Shown here: in pieces, positions 1-64,000 of the stretch | Position numbering within the stretch: the first letter of the stretch is position 1 | Layout of the letters: each line of letters begins with the position of its first letter | Origin: Rhodococcus sp. P-2 | Lineage (GTDB): Bacteria; Actinomycetota; Actinomycetes; Mycobacteriales; Mycobacteriaceae | Direction of reading: 5' to 3' | DNA length: 64,000 nt | Assembly (NCBI RefSeq): GCF_016598535.1 | Contig: NZ_CP066779.1 | Coordinates: forward strand, 4,338,053 to 4,402,052 | Made by a program: the position numbers and the translations under genes | Notes under the pieces: model-generated | What the model saw: only the letters and a program-made list of their open reading frames with translations | What the model was told of the DNA's origin: nothing | Database searches by the model: none

Positions 1-616
1 CGGTTTCCACGCCGTGCGGGTGGATGGTGTTGACCCGAATGTTGTACTGCCCCAATTCCGAGGCCATCGTCTTGGCCAGACCGGTGATGCCGTGTTTGCT
101 CGCGACGTAGTGGCCGAGGAAGGGGAGCCCACGCAGGCCGGCGACGGAACTGGTGAAGATGATCGAGCCACCGGTGCCTTGCTTGATCAGGTGCGGGATC
201 GCTGCCTTGGCGGTGTGGAAGACGCCGGTCAGGTTGACGTCGAGCGTTTCCTGCCACTGCTCGGGCGTGATTTCCCAGGACATGTTGGCAGAACAGATTC
301 CGGCGTTCGCGACGACGACGTCGAGGCGCCCCAGTTCGTCGATGCCGGCATCGAGCGCCGCGGACAGCGCAGCGAAGTCGCGTACGTCGGTCTTGCCGGC
401 AACAATTCGACGGTCCAGGGCCTTGACCAGTTCGACTGTCTCGGCCAGGTCGTCTTCGGTGGCGCCGGCGTAAGACGTGGATTCGAATTGAACACACGCG
501 TCGACGGCGATGATGTCTGCGCCCTCTTCTGCCAGCCGGACAGCTTCCGCCCGCCCCTGACCGCGGGCTGCTCCGGTGATGAAGGCAACTTTTCCGGTGT
601 ATCGATTGGCAGTCAT
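1..616 (-). CDS. Mycofactocin-type SDR family oxidoreductase (partial, C-terminus outside window)
   Basis: Short-chain dehydrogenase/reductase. The N-terminus ([20 protein letters not shown]) carries the TGxxxGxG dinucleotide loop, followed by a long insertion after the second beta strand ([20 protein letters not shown]) that is typical of SDRs whose nicotinamide is held tightly and reoxidised through mycofactocin. The NAG motif, the catalytic Ser (IIFTSSVAG) and the YVASK motif are all visible. The ATG at 616-614 is the first start. The gene runs off the left edge after about 205 codons, at residues IHPHGVET, so roughly 70 C-terminal residues are missing. It follows treY on the same strand with a 94-bp gap, so it may have its own promoter. 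Family assignment is good; the substrate (an alcohol or ketone) is unknown. Confidence 0.8.
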
Positions 617-710
617 GCTCAAACCTCCGAATAGTGGTGACGATCTGCTCTTCGGAAGTTAGCGCGACGAAGTTCTTTTCGGGGGTGAATGCCCAGTCAG
701 CGGAAAGCGC

Positions 711-3083
711 TCAGCTCACCCTGGTCAACAGGGCACATGGCCCGGCGGCGAAGACATCGCGTGCATCGGCGGATGTGACGGGTTGTCCGCTCAGTGCGTC
801 GACCCATTCGCCTTCGGGAAGGTCGATTCGTGTGTCTCGCCAGCCGTGCGACGAGAGTCCGAGCGAATGTCGCGTCGCCAGAGCAACGACCATGGGTGGA
901 TCTCCCGCGGGGCCCCGCGAGAAGCCGACCAGATGACCGGATCCGGAACCTGAGGCGAAGACCGGCCGATATGCGCCGCGTTCGAACCACGCGGGGTTCT
1001 CACGCCGCAGTGTCAGTGCCGTGCGAACGAGGTGCAATTTTGCAGTTCCTGTCGCGTCGATCGGCGTGCCACCGGTATCGAGGAGGGAACGCCTCGCCGC
1101 GTAGTCGACAACGCGCCGGTTGTCCGGGTCGACCAACGAGTCCTCCCAGAGCTCGGTGCCCTGGTAGACATCGGGAACGCCGGGCCCGAGGAGTTGGAGC
1201 AACTTTTGGCCCAGAGAGTCCGACCAGCCGTGACGCGCTATCCGGCCGACGAATTCGCTGACCGAATCAGCGACAGGACCGTCGATCGCCTGGTCGATCC
1301 AGTGATGCACCGCCGACTCGAAGCCGACGTCGGGATCGTTCCAGGACGTCTTTGCGCCGGATTCACGGACGGCCTTTTCTGCATAGGCGTGTAAACGTTC
1401 GCGCAGTTCTGGAAGCGAGGACGCAGGGCTACCGTCGGCCGGCCAAACACCGATGATGTTCTGCCACAAAAACAATCCGGTCAGCGGATCAGGGCTGGGG
1501 CACACGCCTTCCCACTCGCGAATCATCCTGGACCACAGGGTAGGCACCTGAGACACAACACCGATCCGTGCCCGCACGTCCTCGCCGCGTTTGGTGTCGT
1601 GAGTGGACAGACTCGTCATCGCACGCGGCCACCGCTTCGCTCGGTCCGCGTTGTGGAGATGGAATTCGGCGACGGAGACGGCAAGCGACGCCGGGTTGCC
1701 GCCGACTTCCTGACGTGAGACCAGGCGCGCCGTCCGATAGAAGAGACGATCCTCGACGGACTTGGCCATGACAGCGCCGCACACCTGCTGGAAGCGAACT
1801 GCCGCTTCACCTCCGTTCACCAGTGACTGCGCCAACACGTTGAACGCTGCTTCATGCCCGGGAGCCAATTCGTGCATGTCGCCGACGATACGAGCGGCCA
1901 ATCCGGCGAGGGGACTGTAATCGGATCGGTACACCGGCATCCGAGCGATCGCGACCACCACGGCGTCGTTCAGTTCGGTCTCACTGCAACGACTTCCGGT
2001 TTCACGTCGAATTGCGCGCACGAGCCTGCGAACCTCGGGGGCAAGGTCACCGCGCCCGGTGTCGCGTTTGAACTGACGTTCGGTGTGATGCAACCACGTA
2101 CTGTCCCCGTCGTCGCCGGTCAGATCTGCCGAGAGTTCGGTCAATTCGAGTTCGGCGGCGGGATCGACGAAAATGCCGCCCAGATGATTGAGCGCGTCGT
2201 ATCCGGTGGTGCCGTCGATCGGGAGCAGCGGATCGAGTGGCTCAGTGTGGCCGAGGATCTTCTCGATCACGAGCCACTGATCTGGTCCGATCAGTTCTCG
2301 CAGGCGCCCGAGATATTCCGCCGGATTTGCGAGTCCGTCCGGGTGATCGATGCGAACGCCGTCGATCAGTCCTTCGTCGACCCACGACTTCACTTGCCGA
2401 TGGCAGAGTTCGAAGACTTTGGGGTCCTCCTGGCGCACTGCAGCGAGTTCGTTGACGGCAAAGAACCGTCGGTAGTTGATGATCCCGGCGTTCCACGGTA
2501 CGAGTCGGTACGACTGCCGGGCGTGGACCTCCTGTGGAGATCCGTGTTCGGTGCCCGCCGCGACGGGGAAGCGGTGCTCGTAGAAAGCGAGAAGTGTTTC
2601 CTCACCGTCTTTCTCGACGGTCAGTGCGTCGAGATCGTCCGGGCTGCCCAGTACCGGGAGCGAGAGCTTGCCCTCGGCGCCGTTGGCTCCGTTGTCGTCG
2701 GCCCAATCGATGTCGAAGAAGTCTGCGTATTCCGACGACTGCCCGTGCGTGAGAACGTCCCACCACCAGGCATTTTCGCGAGGTATGGCGACACCGACAT
2801 GGTTGGGGACCAGATCGACGATCAGGCCCATCCCACGTGATCGAACCGCGTGCGAGAGCTCTACCAACGCCTCGCGGCCACCAAGTCCTTCGGACACGGT
2901 TGTCGGATCGGTGACGTCGTAGCCGTGCGTCGACCCGGATGTTGCCGTGAGGATGGGGGAGAGATAGAGGTGCGAGACCCCCAACGCCTCGAAGTAGTCC
3001 ACTTGCGCGGCCGCATCACGAAGGGTGAACGCGTCCGGGCGCAACTGCAGTCGGTAGGTGCTGGTTATCGGGGCCATCTGCAC
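711..3083 (-). CDS. treY: Malto-oligosyltrehalose synthase
   Basis: A 790-aa GH13 enzyme that isomerises the reducing-end alpha-1,4 bond of malto-oligosaccharides to alpha,alpha-1,1, giving maltooligosyl-trehalose in the cytoplasm. Seen: the N-terminal TYRLQLRPDAFTLRDA stretch and the YLSPILTATSGSTHGYDV stretch typical of TreY, conserved region I (VDLVPNH, about 89-95), the nucleophile region GVRIDHPDG (Asp about 246), the general acid region WLVIEKILG (Glu about 274) and a C-terminal DVYQGTELWEDSLVDPDNRR stretch. The length is normal. It starts 7 bp after glgX, so the two are an operon. In M. tuberculosis treZ follows treY; here an SDR follows and treZ is not in the window. A second in-frame ATG lies two codons downstream of the chosen start. 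Confidence 0.93.
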   Translation of the reverse strand: MQMAPITSTYRLQLRPDAFTLRDAAAQVDYFEALGVSHLYLSPILTATSGSTHGYDVTDPTTVSEGLGGREALVELSHAVRSRGMGLIVDLVPNHVGVAIPRENAWWWDVLTHGQSSEYADFFDIDWADDNGANGAEGKLSLPVLGSPDDLDALTVEKDGEETLLAFYEHRFPVAAGTEHGSPQEVHARQSYRLVPWNAGIINYRRFFAVNELAAVRQEDPKVFELCHRQVKSWVDEGLIDGVRIDHPDGLANPAEYLGRLRELIGPDQWLVIEKILGHTEPLDPLLPIDGTTGYDALNHLGGIFVDPAAELELTELSADLTGDDGDSTWLHHTERQFKRDTGRGDLAPEVRRLVRAIRRETGSRCSETELNDAVVVAIARMPVYRSDYSPLAGLAARIVGDMHELAPGHEAAFNVLAQSLVNGGEAAVRFQQVCGAVMAKSVEDRLFYRTARLVSRQEVGGNPASLAVSVAEFHLHNADRAKRWPRAMTSLSTHDTKRGEDVRARIGVVSQVPTLWSRMIREWEGVCPSPDPLTGLFLWQNIIGVWPADGSPASSLPELRERLHAYAEKAVRESGAKTSWNDPDVGFESAVHHWIDQAIDGPVADSVSEFVGRIARHGWSDSLGQKLLQLLGPGVPDVYQGTELWEDSLVDPDNRRVVDYAARRSLLDTGGTPIDATGTAKLHLVRTALTLRRENPAWFERGAYRPVFASGSGSGHLVGFSRGPAGDPPMVVALATRHSLGLSSHGWRDTRIDLPEGEWVDALSGQPVTSADARDVFAAGPCALLTRVS

Positions 3084-3090
3084 GTCTCCC

Positions 3091-5442
<2,352 letters not shown>

Positions 5443-5499
5443 GAATCAGACCCTATCGGGTGCAGCCGATCGAATCTTGTCGACTGTCTACGGCGCTGA

Positions 5500-6792
5500 T
5501 CACCGTTTTGCCTGGCTGCGGGCGGTTGCCAGCATTCCGGCTGTGATCTGTTCCACCTCCGCCTCCGAACACAGGTACGGAGGCATCGCGTAGACGAGGT
5601 TTCGGAACGGTCGCAGCCACACTCCGGAGTCGACGGCTGCATCGGTGGCGCTCTGCATCTCGACCGGCTGCTCGAGTTCGATCACTCCGATCCCGCCTTT
5701 GACGCGGACATCGACGACCCCGGGAATTGTGACGGCTTCGGCGAGGCCACGAACGAGGCCATATTCGAGGGCTGCGACATCACGCCGCCAATCCATCGCG
5801 AGCACCAGTTCGGTCGATGCGACTGCGACGGCGCACGCGAGTGGATTGCCCATGAAAGTGGGGCCGTGCATCAGCCCGCCACCTTCGCCGGCGGTGATCG
5901 CCTCCGCTATCTCCGTGGTGCACAGCGTCGCCGCCAGGCTCATGTATCCGCCGGTGAGGGCCTTGCCGACGCACATGACGTCGGGGCTGACGCCGGCGTG
6001 ATCGGCGGCGAACAGCTCGCCGGTGCGTCCGAATCCGGTGGCGATCTCGTCGAAGACCAGGAGGACTTGGTACTTGTCGCAGAGATTACGTAGGTCGATC
6101 AGGTAGGCGGGGTCGTGGAAGCGCATTCCGCCGGCGCCCTGGACTACAGGTTCGACGATCACCGCGGCCAGTTCCTCGTGATGCTCGGCCAGCAGTGCTT
6201 CCAGCTCCTGTGCGTACTCGGGTCGATAGTCCGCGGGGGGAGTCTGCGCGAAGACCTGCGCGCGCAGGACATCGGTCCAGAGAGAGTGCATCCCGCCGTC
6301 GGGGTCGCAGACGCTCATGGGGGTGAAGGTGTCACCGTGGTATCCGCCCCGCCAGGTCATCAATCGGTTCTTCGACGGTTTGCCGAGACTCCGCCAGTAC
6401 TGCAGGCACATCTTCACGGCGACCTCGACGGCCACCGAACCGGAATCGGAGAGAAACACCTTGTCGAGGCGTGGTGGTGTGATGTCGACCAGTAGTCGTC
6501 CGAGGCGAGCGGCGGGTTCGTGCGTCAGTCCACCGAACATGACATGGCTCATCTTGCCCAGCTGCCGCGCGGCCGCGGCGTCGAGCACAGGATTGCGGTA
6601 GCCGTGAATGGCGGCCCACCACGAGCTCATCCCGTCGACCAGTCGGCGGCCGTCGGAGAGCGTGAGGGTAGCCCCCTCGGCAGAGTCGACGATCAGCGGA
6701 CGAGTCGACGAGGGAAATGATCCATACGGATGCCAGAGAACATCGGCATCGATGGCGGAGACGTCTTGGGGATCAAGTCCGGTTGTGAGCAC
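5500..6792 (-). CDS. bioA: Adenosylmethionine-8-amino-7-oxononanoate aminotransferase
   Basis: A 430-aa class III PLP aminotransferase that converts 7-keto-8-aminopelargonate to 7,8-diaminopelargonate with SAM as amino donor. Seen: WHPYGSF near the N-terminus, the [16 protein letters not shown] stretch typical of BioA, the [15 protein letters not shown] stretch, the Asp of [15 protein letters not shown], and the PLP lysine in [14 protein letters not shown] start at 6792-6790 (reads [10 protein letters not shown]). It is divergent from bioF; the 38-bp gap holds a palindrome (6814-6828) that should control both directions. Confidence 0.95.
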
Positions 6793-6813
6793 GGATGCAC
6801 CCTAACCATTGAG

Positions 6814-6828
6814 TTGAACGGTGTTCAA
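6814..6828. promoter_or_regulatory. BioQ-type operator between bioA and bioF
   Basis: Inverted repeat TTGAAC-GGT-GTTCAA: 6-bp arms, perfect, with a 3-bp centre. The same half-sites occur in the bioQ-bioB gap at 21122-21136 and, with one mismatch, at 21138-21152. Biotin genes in actinobacteria with a TetR-type BioQ carry operators of this GAAC-N3-GTTC form. The site ends 2 bp before the first bioF ATG (6831), so the bioF transcript must be leaderless or nearly so, or translation starts at the GTG at 6843. Confidence 0.75.
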
Positions 6829-6830
6829 GT

Positions 6831-7976
6831 ATGGTCGGAAAAGTGAACACCTCGCTGAATTGGCTCTCTGCCGTCGAAGCGGACCGTAGGGCCGCTGGAC
6901 TGCGTCGCGAACTCCGTCCTCGCACGGTCGACTCACCGTTGATCGACCTGGCGTCGAACGATTACCTCGGACTTGTGCGGCACCCCGATGTGATCGAGGG
7001 TGCAACGGCGGCACTGCGCCGTTGGGGCGCGGGCGCCACGGGCTCGCGTCTGGTCACCGGCACCACCACCGAACATGAACTGCTCGAAGTCGAACTGGCC
7101 GAGTTCGTCGGGGCGGACTCGGGGCTGGTCTTCTCCTCCGGTTACACAGCCAATCTCGGTGCGGTGACGGCGCTCTCGGGTCCCGGATCGTTGATCGTCT
7201 CCGATGCGGGATCGCATGCTTCGCTGGTGGATGCCTGCCGCCTGTCACGCGCGCGGGTCGTCGTTGCCCCGCATTCGGACGTGGGCTTTCTCGCCGACAC
7301 GTTGCGTAGCAGAGTGGAAGAGCGAGCTCTGGTCGTCACTGATTCGGTTTTCAGTGCCGACGGAGACCTCGCGCCGCTGCGGGAGATGCATCAGGTGTGC
7401 CGGGAGTACGGGGCGATCCTGCTGGTCGACGAGGCGCACGGCATCGGTGTGCGCGGTGCCGGTGGACGCGGACTCGTCCACGAGTCGGGCCTGGCCGGTG
7501 AACCCGACGTCGTCGTGACGGCAACACTGTCCAAGTCGCTCGCCAGTCAGGGCGGAGTTGTGCTCGGTGACAACAAGATCCGCGCGCATCTCGTCGACGC
7601 GGCAAGAACGTTCATCTTCGACACCGGTCTCGCACCGGCCGCCGTCGGCGCGGCCAGAGCCGCACTCGCCGTACTCCAGCGCGAGCCGACGCGAGCGCTC
7701 GACGTCCTGGCCCGGGCATCCGAGTTGGCGGACGTCACCGGTGCTCCGTCGCCTGAATCTGCTGTCGTCTCGGTCGTTCTCGGTGATCCGCAACGGGCGT
7801 TCGATGCCGCGTCGGCGTGCCGGGACCAGGGGTTGCATGTCGGATGCTTCCGCCCGCCGTCGGTTCCGGAGGGAACGTCACGGCTGCGTCTGACGGCTCG
7901 AGCGACGCTGTCGGCCTCCGAAATGGAGCAGATCGCTCTCGTCCTGCGCGAAGTATTGGCAGGGGCCCGAGCATGA
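6831..7976 (+). CDS. bioF: 8-amino-7-oxononanoate synthase
   Basis: A 381-aa alpha-oxoamine synthase (PLP fold type I) that condenses pimeloyl thioester with L-alanine, the first committed ring-assembly step of biotin synthesis. Seen: [37 protein letters not shown], the Asp/His region [14 protein letters not shown] and the PLP lysine in [15 protein letters not shown]. The length is normal. The ATG at 6831 is used here, but an operator ends just before it and a GTG at 6843 (VNTSLNWL) is a credible alternative start on a near-leaderless mRNA. It overlaps bioD by 4 bp (ATGA), so the two are translationally coupled. Confidence 0.93.
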
Positions 7977-8656
7977 GCATTCTCCTGGTGACCGGAACGT
8001 CGACCGACGTCGGAAAAACAGTGGTGACAGCCGCATTGGCATCGCTCACCGTGCAGTCGGGTAAGTCGGTTGCAGTGCTCAAGCCGGCCCAGACCGGCGT
8101 CGACGTGGACGGTGCGGGTGATCTGGCCGAGATCGAGCGTCTGACCGGTGGCGGCGTGACGCTGGTCGAGTTGGCGCGATATCCCGAACCGTTGGCGCCG
8201 GATACTGCTGCACGTCGAAGTGGTCTGCCGTTGTTGGCGCTCGACGACGTAGTCCGAGTTGCTCGCGACCTGGACACCACCCACGACATGACCCTGATCG
8301 AAGGTGCCGGCGGCTTGCTGGTCCGGTTGGGGGTCGACGGGTTCACCGCGCGCGATCTCGCGGCAGCGCTGGGTGCACCTGTAGTGCTGGTGGTTGCGTC
8401 CTGCCTGGGCACGCTCAATCACACGGCTCTGACGGTGGAAGCGCTGGGTGCTGTTGGCGTGGAATGCGCCGGGTTGGTGATCGGTTCGTGGCCGCAGGAA
8501 CCGGACCTCGCCGAGATATGCAATCGCGAGGATCTTGTCTCGGTCAGCGGTGTTCCCCTTCTCGGGTTGATGCCTGCCGGAAGCGGCAGCGAGAATGCCC
8601 AAGAGTTTGCTCGGACTGCGTCACTCGCGCTCGGTAAATCTCTTTTGGCCAACTGA
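7973..8656 (+). CDS. bioD: Dethiobiotin synthetase
   Basis: A 227-aa P-loop ligase that closes the ureido ring of dethiobiotin from diaminopelargonate, CO2 and ATP. Seen: the N-terminal [20 protein letters not shown] (P-loop GTSTDVGKT), VLKPAQTGV for substrate binding and [13 protein letters not shown]. The start ATG at 7973 overlaps the bioF stop (ATGA). An upstream extension in the same frame lies wholly inside bioF and does not look like BioD. A hairpin at 8689-8712 follows it. Confidence 0.94.
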
Positions 8657-8688
8657 CGCCGTAACATCCGTTTTGTCTGCATCGATAG

Positions 8689-8712
8689 CCAAGGCACAGT
8701 GGGGCGCCTTGG
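8689..8712 (+). terminator. Probable terminator after bioFD
   Basis: 7-bp perfect stem (CCAAGGC / GCCTTGG) with a 10-nt loop followed by TTTC, 33 bp after the bioD stop. The short T run makes it a modest candidate. Confidence 0.45.
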
Positions 8713-8838
8713 TTTCGACGTCTCTCGCGTACGATTCCGGTCGGTATATTTCGGCGGGTGTCTTGGGCGACCCCGCATCCGGGGCACCCGGGACGCCGAC
8801 GGTGGTTGTCGAATTGTGAGTAGGTCAGTCGGATGTAG

Positions 8839-10260
8839 GTGGTGAGCACGGTCGAAAAGTCGTTGTCGTCATCGGCCGTACGTCGCGCACTGCTTGTCGG
8901 CGTAGTCGTCTTCGTCTCGTGCCTGGTCGGAATTCTGAGCCGTCTGCCGGGCACGCTTGCTGTCTTCTGGCCGGCCAACGCGCTGCTACTCGGGATTCTC
9001 TTTCGCTCGCCGCGTTCCGCCACACTGCTCACCTGGATTTGCGTAGTAGTCGGTTATGTCGGAGCCGACCTGATCACCGGTGGGGCGTGGGAGTCCACGA
9101 TGTGGCTCAACGCCGCCAACATCGTCGGGGTTGCCAGCGGCTTCTACGCCTTTCGCTGGGTCGACGGTGAGGATCGTCGTCTGAACAGTATCGAGTCTGT
9201 CGGATATCTCGTGGCGACGACGGTCGTCGCCGCGTCGATGGCAGCACTCGTCGGCGGAATCGCGAACCGCGTGCTGTTCGGCGGGCAGTGGTGGGACGGC
9301 TGGTTGCTCTGGTTCTCGAGCGAGTTCGTCAACTACATGACCATCGTCCCGTTGGTGCTGACATTCCCTTCGCTTCGGCGAGCGGATCGGGACCCGAAAG
9401 CTGTTGCCGCACTTCTGCGTCGATCTGTGGTTCCGACAGCGCTGCTGGCCGTCTGCATCATCTTGGAGTGGGTGATCGGCGGTGCCGGAGCGATCGCGTT
9501 TGCCATGCCGGCCCTGGTGACTGCCGCCTTGCTCACCAATGTCTTCGTCACCTCGGTGCTCACAGCCGTATCAACTGCCTGGACGTTGGTACTGACGGCC
9601 GACGGTCATCTCGGATTGTCCAGCGAGGGCGTCTCGCCCGTCAGTGCGTCGGTCCAGATCGGATTGTCGCTGCTGGCGGTAGCGCCGATCGCGGTGGCCT
9701 GCGTAATCCTCGAGCGCCGCCGCGCGCTCGAGGCACTCACCCAGGCAGTCACCCACGACGATCTCACCGGTGCGCTGCGTCGGGACGAGTTCTTGCGGCG
9801 AGGCGGCAGCGTGACGGGTGCGACCGAACCGCGTCGGCACTCTGGACGTCCGGTCAGCGTCCTGATGATGGATCTGGATCACTTCAAGATGGTGAACGAC
9901 AACCTCGGTCATCGCGCCGGCGACACCGCGTTGGGGAGTTTTGCCGATCAGGTGCGGCGGAATCTCGACGACAAGCATCTGTTCGCCCGTTTGGGCGGCG
10001 AGGAGTTCGTCGTACTGATGGCCGGTGTCGATCTGGCGGGTGCGACCGAGACGGCCGAGATGATTCGACGTGCGCAGGCCGAGAGTTCGTCGGCAGTGTT
10101 GGGTGAACTCGGGCCCACCGTCAGTATCGGTGTCGCATGTTCACCTGCAGGCGGTGCGGATCTGACGCAACTGGTCGACTGCGCCGACGAAGCGTTGTAC
10201 CGGGCGAAGAAACTCGACCGGAATCGAACCGTGTCGCTCACGGTCGGAGAAGCGAAGTAA
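8839..10260 (+). CDS. MASE1-type membrane GGDEF protein (putative diguanylate cyclase)
   Basis: A 473-aa protein. About 290 N-terminal residues form eight or so hydrophobic segments with the FWPANALLLGILF signature of the MASE1 sensory domain. The C-terminus is a GGDEF domain beginning THDDLTGALRRDEF (about 308), with MMDLDHFKMVNDNLGHRAGD and the active loop ARLGGEEFVVLM. The loop is intact GGEEF, so it should make cyclic di-GMP from two GTP at the membrane. The RxxD inhibitory site expected five residues before GGEEF is absent (DDKH there), so product inhibition of the usual type is unlikely. GTG start at 8839, with only weak GGA/AGG upstream. Convergent with the permease gene across a strong hairpin. 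First gene of the accessory block between bioD and bioB. Confidence 0.85.
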   Translation: MVSTVEKSLSSSAVRRALLVGVVVFVSCLVGILSRLPGTLAVFWPANALLLGILFRSPRSATLLTWICVVVGYVGADLITGGAWESTMWLNAANIVGVASGFYAFRWVDGEDRRLNSIESVGYLVATTVVAASMAALVGGIANRVLFGGQWWDGWLLWFSSEFVNYMTIVPLVLTFPSLRRADRDPKAVAALLRRSVVPTALLAVCIILEWVIGGAGAIAFAMPALVTAALLTNVFVTSVLTAVSTAWTLVLTADGHLGLSSEGVSPVSASVQIGLSLLAVAPIAVACVILERRRALEALTQAVTHDDLTGALRRDEFLRRGGSVTGATEPRRHSGRPVSVLMMDLDHFKMVNDNLGHRAGDTALGSFADQVRRNLDDKHLFARLGGEEFVVLMAGVDLAGATETAEMIRRAQAESSSAVLGELGPTVSIGVACSPAGGADLTQLVDCADEALYRAKKLDRNRTVSLTVGEAK

Positions 10261-10299
10261 CCCGTGCGGACCCGCAGTGCTTGCAGGTCCGCACGGGTT
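10259..10299. terminator. Bidirectional terminator hairpin
   Basis: 14-bp perfect inverted repeat (AACCCGTGCGGACC / GGTCCGCACGGGTT) with a 13-nt loop. It starts inside the TAA of the GGDEF gene and stands 16 bp from the end of the convergent permease gene, so it can serve both. Confidence 0.75.
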
Positions 10300-10315
10300 G
10301 GTGGTGTCGGGCGAT

Positions 10316-11698
10316 TCAGAACAGGTTGATCAGAGCCGGGACGCTGAACAGCGCGACGTAGTAACCCATGAACAGGACACCGCCGTGGATCTTGAACAGA
10401 CGCCCGAGCAAGCCGCCGACGAGGCCGACCGTCACGGTGATCAGAAGCCCGAGGATGCCGCCCTCCCAGATGCTGATGACCACGACCAGTCCCGTGAACA
10501 CCGCGATCACAGCTTCGTGACTGATGTGTTTGACCACCGCTGACGCAGCGCGGTACGCGTAGTTCATGGCAAACGGATATGCGATGACCGTCGCGGTGAC
10601 GACTGCGAGCAGGCCGTAGAGCAGGAACTCCCACTGGGTCAGGTACGTGGAGAGATTGTTGATCACTCCGGTTTCCTGATTGGTTTCGAAGACCGGCGGA
10701 GCGTTGAACAGAGGCGCCGCGGGACCTGCTGCCAGCGGGCTGAGCGGAAGGCCGAAGGCCACGAGAGGGATGAGGGTTTCCGCGATGTACGTGGATTCCG
10801 TCGTACCGTTCTTTGCCGAGACCATGGTGGTCAGCCGGTGGTAGCCGTTCTTGATCCGCGCACCCACCAGCTCACCCATCAGAACGGTCATGGCAACGGG
10901 GCTGAAGACGAACGTTGCGCTGGAGACCGTGGAGGCCGCCGCGGTGTAGCCGATCTGCTTACGATCGAGGACCTTCAGAGGATTGGGGAAGTATCCCTTC
11001 CACCCCTTGATGTCCGGGGCCAGTGCGACGGTCTTGGGTTCGCTGCGCTCCATGTCCTTGCGACTCGACGGCCCCAAGGTCAGCGCGAGGTCCGCGATCA
11101 GCGGCCCGACCGCGATGGCAAGGAAGTAGCTGATGTTGAGCGACACATCGTAATTCGACGTCAACGCGCGTGCGCCCAGGATCAAGATCACGAAGGGAAC
11201 GAGAGCGACCACTCCGGCCCAGCGGCCCGGCGAGGCGTAGGCGATGCCGACGGCGGCGACCAGGAACAGCCACGGTGCTATCGACTGAACGGTGTCGGCG
11301 AACGGAGCGAGGATGGTCGCGAACAGGACGGCAACCGGCACAGCGACGAACGCCGAGATCACTGCTCCCGAGATCGCCTTGCGGAGTGCGATGTGCGGGA
11401 TGCCGAGTGAGCGCATCATCTGCGCCTCCGGCAGGAGTGGAATCGCCATCGTGTCACCGGGAATGCCCAACAGCATCGTCGGCACCGCGTGAGTCATGTG
11501 TTTGGCGATCGCACCGGAGAGGAAGAACGTGAAGACTGCCGCCGGGGGAGCACCGAGCAGGATCACGAGCAGAGTCAGCGGTGCGATGGTGGCTGTCTCG
11601 TCCGTGCCGGAGATCAATCCGATGAACGTGAACGCGACCGCACCGATGATGCCGAAGAGGACGGCAATCAGAATTTCGTTGGTCAGAACCGAACTCAT
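10316..11698 (-). CDS. TctA-like integral membrane permease (putative mevalonate/organic acid importer)
   Basis: A 460-aa polytopic membrane protein with about 11-12 hydrophobic segments. The N-terminal repeat (FTFIGLISGTDETATIAPLT, then GIPGDTMAIPLLPEAQMMRS) resembles the large permease of tripartite tricarboxylate transporters (TctA/DUF112), though the match is loose. It overlaps the upstream small membrane protein by 4 bp (ATGA) and is the last gene of a same-strand cluster with HMG-CoA reductase and lyase. From that context it is a candidate importer of mevalonate or a related branched hydroxy acid; the substrate is inference only. No periplasmic TctC-type receptor gene is next to it. Confidence 0.6.
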   Translation of the reverse strand: MSSVLTNEILIAVLFGIIGAVAFTFIGLISGTDETATIAPLTLLVILLGAPPAAVFTFFLSGAIAKHMTHAVPTMLLGIPGDTMAIPLLPEAQMMRSLGIPHIALRKAISGAVISAFVAVPVAVLFATILAPFADTVQSIAPWLFLVAAVGIAYASPGRWAGVVALVPFVILILGARALTSNYDVSLNISYFLAIAVGPLIADLALTLGPSSRKDMERSEPKTVALAPDIKGWKGYFPNPLKVLDRKQIGYTAAASTVSSATFVFSPVAMTVLMGELVGARIKNGYHRLTTMVSAKNGTTESTYIAETLIPLVAFGLPLSPLAAGPAAPLFNAPPVFETNQETGVINNLSTYLTQWEFLLYGLLAVVTATVIAYPFAMNYAYRAASAVVKHISHEAVIAVFTGLVVVISIWEGGILGLLITVTVGLVGGLLGRLFKIHGGVLFMGYYVALFSVPALINLF

Positions 11699-12246
11699 GC
11701 GAGCCCACCGTCCTTCGGTGCTTTCGAGGCCGGTGCTTTCGAGGCCGGTGCTTTCGAGACCGGTGTGTTCGAGACCGGTGTGTTCGAGACCCGCGCGTGC
11801 TCGGCCTCGGCAGCGGCGAAGTGGTCGTACAGACCGAGTTCGCGAAGTTCCAGTTGGCTCTGTTCCGGAATGTCGGCGAGAGTCCCGAGACCCTGGCGTT
11901 GTTCACTCATCATCGTGATGACACCGTCGATCGACTCCGCGTCGGCGGCCGCCAAGGCGACTATCCGCTTCGGCTTGATGAAGATTCCGCAGACGACGCC
12001 GGCGAGCAGGCAGGCCGCGATGCCGACCAGCAGGCTGTACGCCTGGGCCAACGACGGCTCGCTGACGACCCGTTCGAACAGTGCTTGGGCTGCGAGAAGA
12101 GCCGAGGCGCCGACGACACTGCCGACTGCGACAGAGATCGCGAGGTGTCGACCGTTGACGGTGTCGCCCCAGACTTCGAGGTATGTCTGCTGCTCGGTCG
12201 GCTCGGTTGTGGTGGTCGGCGTCGTTGCCGACTGCGGTGGTGACAT
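11695..12246 (-). CDS. Small two-helix membrane protein with repetitive C-terminal tail
   Basis: 183 aa, no recognised family. A Thr-rich N-terminus leads to two hydrophobic segments (about 34-56 and 68-90), a basic loop, a cytoplasmic-looking region (QRQGLGTLADIPEQSQLELR) and then a tail of 5-residue repeats (VSNTP x2, then VSKAP/ASKAP x3). It overlaps the permease by 4 bp and is probably its accessory subunit, possibly in place of a TctB-type small subunit. ATG at 12246. It follows the HMG-CoA lyase gene by 78 bp. Confidence 0.7.
   Translation of the reverse strand: MSPPQSATTPTTTTEPTEQQTYLEVWGDTVNGRHLAISVAVGSVVGASALLAAQALFERVVSEPSLAQAYSLLVGIAACLLAGVVCGIFIKPKRIVALAAADAESIDGVITMMSEQRQGLGTLADIPEQSQLELRELGLYDHFAAAEAEHARVSNTPVSNTPVSKAPASKAPASKAPKDGGLA
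11716..11790. repeat. Five 15-bp tandem repeats in a membrane-protein gene
   Basis: Units starting at 11716, 11731, 11746, 11761 and 11776. The first two read CGGTGCTTTCGAGGC, the third CGGTGCTTTCGAGAC, and the last two CGGTGTGTTCGAGAC. They encode the 5-aa repeats at the C-terminus of the 183-aa protein and keep the frame, so copy number could vary without breaking the gene. Confidence 0.9.
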
Positions 12247-12324
12247 CAGTCTTCTCCAGTGTCATACAGGGCGAGGTCATACAGGGCGAGAGGCTTGGGA
12301 GGCGGGGGACTTGCTTGGCGAATG

Positions 12325-13293
12325 TCAGGTGCGTGCAGCGCGGAGGGCATTGACAACCCGGGACGGGCTCGAGTGTCCGATCTGTTCGGCCATCCAACTA
12401 CTTGTGTCGGTGAGCGAATCCAGGTCGATGCCGGTGTCGATCCCGAGGCCGTGGAGCATCCAAACCAGATCCTCGGTGGCGAGATTTCCGGTCGCGCCCT
12501 TGGCATACGGGCACCGTCCGAGACCACCTGCGGAACTGTCGAATTCGGATACTCCGGCGGTCAACGCCGCGTAGACGTTCGACAGTGCTTGCCCGTAGGT
12601 GTCGTGGAAGTGCATCGCGATCTGCGATGTGGGGATGCCACGTTCGCGGATCGCGCCGAGTAGAGCGAGCGCATGACCAGGGGTGCCGACGCCGATGGTG
12701 TCGCCGAGGGAGAGCGACGTGACGCCGCTGTCGATCAAGGCCTTGGCGATGTCGGCGACACGCTCGACGGACACGACGCCTTCCCACGGGTCTCCGAAGC
12801 ACATCGATATGTACCCACGGACGGGAAGTCCCAGGGCTCGAGCGGCGGTCGTGACCTCGGCGGCCGCGGCGATCGCGCCGTCTACCGTGGAATTGAGGTT
12901 GCGTTTCGCGAATTCCTCTGTGGCGCTGACGAATACTGCAACTTCACGCGCCCCGGCGGCGACGGCCCGCTCGAGACCTTTGCGGTTCGGGACGAGAACG
13001 ACCGTACGTACCGAGTTCGGCAGGTGGAGTCGACCCATCAATTCTTCCGCGTCCGCAAGTTGCGGGATCCATCGAGGTGAGACGAAACTCGTCAACTCGA
13101 CAGTGCGGGAACCGGCCGCGACCAGGCGTTCGATGAACTGGGCCTTCGTCTCGGTCGGGATCACCGCCGTTTCCGCTTGAAGTCCGTCTCGAGGCCCGAC
13201 TTCGTAGACCCGGACCGAGGTCGGTAGGCCCGGCGCCGACACTCGATGAGGCGCCGGTTTCCACACTGGTGATCCTGCAACTGTTTCCGTCAT
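12325..13293 (-). CDS. mvaB: Hydroxymethylglutaryl-CoA lyase
   Basis: A 322-aa HMGL-like TIM barrel that cleaves HMG-CoA to acetoacetate and acetyl-CoA. Seen: VRVYEVGPRDGLQAE with the catalytic Arg-Asp pair, FVSPRWIPQLADAEE, ISMCFGDPWEG, SLGDTIGVGTPG, the metal-binding HFHDTYGQALSN, and GGLGRCPYAKGATGNLATED with the catalytic loop Cys. The family fit is very good. The start is the ATG at 13293-13291 (MTETVAGSPV), 5 bp after the HMG-CoA reductase stop; a longer open frame extends back into that gene but is not credible. Direct coupling to a degradative reductase mirrors mvaAB of Pseudomonas mevalonii; leucine breakdown is the alternative role, but no leucine-pathway genes are adjacent. Confidence 0.93.
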   Translation of the reverse strand: MTETVAGSPVWKPAPHRVSAPGLPTSVRVYEVGPRDGLQAETAVIPTETKAQFIERLVAAGSRTVELTSFVSPRWIPQLADAEELMGRLHLPNSVRTVVLVPNRKGLERAVAAGAREVAVFVSATEEFAKRNLNSTVDGAIAAAAEVTTAARALGLPVRGYISMCFGDPWEGVVSVERVADIAKALIDSGVTSLSLGDTIGVGTPGHALALLGAIRERGIPTSQIAMHFHDTYGQALSNVYAALTAGVSEFDSSAGGLGRCPYAKGATGNLATEDLVWMLHGLGIDTGIDLDSLTDTSSWMAEQIGHSSPSRVVNALRAART

Positions 13294-13298
13294 TGTCG

Positions 13299-14603
13299 TC
13301 AGTTTCCGCCGCGGATCTCGGCGAGAACCTTCTCGGCATGCTCGACGCGAATGCTCTTGTCCGCGATCAGGCGTGCGACCACGGCGTCGATCTCGCTCTT
13401 CTGCGCTCCGGCGGTGGCAGCGATGTTGCGGGCGTGCAGTCCCATGTGTCCGCGCTGGACACCCTCCCCGGCGAGAACGCGGACAGCAGCCAGGTTCTGT
13501 GCAAGACCGACTGCAAGAATGATGCCGGCGAGTTCCTCGGCACTCTCGACGCCGAGCATCTTGATCGCGGCCTGCGCTACGGGGTGCACCTTGGTGGCCC
13601 CGCCGACGAGGCCGACCGGCATGGGTAGCTCGAGGGTGCCGACGATGTTTCCGTCGGCGTTCTTCTCGAAATGCGAGAGCGAGGAGTAGATTCCGTCGGC
13701 GTTGACTGCGTGAGAGTGGCACCCGGCTTCGACTGCACGCGTGTCGTTTCCGGTCGCCAGCACCACGGCGCTGATGCCGTTCATGATGCCCTTGTTGTGT
13801 GTCGCGGCGCGGTAGGGATCCAGCTCGGCCAAACGTGCGGCATGGATCAGGTTGTCCACTGCTTCTGCGCCGCCGATCAATTCGGCGTCGAACACGGCGC
13901 GAACACGCGTGAGCCGCAGATCTGCCTTGTTGGTGAGAATACGCAGGACGACGTGCCCGCCGCCGATCTCGGACACTCGATCCGCGATTGCTTCCGCCAT
14001 CGTGTTGACTGCGTTGGCGCCCATCGCATCTCGTACGTCGACATGAAGGTGGAGGACGACGTAGGTGGCCTGGTCCGAGGACACGACGCGAACCGAAATA
14101 TCCTTCACGCCACCGCCGACGCTGACCAGCTTCGGGTCCTGCTCGTTGGCGAGTGCCATGATTTCTTCACGCGCCTCGAGGAGCCGGATCCGGGCCGCCT
14201 GCGGATCCACGACGTCGACGAGTTGAATCTGGGCTTGCATGATCGGCTGGGTACTGGAGGCGTGAAAGCCGCCCAGTCCGCGTGCGATGCGAGCGGCGTT
14301 GCTCGCAGCTGCGACGACCGACGGCTCCTCGGTGGCAAGAGGGATCAGGTAGTCCTCGCCGTTGATCGTGAAGTTTGTGGCCACGCCGACCGGAATGCCG
14401 ATGACGCCGAGGACGTTCTCGACCATGCGATCGGCCTGGTCGATGGTGAGGCCGTCGGCGGCGTCGTAGACCGCGATGTCTGCTTCGGTCAGGTCGGTCT
14501 GGCGGACGATCTCGGCGCGCCGGGCGGCGACGTCGTAGGACCGGAAATCGGCGATACGGCTGTTGACAGACCGGTTGTTCTTGGACCGATTGTTCATAGA
14601 CAC
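13299..14603 (-). CDS. mvaA: Class II (degradative-type) hydroxymethylglutaryl-CoA reductase
   Basis: 434 aa. Class II HMG-CoA reductases of this type interconvert mevalonate and HMG-CoA; in mevalonate-using bacteria they run oxidatively with NAD+. Seen: the Glu of MVENVLGVIGIPVGVA, VDVRDAMGANAVNTMAE, the catalytic Lys in ATHNKGIMNGI, the Asp of VVLATGNDTRAVEAG, and the C-terminal His region GHMGLHARNIA. The GTG at 14603 is chosen because AGGAGGA (14618-14612) sits 8 nt upstream; an ATG lies two codons further in. It heads a same-strand run mvaA-mvaB-membrane protein-permease and follows a PucR-type regulator by 105 bp. No other mevalonate-pathway (biosynthetic) gene is in the window, which favours catabolism. 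Confidence 0.92.
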   Translation of the reverse strand: MSMNNRSKNNRSVNSRIADFRSYDVAARRAEIVRQTDLTEADIAVYDAADGLTIDQADRMVENVLGVIGIPVGVATNFTINGEDYLIPLATEEPSVVAAASNAARIARGLGGFHASSTQPIMQAQIQLVDVVDPQAARIRLLEAREEIMALANEQDPKLVSVGGGVKDISVRVVSSDQATYVVLHLHVDVRDAMGANAVNTMAEAIADRVSEIGGGHVVLRILTNKADLRLTRVRAVFDAELIGGAEAVDNLIHAARLAELDPYRAATHNKGIMNGISAVVLATGNDTRAVEAGCHSHAVNADGIYSSLSHFEKNADGNIVGTLELPMPVGLVGGATKVHPVAQAAIKMLGVESAEELAGIILAVGLAQNLAAVRVLAGEGVQRGHMGLHARNIAATAGAQKSEIDAVVARLIADKSIRVEHAEKVLAEIRGGN

Positions 14604-14708
14604 GGGGGTTGTCCTCCTGAAGTGGTTCTGTGCTCCGCTTCACAGTAGGGAGGTTGATGCCTGCCAAGCCACGTGCTCACAGCACATCGATCAGTCGAAT
14701 TTGTGGTG

Positions 14709-16712
14709 TCAAGCACCATTACCGCTGTCGGTGTTGTCGCTTACGCCTTCTTCGGTTCCCACTTCCCGAAGTTCGTCGAGCCTCGTCGCCATGGATACCC
14801 GGAAGAAGTTCTCGTCTTCACGCCACGAGTGACCGAGGAGTGTACGGATGCGGTCGAGACGCTGAACGACGGTGTTCGGGTGATAGTTGAGTGCGCGGGC
14901 AGCCTTGGTCGGGCTCCCGTCGTTGCGGACCAGGGCCCGAAGGGTCGCAGTGAGATCGGTGTCCTTGTCATGGTCGTAGGCGAGTACCGGGCCGATGACT
15001 TCGTCGATGAACTGATGGAGTGATTCCGGATTCTCGCCGAACAGAACGCTGTACGGCAGATACGACGCAGTCGTGACCGCGCCGTCGGTCTTGCCCAACG
15101 CGGTGATCAGGCGGGCCGTGCGCAGCGCAGAGGTGAAGCGCGCCGGGAGTTCTTCGGGGCGCTCCGCCGTCGCCGGCGCAATGACTACTGCGTGGGGTCC
15201 TACCGAACCGGTGATCTGGCGGTGAATGACGGTCGCCGCTGCTGCCGGGTTTCCCGAGCGCGAGACCACCGCGATCAGTCCGGCGTGCTGCGCCGCCAAT
15301 GCCGCTACCGGCAGATTCTGTCCGATTGCGCGGAGCGCGGCCGTCCGGAGTTCCGGAGCGACCGAGACCACGAGGACAGTGTCGAGTTCGCCGAGGGAGA
15401 TGCCGAGGTTGCGGGTCCGACGTTCGAGATCGCGCCTGCGCTCGGGCGCAGTGCTCAGCAAGTCGGCGACCAGTTCGTCACGTGCGCGCCGGTCCGCTGC
15501 TGCTGCCGCCGAGTGTTGCAACACGAGGATGGCAGTGACCTGAGCTGCCCGTTCCACGGTCCGGAGTTCGACGGGGCCGATCGGCGCGTCCGAACGATTC
15601 AGCAAGATGGCCCCGAGGAACGATTCTCCGGCGGTGACAGCGCTGACGAGTTGGATGGCGGTCTCACTGTCGTCGGTGACAAACGTGCATCGGCCGCTGC
15701 GGCGACTCTGGTCGATGGCCTCGGACACGGCGCGAGGTAGCGACAACGGCACCGTCGTGATCTGCTCGCCCGAGGATTTCACGAGAGGGCGTAACTCACT
15801 GTCGACCACGACGGTGCTGCGCTCGAGTGAGCTGCTGAGGGTTCGTGCAACCTGGGCGTATCCGCCGCCGCGGAGAACGGCATGGATGAGATCCTGGTGG
15901 ACGATGTTCGACTTGTCCCGCGCGGACACGTGCTCACGCAGCTCGTCGAGTGCTCGCCCGGTCTCGGCGGCGGATTCCTCGGCGCGGTCGAGGGCCCGTG
16001 CGGTTTGCAGGACCACCGAGGCGTGATCCGCCAGCGCCGAGAGCAGGGCGATCTGATCAGCAGTGAAGCGGCGTTCCCGGCGGTCGGCGGCAAACAAGAC
16101 TCCGAGGATCTGGCCGTCCGAGAGCATCGGCACGCCCAGAATCGCCACCAGACCCTCGGCGACGATCGCGGCATCGACTACTTCGTCATGGCGCGACTGC
16201 GTGTAGTCGCTGTAGTTCTGAACCCATTGGGCTGCTCGAGATTCGGCAATCGCGCTGACCAGTCCCGCGCCGGCAGGAACCTGCAGATGCTGGAGTTCCG
16301 GCGAGACCGCGCCGGCCGTCTTTCGAACATTCAGGTCACGAGTGATCACGTCGAACTCGGACAGGTACGTGACGTCGGTACCCATGATGTCGTGCGCGCG
16401 GTTCACCAGCCTCTGCAGCAGAGTGTCCACGTCGCGAACTTGCGCAAGCTCACGCGCACTCGAATAGAGGACCGCCAATTCGTTTTCGCGACGGCGCAGT
16501 CGGCGAAATTCCGACCGACTGGCCCGGATGCGGGCCGCTGTCTCCGCGATCTCCGTTGCGCCAACGCCGAATTCGGCCAGTACCTGTTCAACGTGTTCGT
16601 CACCGACGGCGTCGGATGTCACGTCGAACAGCGCGGCAATCACGTTGGGTGCTGAGTCGGAGTCTGAATCAGGGGCGGTCACACCGAACAAACTACAGAC
16701 CGGTGGATCCAC
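14709..16712 (-). CDS. GAF/PucR-type transcriptional regulator
   Basis: 667 aa. N-terminal region with a coiled stretch (RASRSEFRRLRRRENELAVL), a GAF domain (about 80-240, from ELAQVRDVDTLLQRL to ALADHASVVLQTAR), a central PucR-type region, and a C-terminal helix-turn-helix of the PucR/CdaR family (TLRALVRNDGSPTKAARALN then YHPNTVVQRLDRIRTLLG, about 600-640). It stands directly upstream of the HMG-CoA reductase gene on the same strand and is the obvious candidate activator of that cluster, with mevalonate or HMG-CoA as possible GAF ligand (inference). GTG start at 16712 overlaps the upstream S74 gene by 20 bp; a GTG at 16682 just after that gene is an equally good start. Confidence 0.85.
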   Translation of the reverse strand: MDPPVCSLFGVTAPDSDSDSAPNVIAALFDVTSDAVGDEHVEQVLAEFGVGATEIAETAARIRASRSEFRRLRRRENELAVLYSSARELAQVRDVDTLLQRLVNRAHDIMGTDVTYLSEFDVITRDLNVRKTAGAVSPELQHLQVPAGAGLVSAIAESRAAQWVQNYSDYTQSRHDEVVDAAIVAEGLVAILGVPMLSDGQILGVLFAADRRERRFTADQIALLSALADHASVVLQTARALDRAEESAAETGRALDELREHVSARDKSNIVHQDLIHAVLRGGGYAQVARTLSSSLERSTVVVDSELRPLVKSSGEQITTVPLSLPRAVSEAIDQSRRSGRCTFVTDDSETAIQLVSAVTAGESFLGAILLNRSDAPIGPVELRTVERAAQVTAILVLQHSAAAAADRRARDELVADLLSTAPERRRDLERRTRNLGISLGELDTVLVVSVAPELRTAALRAIGQNLPVAALAAQHAGLIAVVSRSGNPAAAATVIHRQITGSVGPHAVVIAPATAERPEELPARFTSALRTARLITALGKTDGAVTTASYLPYSVLFGENPESLHQFIDEVIGPVLAYDHDKDTDLTATLRALVRNDGSPTKAARALNYHPNTVVQRLDRIRTLLGHSWREDENFFRVSMATRLDELREVGTEEGVSDNTDSGNGA

Positions 16713-17226
16713 CGAATTCGTCGAGCGGCGTGGATGTGTGATTGTTGTTTACTTCCAATGCATTCCGAGTCGTGCTCGTGTCTCTCGTCTCCCTTCTCAG
16801 TCTGTTCACGGCCTTCTCGAGCGCGCTGATTTCTGTCTCGAGAGCACTGATTTTGCGATTCAACGCTTGGATGCTCGCCATGCAGACGCCGTTCGCGTCG
16901 ACGGCGGAGATCCGGCGGGTGTTGGATCCCAAGCCGAAAATCGCCGCAAAGTCTTGCGCCATCGGACCCAGGTGACGGACCGACTTGTGGTCGAATCCGT
17001 AACTCCACGTGCTTATTCGGAGTGCCGCCAACCGGTCGAGCACGTCCTGAGCGCTCGTCGGAACATCTACGCCGGTATGCACGCCACGTCGATGCGCGGC
17101 CCGTGCGAACACCCACTGCGCGGGATGTCGCAGCGCGGCGTTCACCCGAGTGCTGACTCCGACACCGACGTATTCGGTGCGCTCGCCGTCTTCAGTGCTC
17201 TCGCCCTCGTCAGGCGGTGAGTTCAC
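16693..17226 (-). CDS. Stand-alone peptidase S74 (tail-fibre intramolecular chaperone) domain protein
   Basis: 177 aa. Residues about 57-125 (SAQDVLDRLAALRISTWSYG, VRHLGPMAQDFAAIFGLG, ISAVDANGVCMASIQALN) match the endosialidase/tail-spike C-terminal chaperone domain, which trimerises partner proteins. A heptad-like coiled coil follows (about 119-146: ALNRKISALETEISALEKAV). The usual SDxRLK self-cleavage motif at the domain start is not visible, and no long beta-helical partner region precedes it. It overlaps the 42-aa membrane peptide gene upstream by 17 bp and the PucR gene downstream. It could be a phage remnant or a bacterial multimerisation module; its function is unknown. Confidence 0.75.
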   Translation of the reverse strand: MNSPPDEGESTEDGERTEYVGVGVSTRVNAALRHPAQWVFARAAHRRGVHTGVDVPTSAQDVLDRLAALRISTWSYGFDHKSVRHLGPMAQDFAAIFGLGSNTRRISAVDANGVCMASIQALNRKISALETEISALEKAVNRLRRETRDTSTTRNALEVNNNHTSTPLDEFGGSTGL

Positions 17227-17338
17227 GTCGTGCGGTTTTGACGGTCTTGTCGCTCAGCAGAATTCCGGCTCCTGCGCCGAGCAGTCCGAGGCCGATTCCG
17301 ACAGCGGCGCTGCCGAGGCCCAAAGCAATTCCCAACAT
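17210..17338 (-). CDS. 42-aa glycine-rich membrane peptide
   Basis: Starts MLGIALGLGSAAVGIGLGLL and ends in a basic tail (SDKTVKTARRELTA). One hydrophobic Gly/Ala-rich helix spans residues 3-28. The ATG at 17338 has a strong GGAGGA 4 nt upstream, so this is a real translation start even though the frame is open further upstream. It overlaps the S74-domain gene by 17 bp, so the two are probably co-translated. Function unknown; the pairing suggests a membrane anchor for the coiled-coil protein (inference). Confidence 0.65.
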   Translation of the reverse strand: MLGIALGLGSAAVGIGLGLLGAGAGILLSDKTVKTARRELTA

Positions 17339-17626
17339 GATTCCTCCAAAAATTGTGCAGTGAATTGAGGGGCCAGGTGTCCGACGAAAGTGCTGCCGAC
17401 CTGCTCCGCGCTCATCTTTCACATTGCTCCAGCACGCGGGCGATGACAACCCGTCTGGACCGAATTTCTCGTGGAAAACACAGGCGTGCAACACTGGGTG
17501 AAGAACTGCTGGGTCATCGGCGTCTTGTCGGCGCCGTACGGGCGGCAGTAATCAAGTAGCCATCGACCGATCTCTAACGCAGGTTTATCTGCGCGCGGTA
17601 ACGATGACCAGGCAAAAGGGTGGCAT
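17339..17626. other. Longest gap in the window, nothing identified
   Basis: 288 bp between the divergent 42-aa and 54-aa ORFs. It must carry the promoters for both. Short frames on both strands exist, but none has a convincing start site or family resemblance. Confidence 0.5.
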
Positions 17627-17791
17627 GTGAACGAATCGAGCAGTGGCTTGTTTTCCGACCTCAGTGCGGCGGAGTCCGTTGTCGACGCAAAAAGCGCCGA
17701 GCAACTGGCGGCCGAGCGTGAAACTGCGGCAGCGGAACGGTCCAATACCGACACCGCTGAACAGCGGCAGTCACAGCTGTTCAGCGGTTAA
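17627..17791 (+). CDS. Small hydrophilic protein (54 aa), hypothetical
   Basis: GTG start reading VNESSSGLFSDLSAAESVVD; Ala/Glu-rich and probably helical, ending RQSQLFSG. An AAGGG at 17616-17620 stands 6 nt before the GTG. Codon third positions are moderately GC-rich. The 3' end lies inside a hairpin (17753-17788). No family recognised. Support rests only on the ribosome binding site and composition, so it may not be expressed. Confidence 0.4.
   Translation: MNESSSGLFSDLSAAESVVDAKSAEQLAAERETAAAERSNTDTAEQRQSQLFSG
17753..17788. terminator. Hairpin between convergent genes
   Basis: 12-bp perfect inverted repeat (ACCGCTGAACAG / CTGTTCAGCGGT) with a 12-nt loop, 8 bp from the end of the minus-strand VOC gene and overlapping the last codons of the small plus-strand ORF. 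No T tract follows on either strand. Confidence 0.5.
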
Positions 17792-17796
17792 ACACG

Positions 17797-18171
17797 TCAG
17801 GACTCCTTGATTACCGACAGAACATTGCCGGCGGGGTCGGTGAACCACGCGATGTCGGGACCGTTGCCACGCATGATGCCTCGCGCATCTTGAGGGAATC
17901 CGTCGTATTTCAGAAACTCCACGCCACGTGCGGTCAGTTGATCGACCGTCGTGTCGATGTCGTCGACGACGAAGTTGAGGATCGTGTACGTCGCGGGTTC
18001 GTGATTCGGCTTCGGGTAAACCAAGATCTCGGTTCCACCGGCAAGATGTAGGCGCACAAGTCCCATGTCTTCGTCGGTCACTTTCAGCCCGAGTGTTTCG
18101 CCGTAGAACTTCTTTGCAGCATCGATGTCTGTCACCGAAAAACCGCTGAACGCTTTGGTGTCCGCAAGCAT
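17797..18171 (-). CDS. VOC (glyoxalase/bleomycin-resistance fold) family protein
   Basis: 124 aa, a single vicinal-oxygen-chelate module pair: [24 protein letters not shown] at the N-terminus and [24 protein letters not shown] in the middle, closing with [14 protein letters not shown]. The C-terminal Glu found in metal-binding members appears shifted or absent, so an enzymatic role is uncertain. It follows a second VOC gene by 29 bp on the same strand, so they are probably co-transcribed. Substrate unknown. Confidence 0.8.
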
Positions 18172-18200
18172 GACTGTCTCCGTTCCTGGCTGTTGTCCGA

Positions 18201-18614
18201 CTAGGTAGGTTCGGAATCCGTCATTCCGGATTCCATCTCGGCCCGGGCCGCCTCACTGAACTCGATGATCTGAACGTAGTTTCCGTCGGGGTCGATCGCG
18301 GTGGCGAACAAACTGCCGTCGCGGTCTTCGAGTGGGGCGAGCCAGTTTCCGCCGAGTACGTCGATGCGTTGCGCGATCGACCGGGCGTCGTCGGTCTCGA
18401 CGTTGAGGAACATCCGGCCGGGCTGCGGGTTGGTCTCGCCGACGTCGTCGCGTCTGTCGAGCATCACGTAGAAACCGTTGAAGTCGAGAACGTCGTAGCC
18501 GGGTTCGCCCGGAGTGCGGTCGACTTTCGGAGCGAACGCCTCGGCGTACCAGTCGCGCAAGCGTTCGGGGTCGGTGCTCGAGAGCAAAATACTGCTGATG
18601 CTGGATCCGGACAT
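18201..18614 (-). CDS. VOC family protein
   Basis: 137 aa. [20 protein letters not shown] at the N-terminus, the central [15 protein letters not shown] and the C-terminal [17 protein letters not shown] give the paired beta-alpha-beta-beta-beta fold with a terminal Glu (IIEF). It resembles actinobacterial glyoxalase-like proteins of unknown substrate. ATG at 18614 with GGAGGAC close upstream. Same-strand neighbour of the other VOC gene. Confidence 0.82.
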
Positions 18615-18715
18615 GGGTCCTCCTGCTGTTGGTCGTTGCTGCCGTCGGCGATCGAGGCACTGGCCACATCACCTCGCAGGTACAGACTTCCCGCAGCGAC
18701 GAAACTCATCGCGGC

Positions 18716-19318
18716 TCAGGTGTGCTCCGAAACCAGGATCGCCGTCGTGCCTGGTTCGAGTGCCCGAAAGATGTGCTCCTCGTCACCGGGATACGCGAGA
18801 TAGTCGCCCGGCCCGAGCTCGATCGGATCTGCAGTGGGCCCGACCTCCGCCCGCCCGGTGCCGATCACAACGTGTTCGGTGGTGCCGCGCGCATGCGGCG
18901 TCGAAATGCGGGGCTCGCCCGGTTCTGCAACTATCCGATACAGATCGCGGCGCGCGTTCGGTGGGCTGGGAGCCAGGAGGGTCGCGATGTACGACGCGTT
19001 CGCCGACGCAATCGCGGGCCCTTCCCCGGCTCGAATCAACTGAACGGTCTGTGCTTGCGAGTCGACGAGTTGTGAGAACGGCACACCCAGGGCGTTGCCG
19101 AGTGCCCACAGTGTTTCGAGGCTCGGGTTCCCGAGGCCGGATTCGAGTTGGGAGAGTGTGGATTTGGCGATGTCAGCGCGTCGGGCGACCTCCGAGAGGC
19201 TCAAGCCCGCTCGGGTGCGCTCACGTTTGAGTGCGACTGCCACCAGCTTTTGAGGACTCTGTTCAGTACCAATTCCGGCACCGTCAGGTACACCACTGTC
19301 AAATCCACCACTAGCCAT
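18716..19318 (-). CDS. XRE-family regulator with C-terminal cupin
   Basis: 200 aa from the ATG at 19318 (MASGGFDSGV). Helix-turn-helix at about 27-83 (LVAVALKRERTRAGLSLSEV, then ADIAKSTLSQLESGLGNPSL) and a cupin at about 115-195 (RGTTEHVVIGTGRAEVGP, then LGPGDYLAYPGDEEHIFRAL). Divergent from azlC, an arrangement often seen for regulators of amino-acid exporters; the cupin probably senses a small ligand. A palindrome-like element at 19376-19391 is a candidate operator. The frame is open 46 codons further upstream, but that stretch lies in the divergent promoter region. Confidence 0.85.
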   Translation of the reverse strand: MASGGFDSGVPDGAGIGTEQSPQKLVAVALKRERTRAGLSLSEVARRADIAKSTLSQLESGLGNPSLETLWALGNALGVPFSQLVDSQAQTVQLIRAGEGPAIASANASYIATLLAPSPPNARRDLYRIVAEPGEPRISTPHARGTTEHVVIGTGRAEVGPTADPIELGPGDYLAYPGDEEHIFRALEPGTTAILVSEHT

Positions 19319-19375
19319 CGTTCGATTCTCCGATCGATCGTTTCCCTTGATGAACGGTCTTGCGTCGTCCAACAT

Positions 19376-19391
19376 AGAATACATGCGTTCT
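19376..19391. promoter_or_regulatory. Candidate operator for the XRE-cupin regulator
   Basis: AGAATACATGCGTTCT is an inverted repeat with AGAA/TTCT ends and a CATG core (12 of 16 positions symmetric). It overlaps the chosen azlC start codon, so it would suit either direct repression or a start further downstream. Confidence 0.35.
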
Positions 19392-20078
19392 TTATGGCGA
19401 ACAGTTGATCGCGACACGCTCCGGGTGAGCGTGCTGATCTGTCTCTCCGTGGCCATCGTCGGTGTTTCCTACGGTGTGACGGCGGGATCGGCCGGGTTCT
19501 CGATGTGGCAGCTCCTTGCGTTGGCCGTGCTCGTTCTGGGTGCCTCGTCGGAGTTCTTGTTCATCGGAATCATCGCGGCCGGGGGGAGTGCCCTCGCCGC
19601 GGTTGCAGCCGGTTTGTTGATCAACTCGCGAAACTTCGCGTACGGATTGTCGGCGGGATCCTTTCTCGACAGGGGTCGGCACAGAGGCTCAGGTTGGCGC
19701 AAAATGGTCGGCGCGCACCTGGTCAACGACGAAAGCGTCGCGGTCGCCATGGCGCAAGCAACGGTGAAGCAGAAGCGTGCTGCTTTCTGGTTGTGTGGGA
19801 TCGGGATCGCGGTGGCGTGGCCCATCGGAGCGCTGCTGGGCGGTCTTCTCGGGAGTGTCGTCCAGGATCCGGGCGCGTTGGGGTTGGATGCCGCTTTTCC
19901 GGTTGTCATTCTGGCCCTCGTCTTGCCGGCGCTGAGGGAGAGGGTGACGCTGCTTGCCGCCGTGGTCGGTGCAGTGATCGCGGTGGCCGCGTCGCCGTTC
20001 CTGCCGCCCGGTACCGCGCCGCTCGTGGCCCTGCTGAGTATTGCGGTGACGATACCGTTTCGGGAGAAGGTCCGATGA
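19383..20078 (+). CDS. azlC: AzlC-family branched-chain amino acid exporter, large subunit
   Basis: 231 aa from the ATG at 19383 (MRSLWRTVDRDTLRVSVLIC). Hydrophobic throughout. The SSEFLFIGIIAAGGSALAAV and LLINSRNFAYGLSAGSFL stretches are typical of AzlC (LIV-E family), which exports branched-chain amino acids or related compounds together with AzlD. It overlaps azlD by 4 bp (ATGA). A TTG/ATG pair at 19347/19350 would add 11-12 residues. The partner azlD is frameshifted, so the transporter may be inactive in this strain. Confidence 0.85.
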   Translation: MRSLWRTVDRDTLRVSVLICLSVAIVGVSYGVTAGSAGFSMWQLLALAVLVLGASSEFLFIGIIAAGGSALAAVAAGLLINSRNFAYGLSAGSFLDRGRHRGSGWRKMVGAHLVNDESVAVAMAQATVKQKRAAFWLCGIGIAVAWPIGALLGGLLGSVVQDPGALGLDAAFPVVILALVLPALRERVTLLAAVVGAVIAVAASPFLPPGTAPLVALLSIAVTIPFREKVR

Positions 20079-20387
20079 ATACGGCAACGGTCTGGATCGG
20101 CATTCTCGTATTCGCCTGCGGCTCTTACGCTTTACGGGTGAGTGGCGTTCTGCTCCGCGCTCGGGTGATGCTTTCGGGCTTTGCCGAGAAGACTCTCGAT
20201 CGTGCTGTCACTGCTCGCAGTGGTTGTGACCTCGACGATCTTCACCGGCCATGACGTTGCCGGACCGGCGCGAGTGCTCGGGGTGGTGGCCGGAGGCATC
20301 TGCGCCTGGTTCAGGGCGCCGTTGGTGGTCGTGGTGATTGTCGCGGCCGGTACTACTGCATTACTACGACTGTCAGGAGTGTCGTAG
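20075..20387 (+). pseudogene. azlD: azlD, frameshifted small subunit of AzlCD
   Basis: Translation from the ATG at 20075 gives MNTATVWIGILVFACGSYAL and continues to about GFAEKTLDRA, as in AzlD. It then runs into unrelated sequence and stops at 20254. The expected AzlD C-terminal half (SIVLSLLAVVVTSTIFTG, then GICAWFRAPLVVVVIVAAGT) is in the +1 frame and ends at 20387. Joined, the two pieces give about 103 residues, the normal AzlD length. The shift must lie between 20169 and 20254, most likely near 20200. One inserted base (or two lost) explains it; a sequencing error cannot be excluded. The 3' end overlaps bioQ by 15 bp. Confidence 0.75.
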
Positions 20388-21029
20388 AGCCGATTCGGTG
20401 CGCGTTGAATGTGGGGTCGAATTCAGGCGGGTGCGGATGCCGTCGATGAACAGATCCAGGCCGAACTGGAAGCGTACCGTCGGATCGCCGTCGAGGAGGT
20501 CCTCGTCGGAACCGCCGCCGATCACCTCGGGGGAGTCGGGGGAAATGGGTGCTCGGGTGAGTGCCCCCATTTCTTCCATCTGCGCTCGGGACTGCTCGTC
20601 GACGGTATGGCCGAGTACGTAATACAGCAGGGCGTATGCCGCGAGTTGGGCGTGCTCGCGTGAGAGGCCGGATTCCTGCCCTGCTTGTACGAAGTGCTCG
20701 CGTACCTTGCTGCTCGTCATCCGCGAGGCGAAGGTGGCGCTGACCAACTCGGCGCCGTCGCGGTGCGCCAGCAGTGCAGATCGAAGCCTGTGTGCCAGTT
20801 CGGAATACGCCTCTTGCCACGTGTCCGCGTCAACGGGGGAGTCGAGGTCTTCGAGGATCTTGTCGACGACCGCACCGAGCAGGGTCTGCTTGTTCGGGAA
20901 GTGCCAGTAGAGAGCTCCGGGTTGGACACCCAGGGACGTTGCGAGCCTGCGCATCGTGAGGTCGGCAAGTCCGAACTCGTCGAGTATCGCCATGGCGCCG
21001 TCCAGCACGTCGCCGCGTCGCAACTGCAC
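20373..21029 (-). CDS. bioQ: TetR-family regulator, probable biotin repressor BioQ
   Basis: 218 aa. The N-terminal helix-turn-helix is [30 protein letters not shown] (written here as its two halves: [15 protein letters not shown] and [15 protein letters not shown]). The C-terminal region resembles the tetracycline-repressor class ([20 protein letters not shown]). GTG start at 21029 with GAGGGGAA upstream. Divergent from bioB, with two operator-like repeats in the gap. In corynebacteria and mycobacteria a TetR regulator in this position represses bio genes. Assignment rests on context plus the shared palindromes. Confidence 0.8.
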
Positions 21030-21121
21030 TTGTTGTTCCCCTCGTTTCGTCCCGCTGTGGGCTGCTCGCGATCGAATGTCGATCGGACCCGCCTTTGACA
21101 GTATTCCACCACGTCTCTAAC

Positions 21122-21136
21122 GTGAACACCGTTCAA
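21122..21136. promoter_or_regulatory. BioQ-type operator 1 in the bioQ-bioB gap
   Basis: GTGAAC-ACC-GTTCAA: 5-bp perfect arms (TGAAC/GTTCA) with a 3-bp centre, 43 bp before the bioB GTG. Same half-sites as the bioA-bioF site. Confidence 0.72.
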
Positions 21137-21137
21137 C

Positions 21138-21152
21138 TTGTACGGTGTTCAA
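21138..21152. promoter_or_regulatory. BioQ-type operator 2 in the bioQ-bioB gap
   Basis: TTGTAC-GGT-GTTCAA: the same repeat as at 6814-6828 with one mismatch in the left arm (T for A). It starts 1 bp after operator 1 ends, so two dimers would lie side by side and could cover both promoters. Confidence 0.55.
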
Positions 21153-21178
21153 TTTTGCTGGTTTCGAAGGAGACGTCT

Positions 21179-22207
21179 GTGACCCCGCCCCCGATTAGCA
21201 CGGCCCCTGCGACGGTCGACATCCTCGACCAGGCTCGCGAGCAAGTTCTCGAAAGAGGAGTCGGCCTGACCGAAAGCCAGGTGCTAGACGTACTTCGACT
21301 CGACGACGACAGGCTCGAAGACCTGCTCGCTCTCGCCCACGATGTGCGTATGAAGTGGTGTGGACCGGAGGTCGAGGTCGAGGGCATCATCAGCCTCAAG
21401 ACGGGCGGTTGCCCCGAGGACTGCCATTTCTGCTCGCAGTCCGGACTCTTCCAGTCGCCGGTTCGCGCGGCCTGGTTGGACATCCCGAGCCTGGTGGAAG
21501 CTGCCAAGCAGACCGCGAAGTCGGGCGCCACCGAGTTCTGCATCGTGGCCGCCGTCCGCGGACCCGACGCCCGGTTGCTCGCTCAGGTGGCTGCCGGCAT
21601 CGAGGCGATCCGCAACGAGGTCGACATCCAGATCGCCTGCTCGCTCGGCATGCTGACCCAGGAACAGGTCGACCAATTGGCCGCCATGGGTGTGCACCGG
21701 TACAACCACAACTTGGAGACCTCCAAGTCGCATTTCCCGAACGTCGTCACCACGCACTCGTGGGAAGAGCGGTGGAACACCCTTCGGATGGTTCGGGAAG
21801 CAGGCATGGAAGTGTGCTGCGGCGGAATCCTCGGCATGGGCGAATCGTTGGAGCAGCGTGCAGAGTTCGCGGCCAACCTGGCTGAACTGGAGCCGGACGA
21901 GGTTCCGCTCAACTTCCTCAACCCGCGTCCGGGTACCCCGTTCGGTGATCTGGACGTGCTGCCCGCCAGCGAGGCGCTCAAGTCCGTTGCGGCATTCCGT
22001 CTCGCGCTGCCTCGCACGATCCTGCGCTTCGCGGGTGGACGTGAAATCACTCTCGGTGACCTGGGGGCCAAGCAGGGCATCCTCGGCGGAATCAACGCCG
22101 TCATCGTCGGCAACTACCTGACGACTCTCGGACGTCCCGCCGAGAAGGATCTGGATTTGTTGGTTGATCTGCAGATGCCGATCAAAGCTCTGAACGACAC
22201 TCTGTGA
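21179..22207 (+). CDS. bioB: Biotin synthase
   Basis: 342 aa from the GTG at 21179 (reads [16 protein letters not shown]), which has AAGGAGA 5 nt upstream; the open frame extends 28 codons further, through the operators, and is not the real start. A radical-SAM enzyme that inserts sulfur into dethiobiotin. Seen: the [4Fe-4S] motif [37 protein letters not shown] and [13 protein letters not shown], with Cys and Arg ligands for the second cluster. It overlaps bsaP by 4 bp (GTGA). Confidence 0.96.
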
Positions 22208-22428
22208 GTGTTCCGGTGACCGAGGAGCGGTACAACCCGTTCACCGGGCGTCGGATCGTCGACGGCGTCGACGATCCGACGCCGACAGCGGCGTCGATGG
22301 GCCTCGAGCCTCCTCGCTTCTGCGAGCAGTGCGGACGGCGCATGATCGTTCAGGTCAGTCCTGACGGTTGGTGGGCGAAATGCTCCCGTCACGGTGTCGT
22401 CGACTCGATCGACGCCGCCCGCAGGTAG
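22204..22428 (+). CDS. bsaP: Biotin synthase auxiliary protein (BsaP/Rv1590 family)
   Basis: 74 aa. Starts with GTG inside the bioB stop (GTGA), so it is translationally coupled to bioB. Seen: [20 protein letters not shown] and three cysteines (C40, C43 in [11 protein letters not shown]60 in KCSRHG) with His63 nearby, which fits a small metal or Fe-S site. The order bioB, this gene, DUF2567 equals Rv1589-Rv1590-Rv1591 of M. tuberculosis. Rv1590-type proteins have been reported to support biotin synthase activity in mycobacteria; the role here is by homology and position. Confidence 0.8.
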
Positions 22429-22439
22429 CGTCACTCTGT

Positions 22440-23015
22440 GTGATCCCTCTTCGGCAGACTCGACTGCGCACCGCGATCGTGATCGCCGCAACCAGTGCGG
22501 GCGTGAGCGTGCTCGTCGGTGTGCTGTGGGCGTTCCTGGCTCCGGCAGAGCACCTGTTGGTGGTGTCCGAGGGGCGCGGCGTCGCGTTGACGGGTGAGAG
22601 CCTTCACCAGTTCGACGCCAGCGCCGTATTCATCTGGCTGGCACTGATCGTCGGCGTGCTGTCAGCGGTGGCGGCCTGGCTGGCACGCCTGAGTCGAGGC
22701 CCGTATGCCCTGGGTGGGTTGATCGTCGGCTCAGCGGTGGGAGCCGGCCTGATGGCACTGGTGGGTTCGGGTGTGACGAAACTACGTTTCCCTGCGGCCG
22801 ACAATCCGGCGGTGGGGGAGATCGTCGCGCGAGCACCCAACATCGGAACCCTGCTGGTCCTGTTGTTTCAGCCGCTCGCGGCGTGCGTCGTGACTTTGGT
22901 TCTCGCAGTGCTCAATCCGTACGACGACCTCGGTGTGGGGGACCATCCGGAATCTGAGGATCCGGCCGCCGAGGTCGAACGGACCGACGACGAGGTCCAG
23001 CCGAAACTCCCGTAA
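22440..23015 (+). CDS. DUF2567 family membrane protein (Rv1591-like)
   Basis: 191 aa from the GTG at 22440 (reads MIPLRQTRLRTAIVIAATSA). About four hydrophobic segments in a tetraspan layout: a long outside loop after segment 1 (AFLAPAEHLLVVSEGRGVAL) and an acidic C-terminal tail (ESEDPAAEVERTDDEVQPKL). The position after bsaP matches Rv1591. Function unknown; gene order is conserved with bioB in mycolic-acid bacteria. The frame is open upstream into bsaP, but the GTG 11 bp after bsaP is the likely start. Confidence 0.75.
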   Translation: MIPLRQTRLRTAIVIAATSAGVSVLVGVLWAFLAPAEHLLVVSEGRGVALTGESLHQFDASAVFIWLALIVGVLSAVAAWLARLSRGPYALGGLIVGSAVGAGLMALVGSGVTKLRFPAADNPAVGEIVARAPNIGTLLVLLFQPLAACVVTLVLAVLNPYDDLGVGDHPESEDPAAEVERTDDEVQPKLP

Positions 23016-23026
23016 CCGTCGTGTCG

Positions 23027-23857
23027 CTAAACAGCCGAGGTCGACGGACGGTTCGCAGCGGACTTCATTCGCACGTCTCCCAAGAGTCGACCCGAAATCA
23101 ACGCCCCCAATCGGCGGGTCGCGAAGCGAGTGCTGATCGAGGACACCCAATTCGGCAAACCTGATACCACTGTCGGCGGTGCGTTGCGTCGATCCAGTGC
23201 CCGGAAAGCTGTGTCCACCACCTGAGTTGCCGTCTGCATTCGTCCGACTGCAGCATCTTCGGACCCGACGACGTCGAAGAACTCGGTGCGCGTCGGACCG
23301 GGGCATACCGCCAATACGGTCAATCCGCTACCGCGAGCTTCTGCCCACAGTGCTTCCGTGAAGTTGAGTACAAAGGCCTTGGATGCGCCGTAGACCGCCA
23401 TGCCCGGTGTCGGCTGGAACGACGCGGTGCTGGCGATGTTGACCAGTGCGCCGCGTCCGGTGAGAAGGTCAGGCAGGAATGTGTGCGTCAACTCGACGAG
23501 TGTGGCGATGTTCAGTTGAATTTCGGACGTGACGCGCTCGAGGTCTTCGTCTACGAACGCGCCGTGCGTTCCGAACCCGGCGTTGTTGATCAATGACGTG
23601 GCGGTGATGTCGCGGCCGGTCAATTCTCGGTGAAGGGTCGCGCCGACGCCGGGTGCTGCCAGATCGGCGGGCAGCACTGTCACGGTAATGCCGTGGGCGA
23701 CGCGGAGTTCGGTAGCGAGGGCTTCGAGGCGATCTGCCCGCCTGGCGACGAGAACCAGATTTGCACCGCGAGCGGCAAAGCGGTGAGCGAATTCCACGCC
23801 GAGCCCGGCGCTGGCTCCGGTGATCAGGACGGTGGTTCCGGCTACGTCGATGGCCAT
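23027..23857 (-). CDS. SDR family oxidoreductase
   Basis: 276 aa from the ATG at 23857 (MAIDVAGTTVLITGASAGLG). Classical short-chain dehydrogenase of the DltE-like subgroup: TGASAGLG cofactor loop, VARRADRLEALATEL (basic residues after strand 2 suggest NADP), NNAGFGTHG, the catalytic Ser in NIASTASFQ and YGASKAF. The C-terminal extension LPNWVSSISTRFATRRLGAL is often seen in actinobacterial members. Convergent with the DUF2567 gene and divergent from a TetR gene with a palindrome between them, so probably regulated by that TetR. Substrate unknown. Confidence 0.87.
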   Translation of the reverse strand: MAIDVAGTTVLITGASAGLGVEFAHRFAARGANLVLVARRADRLEALATELRVAHGITVTVLPADLAAPGVGATLHRELTGRDITATSLINNAGFGTHGAFVDEDLERVTSEIQLNIATLVELTHTFLPDLLTGRGALVNIASTASFQPTPGMAVYGASKAFVLNFTEALWAEARGSGLTVLAVCPGPTRTEFFDVVGSEDAAVGRMQTATQVVDTAFRALDRRNAPPTVVSGLPNWVSSISTRFATRRLGALISGRLLGDVRMKSAANRPSTSAV

Positions 23858-23906
23858 GGTGGCTCCTTCGGTTCGGGTGGTCCCAAATGTAGGCACTGAC
23901 ACCATA

Positions 23907-23921
23907 GTTGTCAATGACAAC
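23907..23921. promoter_or_regulatory. TetR operator between SDR and tetR
   Basis: GTTGTCA-A-TGACAAC: perfect 7-bp arms around a single central base, in the 83-bp divergent gap and 19 bp before the TetR ATG. It fits autoregulation plus control of the SDR gene. Confidence 0.65.
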
Positions 23922-23940
23922 ATTTTGATAAGGTGCCTCC

Positions 23941-24543
23941 ATGCCCGCCCACGAACAGCCGTACCACCACGGCAGTCTGCGACAGGAACTCTTGGCGTCG
24001 GCTGAAGCTACCCTCGAGCGAGACGGCGTCGACAAGCTGTCGCTGAGGCAACTTGCGCGCGAGGCGGGCGTGAGTCACGCGGCTCCGGGCAAGCATTTTC
24101 GGGACCGTCAAGCGTTGCTCGACGCCCTGGCTGAAAGCGGCTTCCACCGGATGACCGGTGCGCTCGAGCGAGCAGTTTCGGAGGCTCCGCCGACCGCGAG
24201 GGCCAGGTTCTCCTCGCTCGCCAACGCCTACGTGGATTTTGCACTCGAGCATCCCGGCCTGTTGTCTCTGATGTACAGCAACAAGCATGCACCCGGTGCG
24301 GCCGCAGCCGTCGTGAACGCGGGGCACGCGACGATGGACCTGACCGTCCGGCTCGTGTCGGAAGCTCAGGTCGCGGGTGACATTGCTGCCGGTGATCCGG
24401 AAAGCATTGCGCTCGTTGCCTTTGCGACGTTCCATGGAGTCGCGACGCTGGCCGCGGGCGGAATGTTGGGCGACGTGCCGGTCGGCGATGTGGTGAACGC
24501 TGCGTCGACGGTCTTCTGGGCGGGGTTGTCTCGATCTGTCTGA
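23941..24543 (+). CDS. TetR/AcrR family regulator
   Basis: 200 aa. Helix-turn-helix at about 33-58 (KLSLRQLAREAGVSHAAPGK, then HFRDRQALLDALAESG) after a YHHGSLRQELL start typical of the TetR_C_13/WHG group; the C-terminal FHGVATLA matches the WHG-type ligand domain. Divergent from an SDR gene with a palindromic operator between. The ligand is unknown, possibly the SDR substrate. Confidence 0.87.
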   Translation: MPAHEQPYHHGSLRQELLASAEATLERDGVDKLSLRQLAREAGVSHAAPGKHFRDRQALLDALAESGFHRMTGALERAVSEAPPTARARFSSLANAYVDFALEHPGLLSLMYSNKHAPGAAAAVVNAGHATMDLTVRLVSEAQVAGDIAAGDPESIALVAFATFHGVATLAAGGMLGDVPVGDVVNAASTVFWAGLSRSV

Positions 24544-24658
24544 CGTCCGGGACACGCGCGGAATTCCCCAGAGTTCTCACAGAACCAGCACAAGGGGAGC
24601 ACAAGATTGCGGACTTACATAGGAGTCAAGAAGTTTGATTCCGAGTGGAGGTTCCGCA

Positions 24659-24991
24659 ATGAGCGTTTCAGAGATCGCCCCCAACAGGGGAGTTGTACTG
24701 GTCACGGACATCGGATTCGAGCACGGTGCGCGCATCGCCACAGAGTTTCTCGACGCTGGTTGGAGCGTGGCGGTCACGGCGCGGACGGTAACCGAGTTGG
24801 TACGCATCATGGCTGGGAAACCCGCCCATCGCTTCTTTGCGATAGTCGCCGATCCGACGGATCGTTGGCAGGCCGACCGGATTCTCGACCGCGTGACGAC
24901 ACGATTCGGCACAATAAATCGGGTTATCGATCCGGCGGGCGCCGTGACCTCGGTGTGGACGCAGCGTGGAAGTCTCGAAGCCGTTGCCTGA
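24659..24991 (+). CDS. Short degenerate SDR-like (Rossmann) protein
   Basis: 110 aa from the ATG at 24659 (MSVSEIAPNRGVVLVTDIGF), with GGAGG 7 nt upstream. It resembles only the N-terminal half of a short-chain dehydrogenase: strand 1 and a loop (TDIGFEHGARIA) in place of TGxxxGxG, WSVAVTART, and FFAIVADPTDRWQADRILDR corresponding to the D-V/adenine-site region, ending near the NAG position. No YxxxK is present, so it cannot be a normal dehydrogenase. Either a decayed gene or a small nucleotide-binding protein. Confidence 0.6.
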   Translation: MSVSEIAPNRGVVLVTDIGFEHGARIATEFLDAGWSVAVTARTVTELVRIMAGKPAHRFFAIVADPTDRWQADRILDRVTTRFGTINRVIDPAGAVTSVWTQRGSLEAVA

Positions 24992-25005
24992 CAACGTGAC
25001 CGGCG

Positions 25006-25734
25006 TCAGCTCGGTGGTCGTAGGGCGGCGAATTCGTCGGTGACCCGCAAGGTGGAGTCGGTGAAACGGTACAGAGCCGGTGGACGTCCACCCGACTTGC
25101 CCGACGGTGCGGTGTTGCCTGTGGGAGTCAGGACGCCTCGACGCCCCAGTACGCGTTGCAAGTTGGTGGCGTCGACTTGGTAACCGAGTGCGGCGCAGTA
25201 TATTTCCCGCAGTGTGGACATCGCGAACTCTTCGGGAGCCAGCCCGAATGCGATGTTGGTGTACGAGAGTTTTGCGGCCAGTCGATTGCGCGCGTGCCGT
25301 ACGACGGTTCCGTGGTCGAACGACATCTCCGGCAATTTCGAAACAGGGTGCCAGGCGGTGTCTGGTGGGAGTTGTGGATCGGCGCTGAGAGGGACGAGTC
25401 CGAGAAAGGTCGACGCGATGCGGCGTGGGCCCGGCACGCGCTGTGGGTCGCTGAAGACGGAGAGTTGCTCGAGGTGAGCGACTTTTCGTAGGTCGACCTT
25501 CTCGGCGAGGAGTCGTCGAGCGGACGTCGTCAGGTCCTCGTCGTCGCGCAAAGTGCCTCCGGGCAGGGACCAAGTGCCCTTCTGTGGGTTGAGCGCGCGC
25601 TGCCACAGCAGAACGGCCAACTCTTCACGTCCTTGCGGGCAGTGATCGCCGTCACCTGCGGCGATGCATGCGGGGAAGGTGCGAACTTGGAACACCGCTG
25701 CAAGCACTTCGTGGGTGGTGTTACTATTGGGCAC
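25006..25734 (-). CDS. nrtR: NrtR-type Nudix-like regulator of NAD biosynthesis
   Basis: 242 aa. An N-terminal Nudix fold (about 40-150) whose box at 60-82 ([20 protein letters not shown]) keeps G60, E66, R74 and E78 but has L75 and K79 where catalytic Glu residues belong, so hydrolase activity should be lost. A winged helix follows at about 165-235 ([20 protein letters not shown], then [11 protein letters not shown]). Such NrtR proteins bind ADP-ribose or similar NAD metabolites and release DNA. GTG start at 25734. Divergent from nadABC with a palindrome at its start; the order matches Rv1593c-nadABC. Confidence 0.85.
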
Positions 25735-25757
25735 GTTTTCGATCCTAAGTCGAAAAC
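25735..25757. promoter_or_regulatory. Probable NrtR operator upstream of nadABC
   Basis: Perfect 8-bp arms GTTTTCGA and TCGAAAAC separated by 7 bp (TCCTAAG). It begins next to the nrtR start codon, so nrtR itself would be leaderless or autoregulated, and lies 79 bp before the nadA start. Confidence 0.65.
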
Positions 25758-25836
25758 CTCGAATACGGAAATCCGGGCCAGCCCGTCCGGATTTGAACTG
25801 GGTGACGAGCCCGGGTTCACGGTGAAGGAGAACGCC

Positions 25837-26874
25837 ATGACGACCACGACGTTATGGGAGGGATCGGCCTCGCAGATTCACGACGGCCCTGGCGGATACA
25901 GCGGAGTCGAAGCGACCCCCGAATGGGCCGCTGAGATCAAACGTCTGGCTCGCGAACGCGGCGCGACGATTCTTGCGCACAACTACCAGCTGCCCGCGAT
26001 TCAGGACGTCGCCGATCACGTCGGCGACTCCCTGGCGCTCTCGCGAATCGCTGCCGAGGCGCCCGAGGACACGATTGTCTTCTGCGGCGTGCACTTCATG
26101 GCGGAGACCGCGAAGATCCTGTCGCCGTCCAAGACCGTCCTGATCCCGGACGAGCGAGCCGGCTGCTCGCTGGCCGACTCGATCAATGCCGAGCAGCTCC
26201 GTGAGTGGAAGGCCGACAACCCGAACGCGCTGGTGGTGTCGTACGTGAACACCACGGCGGAGGTGAAGGGTCTCACCGACATCTGCTGCACGTCGTCCAA
26301 TGCCGTCGACGTGGTCAACTCGATCGATCCCGACCGCGAGGTTCTGTTCCTGCCCGACCAGTTCCTGGGAGCGCACGTCAAGCGCGTGACCGGCCGTACC
26401 AACATGCAGATCTGGGCTGGTGAGTGCCACGTGCACGCCGGCATCAACGGCGACGAGCTGACGGCCAAGTCCAAGTCGCATCCCGACGCCGAGCTGTTCG
26501 TGCACCCTGAATGTGGTTGCGCTACTTCGGCTCTGTACCTCGCCGGTGAAGGCGCGGTCCCCGCGGACAAGGTCAAGATCCTCTCCACCGGCGGAATGCT
26601 CGACGCTGCACGCGTCACCAAGAGCAAGCAGGTTCTGGTCGCGACCGAGATCGGGATGCTGCACCAGTTGCGCAAGGCGGCGCCCGACGTCGATTTCCAG
26701 GCCGTCAACGACCGCGCGTCGTGCCCGTACATGAAGATGATCACGCCCGCCGCGTTGCTTCGCTGCCTTCTCGAGGGCAAGGACGAGGTCCACGTCGATC
26801 TCGAGATGGCCAAGCGTGCACAGAAATCGGTGCAGCGCATGATCGAGATCGGTAATCCGGGCGGCGGCGAGTGA
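25837..26874 (+). CDS. nadA: Quinolinate synthase
   Basis: 345 aa from the ATG at 25837 ([20 protein letters not shown]), with AAGGAG 6 nt upstream; the frame is open further back through the operator but that stretch is not coding-like. [4Fe-4S] enzyme that condenses iminoaspartate with dihydroxyacetone phosphate to quinolinate. Seen: [66 protein letters not shown], and [11 protein letters not shown], supplying the cluster cysteines. It overlaps nadB by 4 bp (GTGA). Confidence 0.95.
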
Positions 26875-28442
26875 CCAGCCCTGCCGGGCGTTTCGCCTGG
26901 GAGGCTCATGCCGACCTGGTCGTCGTGGGAGGCGGTGTCGCGGGCCTCACCGCTGCGCGCACCGCTTCTCTGCGGGGGCTGAAAGTGCTCACTGTCAGCA
27001 AGGGGGGCCCGACGGACACCGCGACTCAGTACGCGCAGGGTGGCATCGCGGTCGTCGACGATCTGAATACGGATTCCGTCGAGTCGCACGTTGCGGATAC
27101 GTGTGAGGCCGGCGTCGGTTTGTGCGACGAGGAAGCCGTCTACTCCATCGTCGAAGCTGGTCACGATGCTGTTGCTGCGCTGGCCGCGTTGGGTGCGGTC
27201 TTCGACCGCGGGCGGGACGGCGAAGTGTCACGCACCCGTGAGGGTGGGCACAGCACGCGTCGGATCATCCACGCCGGTGGTGACGCCACGGGCGCGGAAG
27301 TGCAGCGAGCTCTCAATGCTGCCGGCCTGCCCGTTCTGTTCGGGGCCGCGGCAGTTCAGGTGGTGACCAACCGCCGCGGGGTGTGCGGACTGATCGTCTC
27401 CTCGCCGGAAGGGCTCGGGGTGATCCATGCGCCGGCGGTCCTGCTCGCCACCGGTGGACTCGGTCAGCTGTATGCCTGCAGTACCAATCCACCCGGCGCA
27501 ACTGCCGACGGAATCGCGTTGGCGCTCGAGGCTGGTGCGGCAATCGCGGATCTGGAGTTCGTTCAGTTCCACCCGACGGTGCTCTTCACCCCCGGTGGAC
27601 TAGGTCGTCGACCCTTGATCAGTGAGGCGGTCCGCGGTGAGGGTGCGATTCTTGTCGACACCAACGGCGATTCGGTCACCGCAGGTGTTCATCCGCTGGG
27701 TGATCTCGCCCCGCGTGACGTGGTCTCGCGCGCAATTGCAGCACGCCTACGCGATCTCGGCACCGATCACGTCTACCTCGACGCCCGCAAGCTCGACGGT
27801 TTCGATTCGCGTTTCCCGACCATCACTGCGTCCTGTCTCGAAGCAGGCATCGATCCACGGACCCAACTCATTCCGGTCGCTCCGGCCGCGCACTACTCGT
27901 GCGGTGGAGTCGCCACCGACGTCCATGGACGCACTGGAGTGCCGGGACTCTACGCAGCAGGAGAAGTGGCGCGCACGGGATTGCACGGCGCGAATCGTCT
28001 TGCGTCCAACAGCCTTCTGGAGGGGTTGGTGGTCGGGGAGCGCGCCGGAATCGCAGCTGCCGAGCGTCGCGAGGTTCATGCCGAGGTAGTCAATGTGGTG
28101 CGCAAGCCGATGCCGATCCTGCCGCGAGAGACCGTGCAGTCCGTCATGACGGCACACGCGTCGGTAGTTCGCGACGGAGGTGGTCTCCAGACTGCGCGAG
28201 CCGCGCTTGCCGGCGCTCGGCAGACGGTGGCGGTGGTTGCTGCGGACCTCGAAGACGCGGCGCTCACATTGACCGCGACTGCATTGGTCGACGTGGCCGT
28301 GGCGCGAACCGAGAGCCGTGGTTGCCATACCCGCACCGACTATCCTGAAACAGATCCGAATCAGCGTCGCAGCACTCGGATCAAGATGGGCGCCGATGGA
28401 ACGCTCGAAATACCCGACATGTTGTTGACAGGAGTTCATTGA
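26871..28442 (+). CDS. nadB: L-aspartate oxidase
   Basis: 523 aa, GTG start overlapping the nadA stop. FAD enzyme that oxidises L-aspartate to iminoaspartate for NadA. Seen: [20 protein letters not shown] (FAD site), [44 protein letters not shown], and [20 protein letters not shown] followed by [20 protein letters not shown]. The length is typical. Middle gene of nadABC. Confidence 0.95.
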
Positions 28443-29314
28443 TGACCGAGCAGAAGATCCTGCCCGCGCCGCTCGACCGTGACGAGCTGCTCACGTTGGT
28501 CAGGCTCGCTCTGGACGAGGATCTGCGCTATGGCCCTGATATCACTTCTACCGCAACGGTTCCCGCCGATGCGGTCGCGAAGGCCTCGGTCGTGTCGCGC
28601 TCATCGGGAACGGTCGCCGGCATCGACGTCGGACTGCTTGTTCTCGACGAAGTGATCGGCGCGGGTAACTACGAGATCGTCGATCGGGTGTCCGACGGAA
28701 CTCGGGTCGCGCCAGGTCAATCGGTCCTCACCGTTGTCGCGCCCACCCGCGGACTTCTCACGGCAGAGCGGACGATGCTCAACCTCGTCTGCCATCTCTC
28801 GGGAATCGCCACGGCGACATCGCAGTGGGTCGACGCCATTGCCGGCACTCGTGCCAAGGTGCGCGACAGTCGAAAGACGCTGCCCGGCCTGCGTTCACTG
28901 CAGAAATATGCAGTCCACGTGGGCGGCGGAGTCAACCACCGGATGGGGTTGGGTGACGCGGCGTTGATCAAGGACAACCACGTGGCCGCTGCCGGTTCGG
29001 TGGTTGCCGCACTTCGCGCCGTCCGTGAACTCGCGCCGGACATCGAGTGCGAGGTAGAGGTCGACAATCTCACTCAGCTCGATCAGGTGCTGGCGGAAAA
29101 AGTCGAACTTGTTCTGCTGGACAACTTCCCGCTGTGGCAGACGCAGATCGCAGTCCAGCGCCGAGACGCTGTTGCTCCCGAAACCAAGCTCGAATCCTCC
29201 GGTGGTCTCACCATCGACGTTGCCGCAGAGTACGCCAGAACCGGTGTCGACTACCTGGCCGTAGGTGCACTGACGCACTCGGTGACGGTGCTCGACCTCG
29301 GACTCGACATGTAA
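28442..29314 (+). CDS. nadC: Nicotinate-nucleotide diphosphorylase (quinolinate phosphoribosyltransferase)
   Basis: 290 aa from the ATG at 28442, which shares one base with the nadB stop; a TTG three bases earlier is possible. Converts quinolinate and PRPP to nicotinate mononucleotide, CO2 and PPi. Seen: LALDEDLRYGPDITS, ERTMLNLVCHLSGIATAT, RDSRKTLPGLRSLQKYAVHV, GGGVNHRMGLGDAALIKDNH, EVEVDNLTQLDQVL and LESSGGLTIDVAAEYARTGV. It completes de novo NAD synthesis from aspartate and ends 6 bp from the convergent LysR gene. Confidence 0.95.
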   Translation: MTEQKILPAPLDRDELLTLVRLALDEDLRYGPDITSTATVPADAVAKASVVSRSSGTVAGIDVGLLVLDEVIGAGNYEIVDRVSDGTRVAPGQSVLTVVAPTRGLLTAERTMLNLVCHLSGIATATSQWVDAIAGTRAKVRDSRKTLPGLRSLQKYAVHVGGGVNHRMGLGDAALIKDNHVAAAGSVVAALRAVRELAPDIECEVEVDNLTQLDQVLAEKVELVLLDNFPLWQTQIAVQRRDAVAPETKLESSGGLTIDVAAEYARTGVDYLAVGALTHSVTVLDLGLDM

Positions 29315-29320
29315 TAGCCG

Positions 29321-30229
29321 CTATTGCTCGGCGTCCAGCAGTGGCGGGACTGCCGAGCGAAGCGCGCGTGTGACGGTTGCGACCGCTGGGTGTGCGTCGG
29401 AGCCTGCTCGGTGAGCGATCTTGGTTCGCCGTCGAATCGGCATCGGCGTGAGCCGCACCCCCGGAGGCGGATGACTCGCTCCGAGTTCGGGGACCAGTGA
29501 AACTCCTTGTCCTGCAGCAACAAGAGCGAGAACTGTGGCGAACTCGTCTATGTGGTGACGTACTTTAGGTGTGAACCCGGCAGCTTGGCACGCGCGAATA
29601 GTCATTGCATGACAAGCAGTTCCGGGAATCGCGGTAATCCACGCACGTTCCACGCAGTCGGTCAGCGAAGCGACAGCCTCGTCGGAATCCGACTCGGTGT
29701 CGCTCGAGGCCAGGTACACGGATTCACTGCACAGTGGTAACGCCGTCAGGCCCGGTTCCGTAGGGCGAGGGACGAAGTCGTAATCGTGAATCAACGCCAA
29801 GTCCAGATTTCCGGCTCGTAACGCGTCGGCGACGTCAGCTGGGTCGATCTCCGAGACCATCGGTTCCAGCCCCGGATGTTCGTGCGACAGTGCGATCATG
29901 GCCTGAGGGAGGATCGCTCGTGCTGCGGTCGGGAACGTGCCGATTCGAAGCGGCCCGGCGAGTCCACGCCGGGCGTCGACCAATTCACCCGACGCCTGCT
30001 CCAGGCGTTGCAGGATGACTTCGGCATGACGAGAGAGGTTCTCACCGGCAGGTGTGAGGCGCACACGGCGTCCCGTGCGTTCCAGCAGAGGTACTCCGGC
30101 TTCACGTTCGAGAACCGCCAACTGCTGCGACACCGCGGAGGGGCTGAACGACAACGCCTCGGCGACGGCAACAATGGTTCCGCGCAACGCCAGTTCGCGT
30201 AAGAGCCTCAGTCGACGAACGTCAAGCAT
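29321..30229 (-). CDS. LysR-family transcriptional regulator
   Basis: 302 aa. Winged helix-turn-helix at about 3-60 (LDVRRLRLLRELALRGTIVA, AEALSFSPSAVSQQLAVLER), then a LysR substrate-binding domain (GPLRIGTFPTAARAILPQAM, LDLALIHDYDF, VAAGQGVSLVPELG). Divergent from a dapA-family gene with a 71-bp gap between starts, so that gene is the likely target. In M. tuberculosis hisD follows nadC; here it is replaced by this pair. Confidence 0.88.
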   Translation of the reverse strand: MLDVRRLRLLRELALRGTIVAVAEALSFSPSAVSQQLAVLEREAGVPLLERTGRRVRLTPAGENLSRHAEVILQRLEQASGELVDARRGLAGPLRIGTFPTAARAILPQAMIALSHEHPGLEPMVSEIDPADVADALRAGNLDLALIHDYDFVPRPTEPGLTALPLCSESVYLASSDTESDSDEAVASLTDCVERAWITAIPGTACHAMTIRACQAAGFTPKVRHHIDEFATVLALVAAGQGVSLVPELGASHPPPGVRLTPMPIRRRTKIAHRAGSDAHPAVATVTRALRSAVPPLLDAEQ

Positions 30230-30300
30230 CAGCTCAGCTTACGCTGGAAGACGGAAATACGAACTAGACCTGCAAGGTTTGTTCGGTGAGGCTGAGTTGT

Positions 30301-31194
30301 ATGACTACGACTCGAGTCGACCTCGCCGGAATCCATGTCCCGCTGATCACCCCGTTCGAGAGCGACGGGCGTGTTGCAACCAATGCGCTCGAGCAGCTCG
30401 CGCACCAGGTCCTCGACGATGGCGCGGTCGGACTCGTTGCACTGGGGACTACAGCGGAAACTGCAACGCTCACGGAGTGGGAGAGGGAGACCGTTCTGGA
30501 TATCTGTGCGAGCGTGTGCCGTGCGAGAGGTGCGACGTTGATCGTCGGCGCGGGCAGCAACGACACGGCGAGCAGTGCGCAGGCGCTCGGGAGGCTGGCT
30601 CGGTGGCCTGAGGTCTCGGCGGCCTTGGTGCCGGTTCCCTCCTTCACGAGGCCGTCGAAAGCCGGTGTGGTGGCGCATTTCGCGCATCTGCAGTCGTCGA
30701 GCCCAGTGCCGCTGATCGTCTATCACGTGCCGTACCGAACTGCGTGCGATCTGGATAGTGGCACTTTGTGGGAGCTGGGTACTTTGCCCGGGGTTGTCGG
30801 TGTGAAGTATGCCGCGGGCGGTATCGACTCAGCTGCCGTCGAACTCTTCGCGGACCTTCCGCACGACTTCGCCGTACTGGCGGGGGATGATCTGTTTCTG
30901 GCGCCGCTTCTTGCCTTGGGTGCCTCGGGCGGCATTTTGGCGTCCGCTCATGTGTCGACCGCGGAGTTCGTTCGCTTGGTAAAGGCTTGGGACAGTGGCG
31001 ATGTCGACGGCGCCCGTGACCTCGGGCGGCGGTTGTCGACGCTGTCCGGAGCTCTGTTCTCCGAACCGAACCCCACTGTCATCAAGGGCGTGTTGCACGC
31101 GTTGGGGCAGATTCCGACTCCCCATGTGCGACTGCCGTTGCTGGCTGCGAGTCACGAATCGGTAACGCGGGCACTCGAGGTCTACCGCTCTTGA
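30301..31194 (+). CDS. DapA-family (dihydrodipicolinate synthase-like) aldolase/lyase
   Basis: 297 aa from the ATG at 30301 (MTTTRVDLAGIHVPLITPFE). Class I aldolase TIM barrel: GLVALGTTAETATLTEWERE (the GTTxE signature), the Tyr of YHVPYRTACDL and the Schiff-base Lys in VVGVKYAAGGIDS. The real lysine-pathway DapA has GTTGE and is usually longer near the C-terminus; here a divergent LysR regulator and the lone position point to a catabolic or specialised aldolase of the same family, substrate unknown. A second ATG upstream at 30286 lacks a better ribosome site. Confidence 0.85.
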   Translation: MTTTRVDLAGIHVPLITPFESDGRVATNALEQLAHQVLDDGAVGLVALGTTAETATLTEWERETVLDICASVCRARGATLIVGAGSNDTASSAQALGRLARWPEVSAALVPVPSFTRPSKAGVVAHFAHLQSSSPVPLIVYHVPYRTACDLDSGTLWELGTLPGVVGVKYAAGGIDSAAVELFADLPHDFAVLAGDDLFLAPLLALGASGGILASAHVSTAEFVRLVKAWDSGDVDGARDLGRRLSTLSGALFSEPNPTVIKGVLHALGQIPTPHVRLPLLAASHESVTRALEVYRS

Positions 31195-31241
31195 CTCGAA
31201 CGTGTGTTCGAGTATGCTTGAGGTGGGGATCGGGGGATTCA

Positions 31242-32537
31242 ATGAGTGTTCTGTCATCGGATGTGGTGTCGGGCTCTGCGGTGGGGTTACGCGGACGCCT
31301 GTGGCAGTTGACGGCTGCGGAGCTACGTGAGGCTGCCGTGTCCGCGAGCGCGGAGATTCTGCGTCTCGAGGCCATTCGGGTGGCAGTGGTCGACGAGCTC
31401 TCGATGCGACCCGATGATCAGGTGATCGCCAGCCGCGGGGTGGGTGCGTGGTTGGCGGCGAACACGATGCTCCAGGTGCGGGACGGGAAGAAGATCGCCG
31501 CCCTCGGTGCGGCGCTGCGGCCCTTTCCCGCGGTGGCAGCCCGGTTCGATTGCGGGGATTGATCGTTCGATCATGCCGTTTTGATTATCTCGTTTTGTGA
31601 GTCGCCGCCGAAGGGGATGCCGGACGAGGCATTGCCTCGCTGTATCGATTTGTTGTTGGCTGCCGCCTCGGGAGTGGAAGCAACGACCACGAAGGTCCGA
31701 TATGTGATCGCGACGTTGGAGCGAATCTTCGAATCCGATGAGATTCCACCCGCCGAAGACGTCGACCGCAACGAACTCCGCATCGCGTCGACGTTGAATG
31801 GTCGGGTGGTGGTGCGTGGGGATTTCGATGCCCTCACCGGCGAAATGTTGTTGTCGGCGTTGTCGAATTTGACGGTGCCGACCCCGGCGCCGGATGGGAC
31901 GCCGGATTCTCGGTCGGCGGCGAAGCGGACCGCCGACGGGTTCACCGAACTGATCCGCCGGTATCTGGACTGCGCCAAAACCGGCATGGATGGCGGCCAG
32001 CGGCCGCACGTGAACGTACACATCAACGCCCGTGATCTCGCCGAGCACCGCGATTGCGCCACGACCCCCACTGATGGTGGGTCTGTGTCGGATCTCGATG
32101 TCGGGCACATGCCCTGGCTCGGACCACTCTCGGTATCGCAGACCAGGCTTCTCGGGTGTGATTGTTTCCTGTCCACTGTTCTGCTGGACGATCATGGCGC
32201 GCCGTTGGATGCGAAACCCGGGAAACGGTTGGTCACCGCCGAACAACGTATCGCGCTGATCGCGAGAGACAAAGGCTGCGCGTTCCCCGGCTGCACATGC
32301 GTGCCCGCCTGGACCGATGCGCACCACATCCGGCACTGGGCCAATGGCGGTCCGACGGTGATGAACAACCTGGTCCTGCTGTGCCGTTCGCATCACCGAT
32401 TGATGCACCGAAAATCCGGGTTCGTCGGAAAGTGGGAGATCCGGATCGGGGTCGACAACAAACCCTGGTTCATCCCACCACCCTCGATCGACCCGCAGCG
32501 GCACCCGCGGCCGGCGAACACCACCTTCACAACCTGA
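31242..32537 (+). pseudogene. DUF222-HNH (13E12 repeat family) protein interrupted by an in-frame TGA
   Basis: Starts MSVLSSDVVSGSAVGLRGRL at 31242 behind GGGGGA. DUF222 runs to ARFDCGD, where TGA at 31560-31562 stops translation. The same frame continues at once with SFDHAVLIISFCESPPKGMP and goes on to a complete HNH nuclease motif (DAHHIRHWANGGPTVMNNLV, then LLCRSHHRLMH), ending at 32537. No frame change is needed: one base change (for example TGC or CGA to TGA) accounts for the break. Intact length would be about 431 aa. The 13E12 family is repeated in actinobacterial genomes and linked to mobile DNA. A hairpin follows at 32580-32615. Confidence 0.85.
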
Positions 32538-32579
32538 GCGGGTGGTGAGACCCGGACAGCCACACAACTTCACGCCGAT

Positions 32580-32615
32580 AGGCTCCATCTCGCAGGTATA
32601 TCCGAGGTGGAGCCT
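32580..32615. terminator. Hairpin after the DUF222-HNH pseudogene
   Basis: 13-bp stem (AGGCTCCATCTCG / CGAGGTGGAGCCT, one mismatch) with a 10-nt loop. No T tract; a stem of this type often closes 13E12-family genes. Confidence 0.5.
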
Positions 32616-32658
32616 GGAGGCCGTGTTGTTCTGAACGGCCACAGATGTGGGGAGGCGC

Positions 32659-33171
32659 ATGATTGTGGACGTTGTGCGGGCAGTCGACACCGATGGTCCA
32701 GAGATTCTGGCGCTACGGCACTCGGCAGAGGATTGGTTGGCAGAACGCGGAATCATCCAGTGGCATCCGCGTGAAATAACTCTCGAGCAGATCAGGGCCC
32801 AGATCTCGCGTGGCGAGTTCGTTGTCGCACGAGACCGCGTGCAGTCGAGAATTGTCGGCGCGTTGCGGTTGATCTGGTCGGACCCTGCGGTCTGGCCGGA
32901 TTCGGATGAGCCTGCTGGCTACGTGCACGGGTTGGTCATCGATCGAGCGTTTTCGGGCACCTCGATGGGTGAACGGCTACTCGGCTGGGCGCTTCGACGG
33001 TCCGCGGAGGAAGGCGCGCAGTACCTACGGCTCGATTGTGTGGAAACGAACGTGCGATTGCGCCGCTACTACCGGGACGCGGGTTTTGTCGAGGTCGGGC
33101 GTCGTGATTTCGGAGATGTTGTCGACAACGGTTGGTTCAGCGTCGTGTTGTTCGAGCGCTCCCTGACCTGA
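32659..33171 (+). CDS. GNAT family N-acetyltransferase
   Basis: 170 aa from the ATG at 32659 (MIVDVVRAVDTDGPEILALR), with GGGAGG 4 nt upstream; a GTG at 32647 would include that site and is unlikely. GNAT fold: YVHGLVIDRAFSGTSMGERLLGW split as YVHGLVIDRAFSG and TSMGERLLGWALRRS (pyrophosphate loop), then LRLDCVETNVRLRRYYRDAG and FVEVGRRDF. Acceptor substrate unknown. Monocistronic in appearance. Confidence 0.8.
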   Translation: MIVDVVRAVDTDGPEILALRHSAEDWLAERGIIQWHPREITLEQIRAQISRGEFVVARDRVQSRIVGALRLIWSDPAVWPDSDEPAGYVHGLVIDRAFSGTSMGERLLGWALRRSAEEGAQYLRLDCVETNVRLRRYYRDAGFVEVGRRDFGDVVDNGWFSVVLFERSLT

Positions 33172-33264
33172 TTCATTCACAGCAACTTTCCAGCCGGCTC
33201 CCAGTGCCGCCGGGGTTGAAAGCGCGATCGTTGGCAGGACAGTAACTCGTGAAGGGACTTCCTG

Positions 33265-35247
33265 ATGACCGCCGTTCTGCATCCGGCCCCGCCTCATCGG
33301 CCGGCAACAACTGCCCATCGAGCCGAGCCCTCGCCGTCGTGGTTCCGCACTCGCCGTACAGGTTTGGCGCTGGCGATCCTGTTGGCAGCAACGGCGGTCT
33401 TGTATTTGTGGAATCTGACCGCGAGTGGCTACGCCAACACCTTCTATGCTGCGGCGGCGCAGGCCGGCTCCCAGAATTGGAAAGCGTGGTTCTTCGGTTC
33501 CCTCGATACCTCGAATTTCATCACTGTCGACAAACCTCCCGCCTCATTGTGGGTGATGGGTCTGTCCGGACGAATCTTCGGATTCTCGAGTGCCAGCCTC
33601 CTCGTTCCGCAGGCGTTGATGGGCGTCGGATCGGTTGCGCTCGTGTATGCGGCTGTCAAACGAGTGGCGTCGCCTGCTGCGGGTCTTGTGGCGGGAGCTG
33701 TGTTGGCAGCTACGCCCGCTGCCGCTCTGATGTTCAAGTTCGACAATCCCGATGCACTGCTGGTTCTGCTCATGACTCTTGCCGGCTACTTCGTGGTGCG
33801 GGCCATGAGCACGGTGGCGGGTCGACGAGCGGCGATGTGGACAGCCCTCGCCGGTGTTGCACTGGGATTCGCTTTTCTCGCCAAGATGTTGCAAGGGTTG
33901 ATGGTATTACCTGCATTCGGAGTTGCGTACGTGATTGCCGGACAGACACGGCTGCGAACTCGTTTGGTCCACTTGGTGATCGGAGCCGCGGCGGTGATCG
34001 TATCGGCCGGGTGGTGGGTACTTGCTGTCTGGCTGTGGCCGGCCGATTCTCGCCCGTACATCGGCGGGTCGACCAACAACAGCGTCATGGACTTGGTGTT
34101 GGGATACAACGGGTTGGGTCGACTTTTCGGCAACACCGGTGGCGGAATGAACGGTGGCGGTGCAGGTTCGAGCTTCGGGGGGAGTACGGGACTCGATCGA
34201 CTGTTCGGCAGCGAGATGGGCATACAGATTTCCTGGTTGATCCCCGCGGCACTGATCGCGTTGGTGTTCGGCCTCCTCGCCTGTGGGCGCGCACCGCGCA
34301 CAGATCTACTCCGTGCGTCGTTGATCCTGTGGGGTGGTTGGTTTCTCGTGACCGGCGTGATCTTCAGCTACATGTCCGGCACGATCCATCCCTATTACAC
34401 AGTTGCGCTTGCGCCTGCCGTCGCAGGAATGATCGGGACCGGTGGATACGCGCTGTGGGCGGTTCGTGCCCGCTGGATCGGGCGTTGCGGCTTGGCGGCG
34501 ATGATGCTGGCCGCAGGAATCTGGAGTTGGGTGTTGTTGTATCGCAACGCCGACTGGCTGCCGATGCTGAAATGGATTCTGTTGGCAGGCACAGTCGTCG
34601 GCGCGATCCTGATTCTGATGGGTGCGCAGGATCGATTCCGGAAGCTCACTGTCGCTGGATTGATCATCGGCTCGTTGGCAGGGATAACCGGTTCGGCGTC
34701 TTACGCAATTGCCACCGCTGCAACAGCGCACGGCGGGTCCATCCCCACAGCTGGACCAACAGGTGCGGTGTCCGATTCCGGACTGGGTGGGGGAGGAGCC
34801 ATCGGTGGGGGCCCAGAGCAGCGAGACGGTGAGGCCCCACCGATTGAGACGACCGGTAATCTCGTGTCAAGTGGGCCAGAAGCGGGCGGTGGCAGCGAAA
34901 GTACTTCAGAGTTGACGGCAATGCTGGTCAATGCGGGCACCACGTGGTCGGCTGCGACCAACGGTTCGCAAAGCGCAGCAACCTACGAGTTGGCCAGCAA
35001 TACTGCGGTGATGGCCATCGGCGGTTGGAGTTCTGATCCCGCACCGACGCTGGACCAGTTCATCCAATACGTGGCAGACGGCGAAATCCACTACTACATT
35101 GCCGGTGGCCAGGGCGGAAGCCAGAGAAACAGCCAAGGCGGGGACGGCACGTCGAGTGCCATCCAGGACTGGGTCGAGGCCAATTTCACGTCGACGACGG
35201 TGGGAAATTCCACGGTGTACGACCTCACTGGGTATGTCGGACAGTGA
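33265..35247 (+). CDS. ArnT/PMT-like membrane glycosyltransferase (GT39 family fold)
   Basis: 660 aa. N-terminal Pro-rich cytoplasmic stretch, then about 12 membrane segments from residue 33, with the first outside loop NFITVDKPPASLW characteristic of lipid-linked-sugar transferases of the PMT/ArnT superfamily, and KFDNPDALLVLLMTLAGYFV. A Gly/Asn-rich outside loop (GNTGGGMNGGGAGSSFGG) lies in the middle. The C-terminal 170 residues form a soluble extracytoplasmic domain (TSELTAMLVNAGTTWSAATN, WVEANFTSTTVGNSTVYDLT). It should transfer a sugar from a polyprenyl carrier to a cell-envelope acceptor. ATG at 33265 with GAAGGGA upstream. A 527-aa overlapping frame at 33249-34832 is a shadow. Confidence 0.82.
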   Translation: MTAVLHPAPPHRPATTAHRAEPSPSWFRTRRTGLALAILLAATAVLYLWNLTASGYANTFYAAAAQAGSQNWKAWFFGSLDTSNFITVDKPPASLWVMGLSGRIFGFSSASLLVPQALMGVGSVALVYAAVKRVASPAAGLVAGAVLAATPAAALMFKFDNPDALLVLLMTLAGYFVVRAMSTVAGRRAAMWTALAGVALGFAFLAKMLQGLMVLPAFGVAYVIAGQTRLRTRLVHLVIGAAAVIVSAGWWVLAVWLWPADSRPYIGGSTNNSVMDLVLGYNGLGRLFGNTGGGMNGGGAGSSFGGSTGLDRLFGSEMGIQISWLIPAALIALVFGLLACGRAPRTDLLRASLILWGGWFLVTGVIFSYMSGTIHPYYTVALAPAVAGMIGTGGYALWAVRARWIGRCGLAAMMLAAGIWSWVLLYRNADWLPMLKWILLAGTVVGAILILMGAQDRFRKLTVAGLIIGSLAGITGSASYAIATAATAHGGSIPTAGPTGAVSDSGLGGGGAIGGGPEQRDGEAPPIETTGNLVSSGPEAGGGSESTSELTAMLVNAGTTWSAATNGSQSAATYELASNTAVMAIGGWSSDPAPTLDQFIQYVADGEIHYYIAGGQGGSQRNSQGGDGTSSAIQDWVEANFTSTTVGNSTVYDLTGYVGQ

Positions 35248-35278
35248 CGTAGTTGTTGCCGTAGGCCATGATCGAGAC

Positions 35279-36517
35279 ATGTCTGGGCGCACTGCACACG
35301 AGCCGAAACGTCGTCGCGAGCAATGGACCTGGCGCGACGGGTTGGTGATCGTCTCGATCGTCGCCTTGGGAATTGTCGTTGCGGCGGTGACGAACGAGGA
35401 CACGGGCCCGTCGATTCCTGGCTGCGATTCGGTGGAATCGCCGGGTCCGCCGGTGCGATTCAACTACGGTTCTGCGGGCGAGCCTGGCTATGACGATCCG
35501 GATTATCAGTGGTTCTCGGGGCCGAAGGCCACCGCTATGAGCGATGCACTACTCGAATCGTTACCTTCCGATGTCGAGGTTGTATTTGCGAGTCCGTCGC
35601 AATCGCTCGAGTTTGCGCCGATCCAGAATTACCGGGGCGGTTCGTTTCCCGATGGAGTCGACCCGATCGAGTTCAGCGGTTCGACGTCGGCGAACGGAAC
35701 CTTGACTCGAACCGGACAGAGTGCGGATATCTCGGTTCAGGTTCGTGCATGGGCTCAGGCGGTGCCGCCGTGCTTGGAGGGACTTGTGGATCGGCGCGAG
35801 CACCTCGCGAACGGAACAGTGCTGGACATTGCAGAGTTCGAAGACAGAGACGGTTCGGAAGTCGGGGGCGAGCGCGGTGTTGTCGCGTATCTCGGTGACG
35901 GATCCAGAGTTGTTGCGAGCATCGACACGTCGACCGGCACTTCTACGGGTAGCGGCCCGCTTTTGACTATGGACGAACTGATTGCGGTCGCGACCACGCC
36001 AGGACTTGCGGTGACCGCACCGGTTCCAGACTCGACGCCGCCACCGATGGCATCCTGCTACACCGATTCCGTGAATGCGGGCCCAACTGCGACGCGAATG
36101 GATATCGACCGACTGAACCAGGCACTGGATGCACGTTGGAGGGATCTCGGCGCGGCAGGTGTCACCTTGGAACGTCCGCTCGGTTCGTTGGTTCCAGACG
36201 ATTACGGGCAGGGTGGGGCGTGCGAGCGAATCGTCGTCTCGACTGCGGACGACCGCGGGGATGTCGAGATAGCGATTGGTACGGCCGTGCCGGAACCAGG
36301 TGAGACACTCACGTTGCCCGACGCCACCGTGGTGACTCGCCTGGTCGATCCCGATGGCTCGGGCGGCGACACGGTCCGGGTTGTCCACCCCTCCGGCGAA
36401 ACCGTGGTGGTGACCCAGTTCGTGAAATCGGCTGCCTCCACGACAGCGCCACCCTTGGCAATCGAGCAACTCGAGTTCATTGCAACTACACCAGGACTGA
36501 TGCTTTCGGCTCAGTGA
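35279..36517 (+). CDS. Exported/membrane-anchored protein with two similar domains, function unknown
   Basis: 412 aa from the ATG at 35279 (MSGRTAHEPKRRREQWTWRD); an ATG at 35234 would overlap the glycosyltransferase gene by 14 bp. One membrane segment at about 20-40 (LVIVSIVALGIVVAAV) followed by an outside region. The outside part has two halves with the same closing motif: LLTMDELIAVATTPGLAVTA near residue 245 and LAIEQLEFIATTPGLMLSAQ at the C-terminus, so it looks like an internal duplication of about 170 residues. Each half has a Cys (PPCLEGL; ASCYTDS/ACERIVV). No family recognised. The tandem position suggests work in the envelope with the glycosyltransferase. Confidence 0.65.
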   Translation: MSGRTAHEPKRRREQWTWRDGLVIVSIVALGIVVAAVTNEDTGPSIPGCDSVESPGPPVRFNYGSAGEPGYDDPDYQWFSGPKATAMSDALLESLPSDVEVVFASPSQSLEFAPIQNYRGGSFPDGVDPIEFSGSTSANGTLTRTGQSADISVQVRAWAQAVPPCLEGLVDRREHLANGTVLDIAEFEDRDGSEVGGERGVVAYLGDGSRVVASIDTSTGTSTGSGPLLTMDELIAVATTPGLAVTAPVPDSTPPPMASCYTDSVNAGPTATRMDIDRLNQALDARWRDLGAAGVTLERPLGSLVPDDYGQGGACERIVVSTADDRGDVEIAIGTAVPEPGETLTLPDATVVTRLVDPDGSGGDTVRVVHPSGETVVVTQFVKSAASTTAPPLAIEQLEFIATTPGLMLSAQ

Positions 36518-36591
36518 GGGTGCTGCTGGCAGAATAGCGGGGAATTGTTCGTACCCAGTTTTTGTACCCAGAGACGTCGGAGGCTCAACGA

Positions 36592-37095
36592 ATGGGCGAT
36601 GCCAGCCCTGCTCGCGGTGACGATTTCTCCACTTGGTTCATCGACCAGTTCTCCGTGTACTGGCAGTCCGGTGGTGGGGCTCGCATCGAAGGACGCATTG
36701 CGGGCTACCTGTTGATCAGCGAGTCGCCGGGAGTCAGTGCGGAGGAGTTGGCGCAGGCGCTCGGGGCCAGTCGCGGATCGGTGTCCACTTACATCCGCAG
36801 GTTGATCGACCGGGGCTTCGTCAAGCTCACGCGCAAGCCTCGCGACCGGACCCATTACTACGTCATGGATTCAGACGTGTGGGGCGGATTCCTCGAAACA
36901 GAGCACGTGTATCTCGAGAATCAGCGCAAGCTCGCGACCGAGGCGTTGCAGTATGCAAACCCCAACGGCCCCGCGTACATTCGCGTGCTCAATATGCGGG
37001 ACTACATGGGGTGGATCATCGACAATCGCATGCTGAGCAGCGAATGGATGCGGTTCAAGGCCGAACGTGACGGCAAGAAGCCCGCATCCGAATAG
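36592..37095 (+). CDS. GbsR/MarR-type transcriptional regulator
   Basis: 167 aa from the ATG at 36592 (MGDASPARGDDFSTWFIDQF), with GGAGG 8 nt upstream. Winged helix-turn-helix at about 40-90 (GRIAGYLLISESPGVSAEEL, AQALGASRGSVSTYIRRLID, RGFVKLTRKPRDRTHYYVMD) as in GbsR-like regulators. The C-terminal helices include MRDYMGWIIDNRMLSSEWMR. A direct repeat GTACCCA at 36551 and 36564 lies just upstream. Targets unknown; convergent with the siderophore-binding protein gene. Confidence 0.8.
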   Translation: MGDASPARGDDFSTWFIDQFSVYWQSGGGARIEGRIAGYLLISESPGVSAEELAQALGASRGSVSTYIRRLIDRGFVKLTRKPRDRTHYYVMDSDVWGGFLETEHVYLENQRKLATEALQYANPNGPAYIRVLNMRDYMGWIIDNRMLSSEWMRFKAERDGKKPASE

Positions 37096-37108
37096 GACGC
37101 GGGCTTCT
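37076..37108. terminator. Bidirectional terminator hairpin
   Basis: 10-bp perfect stem (AGAAGCCCGC / GCGGGCTTCT) with a 13-nt loop, overlapping the last codons of the GbsR-type gene and ending 23 bp before the end of the convergent lipoprotein gene. Confidence 0.65.
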
Positions 37109-37131
37109 CGATCGCACGATACTGATCTACA

Positions 37132-38163
37132 TCACTTGTTCAGCTTCGCGATTGCCTCGTCGATCATCGGAACGTAGCGCTCGAGAGACCAGGGCACGGT
37201 CAGTGGGTTGATCATCGACGAACCCGTGACGAAGGGCTGCTCGGTCGGAGCGATGACAGTTCCCCGAGCCACAGCGGGGATGGCCTGGTAAGCGGGCTGC
37301 GCTTCGATCTCGGCCCGATTGGCCGGGTCCGAGTAGAAGGTGAAGAGCAGATCGGACTTGTCGAGGAGGTTTGCGTTCTCGAGGCCGATGACGGCGGAGT
37401 CTGTTCCTTCCGACTCCGTCAAGGTGTAGACGACGGGATCCACCTGTAAGCCAAGTGCACGCACCATGGCCACGCGCTGCTCTTCCGCGAAGAAGACGCC
37501 GAGGGTTCCTGGGCCCGTGTTGTAGATGAAGGAGAAGTTGACGTCGGCGTAGTTCGGATGCGCTGCAGTCGATTCCGCGAACTGCGACTTGATCTTGTCG
37601 ATTTCGGCTGTTGCCTTCTCGGATTCGCCCATGGCTTTGCCGATGACGTTGATCTGCTCTTCCCACGTGATGGTCCACGGACTCTCTGCGTAGGCCACAG
37701 TCGGCGCAAACGCGTTGAGCGAGTCGAACTGCTGCTGTGTGATGCCGGACCAGGGGGCGAGAATCAGATCGGGTTCGAGAGCGATGATCGCTTCGATGTT
37801 GAGGTCGGTTCCGCCGGTGAACTGTTCCGGCAGTTCTCCACCTTGCTTCGTGACCGCTTCGTGCACCCACGGCAGATACCCGGTGTCGTCGCTGCCCCAC
37901 GCGTACTTTTCGACGCCGACCGGGATCGTGCCCAGTGCGATCACGGTCTCCGCCGATCCCATTCCGAGTGTCACGATTCGCTCGGGCTTTTCGGTGATGA
38001 CGGCGTTTCCGAGCGCACTTTCGATGGTGACGGTCTCGAAGTCGGTGCTGCTCGAATCGGTTTCGGTGTTGTCGCTACTGCATCCACCGACCACAAGAGC
38101 GGCAATGACCAAGCTGCTCAGAGCCAGAGTTCGGCGAAGTGAGCGCACACGGGCGTATCGCAT
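37132..38163 (-). CDS. Iron-siderophore ABC transporter substrate-binding lipoprotein
   Basis: 343 aa from the ATG at 38163 (MRYARVRSLRRTLALSSLVI), with AAGG upstream. A lipoprotein signal with lipobox VVGGC (Cys28), then a FecB/FhuD-type binding fold: RIVTLGMGSAETVIALGTIP, YLPWVHEAVTKQGGELPEQF, LNIEAIIALEPDLILAPWSG and INVIGKAMGESEKATAEIDK. It should deliver ferric siderophore to a permease. No permease or ATPase gene is next to it. An iron-box-like sequence lies 85 bp upstream, so it should be induced in low iron. The nearest biosynthetic gene is the NRPS, about 2.2 kb away on the other strand. Confidence 0.87.
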   Translation of the reverse strand: MRYARVRSLRRTLALSSLVIAALVVGGCSSDNTETDSSSTDFETVTIESALGNAVITEKPERIVTLGMGSAETVIALGTIPVGVEKYAWGSDDTGYLPWVHEAVTKQGGELPEQFTGGTDLNIEAIIALEPDLILAPWSGITQQQFDSLNAFAPTVAYAESPWTITWEEQINVIGKAMGESEKATAEIDKIKSQFAESTAAHPNYADVNFSFIYNTGPGTLGVFFAEEQRVAMVRALGLQVDPVVYTLTESEGTDSAVIGLENANLLDKSDLLFTFYSDPANRAEIEAQPAYQAIPAVARGTVIAPTEQPFVTGSSMINPLTVPWSLERYVPMIDEAIAKLNK

Positions 38164-38247
38164 GGAGAACCTTCCGTTGTCGATGCGCCGAGGAGTGTGA
38201 CTCCGACGGATCACAGCCGACGGCCGGTTCCAGGCGCGTCAGGAAGC

Positions 38248-38266
38248 ATAGGCTAGCCTTCGCTAA
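38248..38266. promoter_or_regulatory. IdeR/DtxR-type iron box
   Basis: ATAGGCTAGCCTTCGCTAA matches 14 of 19 positions of the IdeR/DtxR consensus TTAGGTTAGCCTAACCTAA (hand alignment) and holds the perfect palindrome AGGCTAGCCT. It stands 85 bp before the siderophore-binding lipoprotein start, in a 182-bp gap. Confidence 0.6.
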
Positions 38267-38345
38267 AGTTTCAAATCTGTTGAAAGTTCACGGACCGGCA
38301 AACGTCGACATATCCGGGGAACCCGTCGACGCTTGCCGATCGCGT

Positions 38346-40205
38346 TCAGCAGGTAGGCACGTCGACGGTGATCTTCGGCTCGTCGACCAGCGGCTGGACG
38401 GGAACGCGGGCTTCACCCTCGGTTGCGGGTTCGGTCAGATCGAACTTCAGTTCAACAGTCTGTCCTCGGGGAATGACCGCCCTGGTCATGAAAGTCGGGT
38501 GACCCTGCTCTGATCCGTTGACGGCAAACGAGATCTGTCCGCCCACCGAGACTGCGTCGAGTTTCGCTCCGGCCGTTGCCAGTAGTGTGACTGCAGCCAC
38601 ATTGGTGCCCTTGGGTAGTCGACCGGGGTTGTCGACGATCCCACTGACATATTCGGTCAGTTCGGCGTCGGGTGCGTTGTTTGTCAGTCGAACGGTGACC
38701 GTCGTCTTTCGGGTATCGCCGGTGCACGTCTCAGCGGTGTAGTCGATTTCTCTCGTGAGGTAGTAGTCGAGCTTGTTGCCGGCCTGGTTGTTGATCACCA
38801 CACCCGCATAGGGCGCCGCATCTCCGGGAATCGTATGACCGAGAACCGTGTCGGCAAGAACCGATTGTTCGTCGGGGTGAGAGCTCCACACTGCGATTCT
38901 GCCCTCGCTGACGCCCTTGCCCAGAGCTTCCAGCAGTGCGCTCGGTGACTTGATGTTCCCGGTCATCTTCTCCACGACACGAGCCGCGATGGTCTGCAGA
39001 TACTGCTTTCGTGCCTTGTTGTCGGTGGGAAAGCGTGCGTACGCGGTCGACTCGGTCAGTTCCACGACGTTGTCCGCCGTCACCGACTCGCCGTCGGGCA
39101 TTTTGATCGGTCCCACCGCTTCGAGGATGTAACTCAGGGCGATCGGATCGGTCGCTATCGCACCGTCGACCATCTCGCCGCCGGACTCCTGTGACCACAG
39201 GGACTGCCAGATCTGCGCCGCGTAGGGAAAGTGTGAGCTGAGGTTGCTGTTGCGAGAATCAGTGGTCGGGCGACTTGTTCCGTACAGCTGGTTGAAGTCA
39301 GGACCAAGGTCTATCGGTTGATTGTCCAGTGTTAGTTCGGAGTTGGGGGAGAGTGTGTCCACACGAGCGGCGCCGTCGTCGACTCGGACGATGCCGTATC
39401 CACCCAACAGGCCGCCGGTGCCTCGGGCCTCCGCATTGGTCTGGAAGCCGATGAAGTAATTGCGTGGTCCGTCGGTGCCGAGCATCGCCGGTGCGATGCG
39501 CGCCGCGGTTGCGGTGTTCGTCAGGAGGGTAGCCAGTTCGCTTGTCTGCGACTGCAATTCTGCTCGGGCATCGTTAACTCGGCCCAGGTACTTCGATTCG
39601 GGAACTTCCTGTGCCTGCGACGACAGCAATTCAGCAGCGATAGCTGTTTCGGCCAGTTTCGGTTCCGCTTCGCGTAACGGTGCGAGTGCCAAGCGTCCAC
39701 CAGGCTGCACCAATTCCGTTGGTGCGAGTGAGGTTCCGACAGTTACGGCAGGGCCGAGAACGTCACGCGTGAGTCCCTGGACGACCTCGGTCATCTGGCG
39801 TGTCGAGTCGAAGGGCGAGCCGATGACCGGAATTGCGGCGGTGATGTTCCAGGGGAGTGAGTGAGTGTTGTCGTATGCGTCGGATGCTTTTCGATCGGCC
39901 TCCGCCGCAGCGGACTCTGCGACCGGAGTATCCCCGGCAAGGAGTGCGCTCTTCGCCGATTGCGCATGGTCGCGAGCTGCTTCAAGGTTGTCTTGCGCCT
40001 CGTATGCCGTGTACCCGAGCCAGGCCACGAAACCGCCCACGACCAGCGTCGTTCCCGCGATTGCAACCGCAATTCGACGGCTTCGCGGAAACGCAGTCGT
40101 CCCCTTGGGTTCGCGCTCCGGTGCGCTCGGTGGGATGGTGCCGGAGCCCTTCGGTTCAGCCCCGGAATCGTCGTCGGACTTTGGTCCCACCGTGTCGTTG
40201 TTCAT
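38346..40205 (-). CDS. DUF4012 domain membrane-anchored protein
   Basis: 619 aa, ATG at 40205 with AGGAGC 8 nt upstream. A charged, Pro-rich cytoplasmic N-terminus, one membrane helix at about 45-67 (IAVAIAGTTLVVGGFVAWLG) and a helical stretch (EAQDNLEAARDHAQSAKSAL), then the DUF4012 core with RNYFIGFQTNAEARGTGGLL and GGYGIVRVDDG (around 245-270). The C-terminus ends in Cys (VDVPTC). Exported; DUF4012 proteins occur next to cell-surface polysaccharide genes in actinobacteria, but no reaction is known. Divergent from the NRPS gene, sharing a 192-bp gap. Confidence 0.8.
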   Translation of the reverse strand: MNNDTVGPKSDDDSGAEPKGSGTIPPSAPEREPKGTTAFPRSRRIAVAIAGTTLVVGGFVAWLGYTAYEAQDNLEAARDHAQSAKSALLAGDTPVAESAAAEADRKASDAYDNTHSLPWNITAAIPVIGSPFDSTRQMTEVVQGLTRDVLGPAVTVGTSLAPTELVQPGGRLALAPLREAEPKLAETAIAAELLSSQAQEVPESKYLGRVNDARAELQSQTSELATLLTNTATAARIAPAMLGTDGPRNYFIGFQTNAEARGTGGLLGGYGIVRVDDGAARVDTLSPNSELTLDNQPIDLGPDFNQLYGTSRPTTDSRNSNLSSHFPYAAQIWQSLWSQESGGEMVDGAIATDPIALSYILEAVGPIKMPDGESVTADNVVELTESTAYARFPTDNKARKQYLQTIAARVVEKMTGNIKSPSALLEALGKGVSEGRIAVWSSHPDEQSVLADTVLGHTIPGDAAPYAGVVINNQAGNKLDYYLTREIDYTAETCTGDTRKTTVTVRLTNNAPDAELTEYVSGIVDNPGRLPKGTNVAAVTLLATAGAKLDAVSVGGQISFAVNGSEQGHPTFMTRAVIPRGQTVELKFDLTEPATEGEARVPVQPLVDEPKITVDVPTC

Positions 40206-40352
40206 CCGCTGAAGCTCCTGACGTTTGAGTGCGTGAAAGCTGCGTCGACATGTCTAGCAGGCTTGGACCAGTGGTGAAAACTTAGACGAGACAGTAGGGT
40301 TCGGTTCGGCCGTTCGTGGTGTTCGCTCCCATGGATTCACGTGATCAGCCAC

Positions 40353-40362
40353 CGAACGTTCG
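40353..40362. promoter_or_regulatory. Short palindrome in the DUF4012-NRPS divergent gap
   Basis: CGAACGTTCG, a perfect 10-bp palindrome 35 bp before the NRPS start. It may be an operator or a chance palindrome. No iron box was found in this gap. Confidence 0.25.
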
Positions 40363-40397
40363 TGAAAAACAAGGCTGGTGAAATGTGAGGTGACGGG

Positions 40398-43300
40398 TTG
40401 AGTGCTTTTCCGTTGTCTCGGGCTCAGCTCGCGCTGTGGTTCGCGCAGCAACTGAGTCCGTCCACTCCGTTCGTGGTGGCTCAATACGTGGAGCTACGGG
40501 GGCCGGTTGACGTCGACGCGCTGATCGAGGCAACGAACACGGCATGTCATGAATTGGAGTCGGCGTTCGTTCGCCTCGTCGCCACGGACGCCGAGCCGCA
40601 CCAGGTCGTCGATCACTCCATCGTCGACGATCTCGAATACCTCGACCTGCGTAGCGACGACGACCCGGTTCAGCGCGCGAACGAGTGGATGACAGCGGAA
40701 TACTCACGGCCACTTGACGTGATGTCGGATCGTCTTATCTCGGCGACCTTGCTTCAGCTGGCAGAGAACCACTACTACTGGTACTCGCATGCCCATCACC
40801 TCGTGCTCGACGGACTTGCGGCGATGACACTCACCATGCGAGTGGCCGAGCGCTATTCGCACCGTGTCCAGGGCACGGCGCTGACTCCTTTCGCCGGTCT
40901 GGGGGTGCGCGCACTGCATGACCTCGATGTCGACTACCGGTCCTCTGCGCGATATCGATCGGACAAGCAGTACTGGACGGAGATGTCCGAGGGGCTGCCT
41001 CGCCCGGTTCGTCTGGCCGAGGGCGCCGGGCTGACGTCGATGCCGCAGCGCATGATGGTTCAATCACTTAATCAATCACTTGCACAACAGCTTTCGAGTA
41101 TCGCCGGGGAGTGGAACACGTCGGAGGTGGCGATCCTCGTCGGTGCATTCGCGTCCTATCTCGGCCGGATGGCCGATTCCGACGACGTAGTCCTGAGCTT
41201 GCCGGTGTCCGGCCGCACCACCGCGAAGTCGAGACGTTCAGGCGGAATGCTGTCCAACATCGTGCCCGTCCGTGCGCAACTGGAACGGGACATGTCGCCG
41301 CAGGAGTTGGTTCGGCAGATCTCGGTGCAGATGACCGGCGCGCTGCGGCACCAGCGATTTCGCTACGAGGACATGGGTTTCCAGGGAGATCGGGGCGGAT
41401 CCCGCGAGTCGGCGGGTCCGGCCGTGAACGTCATGATGTTTCACGAAGCGATTCGGCTCGGTGACGTCGTCGGTGAGTTTCACGTCCTGACATCCGGACC
41501 CACCGAAGACCTGTTCTTCAGTATCTATCCCTCGATCGCGGGGGAGAACCTCCGACTCTCCTTCGAAGCCAATCCGCGTCTGTACAGCGAGCGCGACCTG
41601 GCGATGCACCATCGTCAGTTCGTCCGACTACTCGAGGGATTCCTCGACTCTGCCACTCGTACGCTCGGTGACCTCCGCGTCCTCGCAACGGACGAACTGG
41701 AAGATCTGGTCCCCGCGCTGGGTCGGCAGGCAGACACGTTCGCAACGCTCGGCGTTGTGCTCGAGGAAGGCTTGGCGCAGGGGAGTGCGGTCGCGATCCG
41801 CGAGCAGGGTGGGGACGTCACCTACGCCCAGCTCAGTGCCCGCGTGGAGGCACTGAGCGCCTTGCTCAGGGAGAACGGCGTCGGCCGAGGTGACGTCGTC
41901 GGGATTCTCGTCGAGCGCTCGACCGATTCGGTCGTCGCGTTTCATGCAGTAGTGCGGACCGGTGCGGCCGTTCTCTTCGTGGATCCTCGAACACCCTCCG
42001 AGCGTGTCACTTTCATTCTCGACGATGCCGACGTGTCCGTCGTGGTCGGGAACGGTCCGGTGGACGTGCCGGCTTGGATCTGCGTCGTGAATCCCAACCT
42101 CGACGAGACGGTCCACGAGACTGTCGACGGGCCGATCGATCGAGGATCGGGGACCGGTTCATGCGTCGCCGACGTGTCCCTGGACGACACCGCCTACGTG
42201 ATCTACACCTCGGGATCGACCGGCCGGCCGAAGGGCGTCGCGGTCACGCACCGAGGCATCTCGCCGTTGCTGCGTTCTCACTCACGGCGACTGAAGATCG
42301 ATAGTTCTTCCCGCATCGCGCTGCTGGCGGCTACTTCGTTCGACGTGGCGATCCTCGAAATTCTGCTTGCACACGGCTGCGGCGCGACCGCCGTGATCGT
42401 TCCTCCTGGATTGATCGGTGGAGTGGACCTCGAAGACTATTTGCGGCTCGAGGGTGTCACGCACCTGATCTCGACACCGTCGGTTCCGCTGACGATGGAT
42501 CCTCGGAAACTGCCGGATCTTCGAATGTTGAACGTCGGCGGCGAGCGACCGCCGGCGGCGCTGGTGGATGCGTGGTCGAGTCATGTCGACCTCGTGAACT
42601 CGTATGGACCTAGTGAAGCAACCGTCGCGGCATTCATGAGCGAACCTCTGGAGTCTGACGGCGATACGCCGATCGGGCGTCCGATCGACGGCGTTGCCGC
42701 TGTGGTGTTGGATTCGTTGTTTCGTCCGACTCCGGTCGGCGCAGCGGGTGAGCTGTACGTGATGGGGCCAGGACTGGCGCGCGGGTACCTTGCGCCGACG
42801 CTGACCGCGGAGCGATTTGTCGCCGCGCCATTCGGTGCCGGCGGCGCCGGCGAGCGCATGTACCGCACCGGCGACGTGGTTCGGTGGAACGACGCCGGTC
42901 AACTCGAGTTCCTGGGCCGTTCCGACCAACAGGTGAAGATCCGTGGAGTACGCATCGAACTGGGCGAGATCGAGGCTGTGCTCTTGTCCACGCCTGGCGT
43001 CGCGCAAGCAGCGGTGATCGAGTGGGCGGGGTCCATCGCGGCGTATGTGACCGCGACGGAACTCGGGGATGGCAGACCTCATCCATTGAGCCAGGCGATG
43101 GTGCTCGATCACCTGACGTCCCTACTCCCTCGTTCCATGCTTCCGAGTTCGGTGACGATTCTGGCAGCGTTGCCCGTCACAAGCCATGGAAAGACAGACC
43201 GATCAGCGCTTCCTGAACCGACGTCTTCTGCGGTCGCCGAGCAGCGCGCGGCGGCGCACCGTCCGATCGAGTACGACGAAGAATTGATTGCCTCGGTGAT

Positions 43301-43488
43301 GGCCGAGGTCCTCGGCGTCGGAGTTCTCGGACCGCACTCCGATCTGTTCGCCTGGGGCGGTAGTTCTCTCGACGCCGTGTATGTCGCTGCTCGCGTCAGT
43401 TCCGCCTTCGGGAGAAGGGTGGGTGTCAGGGATGTGTTCGGTGCCCCGACGCCGGCGCAGTTGGCCCGGAAGATCCGTGAGGGTCGGG
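40398..43488 (+). other. NRPS module 1: starter-type C, A1, T1
   Basis: C1 (about 1-455) opens [20 protein letters not shown], like first condensation domains of EntF/DhbF-type synthetases, with HHLVLDG at 133; it should accept an acyl or aryl group delivered in trans. A1 (about 460-945): [11 protein letters not shown] at 603, A4 [13 protein letters not shown]5 [12 protein letters not shown]10 Lys about 932. Hand-read specificity code D-V-L-I-N-G-S-V-A-K, which I cannot match to a known residue. T1: WGGSSL, Ser990. Confidence 0.8.
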
Positions 43489-46400
43489 CGGAGTGGGTGG
43501 TGGAGCCCGAGCGCATTTCGGGCGACGTCATCGTGGAAATTGCTCCGGCGCAACAACGTCTGTGGCTTCTCAACCGTCTGGATCCGCAGTCGTCGGCGTA
43601 CAACATCGCGTTCGAGGTCACGTTCAGCGGTGCGCTGGATGCAGTGGCGATGAGCGCGGCGGTTGGTGACCTGACCGATCGCCATCTCGTTCTGCGTACG
43701 GTGTTCTCGTTCGACCAGAATCACGACGCGTGGCCGATCCAAGCACCATCTGCGGGGTCCGTGACCCTGATCGAGGTTCCGTCCGCGGATTACGACTCCG
43801 CGTCAGCGGATTTGGTTGCGGCAGGGTTCGACCTGTCGACCGATGCGCCGCTTCGTTTGATCCTCACCTCGGACAGCGATCTCGACCACCGCTTGACCGT
43901 GGTTGCGCATCACATCGCCTTGGACGGCCTTTCGTTTGCAACGATCGTTGCGGATCTCATCGCGGCGTACGACGCCCGCGCCGACGGGCGATCGCCGACC
44001 TGGCCTTCGACCTCGCTCGACCACCGCGACTATTCCGCTTGGCACAGAACCGTTCTCGGTGATCCTGCGGATCCGCAGAGCTTGGCTGGGCGGCAGTTGG
44101 AATTCTGGTCCGGCGCCCTCGCGGGCGTTGATCCGACTCTTGCTCTCCCCGCGGACAGGTCCCGCCGGCCGGGCCGGCCTGCGTCGGCGCGAGACCTGAC
44201 GTTCGAGTTGCCCGCGCCCGTCCATGCAGCGCTGAACGAGATCGCCAGAGCCCACGACTGCACTACCTTCATGGTGTTGCACGCCTGCCTTGCGATCGCG
44301 CTGAGCAAGATCACCGGTGCGCCCGACATTGTCATCGGAACGCCGACCTCCGGTCGAACGCATCCTTCGTTCGACGGCGCCGTCGGTATGTTCGTCGGCA
44401 CCGTGGCGCTGCGAACGCTCCTTCGCGGCGCAGGGACTTTCGGTGAGTTCTTGAGTCGGGTGCGCGAGGTCGATGTGGCGGCTCTGTCCAACGCCGACGT
44501 CCCGTTCGACTGGGTGGTCGAGCACGCGGTCGGTGGGGCCGCAGGAGAGAAGAATTCGTTCCTGCGAGTGGTTCTTGCCGTCGATCCGCTGTCCTCGATT
44601 CCCGAGATCGCGTTGGGAGCGATGACGGCCCACGGCGCTGCGCTGCCCCCGGCACACCCTCGTTTCGATCTCGAAGTGACTGTGCGCGAGGACCGCACGG
44701 TTGACGGCGACACGAACGGTATTCACGGCATCTTCCGGTTTGCCGACGATCTATTCGATACGGCCACCGTAGGCGGCTGGGTCGAGCGACTGCGCCGAGT
44801 GTGCGACTCGGTATCCGAGAACTCGTCGATCATGTTGCGTGACATCGATGTTCTCAGTACCGCGGAGCGTGAGGAGCTGCTGGCTTGGGCGCCGGCGCCG
44901 GCAAGTGTCGCGCAGTCGCTGCCGGACCTGTTCGGGGCCGTCGCAGCGCGGCGTCCGAACGCAACCGCCGTGACGAGTGGAGACAGTCGCGTCACCTATG
45001 ACGAGTTGCGAGTCCGCTCGGAGGTGCTTGCTGCCGTCTTGATCGATCGAGGCGTTCGAGTCGGGGATCGCGTGGCAGTCGCCCTGCCTCGATCGGTCGA
45101 CCTCGTCGTAGCCATTCTCGCAGTCGTCCGCGTGGGCGCCGCCTATGTCCCGATCGACGTGCAGTATCCCGACGCTCGTATCCAGTACATTCTGGCCGAT
45201 GCACGCCCGACGTCGATCTTGTCGACGGCCGAATCAGCTGTGCGGTTCGCCGGGTACGACCAACCTGTCATCTTCGTGAACGAGACGAGTGACACGATTG
45301 CCGACTGGCCTGTTGCGCATTCGGAGTCCGCCGCCTACGTGATCTACACCTCGGGATCGACCGGAGCGCCCAAAGGCGTTGTGGTGTCTCAGGGAAACGT
45401 GTTGGCTCTTCTCGCCTCGACACGCGAGATCTTCGACTTCGGGCCCGAAGACGTATGGACGATGTTTCATTCGTACGCATTCGACTTCTCGGTGTGGGAA
45501 ATGTGGGGTGCTCTGACCACCGGCGGATCCGTGGTGATCGTGGACAGCGACGTCGCACGCTCGCCCGAAAGATTCGTGGATCTGATTGTGCGGGAACGAG
45601 TCACCGTTCTGAATCAGACGCCGGCCGCGTTCTATGCGTTGGCGGAAGTTGCAGAAGAAAAGCCGCTTCCGCTCCGGTCGATTGTTTTCGGCGGTGATCG
45701 TCTCGACTTCGGGCGCGTCCAGACATGGTTCGAACGGCACCCGGATGTGCGCGGCGTCAACATGTTCGGTATCACCGAAACAACGGTCCACGTAACGAGT
45801 TTCGAGCTTTCGTCCGGCGACGAGGCTGCCTCGCCGATCGGATCTCCGCTACCAGGACTGCGCGGCTACGTACTCGACGCGTCGTTGAAGCCTGTCCCGC
45901 CGGGATCTGTCGGCGAACTGTACGTTGCCGGTCCGCAGGTGGCCGAAGGCTATCTGGGGCAACCCGGGACGACGTCTTCGCGATTTGTGGCTGAACCCGG
46001 ATTCGACGGATCGCGGATGTACCGCAGCGGCGATCTGGTCCGTTGGCGAGCCGGTCGACTCGAATACGTCCACCGCGCCGACGGTCAGGTTGCCTTGCGT
46101 GGTTACCGCGTCGAACCGGGTGAGGTCGAATTCGCACTGCTGGCTCACCCGTCGGTGGCGCAGGCCGCGGTGATGGTGCGAGAACTCGACAGTGGACCGA
46201 CATTGGTCGGTTACATCACCCCGGAGAGCGGGCACGACCTCGATGGCGTGTTACGGACAGCTCGTTCTTTGTTGCCCGCGCACATGGTCCCGTCGGCTTT
46301 GATGCCGCTCGCGTCTCTACCGGTCACGATCAACGGCAAAACCGACCGAGCGTCGCTGCCGGACCCGACGTCGCTCACGCAGTCGTCTCGGCAGTCGCGA

Positions 46401-49400
46401 GACTTCTTCGAGCAGACAGTCGCAGCCATACTGAGCGAATTGATGGAAGTTCCGCATGTAGATCCGGTTCGTGATTTCTTCGATCAAGGGGCCAATTCCT
46501 TGATCGCCACTCGGCTCTCGTCGCGTGTGAACGCCGTCCTGGGCAGCAATCTCGATGTCCGCGACGTGTTCGAGCACCCGTATGTCGATCAGTTGGCCGG
46601 CATCGCTGTTGCCCGAATCGGCACGGGGCACGCGTCTCCGTTGTCTTCGGTACCTCGTTCGGGCGTTGCGGACGTGCAATTGTCGGCTTCCCAGTATCGA
46701 ATGTGGATCCTGAACCAGCTGGATACAGAGTCCGCCGGATACAACATCCCGATCGTAGTGCGACTGACGGGTGAATTGGACGTAGTGGCAGCCGAATTGG
46801 CAATTCGGGACCTGATCGATCGCCATCGCACTCTGCGGACCGTGTACCCGGTTGTCGGTGAGCGCCCGGTTCAGAAGGTGCTCGACGTCGAGGTGGCGAG
46901 TCCGCCACTTCAGCTCGAAACATTGGCCGGCGACGATGCCGGGAATGCCATTGCAGGACTGGTGGGTTCGGGATTCGACGTCACTGTGGATCCGCCCGTA
47001 CGGGCGGCGCTCTTCCAAGGTTCACCGGACGAACACGTCCTGGTCGTCGTAGTCCATCACATTGCCGCCGACGCTCGATCGCTGGAAGTGTTGGTACGTG
47101 ACTTCACGCTCGCGTACCTCGCTCGCTCGGAGCAGCGCGCTCCGCAGTGGTCACCGCCGGCGCTCGAATACTCCGACTACAGTGCCTGGCAGATAGAAGC
47201 GGGGATTCCGGACACGGTTTCCAGCTACTGGAAGCAGGCTCTCGAAGGTCTTCCCGAGCAGGTGACACTACCCCTGGACCGCCCACGCTCGCCGTCCGCC
47301 CGTGCGTCGAGTCGTCGGGTCGAGATCTCAGGTTCGGTACGTGAGGGTCTGCAATCAGTGGCACGATCGAACAACGCGACTATCTTCATGGTTGTTCACG
47401 CTGCTTTCGCGGCACTGCTGGCGAGGTACAACGGCAGCAGTGACGTGGTTGTCGGCACCGTGGTCGCCGGACGCGTCGCACCTGAACTCGACGACATCGT
47501 CGGCATGTTCGCCGGCACGATTGTTCTCCGAACCGAAGTCGATCCGTCGAGGTCGTTCGGACAGTTGGTCGAGCAAGTTCGTCAGCGCGACGTAGCGGCG
47601 TTCGCGCACGCAGAGATGCCCTTCGAATCGCTGGTCGATCTGATCGACCCGCCACGATCGCGTTCGCGACACCCGTTGTTCCAGGTGGCGCTCTCGTTCC
47701 AGACAGCCCATTCCGCTACGTGGTCGTTGCCAGGGTTGACGGTTACACAGATTGCGCCTGAGGTCAGGCAGGCGAACTTCGATCTGCAACTCAACGTCGT
47801 GGACGAGGGGATCGGGGGCGGACTCGGTCTCGAATTCGTCTACAACGCTGATCTATTCGACGATCTGACAGTGTCGAGCTTTGCGAGTCGGTTCGAGCGC
47901 GTCCTGAATCACGTGTCGATCGACCCGGACGTCGTCGTCGGGGGAATCGACCTTCTTGATCGTGCGGAACGAGCACTTCTCGTCCCCGCACACGGCGCGG
48001 CCGAACGTCCCGATCCATCTCGGCGGTCCGGTACGACGCTTGCCTCGATGCTGCGATACGGGGTCGAATCCGCTCCGGATGCCGTAGCTGTCGAGGGCGA
48101 GGGCAACACACTCACTTACCGGGACCTCGATGCACAGTCGGATGTTGCGGCCGACGAGTTGCGTTCCGGGGGAGTCGGAGTCGACCAGGTCGTTGCCTGG
48201 ACTGCCGATCGGTCCATCGCGTCGATCGTGCGATTGTGGGCGATCGCGAAGGTCGGTGCAGCTCCGGCATTGGTGGACCCGGAACAGCCGCAGGCGCGAG
48301 TACGTGAAGTCCTCGAGACACTGAGCGCACCGAACGGCGGCACTGCAGGCGGTTTCGTGGACGGTGGAAGCGCGCGTGAACACTCCGACAGCCTGACGGC
48401 TTACGTGGTCTTCACCTCGGGAACGAGCGGAACGCCGAAGGCTGTGGTCGTGACCAACGGCGGGCTCGGTGTGATCGGCCAAGACCTGCCCGCTCGATTC
48501 TCGGCCGGGCCAGGTTCTCGCGTATTCCATCGCGGCGCGCCAGGGTTCGACATGACGTTGCTCGAGGTGCTCATTGCGAGTGCGTCGGGGGCGACGCTCG
48601 TCCTTGCGAAGAACGACGAGTTGTTCGGCTCGGCACTCGCAGCAGCACTCGGGCGCGAGCGAATTACTCATCTCTGCGCCACACCTACTGTCGTCGCCTC
48701 GATCGGCGATCCGGCGCTGCCGGACCTTGCAACGGTGATGTTCGGGGGCGAGCGACTCGGCGGCGCCTTGGCGAAGCGCTGGCAGGCCGGACGCAGAGTG
48801 ATCAACGGATACGGACCTGCCGAGTCGACGATGTATTCGCTTGCTACCGAGCCTCTGTCGGTTGAACAATTGTCAGCTGACACTCACGACGGATCCGTCG
48901 GGTATCCACTGGCCGGGGTCGACGCCGTTGTCCTCGATGATCGACTCGAACCGGTGCCGCCGGGAGTCGCCGGCGAACTGTATCTCTCAGGTCGAATGAT
49001 TGCGCGCGGTTACGCCGGGCAACCTGCCCGAACTGCGGAACGATTCGTGGCAACCAGTTCAGGCGCCCGGATGTACCGAACCGGCGACCTGGTGATGTGG
49101 AAGCCTGAAATCTCCACATCCGAAATCTCCACATCTGAAGGCAACACGTATCGCCTGCACTATCTCGGGCGAACCGACTCGCAGGTGAAGGTCAATGGTG
49201 TCCGGATAGAACCGGGCGAGATCGAGGCAGTCATTCACTCTGTCGCGAACGTCGATTTCTGCGTCGCCGGGGTACGGACGACCGAAAGTGGAAGTCCGCT
49301 CTTGGTCGCCTACGTGAGAAGTTCAGGCGCGGAGAGAGTTGACACGGGTGGACTGCGCGCCACCGTTGCAGAACTCCTTCCGACGTACATGGTTCCGCAT

Positions 49401-52400
49401 GTCGTCGTCGAGCTCGAGGGCGAGCTTCCGATGCGGAACGGCAAGGTCGACTTCGCCGGTCTACCGTTGCCGGCGCTCGATGCTTCCCGAACCGAGGGCC
49501 CGGACACCGCCACCGAGTACCTGGTGGCTGAGGCCTTCGCCGCGGTTCTGGGCGGCGACGGGGGCGATCGCGACGCAGACTTCTTCACGCTCGGGGGCAA
49601 CTCGCTGTCCGCTGCCGAGGTCACCTCACTCCTGAGTAGTTCTCTGGGACACGTTGTTCCGCTGAGGACCGTATTCGAGCATCCAACAGTTGCGGCGTTG
49701 GCGGCCCGGCTCGATTCGCTCGAGCGGAGCAGCACGGCGACCGATGTTGTCCGACTGGAACCGCGCCGCGACTCCACGCCCGCACCCCTGTCACGGAACC
49801 AGCGCTCGATGTGGGTACTCAACCAGCGGAACACGGCGAGCGGTGCGTACAACCTGCCGATCTGCATCGAGATCGACGGTGAACTGGACGTGCCCGCGCT
49901 GCGTCAGGCAATGACGGATCTTGTCGGCCGACATGACGTCCTCAGAACCCGGTATCCGGGCACCCCACCGGTTCAGGTGGTAGATCCTCCGTCCGCCGTG
50001 ACAGTGGAAACGCGACTGGTCGGCGACATCGAGGTCGAGGCCCTGCTGCAAGAGTTCGGCTCGCGCGGTTTCGATTTAGCAGCAGACCTGCCGGTGCGCT
50101 GGATGCTGCTCCAGGTGTCACCGGTCAGGCACGTTCTGGCAGTGAGTTTTCATCACATCGCAGTCGACGGGGTGTCGATGCGAACGGTGGTCGGCGACCT
50201 GCTGACCGCTTACGGCAAGCGACGAGTGGGACTGGATCCGCAATGGTCTCCGCTGCCGATCCAGTACGGGGATTTTGCCGCGTGGGAGGCAGCACGTGAC
50301 GTTTCACCTGTCGTCGAAGAGTTCTGGCGCCGAACGCTCGACGGTGTGACATCTGTGTCGCCGCTGACGGTGGATCACTCTGATGGCGGGCCGGATTCCG
50401 TGGCGCAGCGAGTGAACTTCGTGATACCAGCCGTCATCACCTCGGCACTGCAGACGCGAGCCGACCGATTGAAGGTCTCGCTGTTTGCGGTGGTTCATGC
50501 GGCGTTGTCCGTGGTGCTTGCCAAGCTGAGTGGAAATCCCGATGTCGTGATCGCGACAGCTGTCGACGGACGGCGGACGCCTCAGCTCGACGGCGTGGTC
50601 GGCATGTTCGTGGATACGGTGCCTCTTCGCCTTCGGGTCGACGGGGATGTGCCGATCGATCTTCTGTTAAGTGCAGCTTTCGATGCTGATGTGGCTGCGT
50701 TCGAAAACAGCTCTGTTCCTGCCGAATTGCTTGGTGATGTGCTCGGCGGACGAACTCCGCAGGTTGCGCTCGGTCTGCAGAATTTCGCGGTTCCTGCCGT
50801 GGAGGCGGCGGGTCTGAGGATCGAGGCTCGCGAAATCGAGACCGCAACGACGAAGTTCCCCATGCATGTCTCGTTCTCACCCGCTGTCGACGGATCTTTG
50901 ACCGGCGCTGTCATCTATGCCGCGAGCGCTTTCGATCCTTCGAGCGCCGACGCAGTTACTCGACAACTGTCGAGAGTGCTCGCCTCGATCGCCGAGGATG
51001 TGCCTGTACTCGTTTCGGATCTCGCGGTGGGCGCGGCGCCCAGTTGGGCTGCTGTCGACGTCGATTCGTCCCGGACACTGACCGACATCTTCACCGCCAC
51101 CGCGGCGCGATTCCCGAACAACGTTGCTCTCGACGACGGACAGCGCACGGTGACGTATGCCGAACTCGACTCTGCCTCGGATGCGCAAGCCTGGGAACTG
51201 GTGGCTCGCGGAGCGGGACCTGGTGCGGTGTACGAGATTCCGGCGGTACGGACTATCGCGTACCTGGTCCGAATGTTGGCGATCTCGAAAACGGGCGCGG
51301 CATTCGTGCCGATCGACCCCGACCTGCCGCCGGCACGGTTGAAGCAACTGCGCACAGTGCTCGCCGACCGCAGTCCCGTTCCAGGTCGGCAGTATCCGGA
51401 TTCAGTCGCGTACGTTGTTCACACGTCCGGGTCGACTGGTGAACCGAAAGGCGTTGCAGTCACGCACCGAGGACTGGGCCTGCTGACCGACGATGCTGTC
51501 CGGAAGTACGGCGTGACGTCGGACTCGGTTGTGCTGCACGGATACAAACCGACGTTCGATGCAGCGATCCTCGAGATGATGTTGGCGATCGGCGCCGGGG
51601 CTACCTTGGCTGTCGCTCCTCGCGAGGCTTTCGGCGGACGGGCACTCGAAGAATTCGTTGCAGAACGCGGCGTCACTCACATGCTGTCCACTCCAGCCGT
51701 ACTCGACACGATGGCTCCGGAGCGGTTCGATTCGTTGGAGGTGGTGGCAGTCGGTGGCGATGTGCTCTCACCGTCCACCGCGCGAGCGTGGAGTCGCCGC
51801 GCGCGGATGCTCAATGCGTACGGACCGACGGAATGCACGGTGGTCACGACTGTCGCCGAGGTGGATCATCGGGTCACCATCGGAGTCCCGCTCGCCGGAA
51901 TCGGTGCGGAGGTACTCGATACTCGACTAAGTCCGGTGCCGTGGGCCGGGATCGGTGAGTTGTATGTCAGCGGGCCCGGGCTTGCGATGGGCTATGCCGG
52001 AGATCCCGCCGGCACCGCCAGCTCGTTCATCGCAGCACCAGGGGGACGCCGACGTTATCGGACCGGTGACCTGGTCCACCGCCGCACGGATGACACGCTC
52101 GGATTCGTCGGACGCTCCGACCGCCAGATGAGCGTGCGCGGAATCCGCGTCGAGCCTGCCGAAATCGAATCAGCTCTGCGTCGATGCACGGGCGTCGAGG
52201 CCGCTGCGGTTGTCCTCGTCGACGAGATCGCCGTTGCGTGTGCGGTCGGCGATTGTTTGGAATCGGATCAGCTGACAATCGAGTTGGCCTCGATGTTGCC
52301 TGCGTATCTGATGCCCGGCCGAGTTGTCGTGCTGGAGTCGATCCCACTCACGTCGAACGGAAAGTTGGACGCAGATGCGTTGCGGCGCCACGTGTTCGAG

Positions 52401-55400
52401 AGCCAGGCGCCCGATGCCGCAGTGACGGTCTCGGAGGAACTCGTCACCGCTGTCATGTCGGAACACGTGTCCGGAAGTTTCGGCGCTCTGCACAACCTGT
52501 TCGAATCAGGTGGTGATTCGTTGGCCGCGGCAGCGGTGGCAGGTCGACTTGCCTCGATCTTCGCGCGGGATGTGCCCGTTCGCGCGGTCTTCGACAATCC
52601 GTCGCCGCGAGCGATGTCTCAGTGGCTGTCGGCAAGCGCGACCGATGACAAGCGCCGCGAACTGACTCGACGTGATTTTGGCATGCCGGCACCTCTGGCT
52701 CCCTCGCAACAACGGCTCTGGCTGATCAATCAGCTCGAGCCGGAATCGACTGCGTACAACCTGACGTTTGCAGCGGTCCTGGCAGACGAAGTCGATCGTT
52801 CGGTCTTGCGCAGCGCCCTCGGTGACGTCGTCGATCGCCATGCCGTATTGCGAACTGTGTTTGTTCCGGGTGAATTCGGTCCACAACAGGTTGAAATAGG
52901 CTCTGTCGCATTCGATCTCACGACAGTGTCCGTCGACGATCTCCAAGCGAGCGCTCGGGCCTTCGCGACTGTGCCGTTCGACCTCGAACGCGATGTTCCG
53001 TTCCGAGTGCGTGTATTCACCGAGAATGGCGGAGTCGACTCTGCAGGAGTGACTGTCCTGGTGATCGTGGTTCACCACATTGCCGTCGACGGTGCGTCGA
53101 TGGACCCGATCCTGGCCGATTTCGCGTCAGCCTTCGAGGCCAGGGCTGTTGGAAAGGAGTGGGTCCGCTCCACTGACGGAGTCAGCTACGGCGACTACAG
53201 CCACTGGGCGCGAGAGAGTTTGGGTGATCCCGAGGATTCTCTCAGCGTGGCTCACCGGCAACTCGACTATTGGTCGAGCGCACTTCGTGGCGTCGAGGAT
53301 GTGCTGGCTCTACCCGTCGACAACCCCCGGAGTGCCGTGTCTTCACGATCCGAGGAGATGGTGACGGAAGTCCTCGACGGCGCCACCTACGACGCGTTGT
53401 CGGCGTTGGCTCGTTCACATGGCGTCACGGTATTCATGGTCGTCCACAGCGTGATCGCCGTACTGCTCGCCCGCGAGTGCGTCACGGACGACGTCGTGGT
53501 GGGAGCAGCTGTGAGTCTGCGGAACGATCCGGCGCTACTGAACGTCGCCGGCATGATGGTGGGCACCGTCGCATTGCGCACGAGAATCAACTCCGCCGAC
53601 CGCTTCACCACGGTGTTGGACGAGGTGCGCCGCGTCGATCTGGAAGCAATGGCGAACGCGGACGTCTCGTTCGACGACGTAGTCGCGAGGGTCGATCCGC
53701 CGCGCAGGATGAACGAGCATCCGCTGTTCACGGTCATGCTGGCCTATCGACGAGCGCTCGACGTGCCGCAGATCGACGGCATCACCGTCTTCGACATCGA
53801 CAACGCAGGGTCCTCGACCGGCTACGACTTGACGTGGGACCTGGTCGACACCGGTGACAGTCTGACGATTCGATTGCTGTATGCCACGGACAAGTTCCGC
53901 GAGTCGACCGCGGAACTGTTCATGCAGCGGGTGGCACTTATCACCGAATCAGTGACAGGTGAACCCGAGATCGTGGTCGGGGAGATCGAATTGCTGTCCA
54001 GTTTCGAACGCTCGGCGCTGACGGCTGCGAATCCTCGCCATGTCGAACCTCTGACGATTGCGGACATTTTCGAACGCGCGCTGCGGCAGGTACCCGACGG
54101 CATCGCGCTGGAGGAGAACGGCCGGCGCTGGACCTATCGCGACCTGCACGAGGAGTCGTCGTACTGGGCGCGCGAGTTGGTGGTCCGAGGAATCGGACCC
54201 GATGACGTGGTGGCCGTTGCGCTCGGTCGCGGGCATCTGTGGATCGTTGCGTTGTGGGCGGTAGCGAGGGCAGGCGCAGCGTGGCTGTCGCTCGATCCGG
54301 CGCTGCCGACAGCGCGTCGGCAGACCATGATCGAGGAGTGCGGTTCGGTTGTCGGTTTGACGGCGGACGCTGCGGCCGCAAGTCTGCCTGCCTGCGTCGA
54401 GTGGCTGGCAATGGATGAATCCCGCACTGCGAGTGAGCCTGCCGCGGTTTCGGCGAGTAGGGCTGACCTAGACAACCTTGCCTACGTCATCTACACGTCG
54501 GGTTCCACGGGAAGACCCAAGGGTGTCGAGGTTTCACACCGCGGAATCATGAATGTCTGCACCGCGCACGCCGAGATCGCTCAGCTCGATCGTGGCCCCC
54601 GCGTCCTGCAATTGGCATCGTCGACGTTCGACGCGTCGGTGATCGAGATCCTTCTCGCGGCTGCAGGGTGTGGAACGCTGATTCTGGCTCCTGACTTCGT
54701 CTACGGGGGAGAGGAACTCACGAATCTGGTGATAGGTGCCGACGTCACGCATTTGATCGTGACGCCGACCGTCCTGGCCACGATCGATCCGGATGCAGTA
54801 CCCCCGCTGATCGTCGAATCGATGGGGGAACCACTCTCTGCCCGCCTTGCGTCGGCTTGGTCGAGCCGACATTGCATCGTCAACGGATACGGACCGACCG
54901 AATCAACGATTGCGGCATCGATTTCCGCTCGGATCACTGACGGGGACGTCACTGTCGGCACCCCGGTACCTGGCACGACGGCATTTGTTCTCGATCAGAG
55001 GCTCCGACCGGTTCCGGATGGCGTTGCGGGAGAACTATTCCTCGCCGGTGAGAATGTGGCACGCGGGTACATAGCCTCCCCGGGTCTGACTTCCGAGCGT
55101 TTTGTTGCCAATCCTCACGCGGTGGGGACTCGGATGTATCGCACGGGTGACCTCGTGCGTCGTAGGCGTCACGACCGAGCGCTCGAGTACCTGGGTCGCA
55201 ACGACGCACAGGTGAAGGTGCGGGGTGTCCGCGTGGAACCGGCGGAGGTCGACGCGGCTCTGTCAAGCCATGGAGCAGTGACCTTCTCGGTAACCGTTGT
55301 CGCTGACGACGGACACGGATCCGCTGAACTCCGTTCGTATGTGACGTTGGCGGAAAACGGTTCGGCGACGGAATCGGAGCTTCGCGGGTTCGTCTCCGGC

Positions 55401-56594
55401 CTGCTGCCGAAGCACCTGCTGCCTTCGTCGGTGACGGTAGTGGGCGAGGTACCGTTGCTCGCTTCGGGGAAGATAGACGCAGCGGCACTTCCTGCTCCTG
55501 CACCGCAGGTAGGGTCGAGTGTGGATCGACCTGTCTCGGATACCGAACGTCACGTGGCACAGGCATTCGAAGGTGTGACCGGCGCGAAGTCGGTCGGTCG
55601 CTACGACGACTTCTTCGAGCTCGGCGGGACATCCATGGGTGCAGTTCAAGTGGCTTCGCGCTTGCGTGAGACCTTGAACAGGGAATTCCCGGTTCAATGG
55701 ATTTTCACCGATCGAACTGTGGCGGGGCTTGCGTCTCGGATGGACCTCGTTCATGACGATGTCTTCGAGGGTGATTCGCTTCATTCGGATCCGCTGGACA
55801 CGGTCGTCATGCTCGGCGGCGACCCCGACGACCAACGGCCGCCGTTGTTCTGTGTGCATCCGGTCAGCGGAATTGCCTGGTGCTACGCCGGACTCGTCGG
55901 TCACTTGCGGGGTCGACGGGTGTACGGCATCCAGGCAACGGGTGCAGGTGAATTGCCAGGCACGGTGGCGGAGTTGGCGTCGGGGTACGTCGATGCCGTA
56001 CGGACGGTGCAGCCGTCGGGTGAATTCCATCTGCTGGGCTGGTCAGCCGGCGGAACGATCGCTCTCGAGATGGCGAGCCAGCTCGAAGAGGCCGGCGATC
56101 TGGTCGGTTCGGTCGTGATGCTCGACGCGCTGCTGCCCGAGATGATGCCGTCTGTGCAATCAGCCCCGAAGCCTTCCGAGTTGTTCGCGCAGATCGGACT
56201 GGCCGAGGTCGAAACTGATTCTGCGCCAGTGACTTTTGCGGAGGTTGCGGCAGAGATCCGACGGCAGACCGATATGGATTTCCTGACCGATACTGTTCTG
56301 GAATCAGTAGTGGGGCGGGTGGAAAAGCTGTCACGGATCGTTCGGGACCACAGGCCCAGACCCTATTCGGGCTCCGTGGAACTGTTTGTGGCGCAGCACG
56401 ATCTGCCTGAGCATCGTCACCTGGTCGAACATTGGTCCGAACTGGTAGGGCCGTTGCGGGCGTACCTGGTCGACTGCTCTCACTCGGAAATGTCGAGCAC
56501 GGAGGTGTTGGCGGAGGTCGCCCACGTTCTCGTCGGCGATCATGGCGGTGACGATTCCGATTCGAAGGATCGCAATCATAGTGGGGTGCAATAG
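40398..56594 (+). CDS. Pentamodular non-ribosomal peptide synthetase with terminal thioesterase
   Basis: 5398 aa. Domain order (C-A-T)x5-TE. Condensation HHxxxD motifs at residues 133, 1171, 2220, 3252 and 4226; adenylation A3 cores at about 603, 1650, 2672, 3675 and 4699; phosphopantetheine serines at 990, 2034, 3069, 4041 and 5079; thioesterase nucleophile in GWSAGG at 5216. No epimerisation, methylation, cyclisation or reductase domain. The start is TTG at 40398 with GAGG 7 nt upstream; no ATG or GTG fits and the first C domain begins at once ([20 protein letters not shown]). Made as one chain, it should release a pentapeptide, probably capped at its N-terminus. No MbtH, phosphopantetheinyl transferase, tailoring or export gene adjoins it; those must act from elsewhere. 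Confidence 0.95.
43489..46623 (+). other. NRPS module 2: C2, A2 (threonine code), T2
   Basis: C2 with HHIALDG at 1171. A2: [11 protein letters not shown] at 1650, A4 [12 protein letters not shown] (Asp1696, Phe1697, Trp1700), [21 protein letters not shown] and [13 protein letters not shown]. The hand-read code D-F-W-N-V-G-M-V-H-K differs only at the fifth position from the threonine code DFWNIGMVHK, so threonine is a confident prediction. T2: GANSL, Ser2034. Confidence 0.85.
46624..49731 (+). other. NRPS module 3: C3 (HHxxxDA), A3, T3
   Basis: C3 motif at 2220 reads HHIAADA: the catalytic second His and the Asp are kept, the final Gly is Ala. A3 has the variant core [11 protein letters not shown] at 2672 instead of YTSGSTGxPKG, A4 [13 protein letters not shown]5 [11 protein letters not shown]; code D-M-L-C-M-G-G-M-Y-K, unassigned. 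A small duplication [10 protein letters not shown] lies before A8 at about 2904. T3: GGNSL, Ser3069. Confidence 0.75.
49107..49136 (+). repeat. 15-bp tandem duplication inside NRPS module 3
   Basis: GAAATCTCCACATCC followed by GAAATCTCCACATCT, giving [10 protein letters not shown] in frame in a loop of A3 ahead of the A8 motif. A recent slippage duplication. Confidence 0.9.
49732..52647 (+). other. NRPS module 4: C4, A4, T4
   Basis: C4 with HHIAVDG at 3252. A4: [11 protein letters not shown] at 3675 (His for Tyr), [23 protein letters not shown]; code D-A-L-L-A-G-A-V-V-K, closest by eye to the tyrosine code DALVTGAVVK (8 of 10), so an aromatic residue is a weak prediction. The module is about 65 residues shorter than the others, mainly in linkers before the A3 core. 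T4 has GGDSL (Ser4041), a form often seen before epimerisation domains, but a C domain with an ordinary acceptor look follows. Confidence 0.75.
52648..55761 (+). other. NRPS module 5: C5, A5, T5
   Basis: C5 with HHIAVDG at 4226. A5: [11 protein letters not shown] at 4699, [20 protein letters not shown] in place of the usual GGE loop, [11 protein letters not shown]; code D-A-I-I-E-M-G-I-A-K, unassigned (the acidic fifth residue could suit a basic side chain). T5: GGTSM, Ser5079. Confidence 0.75.
55762..56594 (+). other. NRPS type I thioesterase domain
   Basis: Alpha/beta hydrolase: [20 protein letters not shown] oxyanion region, [12 protein letters not shown] with Ser5216, Asp in VVMLDALLP, and a C-terminal His in VDCSHSEM. 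It releases the chain as acid or by ring closure; the Thr2 hydroxyl is a possible internal nucleophile (inference). Confidence 0.88.
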
Positions 56595-56723
56595 ATCTAA
56601 CGGGCCGGGACTTTGGTCCGGAATTGTCACCCTCAGGGTCCCCCCACTTATCTTTGGCGAGAAGAATCTGTAGCATTTCCCTTGTGGCAGTAAGCCATTC
56701 AGAAACTATCTCCGGAGGATCGT

Positions 56724-56831
56724 ATGTTGGGTTCCCTTTTTTCCATCAGCTCTGAAATCGGTGTCCCGTCCGTCGACGCGCTCTTCGAGGCTGCTCGGAC
56801 CATCATCGGCGCGCTCTTCGGCCTGAGCTGA
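56724..56831 (+). CDS. 35-aa hydrophobic/amphipathic peptide downstream of the NRPS
   Basis: Reads MLGSLFSISSEIGVPSVDAL and ends FEAARTIIGALFGLS. GGAGG at 56714-56718 is 5 nt before the ATG, an excellent ribosome site. There is no signal peptide; the sequence could form an amphipathic helix with Phe/Leu/Ile on one face. It lies 129 bp after the NRPS stop and 30 bp before a strong terminator. In size and character it recalls the short leaderless porin subunits (PorA/PorH) of corynebacteria, but no sequence match is claimed; a toxin-like or regulatory peptide is also possible. Confidence 0.65.
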   Translation: MLGSLFSISSEIGVPSVDALFEAARTIIGALFGLS

Positions 56832-56861
56832 CACGTCGCAGCGACCTTCCCCCGCGGTGAA

Positions 56862-56900
56862 GAAAGTCCCTGTTCTCCGACAAGGAGAACAGGGACTTTC
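56862..56900. terminator. Strong intrinsic terminator
   Basis: 17-bp perfect stem (GAAAGTCCCTGTTCTCC / GGAGAACAGGGACTTTC) with a 5-nt loop GACAA, 30 bp after the 35-aa ORF and 44 bp before the end of the convergent DUF4287 gene. A/T-rich ends on both sides suit both directions. Confidence 0.85.
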
Positions 56901-56944
56901 GTGCAGCCTGCCGGTCAGCGGCTGCGTGGCGGTGAGTGAGTGTC

Positions 56945-57514
56945 CTACCGGCCGTTCTGCTGATACGCGATCGCTATCAGCGATCCGACTTCGTCGTTCA
57001 CGTCCTCGGTGCTGGTGAGCCCGATCTTGTGACTCGACTGCCCGGGTGCTTTGGCCGGCACCAGAAGTTCGGAACCGGGGGCCTCGACGAAACGTAGTCC
57101 GAGGTCGACTCGGGCTTTGGTGGCCGCTGCGATGGCAGCGAATTGGCGAGCGCGGACAAAGGGCGTGTAGGTTCCGCGGCCTTCGACTCGAACATCGGTT
57201 CCGAGTTCTTCGATCAGACGTCGGGCTGTATCGAAGATGGGTCGCAGCGCCGCCTTCGGGCCGCTGTACTGCTGGTCGATGTACTGCTCGACGGTCGGCT
57301 CCACCCATCCAGCCTGTGTGGCGGCCTCGAACGCGATTGCCCACTGCGTATTCTGCGGTACACCGTGCTCTGCTTTCAGCCACTTGCGGACTTCGTTCTG
57401 ATCGAGCGGGTCGACCCCGGACGTCCGTACAGCCTCGACCCATTCTTCGAGAGTGTGCCCGGTACGGTCGCGCATGGACGAGGTGACTGCGGCCATCATG
57501 TCGGAGGGTTCCAT
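56945..57514 (-). CDS. DUF4287 and DUF5655 domain protein
   Basis: 189 aa. The N-terminal 70 residues (MMAAVTSSMRDRTGHTLEEW, KWLKAEHGVPQNTQWAI) match the short DUF4287 helical domain; the rest (QYSGPKAALRPIFDTARRLI, then RARQFAAIAAATKARVDLGL) resembles DUF5655. This two-domain protein is common in actinobacteria; no function is known. ATG at 57514. It stands alone between convergent terminator and a GNAT gene. Confidence 0.78.
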   Translation of the reverse strand: MEPSDMMAAVTSSMRDRTGHTLEEWVEAVRTSGVDPLDQNEVRKWLKAEHGVPQNTQWAIAFEAATQAGWVEPTVEQYIDQQYSGPKAALRPIFDTARRLIEELGTDVRVEGRGTYTPFVRARQFAAIAAATKARVDLGLRFVEAPGSELLVPAKAPGQSSHKIGLTSTEDVNDEVGSLIAIAYQQNGR

Positions 57515-57555
57515 GCGTCCGTTCTACCGGTTGTCGCTGTGCACGGGTAGCTCGC

Positions 57556-58209
57556 TCAATCGATGCCCAGCATCGCCTTGAGCGCGTCTGCGCCGGTCAC
57601 TTCGACGGGATACGGCGGTGCGACAAAATCTTCGCGGCTGAGGGTGAAAAGTCGACGTACGGTCATGCGACCGTCGGCGGACAACTCCTCGACCGTGCCG
57701 TCCGCGCGGTACCCGACTTTGGCCGACACAGTGATCGAGGCAGGGTTGTCCGTGAACGCCGACGACACGACGCTTCGTGCGCCCAAAGAGTCGAATGCGA
57801 ATGCGCAGATTGCCTGTCGGGCAAGAGTGCCGATACCCCGGCCTTGGAAGCCTCGCCCGATCCACGAGCCGGTTTCTCCGGTACGACTTTCAGGGAAGTC
57901 CGTCGCGGCGAACGCCTGGCAGCCGACGATTTCTCCGTCGACGACAATGGCTGTCTCGAATTTCCAGTCGGCCATGTTCATCGCTCCGCGGACCGACCAG
58001 TGGTATTGGATGAATCTTCGCGACACTTCGTCGGGAGTGCCCACCGTCCAGGGGACGAGAAACGGCATCTGTTCGGCAGGGTGAATGCCGGCCCGGACCA
58101 GCGCAGCGAGTTCGGGGAAATGGTCGTCGCGCACGGGGACCAAGCTGACGGGCCCACACGTGATCGTGACTCCGTACGGAGGCCAGATCTCTGTCAGTGG
58201 ATCAACCAT
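57556..58209 (-). CDS. GNAT family N-acetyltransferase (RimJ-like)
   Basis: 217 aa. VSLVPVRDDHFPELAALVRA at the N-terminus, WKFETAIVVDGEIVGCQAFA, and the acetyl-CoA region GSWIGRGFQGRGIGTLARQA, with SAKVGYRADGTVEELSADGR near the end, as in RimJ/RimL-type ribosomal-protein or small-molecule acetyltransferases. ATG at 58209. Divergent from the MelB-like transporter gene. Confidence 0.83.
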   Translation of the reverse strand: MVDPLTEIWPPYGVTITCGPVSLVPVRDDHFPELAALVRAGIHPAEQMPFLVPWTVGTPDEVSRRFIQYHWSVRGAMNMADWKFETAIVVDGEIVGCQAFAATDFPESRTGETGSWIGRGFQGRGIGTLARQAICAFAFDSLGARSVVSSAFTDNPASITVSAKVGYRADGTVEELSADGRMTVRRLFTLSREDFVAPPYPVEVTGADALKAMLGID

Positions 58210-58341
58210 CGTCTGCAGGCTTTCGTTCGTGTGCGAATCGGGTCACAGTCTGGCATGCCGGGCCCGTCCGAGTGAGGGACTTCTGGTCATCGAGATTCTT
58301 TTGCCCTCGCGGTGCCGAGTCGTGACATTAGTGTGTGGACG

Positions 58342-59730
58342 GTGACTACAGACAAACCGGTACGTCTTCGTGAAGGTAGATCGCCTGACAGGCTTTCGCG
58401 CGGCGTGGTAGCCGGATATGCAGCGGGAAGTGTCGGTACGGGCGGCTTCGGCGTGCTTCCAGGTCTGGTACTGGCGTACTACCTGACCGACACGCTCGGG
58501 GTAGCCGCGGCGCTCGCCTCGCTCGTGGTCATCGTCCCGAAAATCGCCGACGTGCTGATCGATCCGCTGATCGGGTCGATCAGCGATCGAAGCTCCCATC
58601 GAACTGGTACGCGAGTGCCACTCATGCTCGCAGGCGCTCTGGGGCTGCCGTTGCTCTTCATCCTCACGTTCTCAGCCCCCGTGTCTGCCGGCCCCGGAGT
58701 CGGTGCGTTGTGGGTGCTCGTCTTCTTCCTGCTCGCGGCCAGTGCTTACAGCCTCTTTCAGGTTCCGTACATCGCGTTGCCGACCGAGCTGACCGGCGAT
58801 TACCACGAGCGCACTCGTTTGGTATCGGTTCGAATTGCGGTGCTGGCCCTGACAATTCTGGTCATCGGCGCTGGTGGACCGGAACTGCGCGATGCTGCCG
58901 GGGGCGGAGCACGCGGTTATCTGGTCATGGCGATCGGGGTGTCGGCGCTGATGTGTGGGGCAATGATCTGGGCAGTTCGCGGAGCGGCGCGCCACACGGT
59001 GACTCACGCGGACGCGCCGGTCGGTTCGTTGCTCTCGCAATACCGGGACGGGTTCGACGCGATACGACGTACCCGCGCGTTCCGATTGCTGGTCATCGTC
59101 TTCGTGCTTCAGGCTCTTGCCACCGCTGTGATGTTGGCGGGTGCGCAATATCTGGCGACCTACGTGATGGGCAAGGAAGGCGCGCTCACCGGTCTGTTCG
59201 TTGCACTCGTCGGACCAGCTCTCGTCGTCATGCCGCTGTGGTACCGGTTCTCGCATCGGTACGGAAAGCTTCGCGGTTACGTCGTGTCTTCCATCCTGTT
59301 TGTCGTCGCGACTGCGTTGTTGACGCTGGCGGCTGTCGACGCCGGGTCGTGGATCTACGGTGCCGTCGCTCTTGCCGGCGTTGCCTACGCAGGGATGCAG
59401 GTGTTTCCGCTGGCGATGCTTCCGGACGTCATCGAGGACGACGCGCGAATCGGTGGACGCCAGCGTGGTGGTTCGCTCAGCGGTATCTGGACCGCCTCGG
59501 AAACCGCGGGCCTTGCCCTGGGGCCCGCGGTGTTCTTGGGTGTACTCGCGGTCACCGGCTTCGTCTCGAAAACTGCGGGCGAGACTGTCGTGCAACCGCA
59601 ATCAGCGCTGACCGGAATAGCTCTCGGCTTCTCGGTCGTGCCGGCGATCCTGGTTGCGATCAGCCTGCTCGTATTGCGGAATTACCGCACCGAACAAGAA
59701 TCCACTCACGAGAACGTAGGTGAACGATGA
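58342..59730 (+). CDS. MFS/GPH-family (MelB-like) transporter
   Basis: About 462 aa with 12 membrane segments. RGVVAGYAAGSVGTGGFGVL, IADVLIDPLIGSISDRSSHR (the DP..G..SD signature of glycoside-pentoside-hexuronide symporters), VPYIALPTELTGDYHERTRL and AMLPDVIEDDARIGGRQRGG. The start is uncertain: GTG at 58342 is used, GTG at 58333 or 58312 would add 3 or 10 residues. It overlaps the following PLP-enzyme gene by 4 bp (ATGA), so it should carry that enzyme's substrate or product. Confidence 0.85.
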   Translation: MTTDKPVRLREGRSPDRLSRGVVAGYAAGSVGTGGFGVLPGLVLAYYLTDTLGVAAALASLVVIVPKIADVLIDPLIGSISDRSSHRTGTRVPLMLAGALGLPLLFILTFSAPVSAGPGVGALWVLVFFLLAASAYSLFQVPYIALPTELTGDYHERTRLVSVRIAVLALTILVIGAGGPELRDAAGGGARGYLVMAIGVSALMCGAMIWAVRGAARHTVTHADAPVGSLLSQYRDGFDAIRRTRAFRLLVIVFVLQALATAVMLAGAQYLATYVMGKEGALTGLFVALVGPALVVMPLWYRFSHRYGKLRGYVVSSILFVVATALLTLAAVDAGSWIYGAVALAGVAYAGMQVFPLAMLPDVIEDDARIGGRQRGGSLSGIWTASETAGLALGPAVFLGVLAVTGFVSKTAGETVVQPQSALTGIALGFSVVPAILVAISLLVLRNYRTEQESTHENVGER

Positions 59731-61292
59731 GTTCCACTCAGGCCGAGGAACTTCAGGGCAAGAACGCAAACCTCGAGAAGAGGGCGGCCGACATCTTGAC
59801 TCGTTTGCGTTCGCTTCGTGAGCAGGACGCTCCGACGCACGGCGGCCGGGTTCTGTCGTACGTGTACGACAGCGGCCTCGCAGCGCTCGACGAGTTGGCA
59901 GCGGACGCAGCTCGACTGGTTCAGCCGGTCAACGGTCTCGACCCGACCGTGTTCCCGTCCACCGCGGTGATGGAGCGTGAGTTGGTTGCGTTTGCTCGCG
60001 AGTTCCTCCATGGGGCTTCAGGCACAGCCGCAGATAGATCCGCGGATACAGACACAGACGCCGGTGAGGTGGTAGTCGGCAATGTCACCAGCGGCGGAAC
60101 GGAGAGTTGTGTGTTGGCCGTCAAGGCAGCTCGCGACTTTCGTGGGCTCCCGCCGGGTGAGGGTTCGCTGGTTCTTCCGACCACCGCGCATGCCGCTTTC
60201 CACAAGGCAGCGCACCTACTCGGACTGGAACTCATCCTGGTACCTGTAGATCCCACGTCGGGGCGCGTGGGCGCACACGATATTGCGACGGCAGTTCGGA
60301 AGGACACGGTTCTGATCGTCGTCTCTGCGCCCAATTACCCGTTCGCGGCGCTCGACCCGATCGCCGAGGTCGCGAAAGTTGCCCGTGCACAGTCGATTCC
60401 ACTGCATGTCGACGCCTGCATCGGTGGCCTTGCGTTGCCGTGGTGGGGTGATCTGCCGCCCTGGGATTTCCGGGTGCCTGGTGTCACCAGCATGTCGGTC
60501 GACTTCCACAAGTACGGATACTCACCCAAAGGCGTCTCGGTCTTGCTGCACCGAGGGCGCGACCTGCATCGCAAGCAGTATTTCGGACTCACGGACTGGC
60601 CGGGGTATCCGGTGGTCAATCCCACCCTTCTCGGTTCCAAATCCGTTGCTGCGCTGGCCGGAGCGTGGGCGATCTCGCAAGTTCTCGGTCAATCGGGATA
60701 CGCCGAATTGGTGTCCCGAGCTCAGCGGGCGACGCGCGCGCTGATCGACACGGTCCAGAGCATCGACGGGCTTCGCGTCGTGGGCACGCCGGTGGGGCCA
60801 CTGTTCGCGGTCGCCACCGACGATTCCGTGCCGCTCGAACGTCGAGTCGATCCGCATCGCTGGGTGAGTGCCGTCGGTGCCCGGGGTTTCGTCCTTCAGG
60901 GGCAGCCGGCGTCGACGCAATCCGACGGGACGACGTTGCCTCGAACCACCCACCTGACCGTCACCCCGGTGACGGAGTCCGTGCTCGGCGAGTTGACCAG
61001 CGCGCTCGTCCTCGGCGCCGACGACGTTCGCGGCTCGGCGGCAGCCTCGGCGCCGCCGGCCCTGGCAGAGTTGGCCGGAGCATTCGAACGTGGCGATGTC
61101 ACCGTGGCCGATGTTCTCGCGTTGCCCAGTGACGCCGTCGCGGCGGCGTTGACGTCGGCGGGGCTGGATCCTCGGGGTTCTTCTGATTCTCCGCTGGACA
61201 TGGCGGCAGTCCTCGCGGCGGTGGAATCGTTGCCCCGCGAGGTCACGAAGCGCCTGCTGGTGGAATTCCTGGCCGGACTGGTGGAGCCGTGA
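59727..61292 (+). CDS. PLP-dependent lyase/decarboxylase of the sphingosine-1-phosphate lyase type
   Basis: 521 aa. Fold type I PLP enzyme: TSGGTESCVLAVKAARDFRG, HAAFHKAAHLLGLELILVPV, IPLHVDACIGGLALPWWGDL, WDFRVPGVTSMSVDFHKYGY (PLP Lys in HKYG) and NPTLLGSKSVAALAGAWAIS. The DACIGG...DFRV.GVTS...HKYGY.PKG run is closer to sphingosine-1-phosphate lyase than to glutamate decarboxylase. About 80 extra C-terminal residues (PPALAELAGAFERGDVTVAD) follow. ATG overlaps the transporter stop. The natural substrate is not clear; a phosphorylated long-chain base or an amino acid are both possible. Confidence 0.82.
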   Translation: MSSTQAEELQGKNANLEKRAADILTRLRSLREQDAPTHGGRVLSYVYDSGLAALDELAADAARLVQPVNGLDPTVFPSTAVMERELVAFAREFLHGASGTAADRSADTDTDAGEVVVGNVTSGGTESCVLAVKAARDFRGLPPGEGSLVLPTTAHAAFHKAAHLLGLELILVPVDPTSGRVGAHDIATAVRKDTVLIVVSAPNYPFAALDPIAEVAKVARAQSIPLHVDACIGGLALPWWGDLPPWDFRVPGVTSMSVDFHKYGYSPKGVSVLLHRGRDLHRKQYFGLTDWPGYPVVNPTLLGSKSVAALAGAWAISQVLGQSGYAELVSRAQRATRALIDTVQSIDGLRVVGTPVGPLFAVATDDSVPLERRVDPHRWVSAVGARGFVLQGQPASTQSDGTTLPRTTHLTVTPVTESVLGELTSALVLGADDVRGSAAASAPPALAELAGAFERGDVTVADVLALPSDAVAAALTSAGLDPRGSSDSPLDMAAVLAAVESLPREVTKRLLVEFLAGLVEP

Positions 61293-61409
61293 GGAACGGG
61301 AAACCTCGATGAACACTGCCCGAAACTCGGACAAATGGCGCGAAAGATTTGCGAATCGGGCGTAAGTTTTCTGTCATCGGCTAACCATCTTTTGTCGGAG
61401 GGTTGATTT

Positions 61410-62741
61410 GTGACTGGCGCCGCGACCAAGATTCTGACGGTTTTCGAGGACGTGATCGGGGTTCCGCTTCCGATTCGGGTGCGGTGTTGGGACGGTTCGG
61501 AAGCAGGTCCGCCTGACGCCGCTGCGCAGGTACATTTCCGGAATCGGCGTGCCCTACGCCGAGTCCTGTACTCTCCCAACGAATTGGGGCTGGCGAGGGC
61601 GTACGTGTCCGGTGATCTGGACGTAGACGGCGATATCTTTGCGCTCCTCGATGTCCCGGATCTGGTCACGCGGCTCGGTGAGAATCGATTGTCGGGCTTG
61701 CCGCTGCGCTCGATGGTGCGCGCCGCCGGTACGTTCGCCGGCTTGGGGGCACTGGGTCTACCGCCATCACCTCCGTCGATCGAGATGCGTCGTAAGCGCG
61801 GCACGCGGCACAGCAAGGCACGGGATTCGGCTACCGTCTCCCATCACTATGACGTCGGGAATCGCTTCTACGAACTGTTTCTCGGGCCGAGCATGGTCTA
61901 TTCGTGCGGGTACTGGCCGGAGGGGGTCGAATCCCTCGAAGCCGCTCAGTTCGCGAAGCTGGACCTGATTTGCCGCAAGCTCGATCTGAAGCCGGGAATG
62001 CGACTGCTCGACGTCGGCTGCGGTTGGGGATCGATGGCATTGCATGCTGCCCAGAACTACGGCGTCGACGTTGTCGGGGTGTCACTGAGTAACGAGCAGG
62101 TCGAGTACGCCAAGGGACGGGTTGCCGACGCGGGTCTGACCGATCGTATCGAGATTCGAGTGCAGGACTACCGCGACGTCGACGACGGACCGTACGACGC
62201 GATTTCGAGCATCGGCATGTCCGAGCATGTGGGCCTTGCCAATTTGCCGGTGTACACGGCAAAACTCCACGATCTGCTCGTGCCCGAGGGGCGTCTTCTC
62301 AATCACGCCATCGCGGCGGTGAAGTCGTTGTCGAACAAGGTCGATGACGGATCCAGTTTCATCGACCGGTACATCTTCCCGGACGGCGAGATACTTCCGC
62401 TGAGTAAAACCATTGATGCGCTGGAACTTTCAGGGTTCGAGACGCGTGACAGCGAAGCATTGCGCGAGCATTACGCCTTGACGCTGCGCGCATGGGTCGA
62501 GAACCTGCGCGAGAACTGGGACGCGGCAGTTCTTCAAGTCGGTGCTCCCCGGGTCCGAACCTGGTTGCTGTACCTCGCGGCCAGTGCGCTGGGTTTCGAG
62601 GAGCCGCACCGGCTTACGATTCATCAGGTTCTGGCCGTCAAAACAGGGGATCGGGGGGCCAGCGGCATGGCCCGCTCACGTGAGAGTTGGTACCGACCGA
62701 TTGAAGTCCCGCAGATCGAAACCGGTCCGCGTATCGACTGA
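61410..62741 (+). CDS. Cyclopropane-fatty-acyl-phospholipid synthase family methyltransferase (UfaA1-like)
   Basis: 443 aa, GTG start with GGAGGG 7 nt upstream. N-terminal CFA domain (VHFRNRRALRRVLYSPNELG, ARAYVSGDLDVDGD), then the SAM-binding methyltransferase: SHHYDVGNRFYELFLGPSMV, YSCGYWPEG, LLDVGCGWGSMALHAAQNYG, SIGMSEHVGLAN and FIDRYIFPDGEILPLSKTID. It adds a methylene or methyl group from SAM to unsaturated acyl chains of phospholipids. In mycobacteria the UfaA1 relative helps make 10-methyl-branched acids with an FAD partner; no such partner is adjacent here. Confidence 0.88.
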   Translation: MTGAATKILTVFEDVIGVPLPIRVRCWDGSEAGPPDAAAQVHFRNRRALRRVLYSPNELGLARAYVSGDLDVDGDIFALLDVPDLVTRLGENRLSGLPLRSMVRAAGTFAGLGALGLPPSPPSIEMRRKRGTRHSKARDSATVSHHYDVGNRFYELFLGPSMVYSCGYWPEGVESLEAAQFAKLDLICRKLDLKPGMRLLDVGCGWGSMALHAAQNYGVDVVGVSLSNEQVEYAKGRVADAGLTDRIEIRVQDYRDVDDGPYDAISSIGMSEHVGLANLPVYTAKLHDLLVPEGRLLNHAIAAVKSLSNKVDDGSSFIDRYIFPDGEILPLSKTIDALELSGFETRDSEALREHYALTLRAWVENLRENWDAAVLQVGAPRVRTWLLYLAASALGFEEPHRLTIHQVLAVKTGDRGASGMARSRESWYRPIEVPQIETGPRID

Positions 62742-62755
62742 GGCCTATACGTTGG

Positions 62756-64000
62756 ATGTCCATGAGCACCCGGAAGGTTGTCCTCGCGGCAGTGAAGATT
62801 TCTGCCGTTGCGGTATCGGCGCTTCTGCCGACGTCGCTGCTGTTCACACCGATGTCGAACGCCGAACCTGCGAACGATTTCTACGACGCGAGTCCGGGTG
62901 ACGTCGGTGATCCGGGTTCGGTGATTCGGACGGAACCACTTCCGCTTGCCGGTGCAGTCGGCGGAGTGCCTGGTGTGGGGACTCGGATCCTGTATTCGAG
63001 TACCGACACCCACGGTTCCAAGGTTGCTGTGTCGGGCTCGTACCTGGAGCCGGCTGCCCCGTGGTCAGGAGTGGGCCCGCGCCCGACGGTTGTGATCGGT
63101 CCGGGCACGCAGGGCCAAGGTGATCAGTGCGCGCCGTCGAGGATGTTTCCCACTGCCGGTCAGCTCCGCCTGGCGGAACCCGGGAATCCGTCGAACTACG
63201 GTGCCGGTGTGGACAGTGTCGGTGTCAACTACGAGTCCGCTTTTGCATTTGCATTTCTTGCTCAGGGCGTTCGCGTGTTCGTCACCGACTACATCGGACT
63301 CGGAACACCCGGCGTCCATACCTACGTCAATCGCGCCGAGGAAGCGCATGCGATGTTGGACGGTGCACGCGCGGCCCGAGCCCTGGCGAAGGCAGGAGTG
63401 GACGATCCGATAGCGCTGTGGGGCCATTCACAGGGCGGCGGTGCCACTGCCGCTGCAACCGAACTCGCACCCGAATACGCGCCTGAGTTGAATCTGGTCG
63501 GGAGTTACGCGAGCGCGCCCCCGGCGGACCTGGCAAGCGTTCTACGTCATATCGACGGTACCGGTCTGATGGCTGCGATCGGCTACACGATCAACGGCGT
63601 TCTCGACCGATATCCCGCCGCCCGAGAGCCAATCGAGTCTCGACTCAACGACTACGGCCGAGCCGTGCTCGCCGACGTCGCCGGGCAATGCCTCATCGAT
63701 TCCCGAACCAAGTACGGGAAGCAGTCGACGGCGTCGTGGACCACAGACGGCCGACCCCTTGCCGATGTTGTGGAATCGGTACCGGAGATCCAGCAGGTGA
63801 TCGAGGAACAACGCATCGGGCGGCGAACCCCGGCGTCGCCGATCCTGGTCAACGGGGCGCTCAACGACGACTTCATCCCGTACGAGCAAACCCGGCGCCT
63901 GGTTCAGGACTGGTGCGCGCGCGGAGCCGAGGCGACGTTGTTCACCGACACCCTGCCTGCAGTGAATCCGGGGAGCGGTAACAACCACCTCGCGCCGGCG
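62756..64000 (+). CDS. Secreted LIP-family lipase (partial, C-terminus outside window)
   Basis: At least 415 aa; the frame is open to the right edge. The N-terminus (MSMSTRKVVLAAVKISAVAV) is a Sec signal peptide with likely cleavage after SNA. Alpha/beta hydrolase of the fungal-type secretory lipase (LIP) group: GSYLEPAAPWSGVGPRPTVV, VFVTDYIGLGTPGVHTYVNR, nucleophile in ALWGHSQGGGATAAAT, and INGVLDRYPAAREP. The Asp/His region (LVNGALNDDFIPYEQTRRLV) is visible near the end. Mycobacterial relatives (Rv1592c type) cleave triacylglycerols or esters outside the cell. Start may instead be the ATG at 62762. Confidence 0.82.
   Translation, partial: MSMSTRKVVLAAVKISAVAVSALLPTSLLFTPMSNAEPANDFYDASPGDVGDPGSVIRTEPLPLAGAVGGVPGVGTRILYSSTDTHGSKVAVSGSYLEPAAPWSGVGPRPTVVIGPGTQGQGDQCAPSRMFPTAGQLRLAEPGNPSNYGAGVDSVGVNYESAFAFAFLAQGVRVFVTDYIGLGTPGVHTYVNRAEEAHAMLDGARAARALAKAGVDDPIALWGHSQGGGATAAATELAPEYAPELNLVGSYASAPPADLASVLRHIDGTGLMAAIGYTINGVLDRYPAAREPIESRLNDYGRAVLADVAGQCLIDSRTKYGKQSTASWTTDGRPLADVVESVPEIQQVIEEQRIGRRTPASPILVNGALNDDFIPYEQTRRLVQDWCARGAEATLFTDTLPAVNPGSGNNHLAPA

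Follow-up and report, generated by a model that had tools for sequence, protein, structure and literature searches.

Does a five-gene locus of Rhodococcus sp. P-2 import and degrade mevalonate? The genes lie in a window of 64,000 nucleotides, by which we mean the whole stretch of DNA that was analyzed. The genome is a single contig of 6.34 Mb and is close to that of Rhodococcus erythropolis: its reductase is 96% identical to the reductase of strain NBRC 15567. We consider it likely that the genes form an operon for the import and catabolism of (R)-mevalonate under PucR control. The features are listed in Table 1.

Table 1. Genes and candidate regulatory features of the predicted mevalonate locus, in window positions.
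Feature	Position	Strand	Basis
GAF-PucR (HTH_30) transcriptional regulator	14709..16712	-	Pfam PF13556 59 bits, GAF_2 58 bits
Regulator start	16712 (earliest candidate); 16682 (GTG, later alternative)	-	
Class II HMG-CoA reductase (HMGR), degradative type, mvaA-like	13299..14603	-	TIGR00532 421 bits
HMG-CoA lyase (HMGL), mvaB-like	12325..13293	-	NF004283 372 bits
Small TctB-like membrane protein in the TctB place; two helices, N-terminal EVWGDTV, soluble C-terminus	11695..12246	-	
TctA-like permease, predicted mevalonate importer	10316..11698	-	PF01970 56 bits, alignment, HMGR linkage
AGGAGG, probable HMGR ribosome-binding site	14613..14618	-	Sequence
TACTGT, candidate -10 element	14642..14647	-	By eye in Rhodococcus sequences
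GATGTG-N7-CACGTG, candidate operator	14670..14688	-	Degenerate form of the CATGTG-N7-CACATG inverted repeat of some relatives

All five genes (PucR, HMGR, HMGL, small protein, and permease) are on the minus strand in the ORF list. The first-pass annotation had described an HMGR gene and an HMGL gene 5 bp apart, a two-helix protein and a TctA-like permease whose genes overlap by 4 bp on the same strand, and a GAF-PucR regulator ahead of HMGR. These claims were borne out by the ORF coordinates and the Pfam HMG-CoA_red and HMGL-like matches, by the coordinates of the two membrane genes, the PF01970 match of the permease, and the two hydrophobic peaks of the small protein, and by the HTH_30 and GAF matches of the regulator. 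The lyase gene lies downstream of the reductase gene, and a gap of 78 bp separates it from the small membrane gene. HMGR starts with a GTG codon at 14603, and AGGAGG is found nine bases upstream. The order PucR-HMGR-HMGL-small protein is kept in relatives of the genus, in which HMGR identity falls to 68%; because it recurs, the arrangement is not due to chance. In all 11 other genus loci that were mapped and are not decayed (L016-L026), the PucR gene lay upstream of HMGR on the same strand.

Is the reductase of the degradative kind? It matched Pfam HMG-CoA_red at 336 bits and the degradative NCBIfam equivalog TIGR00532 at 421 bits against a cut-off of 260, but reached only 59.5 bits with the NADPH model TIGR00533, far under the cut-off of 441.8. 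The Pseudomonas mevalonii enzyme (PDB 1qax) aligned with it over nearly the full length at 419 bits. In P. mevalonii numbering, we take Glu83, Lys267, Asp283, and His381 to be the catalytic residues and Asp146 to be the residue that fixes NAD use. An alignment of 122 reductase rows showed that the window's HMGR has the catalytic Glu, Lys, Asp, and His as well as the NAD-type Asp. Equivalents of the four catalytic residues were present in 119, 121, 121, and 120 rows, respectively; L083 deviates at all four positions, L027 has gaps at two of them, and L090 has a gap at one. At the position of Asp146, 118 rows have Asp, L146 has Ser, L083 has a gap, and L074 and L075 have His; two homologues of the same order in which HMGR is fused to MVK have His at this position. 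For a Ruegeria enzyme, the relevant passages of PMC12292504 describe that replacing an Asp, presumably at the equivalent position, adds NADPH use.

The lyase matched Pfam HMGL-like (156 bits) and the NCBIfam HMG-CoA lyase model NF004283 (372 bits; cut-off, 246), and it aligned over almost its full length with the mitochondrial HMG-CoA lyase 2cw6 (E 1.5e-82). The genome has one reductase and, elsewhere, a second lyase above the cut-off, next to a CoA-transferase gene. A role of the operon lyase in leucine breakdown alone was considered and rejected, since the second lyase could serve leucine instead. The reductase-lyase logic of mvaAB, which had been proposed for this locus, is supported by TIGR00532, NF004283, the 1qax match, and the catalytic residues. 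To judge by these sequence matches, the enzymes follow that known logic, and the enzymatic core is a further mvaAB member.

Perhaps HMGR works reductively, for isoprenoid or other biosynthesis? Homologous reductases (49 to 57% identity) also occur in archaea. We presume these to be biosynthetic, so family membership alone is no proof of the direction of HMGR; moreover, in two genomes of the same order, G142 and G156, a mevalonate-kinase-like domain is fused to HMGR. Such a role is countered, however, by the search for HMG-CoA synthase (PF08540), which gave no match in any of the 28 genus genomes, including this one, while 4 of 14 control genomes were positive. The MEP enzyme Dxr is present in the genome. 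Hence, a biosynthetic HMGR is unlikely, and the lyase gene 5 bp downstream and the NAD-type Asp also speak against it. We regard a reductive HMGR here as exceedingly improbable. The earlier claim that a biosynthetic mevalonate pathway is missing from this DNA held for HMG-CoA synthase when PF08540 was looked for genome-wide.

What, then, are the two membrane proteins? The permease scored 56 bits with Pfam TctA (PF01970; cut-off, 28.9), compared with 473 to 525 bits for the canonical TctA proteins of the genus. Alignment with four canonical TctA proteins by hhalign gave a probability of 33% and an E value of 4.5e-4 over 397 columns. We conclude from these profile comparisons that the permease is a remote TctA relative. 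In an alignment of 21 sequences, the other permease rows are 42 to 74% identical to the window's, except for the R. erythropolis row, which is 100% identical. The small protein had no match to a Pfam or NCBIfam family. Its AlphaFold2 model (mean pLDDT 77, pTM 0.41) has two long helices (32-60 and 64-89). Two main hydrophobic peaks were found across the 47 ORFs scanned, with a split first peak in five ORFs and a weak third peak in two (L020 and L021). All 21 rows of its alignment share Glu24, Trp26, Asp28, and a PKR motif past the second helix. Against four Rhodococcus TctB proteins, which have four or five hydrophobic peaks, hhalign detected no profile similarity of the small protein (probability 0.7%).

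No TctC gene was adjacent to the permease in the 48 mapped permease loci (the window and 47 others). With a profile built from six Rhodococcus ORFs, and in stretches of varying length, a TctC-like ORF was found within the fetched stretch in 5 of the 48 (L110, L111, L116, L121, and L152), all beta-proteobacterial. The permease is present in draft genomes G021 and G023, in which PF03401 (TctC) had no match. The window's genome has one TctC. We set it aside as a hidden partner because it is unlinked to the operon and TctC proteins of similar score occur in G002 and G017, both of which lack TctA, but in this genome it may still act with the permease from a distance. The passages of PMC5812351 that deal with these systems give TctA 12 helices and TctB four, and they call TctA without TctC rare and work without a binding protein unproven in bacteria. 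The permease could be a TctA-type transporter of just this kind.

Does the permease keep company with HMGR? Among the 28 genus genomes, HMGR was present in 12 and the divergent TctA subfamily (52 to 70 bits to PF01970) in 11, each with HMGR, a count that leaves out G004, G006, and G025 (19 to 21 bits, under the Pfam cut-off). In G015, the 12th HMGR genome, HMGR is split in two, the PucR match is shortened, the lyase is broken, and TctA is missing, which is consistent with a decayed unit. Canonical TctA (473 bits and more) was found in 11 genus genomes, four of them with HMGR. In the order sample (397 genomes), HMGR was present in 25, the permease in 19, and both in 17, the two genes always within 3 kb according to the coordinates listed; in the class sample (394 genomes), the numbers were 16, 9, and 8. 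The Fisher p-values (6e-22 and 8e-12, respectively) are only indicative, since the two samples overlap and contain related genomes. Intact linkage to HMGR was missing in two order genomes with the permease: G316, which has only pieces of PucR and the permease, and G249, the exception in the class sample as well. Co-occurrence and linkage of the permease with HMGR fit import and catabolism, and this reading is supported by the genomes compared.

The association extends well beyond Rhodococcus. A tblastn search with the permease against 72,556 plasmid records gave six hits. All four loci that were opened (Burkholderia cenocepacia, Roseomonas mucosa, Rhizobium etli, and Lichenicola cladoniae; the other two hits are in Burkholderia arboris and Roseomonas gilardii) have HMGR directly upstream of the permease with a small membrane gene between. 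Three of the four also have a lyase and, on the other side, a PLP-dependent aminotransferase family gene that probably encodes a MocR-type regulator. Among loci fetched by HMGR, the permease pair was found in Pseudomonas, Acinetobacter, Salinicola, Variovorax, Achromobacter, Bordetella, Cupriavidus, Rhizobium, and one Clostridium. Because these loci were selected on HMGR, they speak for the breadth, not the independence, of the linkage. Many other proteobacterial loci and all archaeal loci of this fetch are without the permease pair, 49 of the 122 reductase rows were labelled other, and in several loci the fetched stretch has HMGR and the permease but not the lyase. Thus, of the first-pass view of a Rhodococcus mevalonate system, import and catabolism found support, but the system is not specific to Rhodococcus: other Actinobacteria, Proteobacteria, and a Clostridium share the permease pair with HMGR.

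Is the permease pair the only module that serves such reductases? A quick tree was built from 118 of the 122 reductase rows (all but L019, L027, L083, and L090, which is short). The window falls in a clade of 50 rows (SH-aLRT 99), of which 30 come from loci linked to the permease, 13 from loci linked to HyuA-HyuB-CaiB-enoyl-CoA hydratase, and 7 from loci linked to CaiB with or without hydratase. The starred branches of the tree require the Hyu label to have changed five times or more. Eight class genomes have HMGR without the permease; seven of these have CaiB, and one locus is cut by a contig end. Given this pattern of linkage and the CaiB genes of genomes that lack the permease, the clade seems to be catabolic and to draw on exchangeable modules, one of which would be the permease pair.

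G249 gave no HMGR match. An HMG-CoA lyase gene comes after its permease pair, and ahead of the pair are genes for an aldehyde dehydrogenase, a zinc alcohol dehydrogenase, and a type III CoA-transferase, whose best NCBIfam match, below the cut-off, is succinate-glutarate CoA-transferase; the locus has a divergent LysR regulator. Oxidation of a primary alcohol to an acid and loading with CoA are combined in the single enzyme HMGR, so the simplest reading of G249 is that mevalonate is still the substrate. It is plausible from the gene content that the two dehydrogenases and the CoA-transferase replace the HMGR step in this one genome; alternatively, the gene set may act on a different C6 alcohol or acid.

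Might the permease import a different acid that feeds into HMG-CoA, such as 3-hydroxy-3-methylglutarate or 3-methylglutaconate, with mevalonate one of its substrates or none? Mevalonate is a monocarboxylate. Known TctA systems, as the pertinent part of PMC5812351 has it, mostly carry other carboxylates and use an SBP. The CoA-transferase of G249, found with the permease and lyase where HMGR is missing, could mean that the permease carries 3-hydroxy-3-methylglutarate, and Pseudomonas nabeulensis has HMGR-HMGL-CaiB together with the permease. However, the window's operon has no CoA-transferase or ligase, so imported 3-hydroxy-3-methylglutarate could not be activated by the operon, and the alcohol and aldehyde dehydrogenases of G249 would be superfluous for that acid. 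Moreover, many loci (L056, L059, L062, L110, and L121 among them) have the permease pair immediately after HMGR and lack a lyase in the stretch. We therefore think such a substrate unlikely. A permease that instead exports mevalonate or another product, in overflow or detoxification, would look the same, as the direction of a secondary transporter is not readable from sequence. Yet a lyase is present and HMG-CoA synthase is absent, so there is no evident internal source of mevalonate, and we give export very little credence.

How might the operon be controlled? The regulator has the C-terminal HTH_30 domain (PF13556) and the GAF sensory domain expected of a PucR protein. In some relatives, the inverted repeat CATGTG-N7-CACATG sits between PucR and HMGR. 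We looked for it in 42 of the 48 stretches (L027, L076, L078, L079, L085, and L086 were left out). It was exact in six loci (L020, L021, L065, L066, L080, and L096) and had one mismatch in seven more, two of which have it at another position and spacing; most of the tested loci of other families had no such repeat. In the window and four close relatives, the repeat has two mismatches and the same position as in L020, with p-values of 0.08 to 0.14, each alone not significant (the window's repeat gave a shuffle p of 0.14). The repeat is a candidate operator.

We therefore favor import and catabolism of mevalonate, which would proceed as follows. The TctA-like permease and its two-helix partner would bring mevalonate in by secondary transport, in this strain presumably with no dedicated binding protein. 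HMGR would run oxidatively in the cell, converting mevalonate, CoA, and 2 NAD+ to HMG-CoA and 2 NADH, and the lyase would split HMG-CoA into acetoacetate and acetyl-CoA. PucR would activate the operon, probably via the inverted repeat ahead of the HMGR gene. A bolder proposal has about even chances in our estimation: that the permease and its two-helix EVWGD partner are a distinct two-component transporter family, dedicated to mevalonate and independent of binding proteins, and that G249 degrades mevalonate without HMGR, by means of its alcohol and aldehyde dehydrogenases and CoA-transferase.

A mevalonate importer of yeast obtained by evolution is the subject of PMC12405511 (2025); according to this paper, import systems exist in several bacteria, and the sole mevalonate importer known earlier was a mutant of mammalian MCT1. 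Among the matches listed from the open-licence literature, which does not include older Pseudomonas and actinomycete work, none concerned mevalonate catabolism in Rhodococcus or a TctA-type mevalonate transporter. Found beside a degradative HMGR in several phyla, the permease pair is a candidate for a mevalonate importer native to bacteria and can be tested directly. Isoprenoid engineering could profit from it, as could the question of which bacteria consume mevalonate.

How does the locus compare with known systems? In the mvaAB operon of P. mevalonii, the reductase gene is followed by the lyase gene. Compared by enzyme structure and gene order, the two are alike in having a degradative class II HMGR and then HMGL, but here PucR and a TctA-like permease with a two-helix partner are linked to the enzymes. 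With TctCBA systems, the locus shares a permease that scores above the Pfam TctA cut-off and whose gene is immediately preceded by a small, overlapping membrane gene. Unlike them, it has no linked TctC, has a two-helix protein in place of the four-helix TctB, and has a permease far from canonical TctA. The HMGR locus of Tistrella mobilis pTM1 likewise has a degradative HMGR beside an organic acid importer; there, however, the importer is a TRAP system (dctP and two permease genes), and among solved structures its binding protein was matched to the lactate-binding TTHA0766. At the HMGR locus of B. cenocepacia (L169), the reductase is almost identical to PDB 6p7k, and the B. cenocepacia HMGR is said, in the title of a 2014 paper, to be oxidative and cooperative. 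As in the window, the two-helix protein and the TctA-like permease lie downstream of the reductase there, but the 15 kb fetched gave no lyase or PucR match. Relative to the known mvaAB enzymes, the permease pair is the newer part of the Rhodococcus locus.

The genome of the window's own strain encodes a single TctC-family binding protein (L158; G000:C1:5435601-5436320), which is unlinked to its sole TctA. Two further genomes, G002 and G017, carry TctC proteins that score similarly to L158, though neither genome has a TctA. On plasmid pTM1 of Tistrella mobilis (locus L168), the transporter that adjoins the degradative HMG-CoA reductase (HMGR) is of the TRAP type, and its binding protein matches a lactate-binding protein.

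Repeats and neighboring features at the permease end of the operon are listed below. By eye, a hairpin-like sequence was also seen between the GGDEF gene and the permease gene.

Repeats and surroundings of the permease pair in the window
Feature	Window position	Strand	Location
GGDEF protein	8839-10260	+	converges on permease gene
Tandem array, 15 bp unit, 5.1 copies, in-frame	11716-11791		3' end of small membrane gene
Second 15 bp duplication	12261-12290		between lyase gene and small membrane gene

Genome G249 lacks HMGR. At L164:7766-14459 it carries the permease pair and an HMG-CoA lyase (HMGL) together with an alcohol dehydrogenase, an aldehyde dehydrogenase and a CoA-transferase; HMGR-independent mevalonate degradation is possible there. 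Genome G015 (L013, L015, L027) holds a decayed copy of the cluster, with a shortened PucR, a reductase in two pieces and a broken lyase, and a genome-wide search for the permease found none. In L074 (G156) and L075 (G142), the reductase is fused to a mevalonate kinase-like domain. Both would be biosynthetic relatives, from the same order as the window's strain. In L074, decarboxylase-like and isopentenyl diphosphate isomerase-like genes were recognized by eye close to the fusion gene.

In 13 HMGR-HMGL loci (L023, L055, L057, L058, L060, L070, L071, L077, L078, L079, L081, L087 and L100), HyuA-HyuB (a hydantoinase-like pair), a type III CoA-transferase (CaiB) and an enoyl-CoA hydratase take the permease's place. 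L023 (G010 contig C1, 469 kb) is a second Rhodococcus HMGR copy and bears this Hyu module, while a locus of the permease type is present in G010 as well; a transposase-like gene, recognized by eye, follows the L023 lyase. The structures nearest to the L055 HyuA are those of N-methylhydantoinase and 5-oxoprolinase. The L055 CaiB is nearest to YfdE, with HMG CoA-transferase ranking lower. Fungal SidH appears among the matches of the enoyl-CoA hydratase, yet another match ranks closest. One idea is that the Hyu module might act as the reverse of fungal SidI/SidH, permitting the use of anhydromevalonate.
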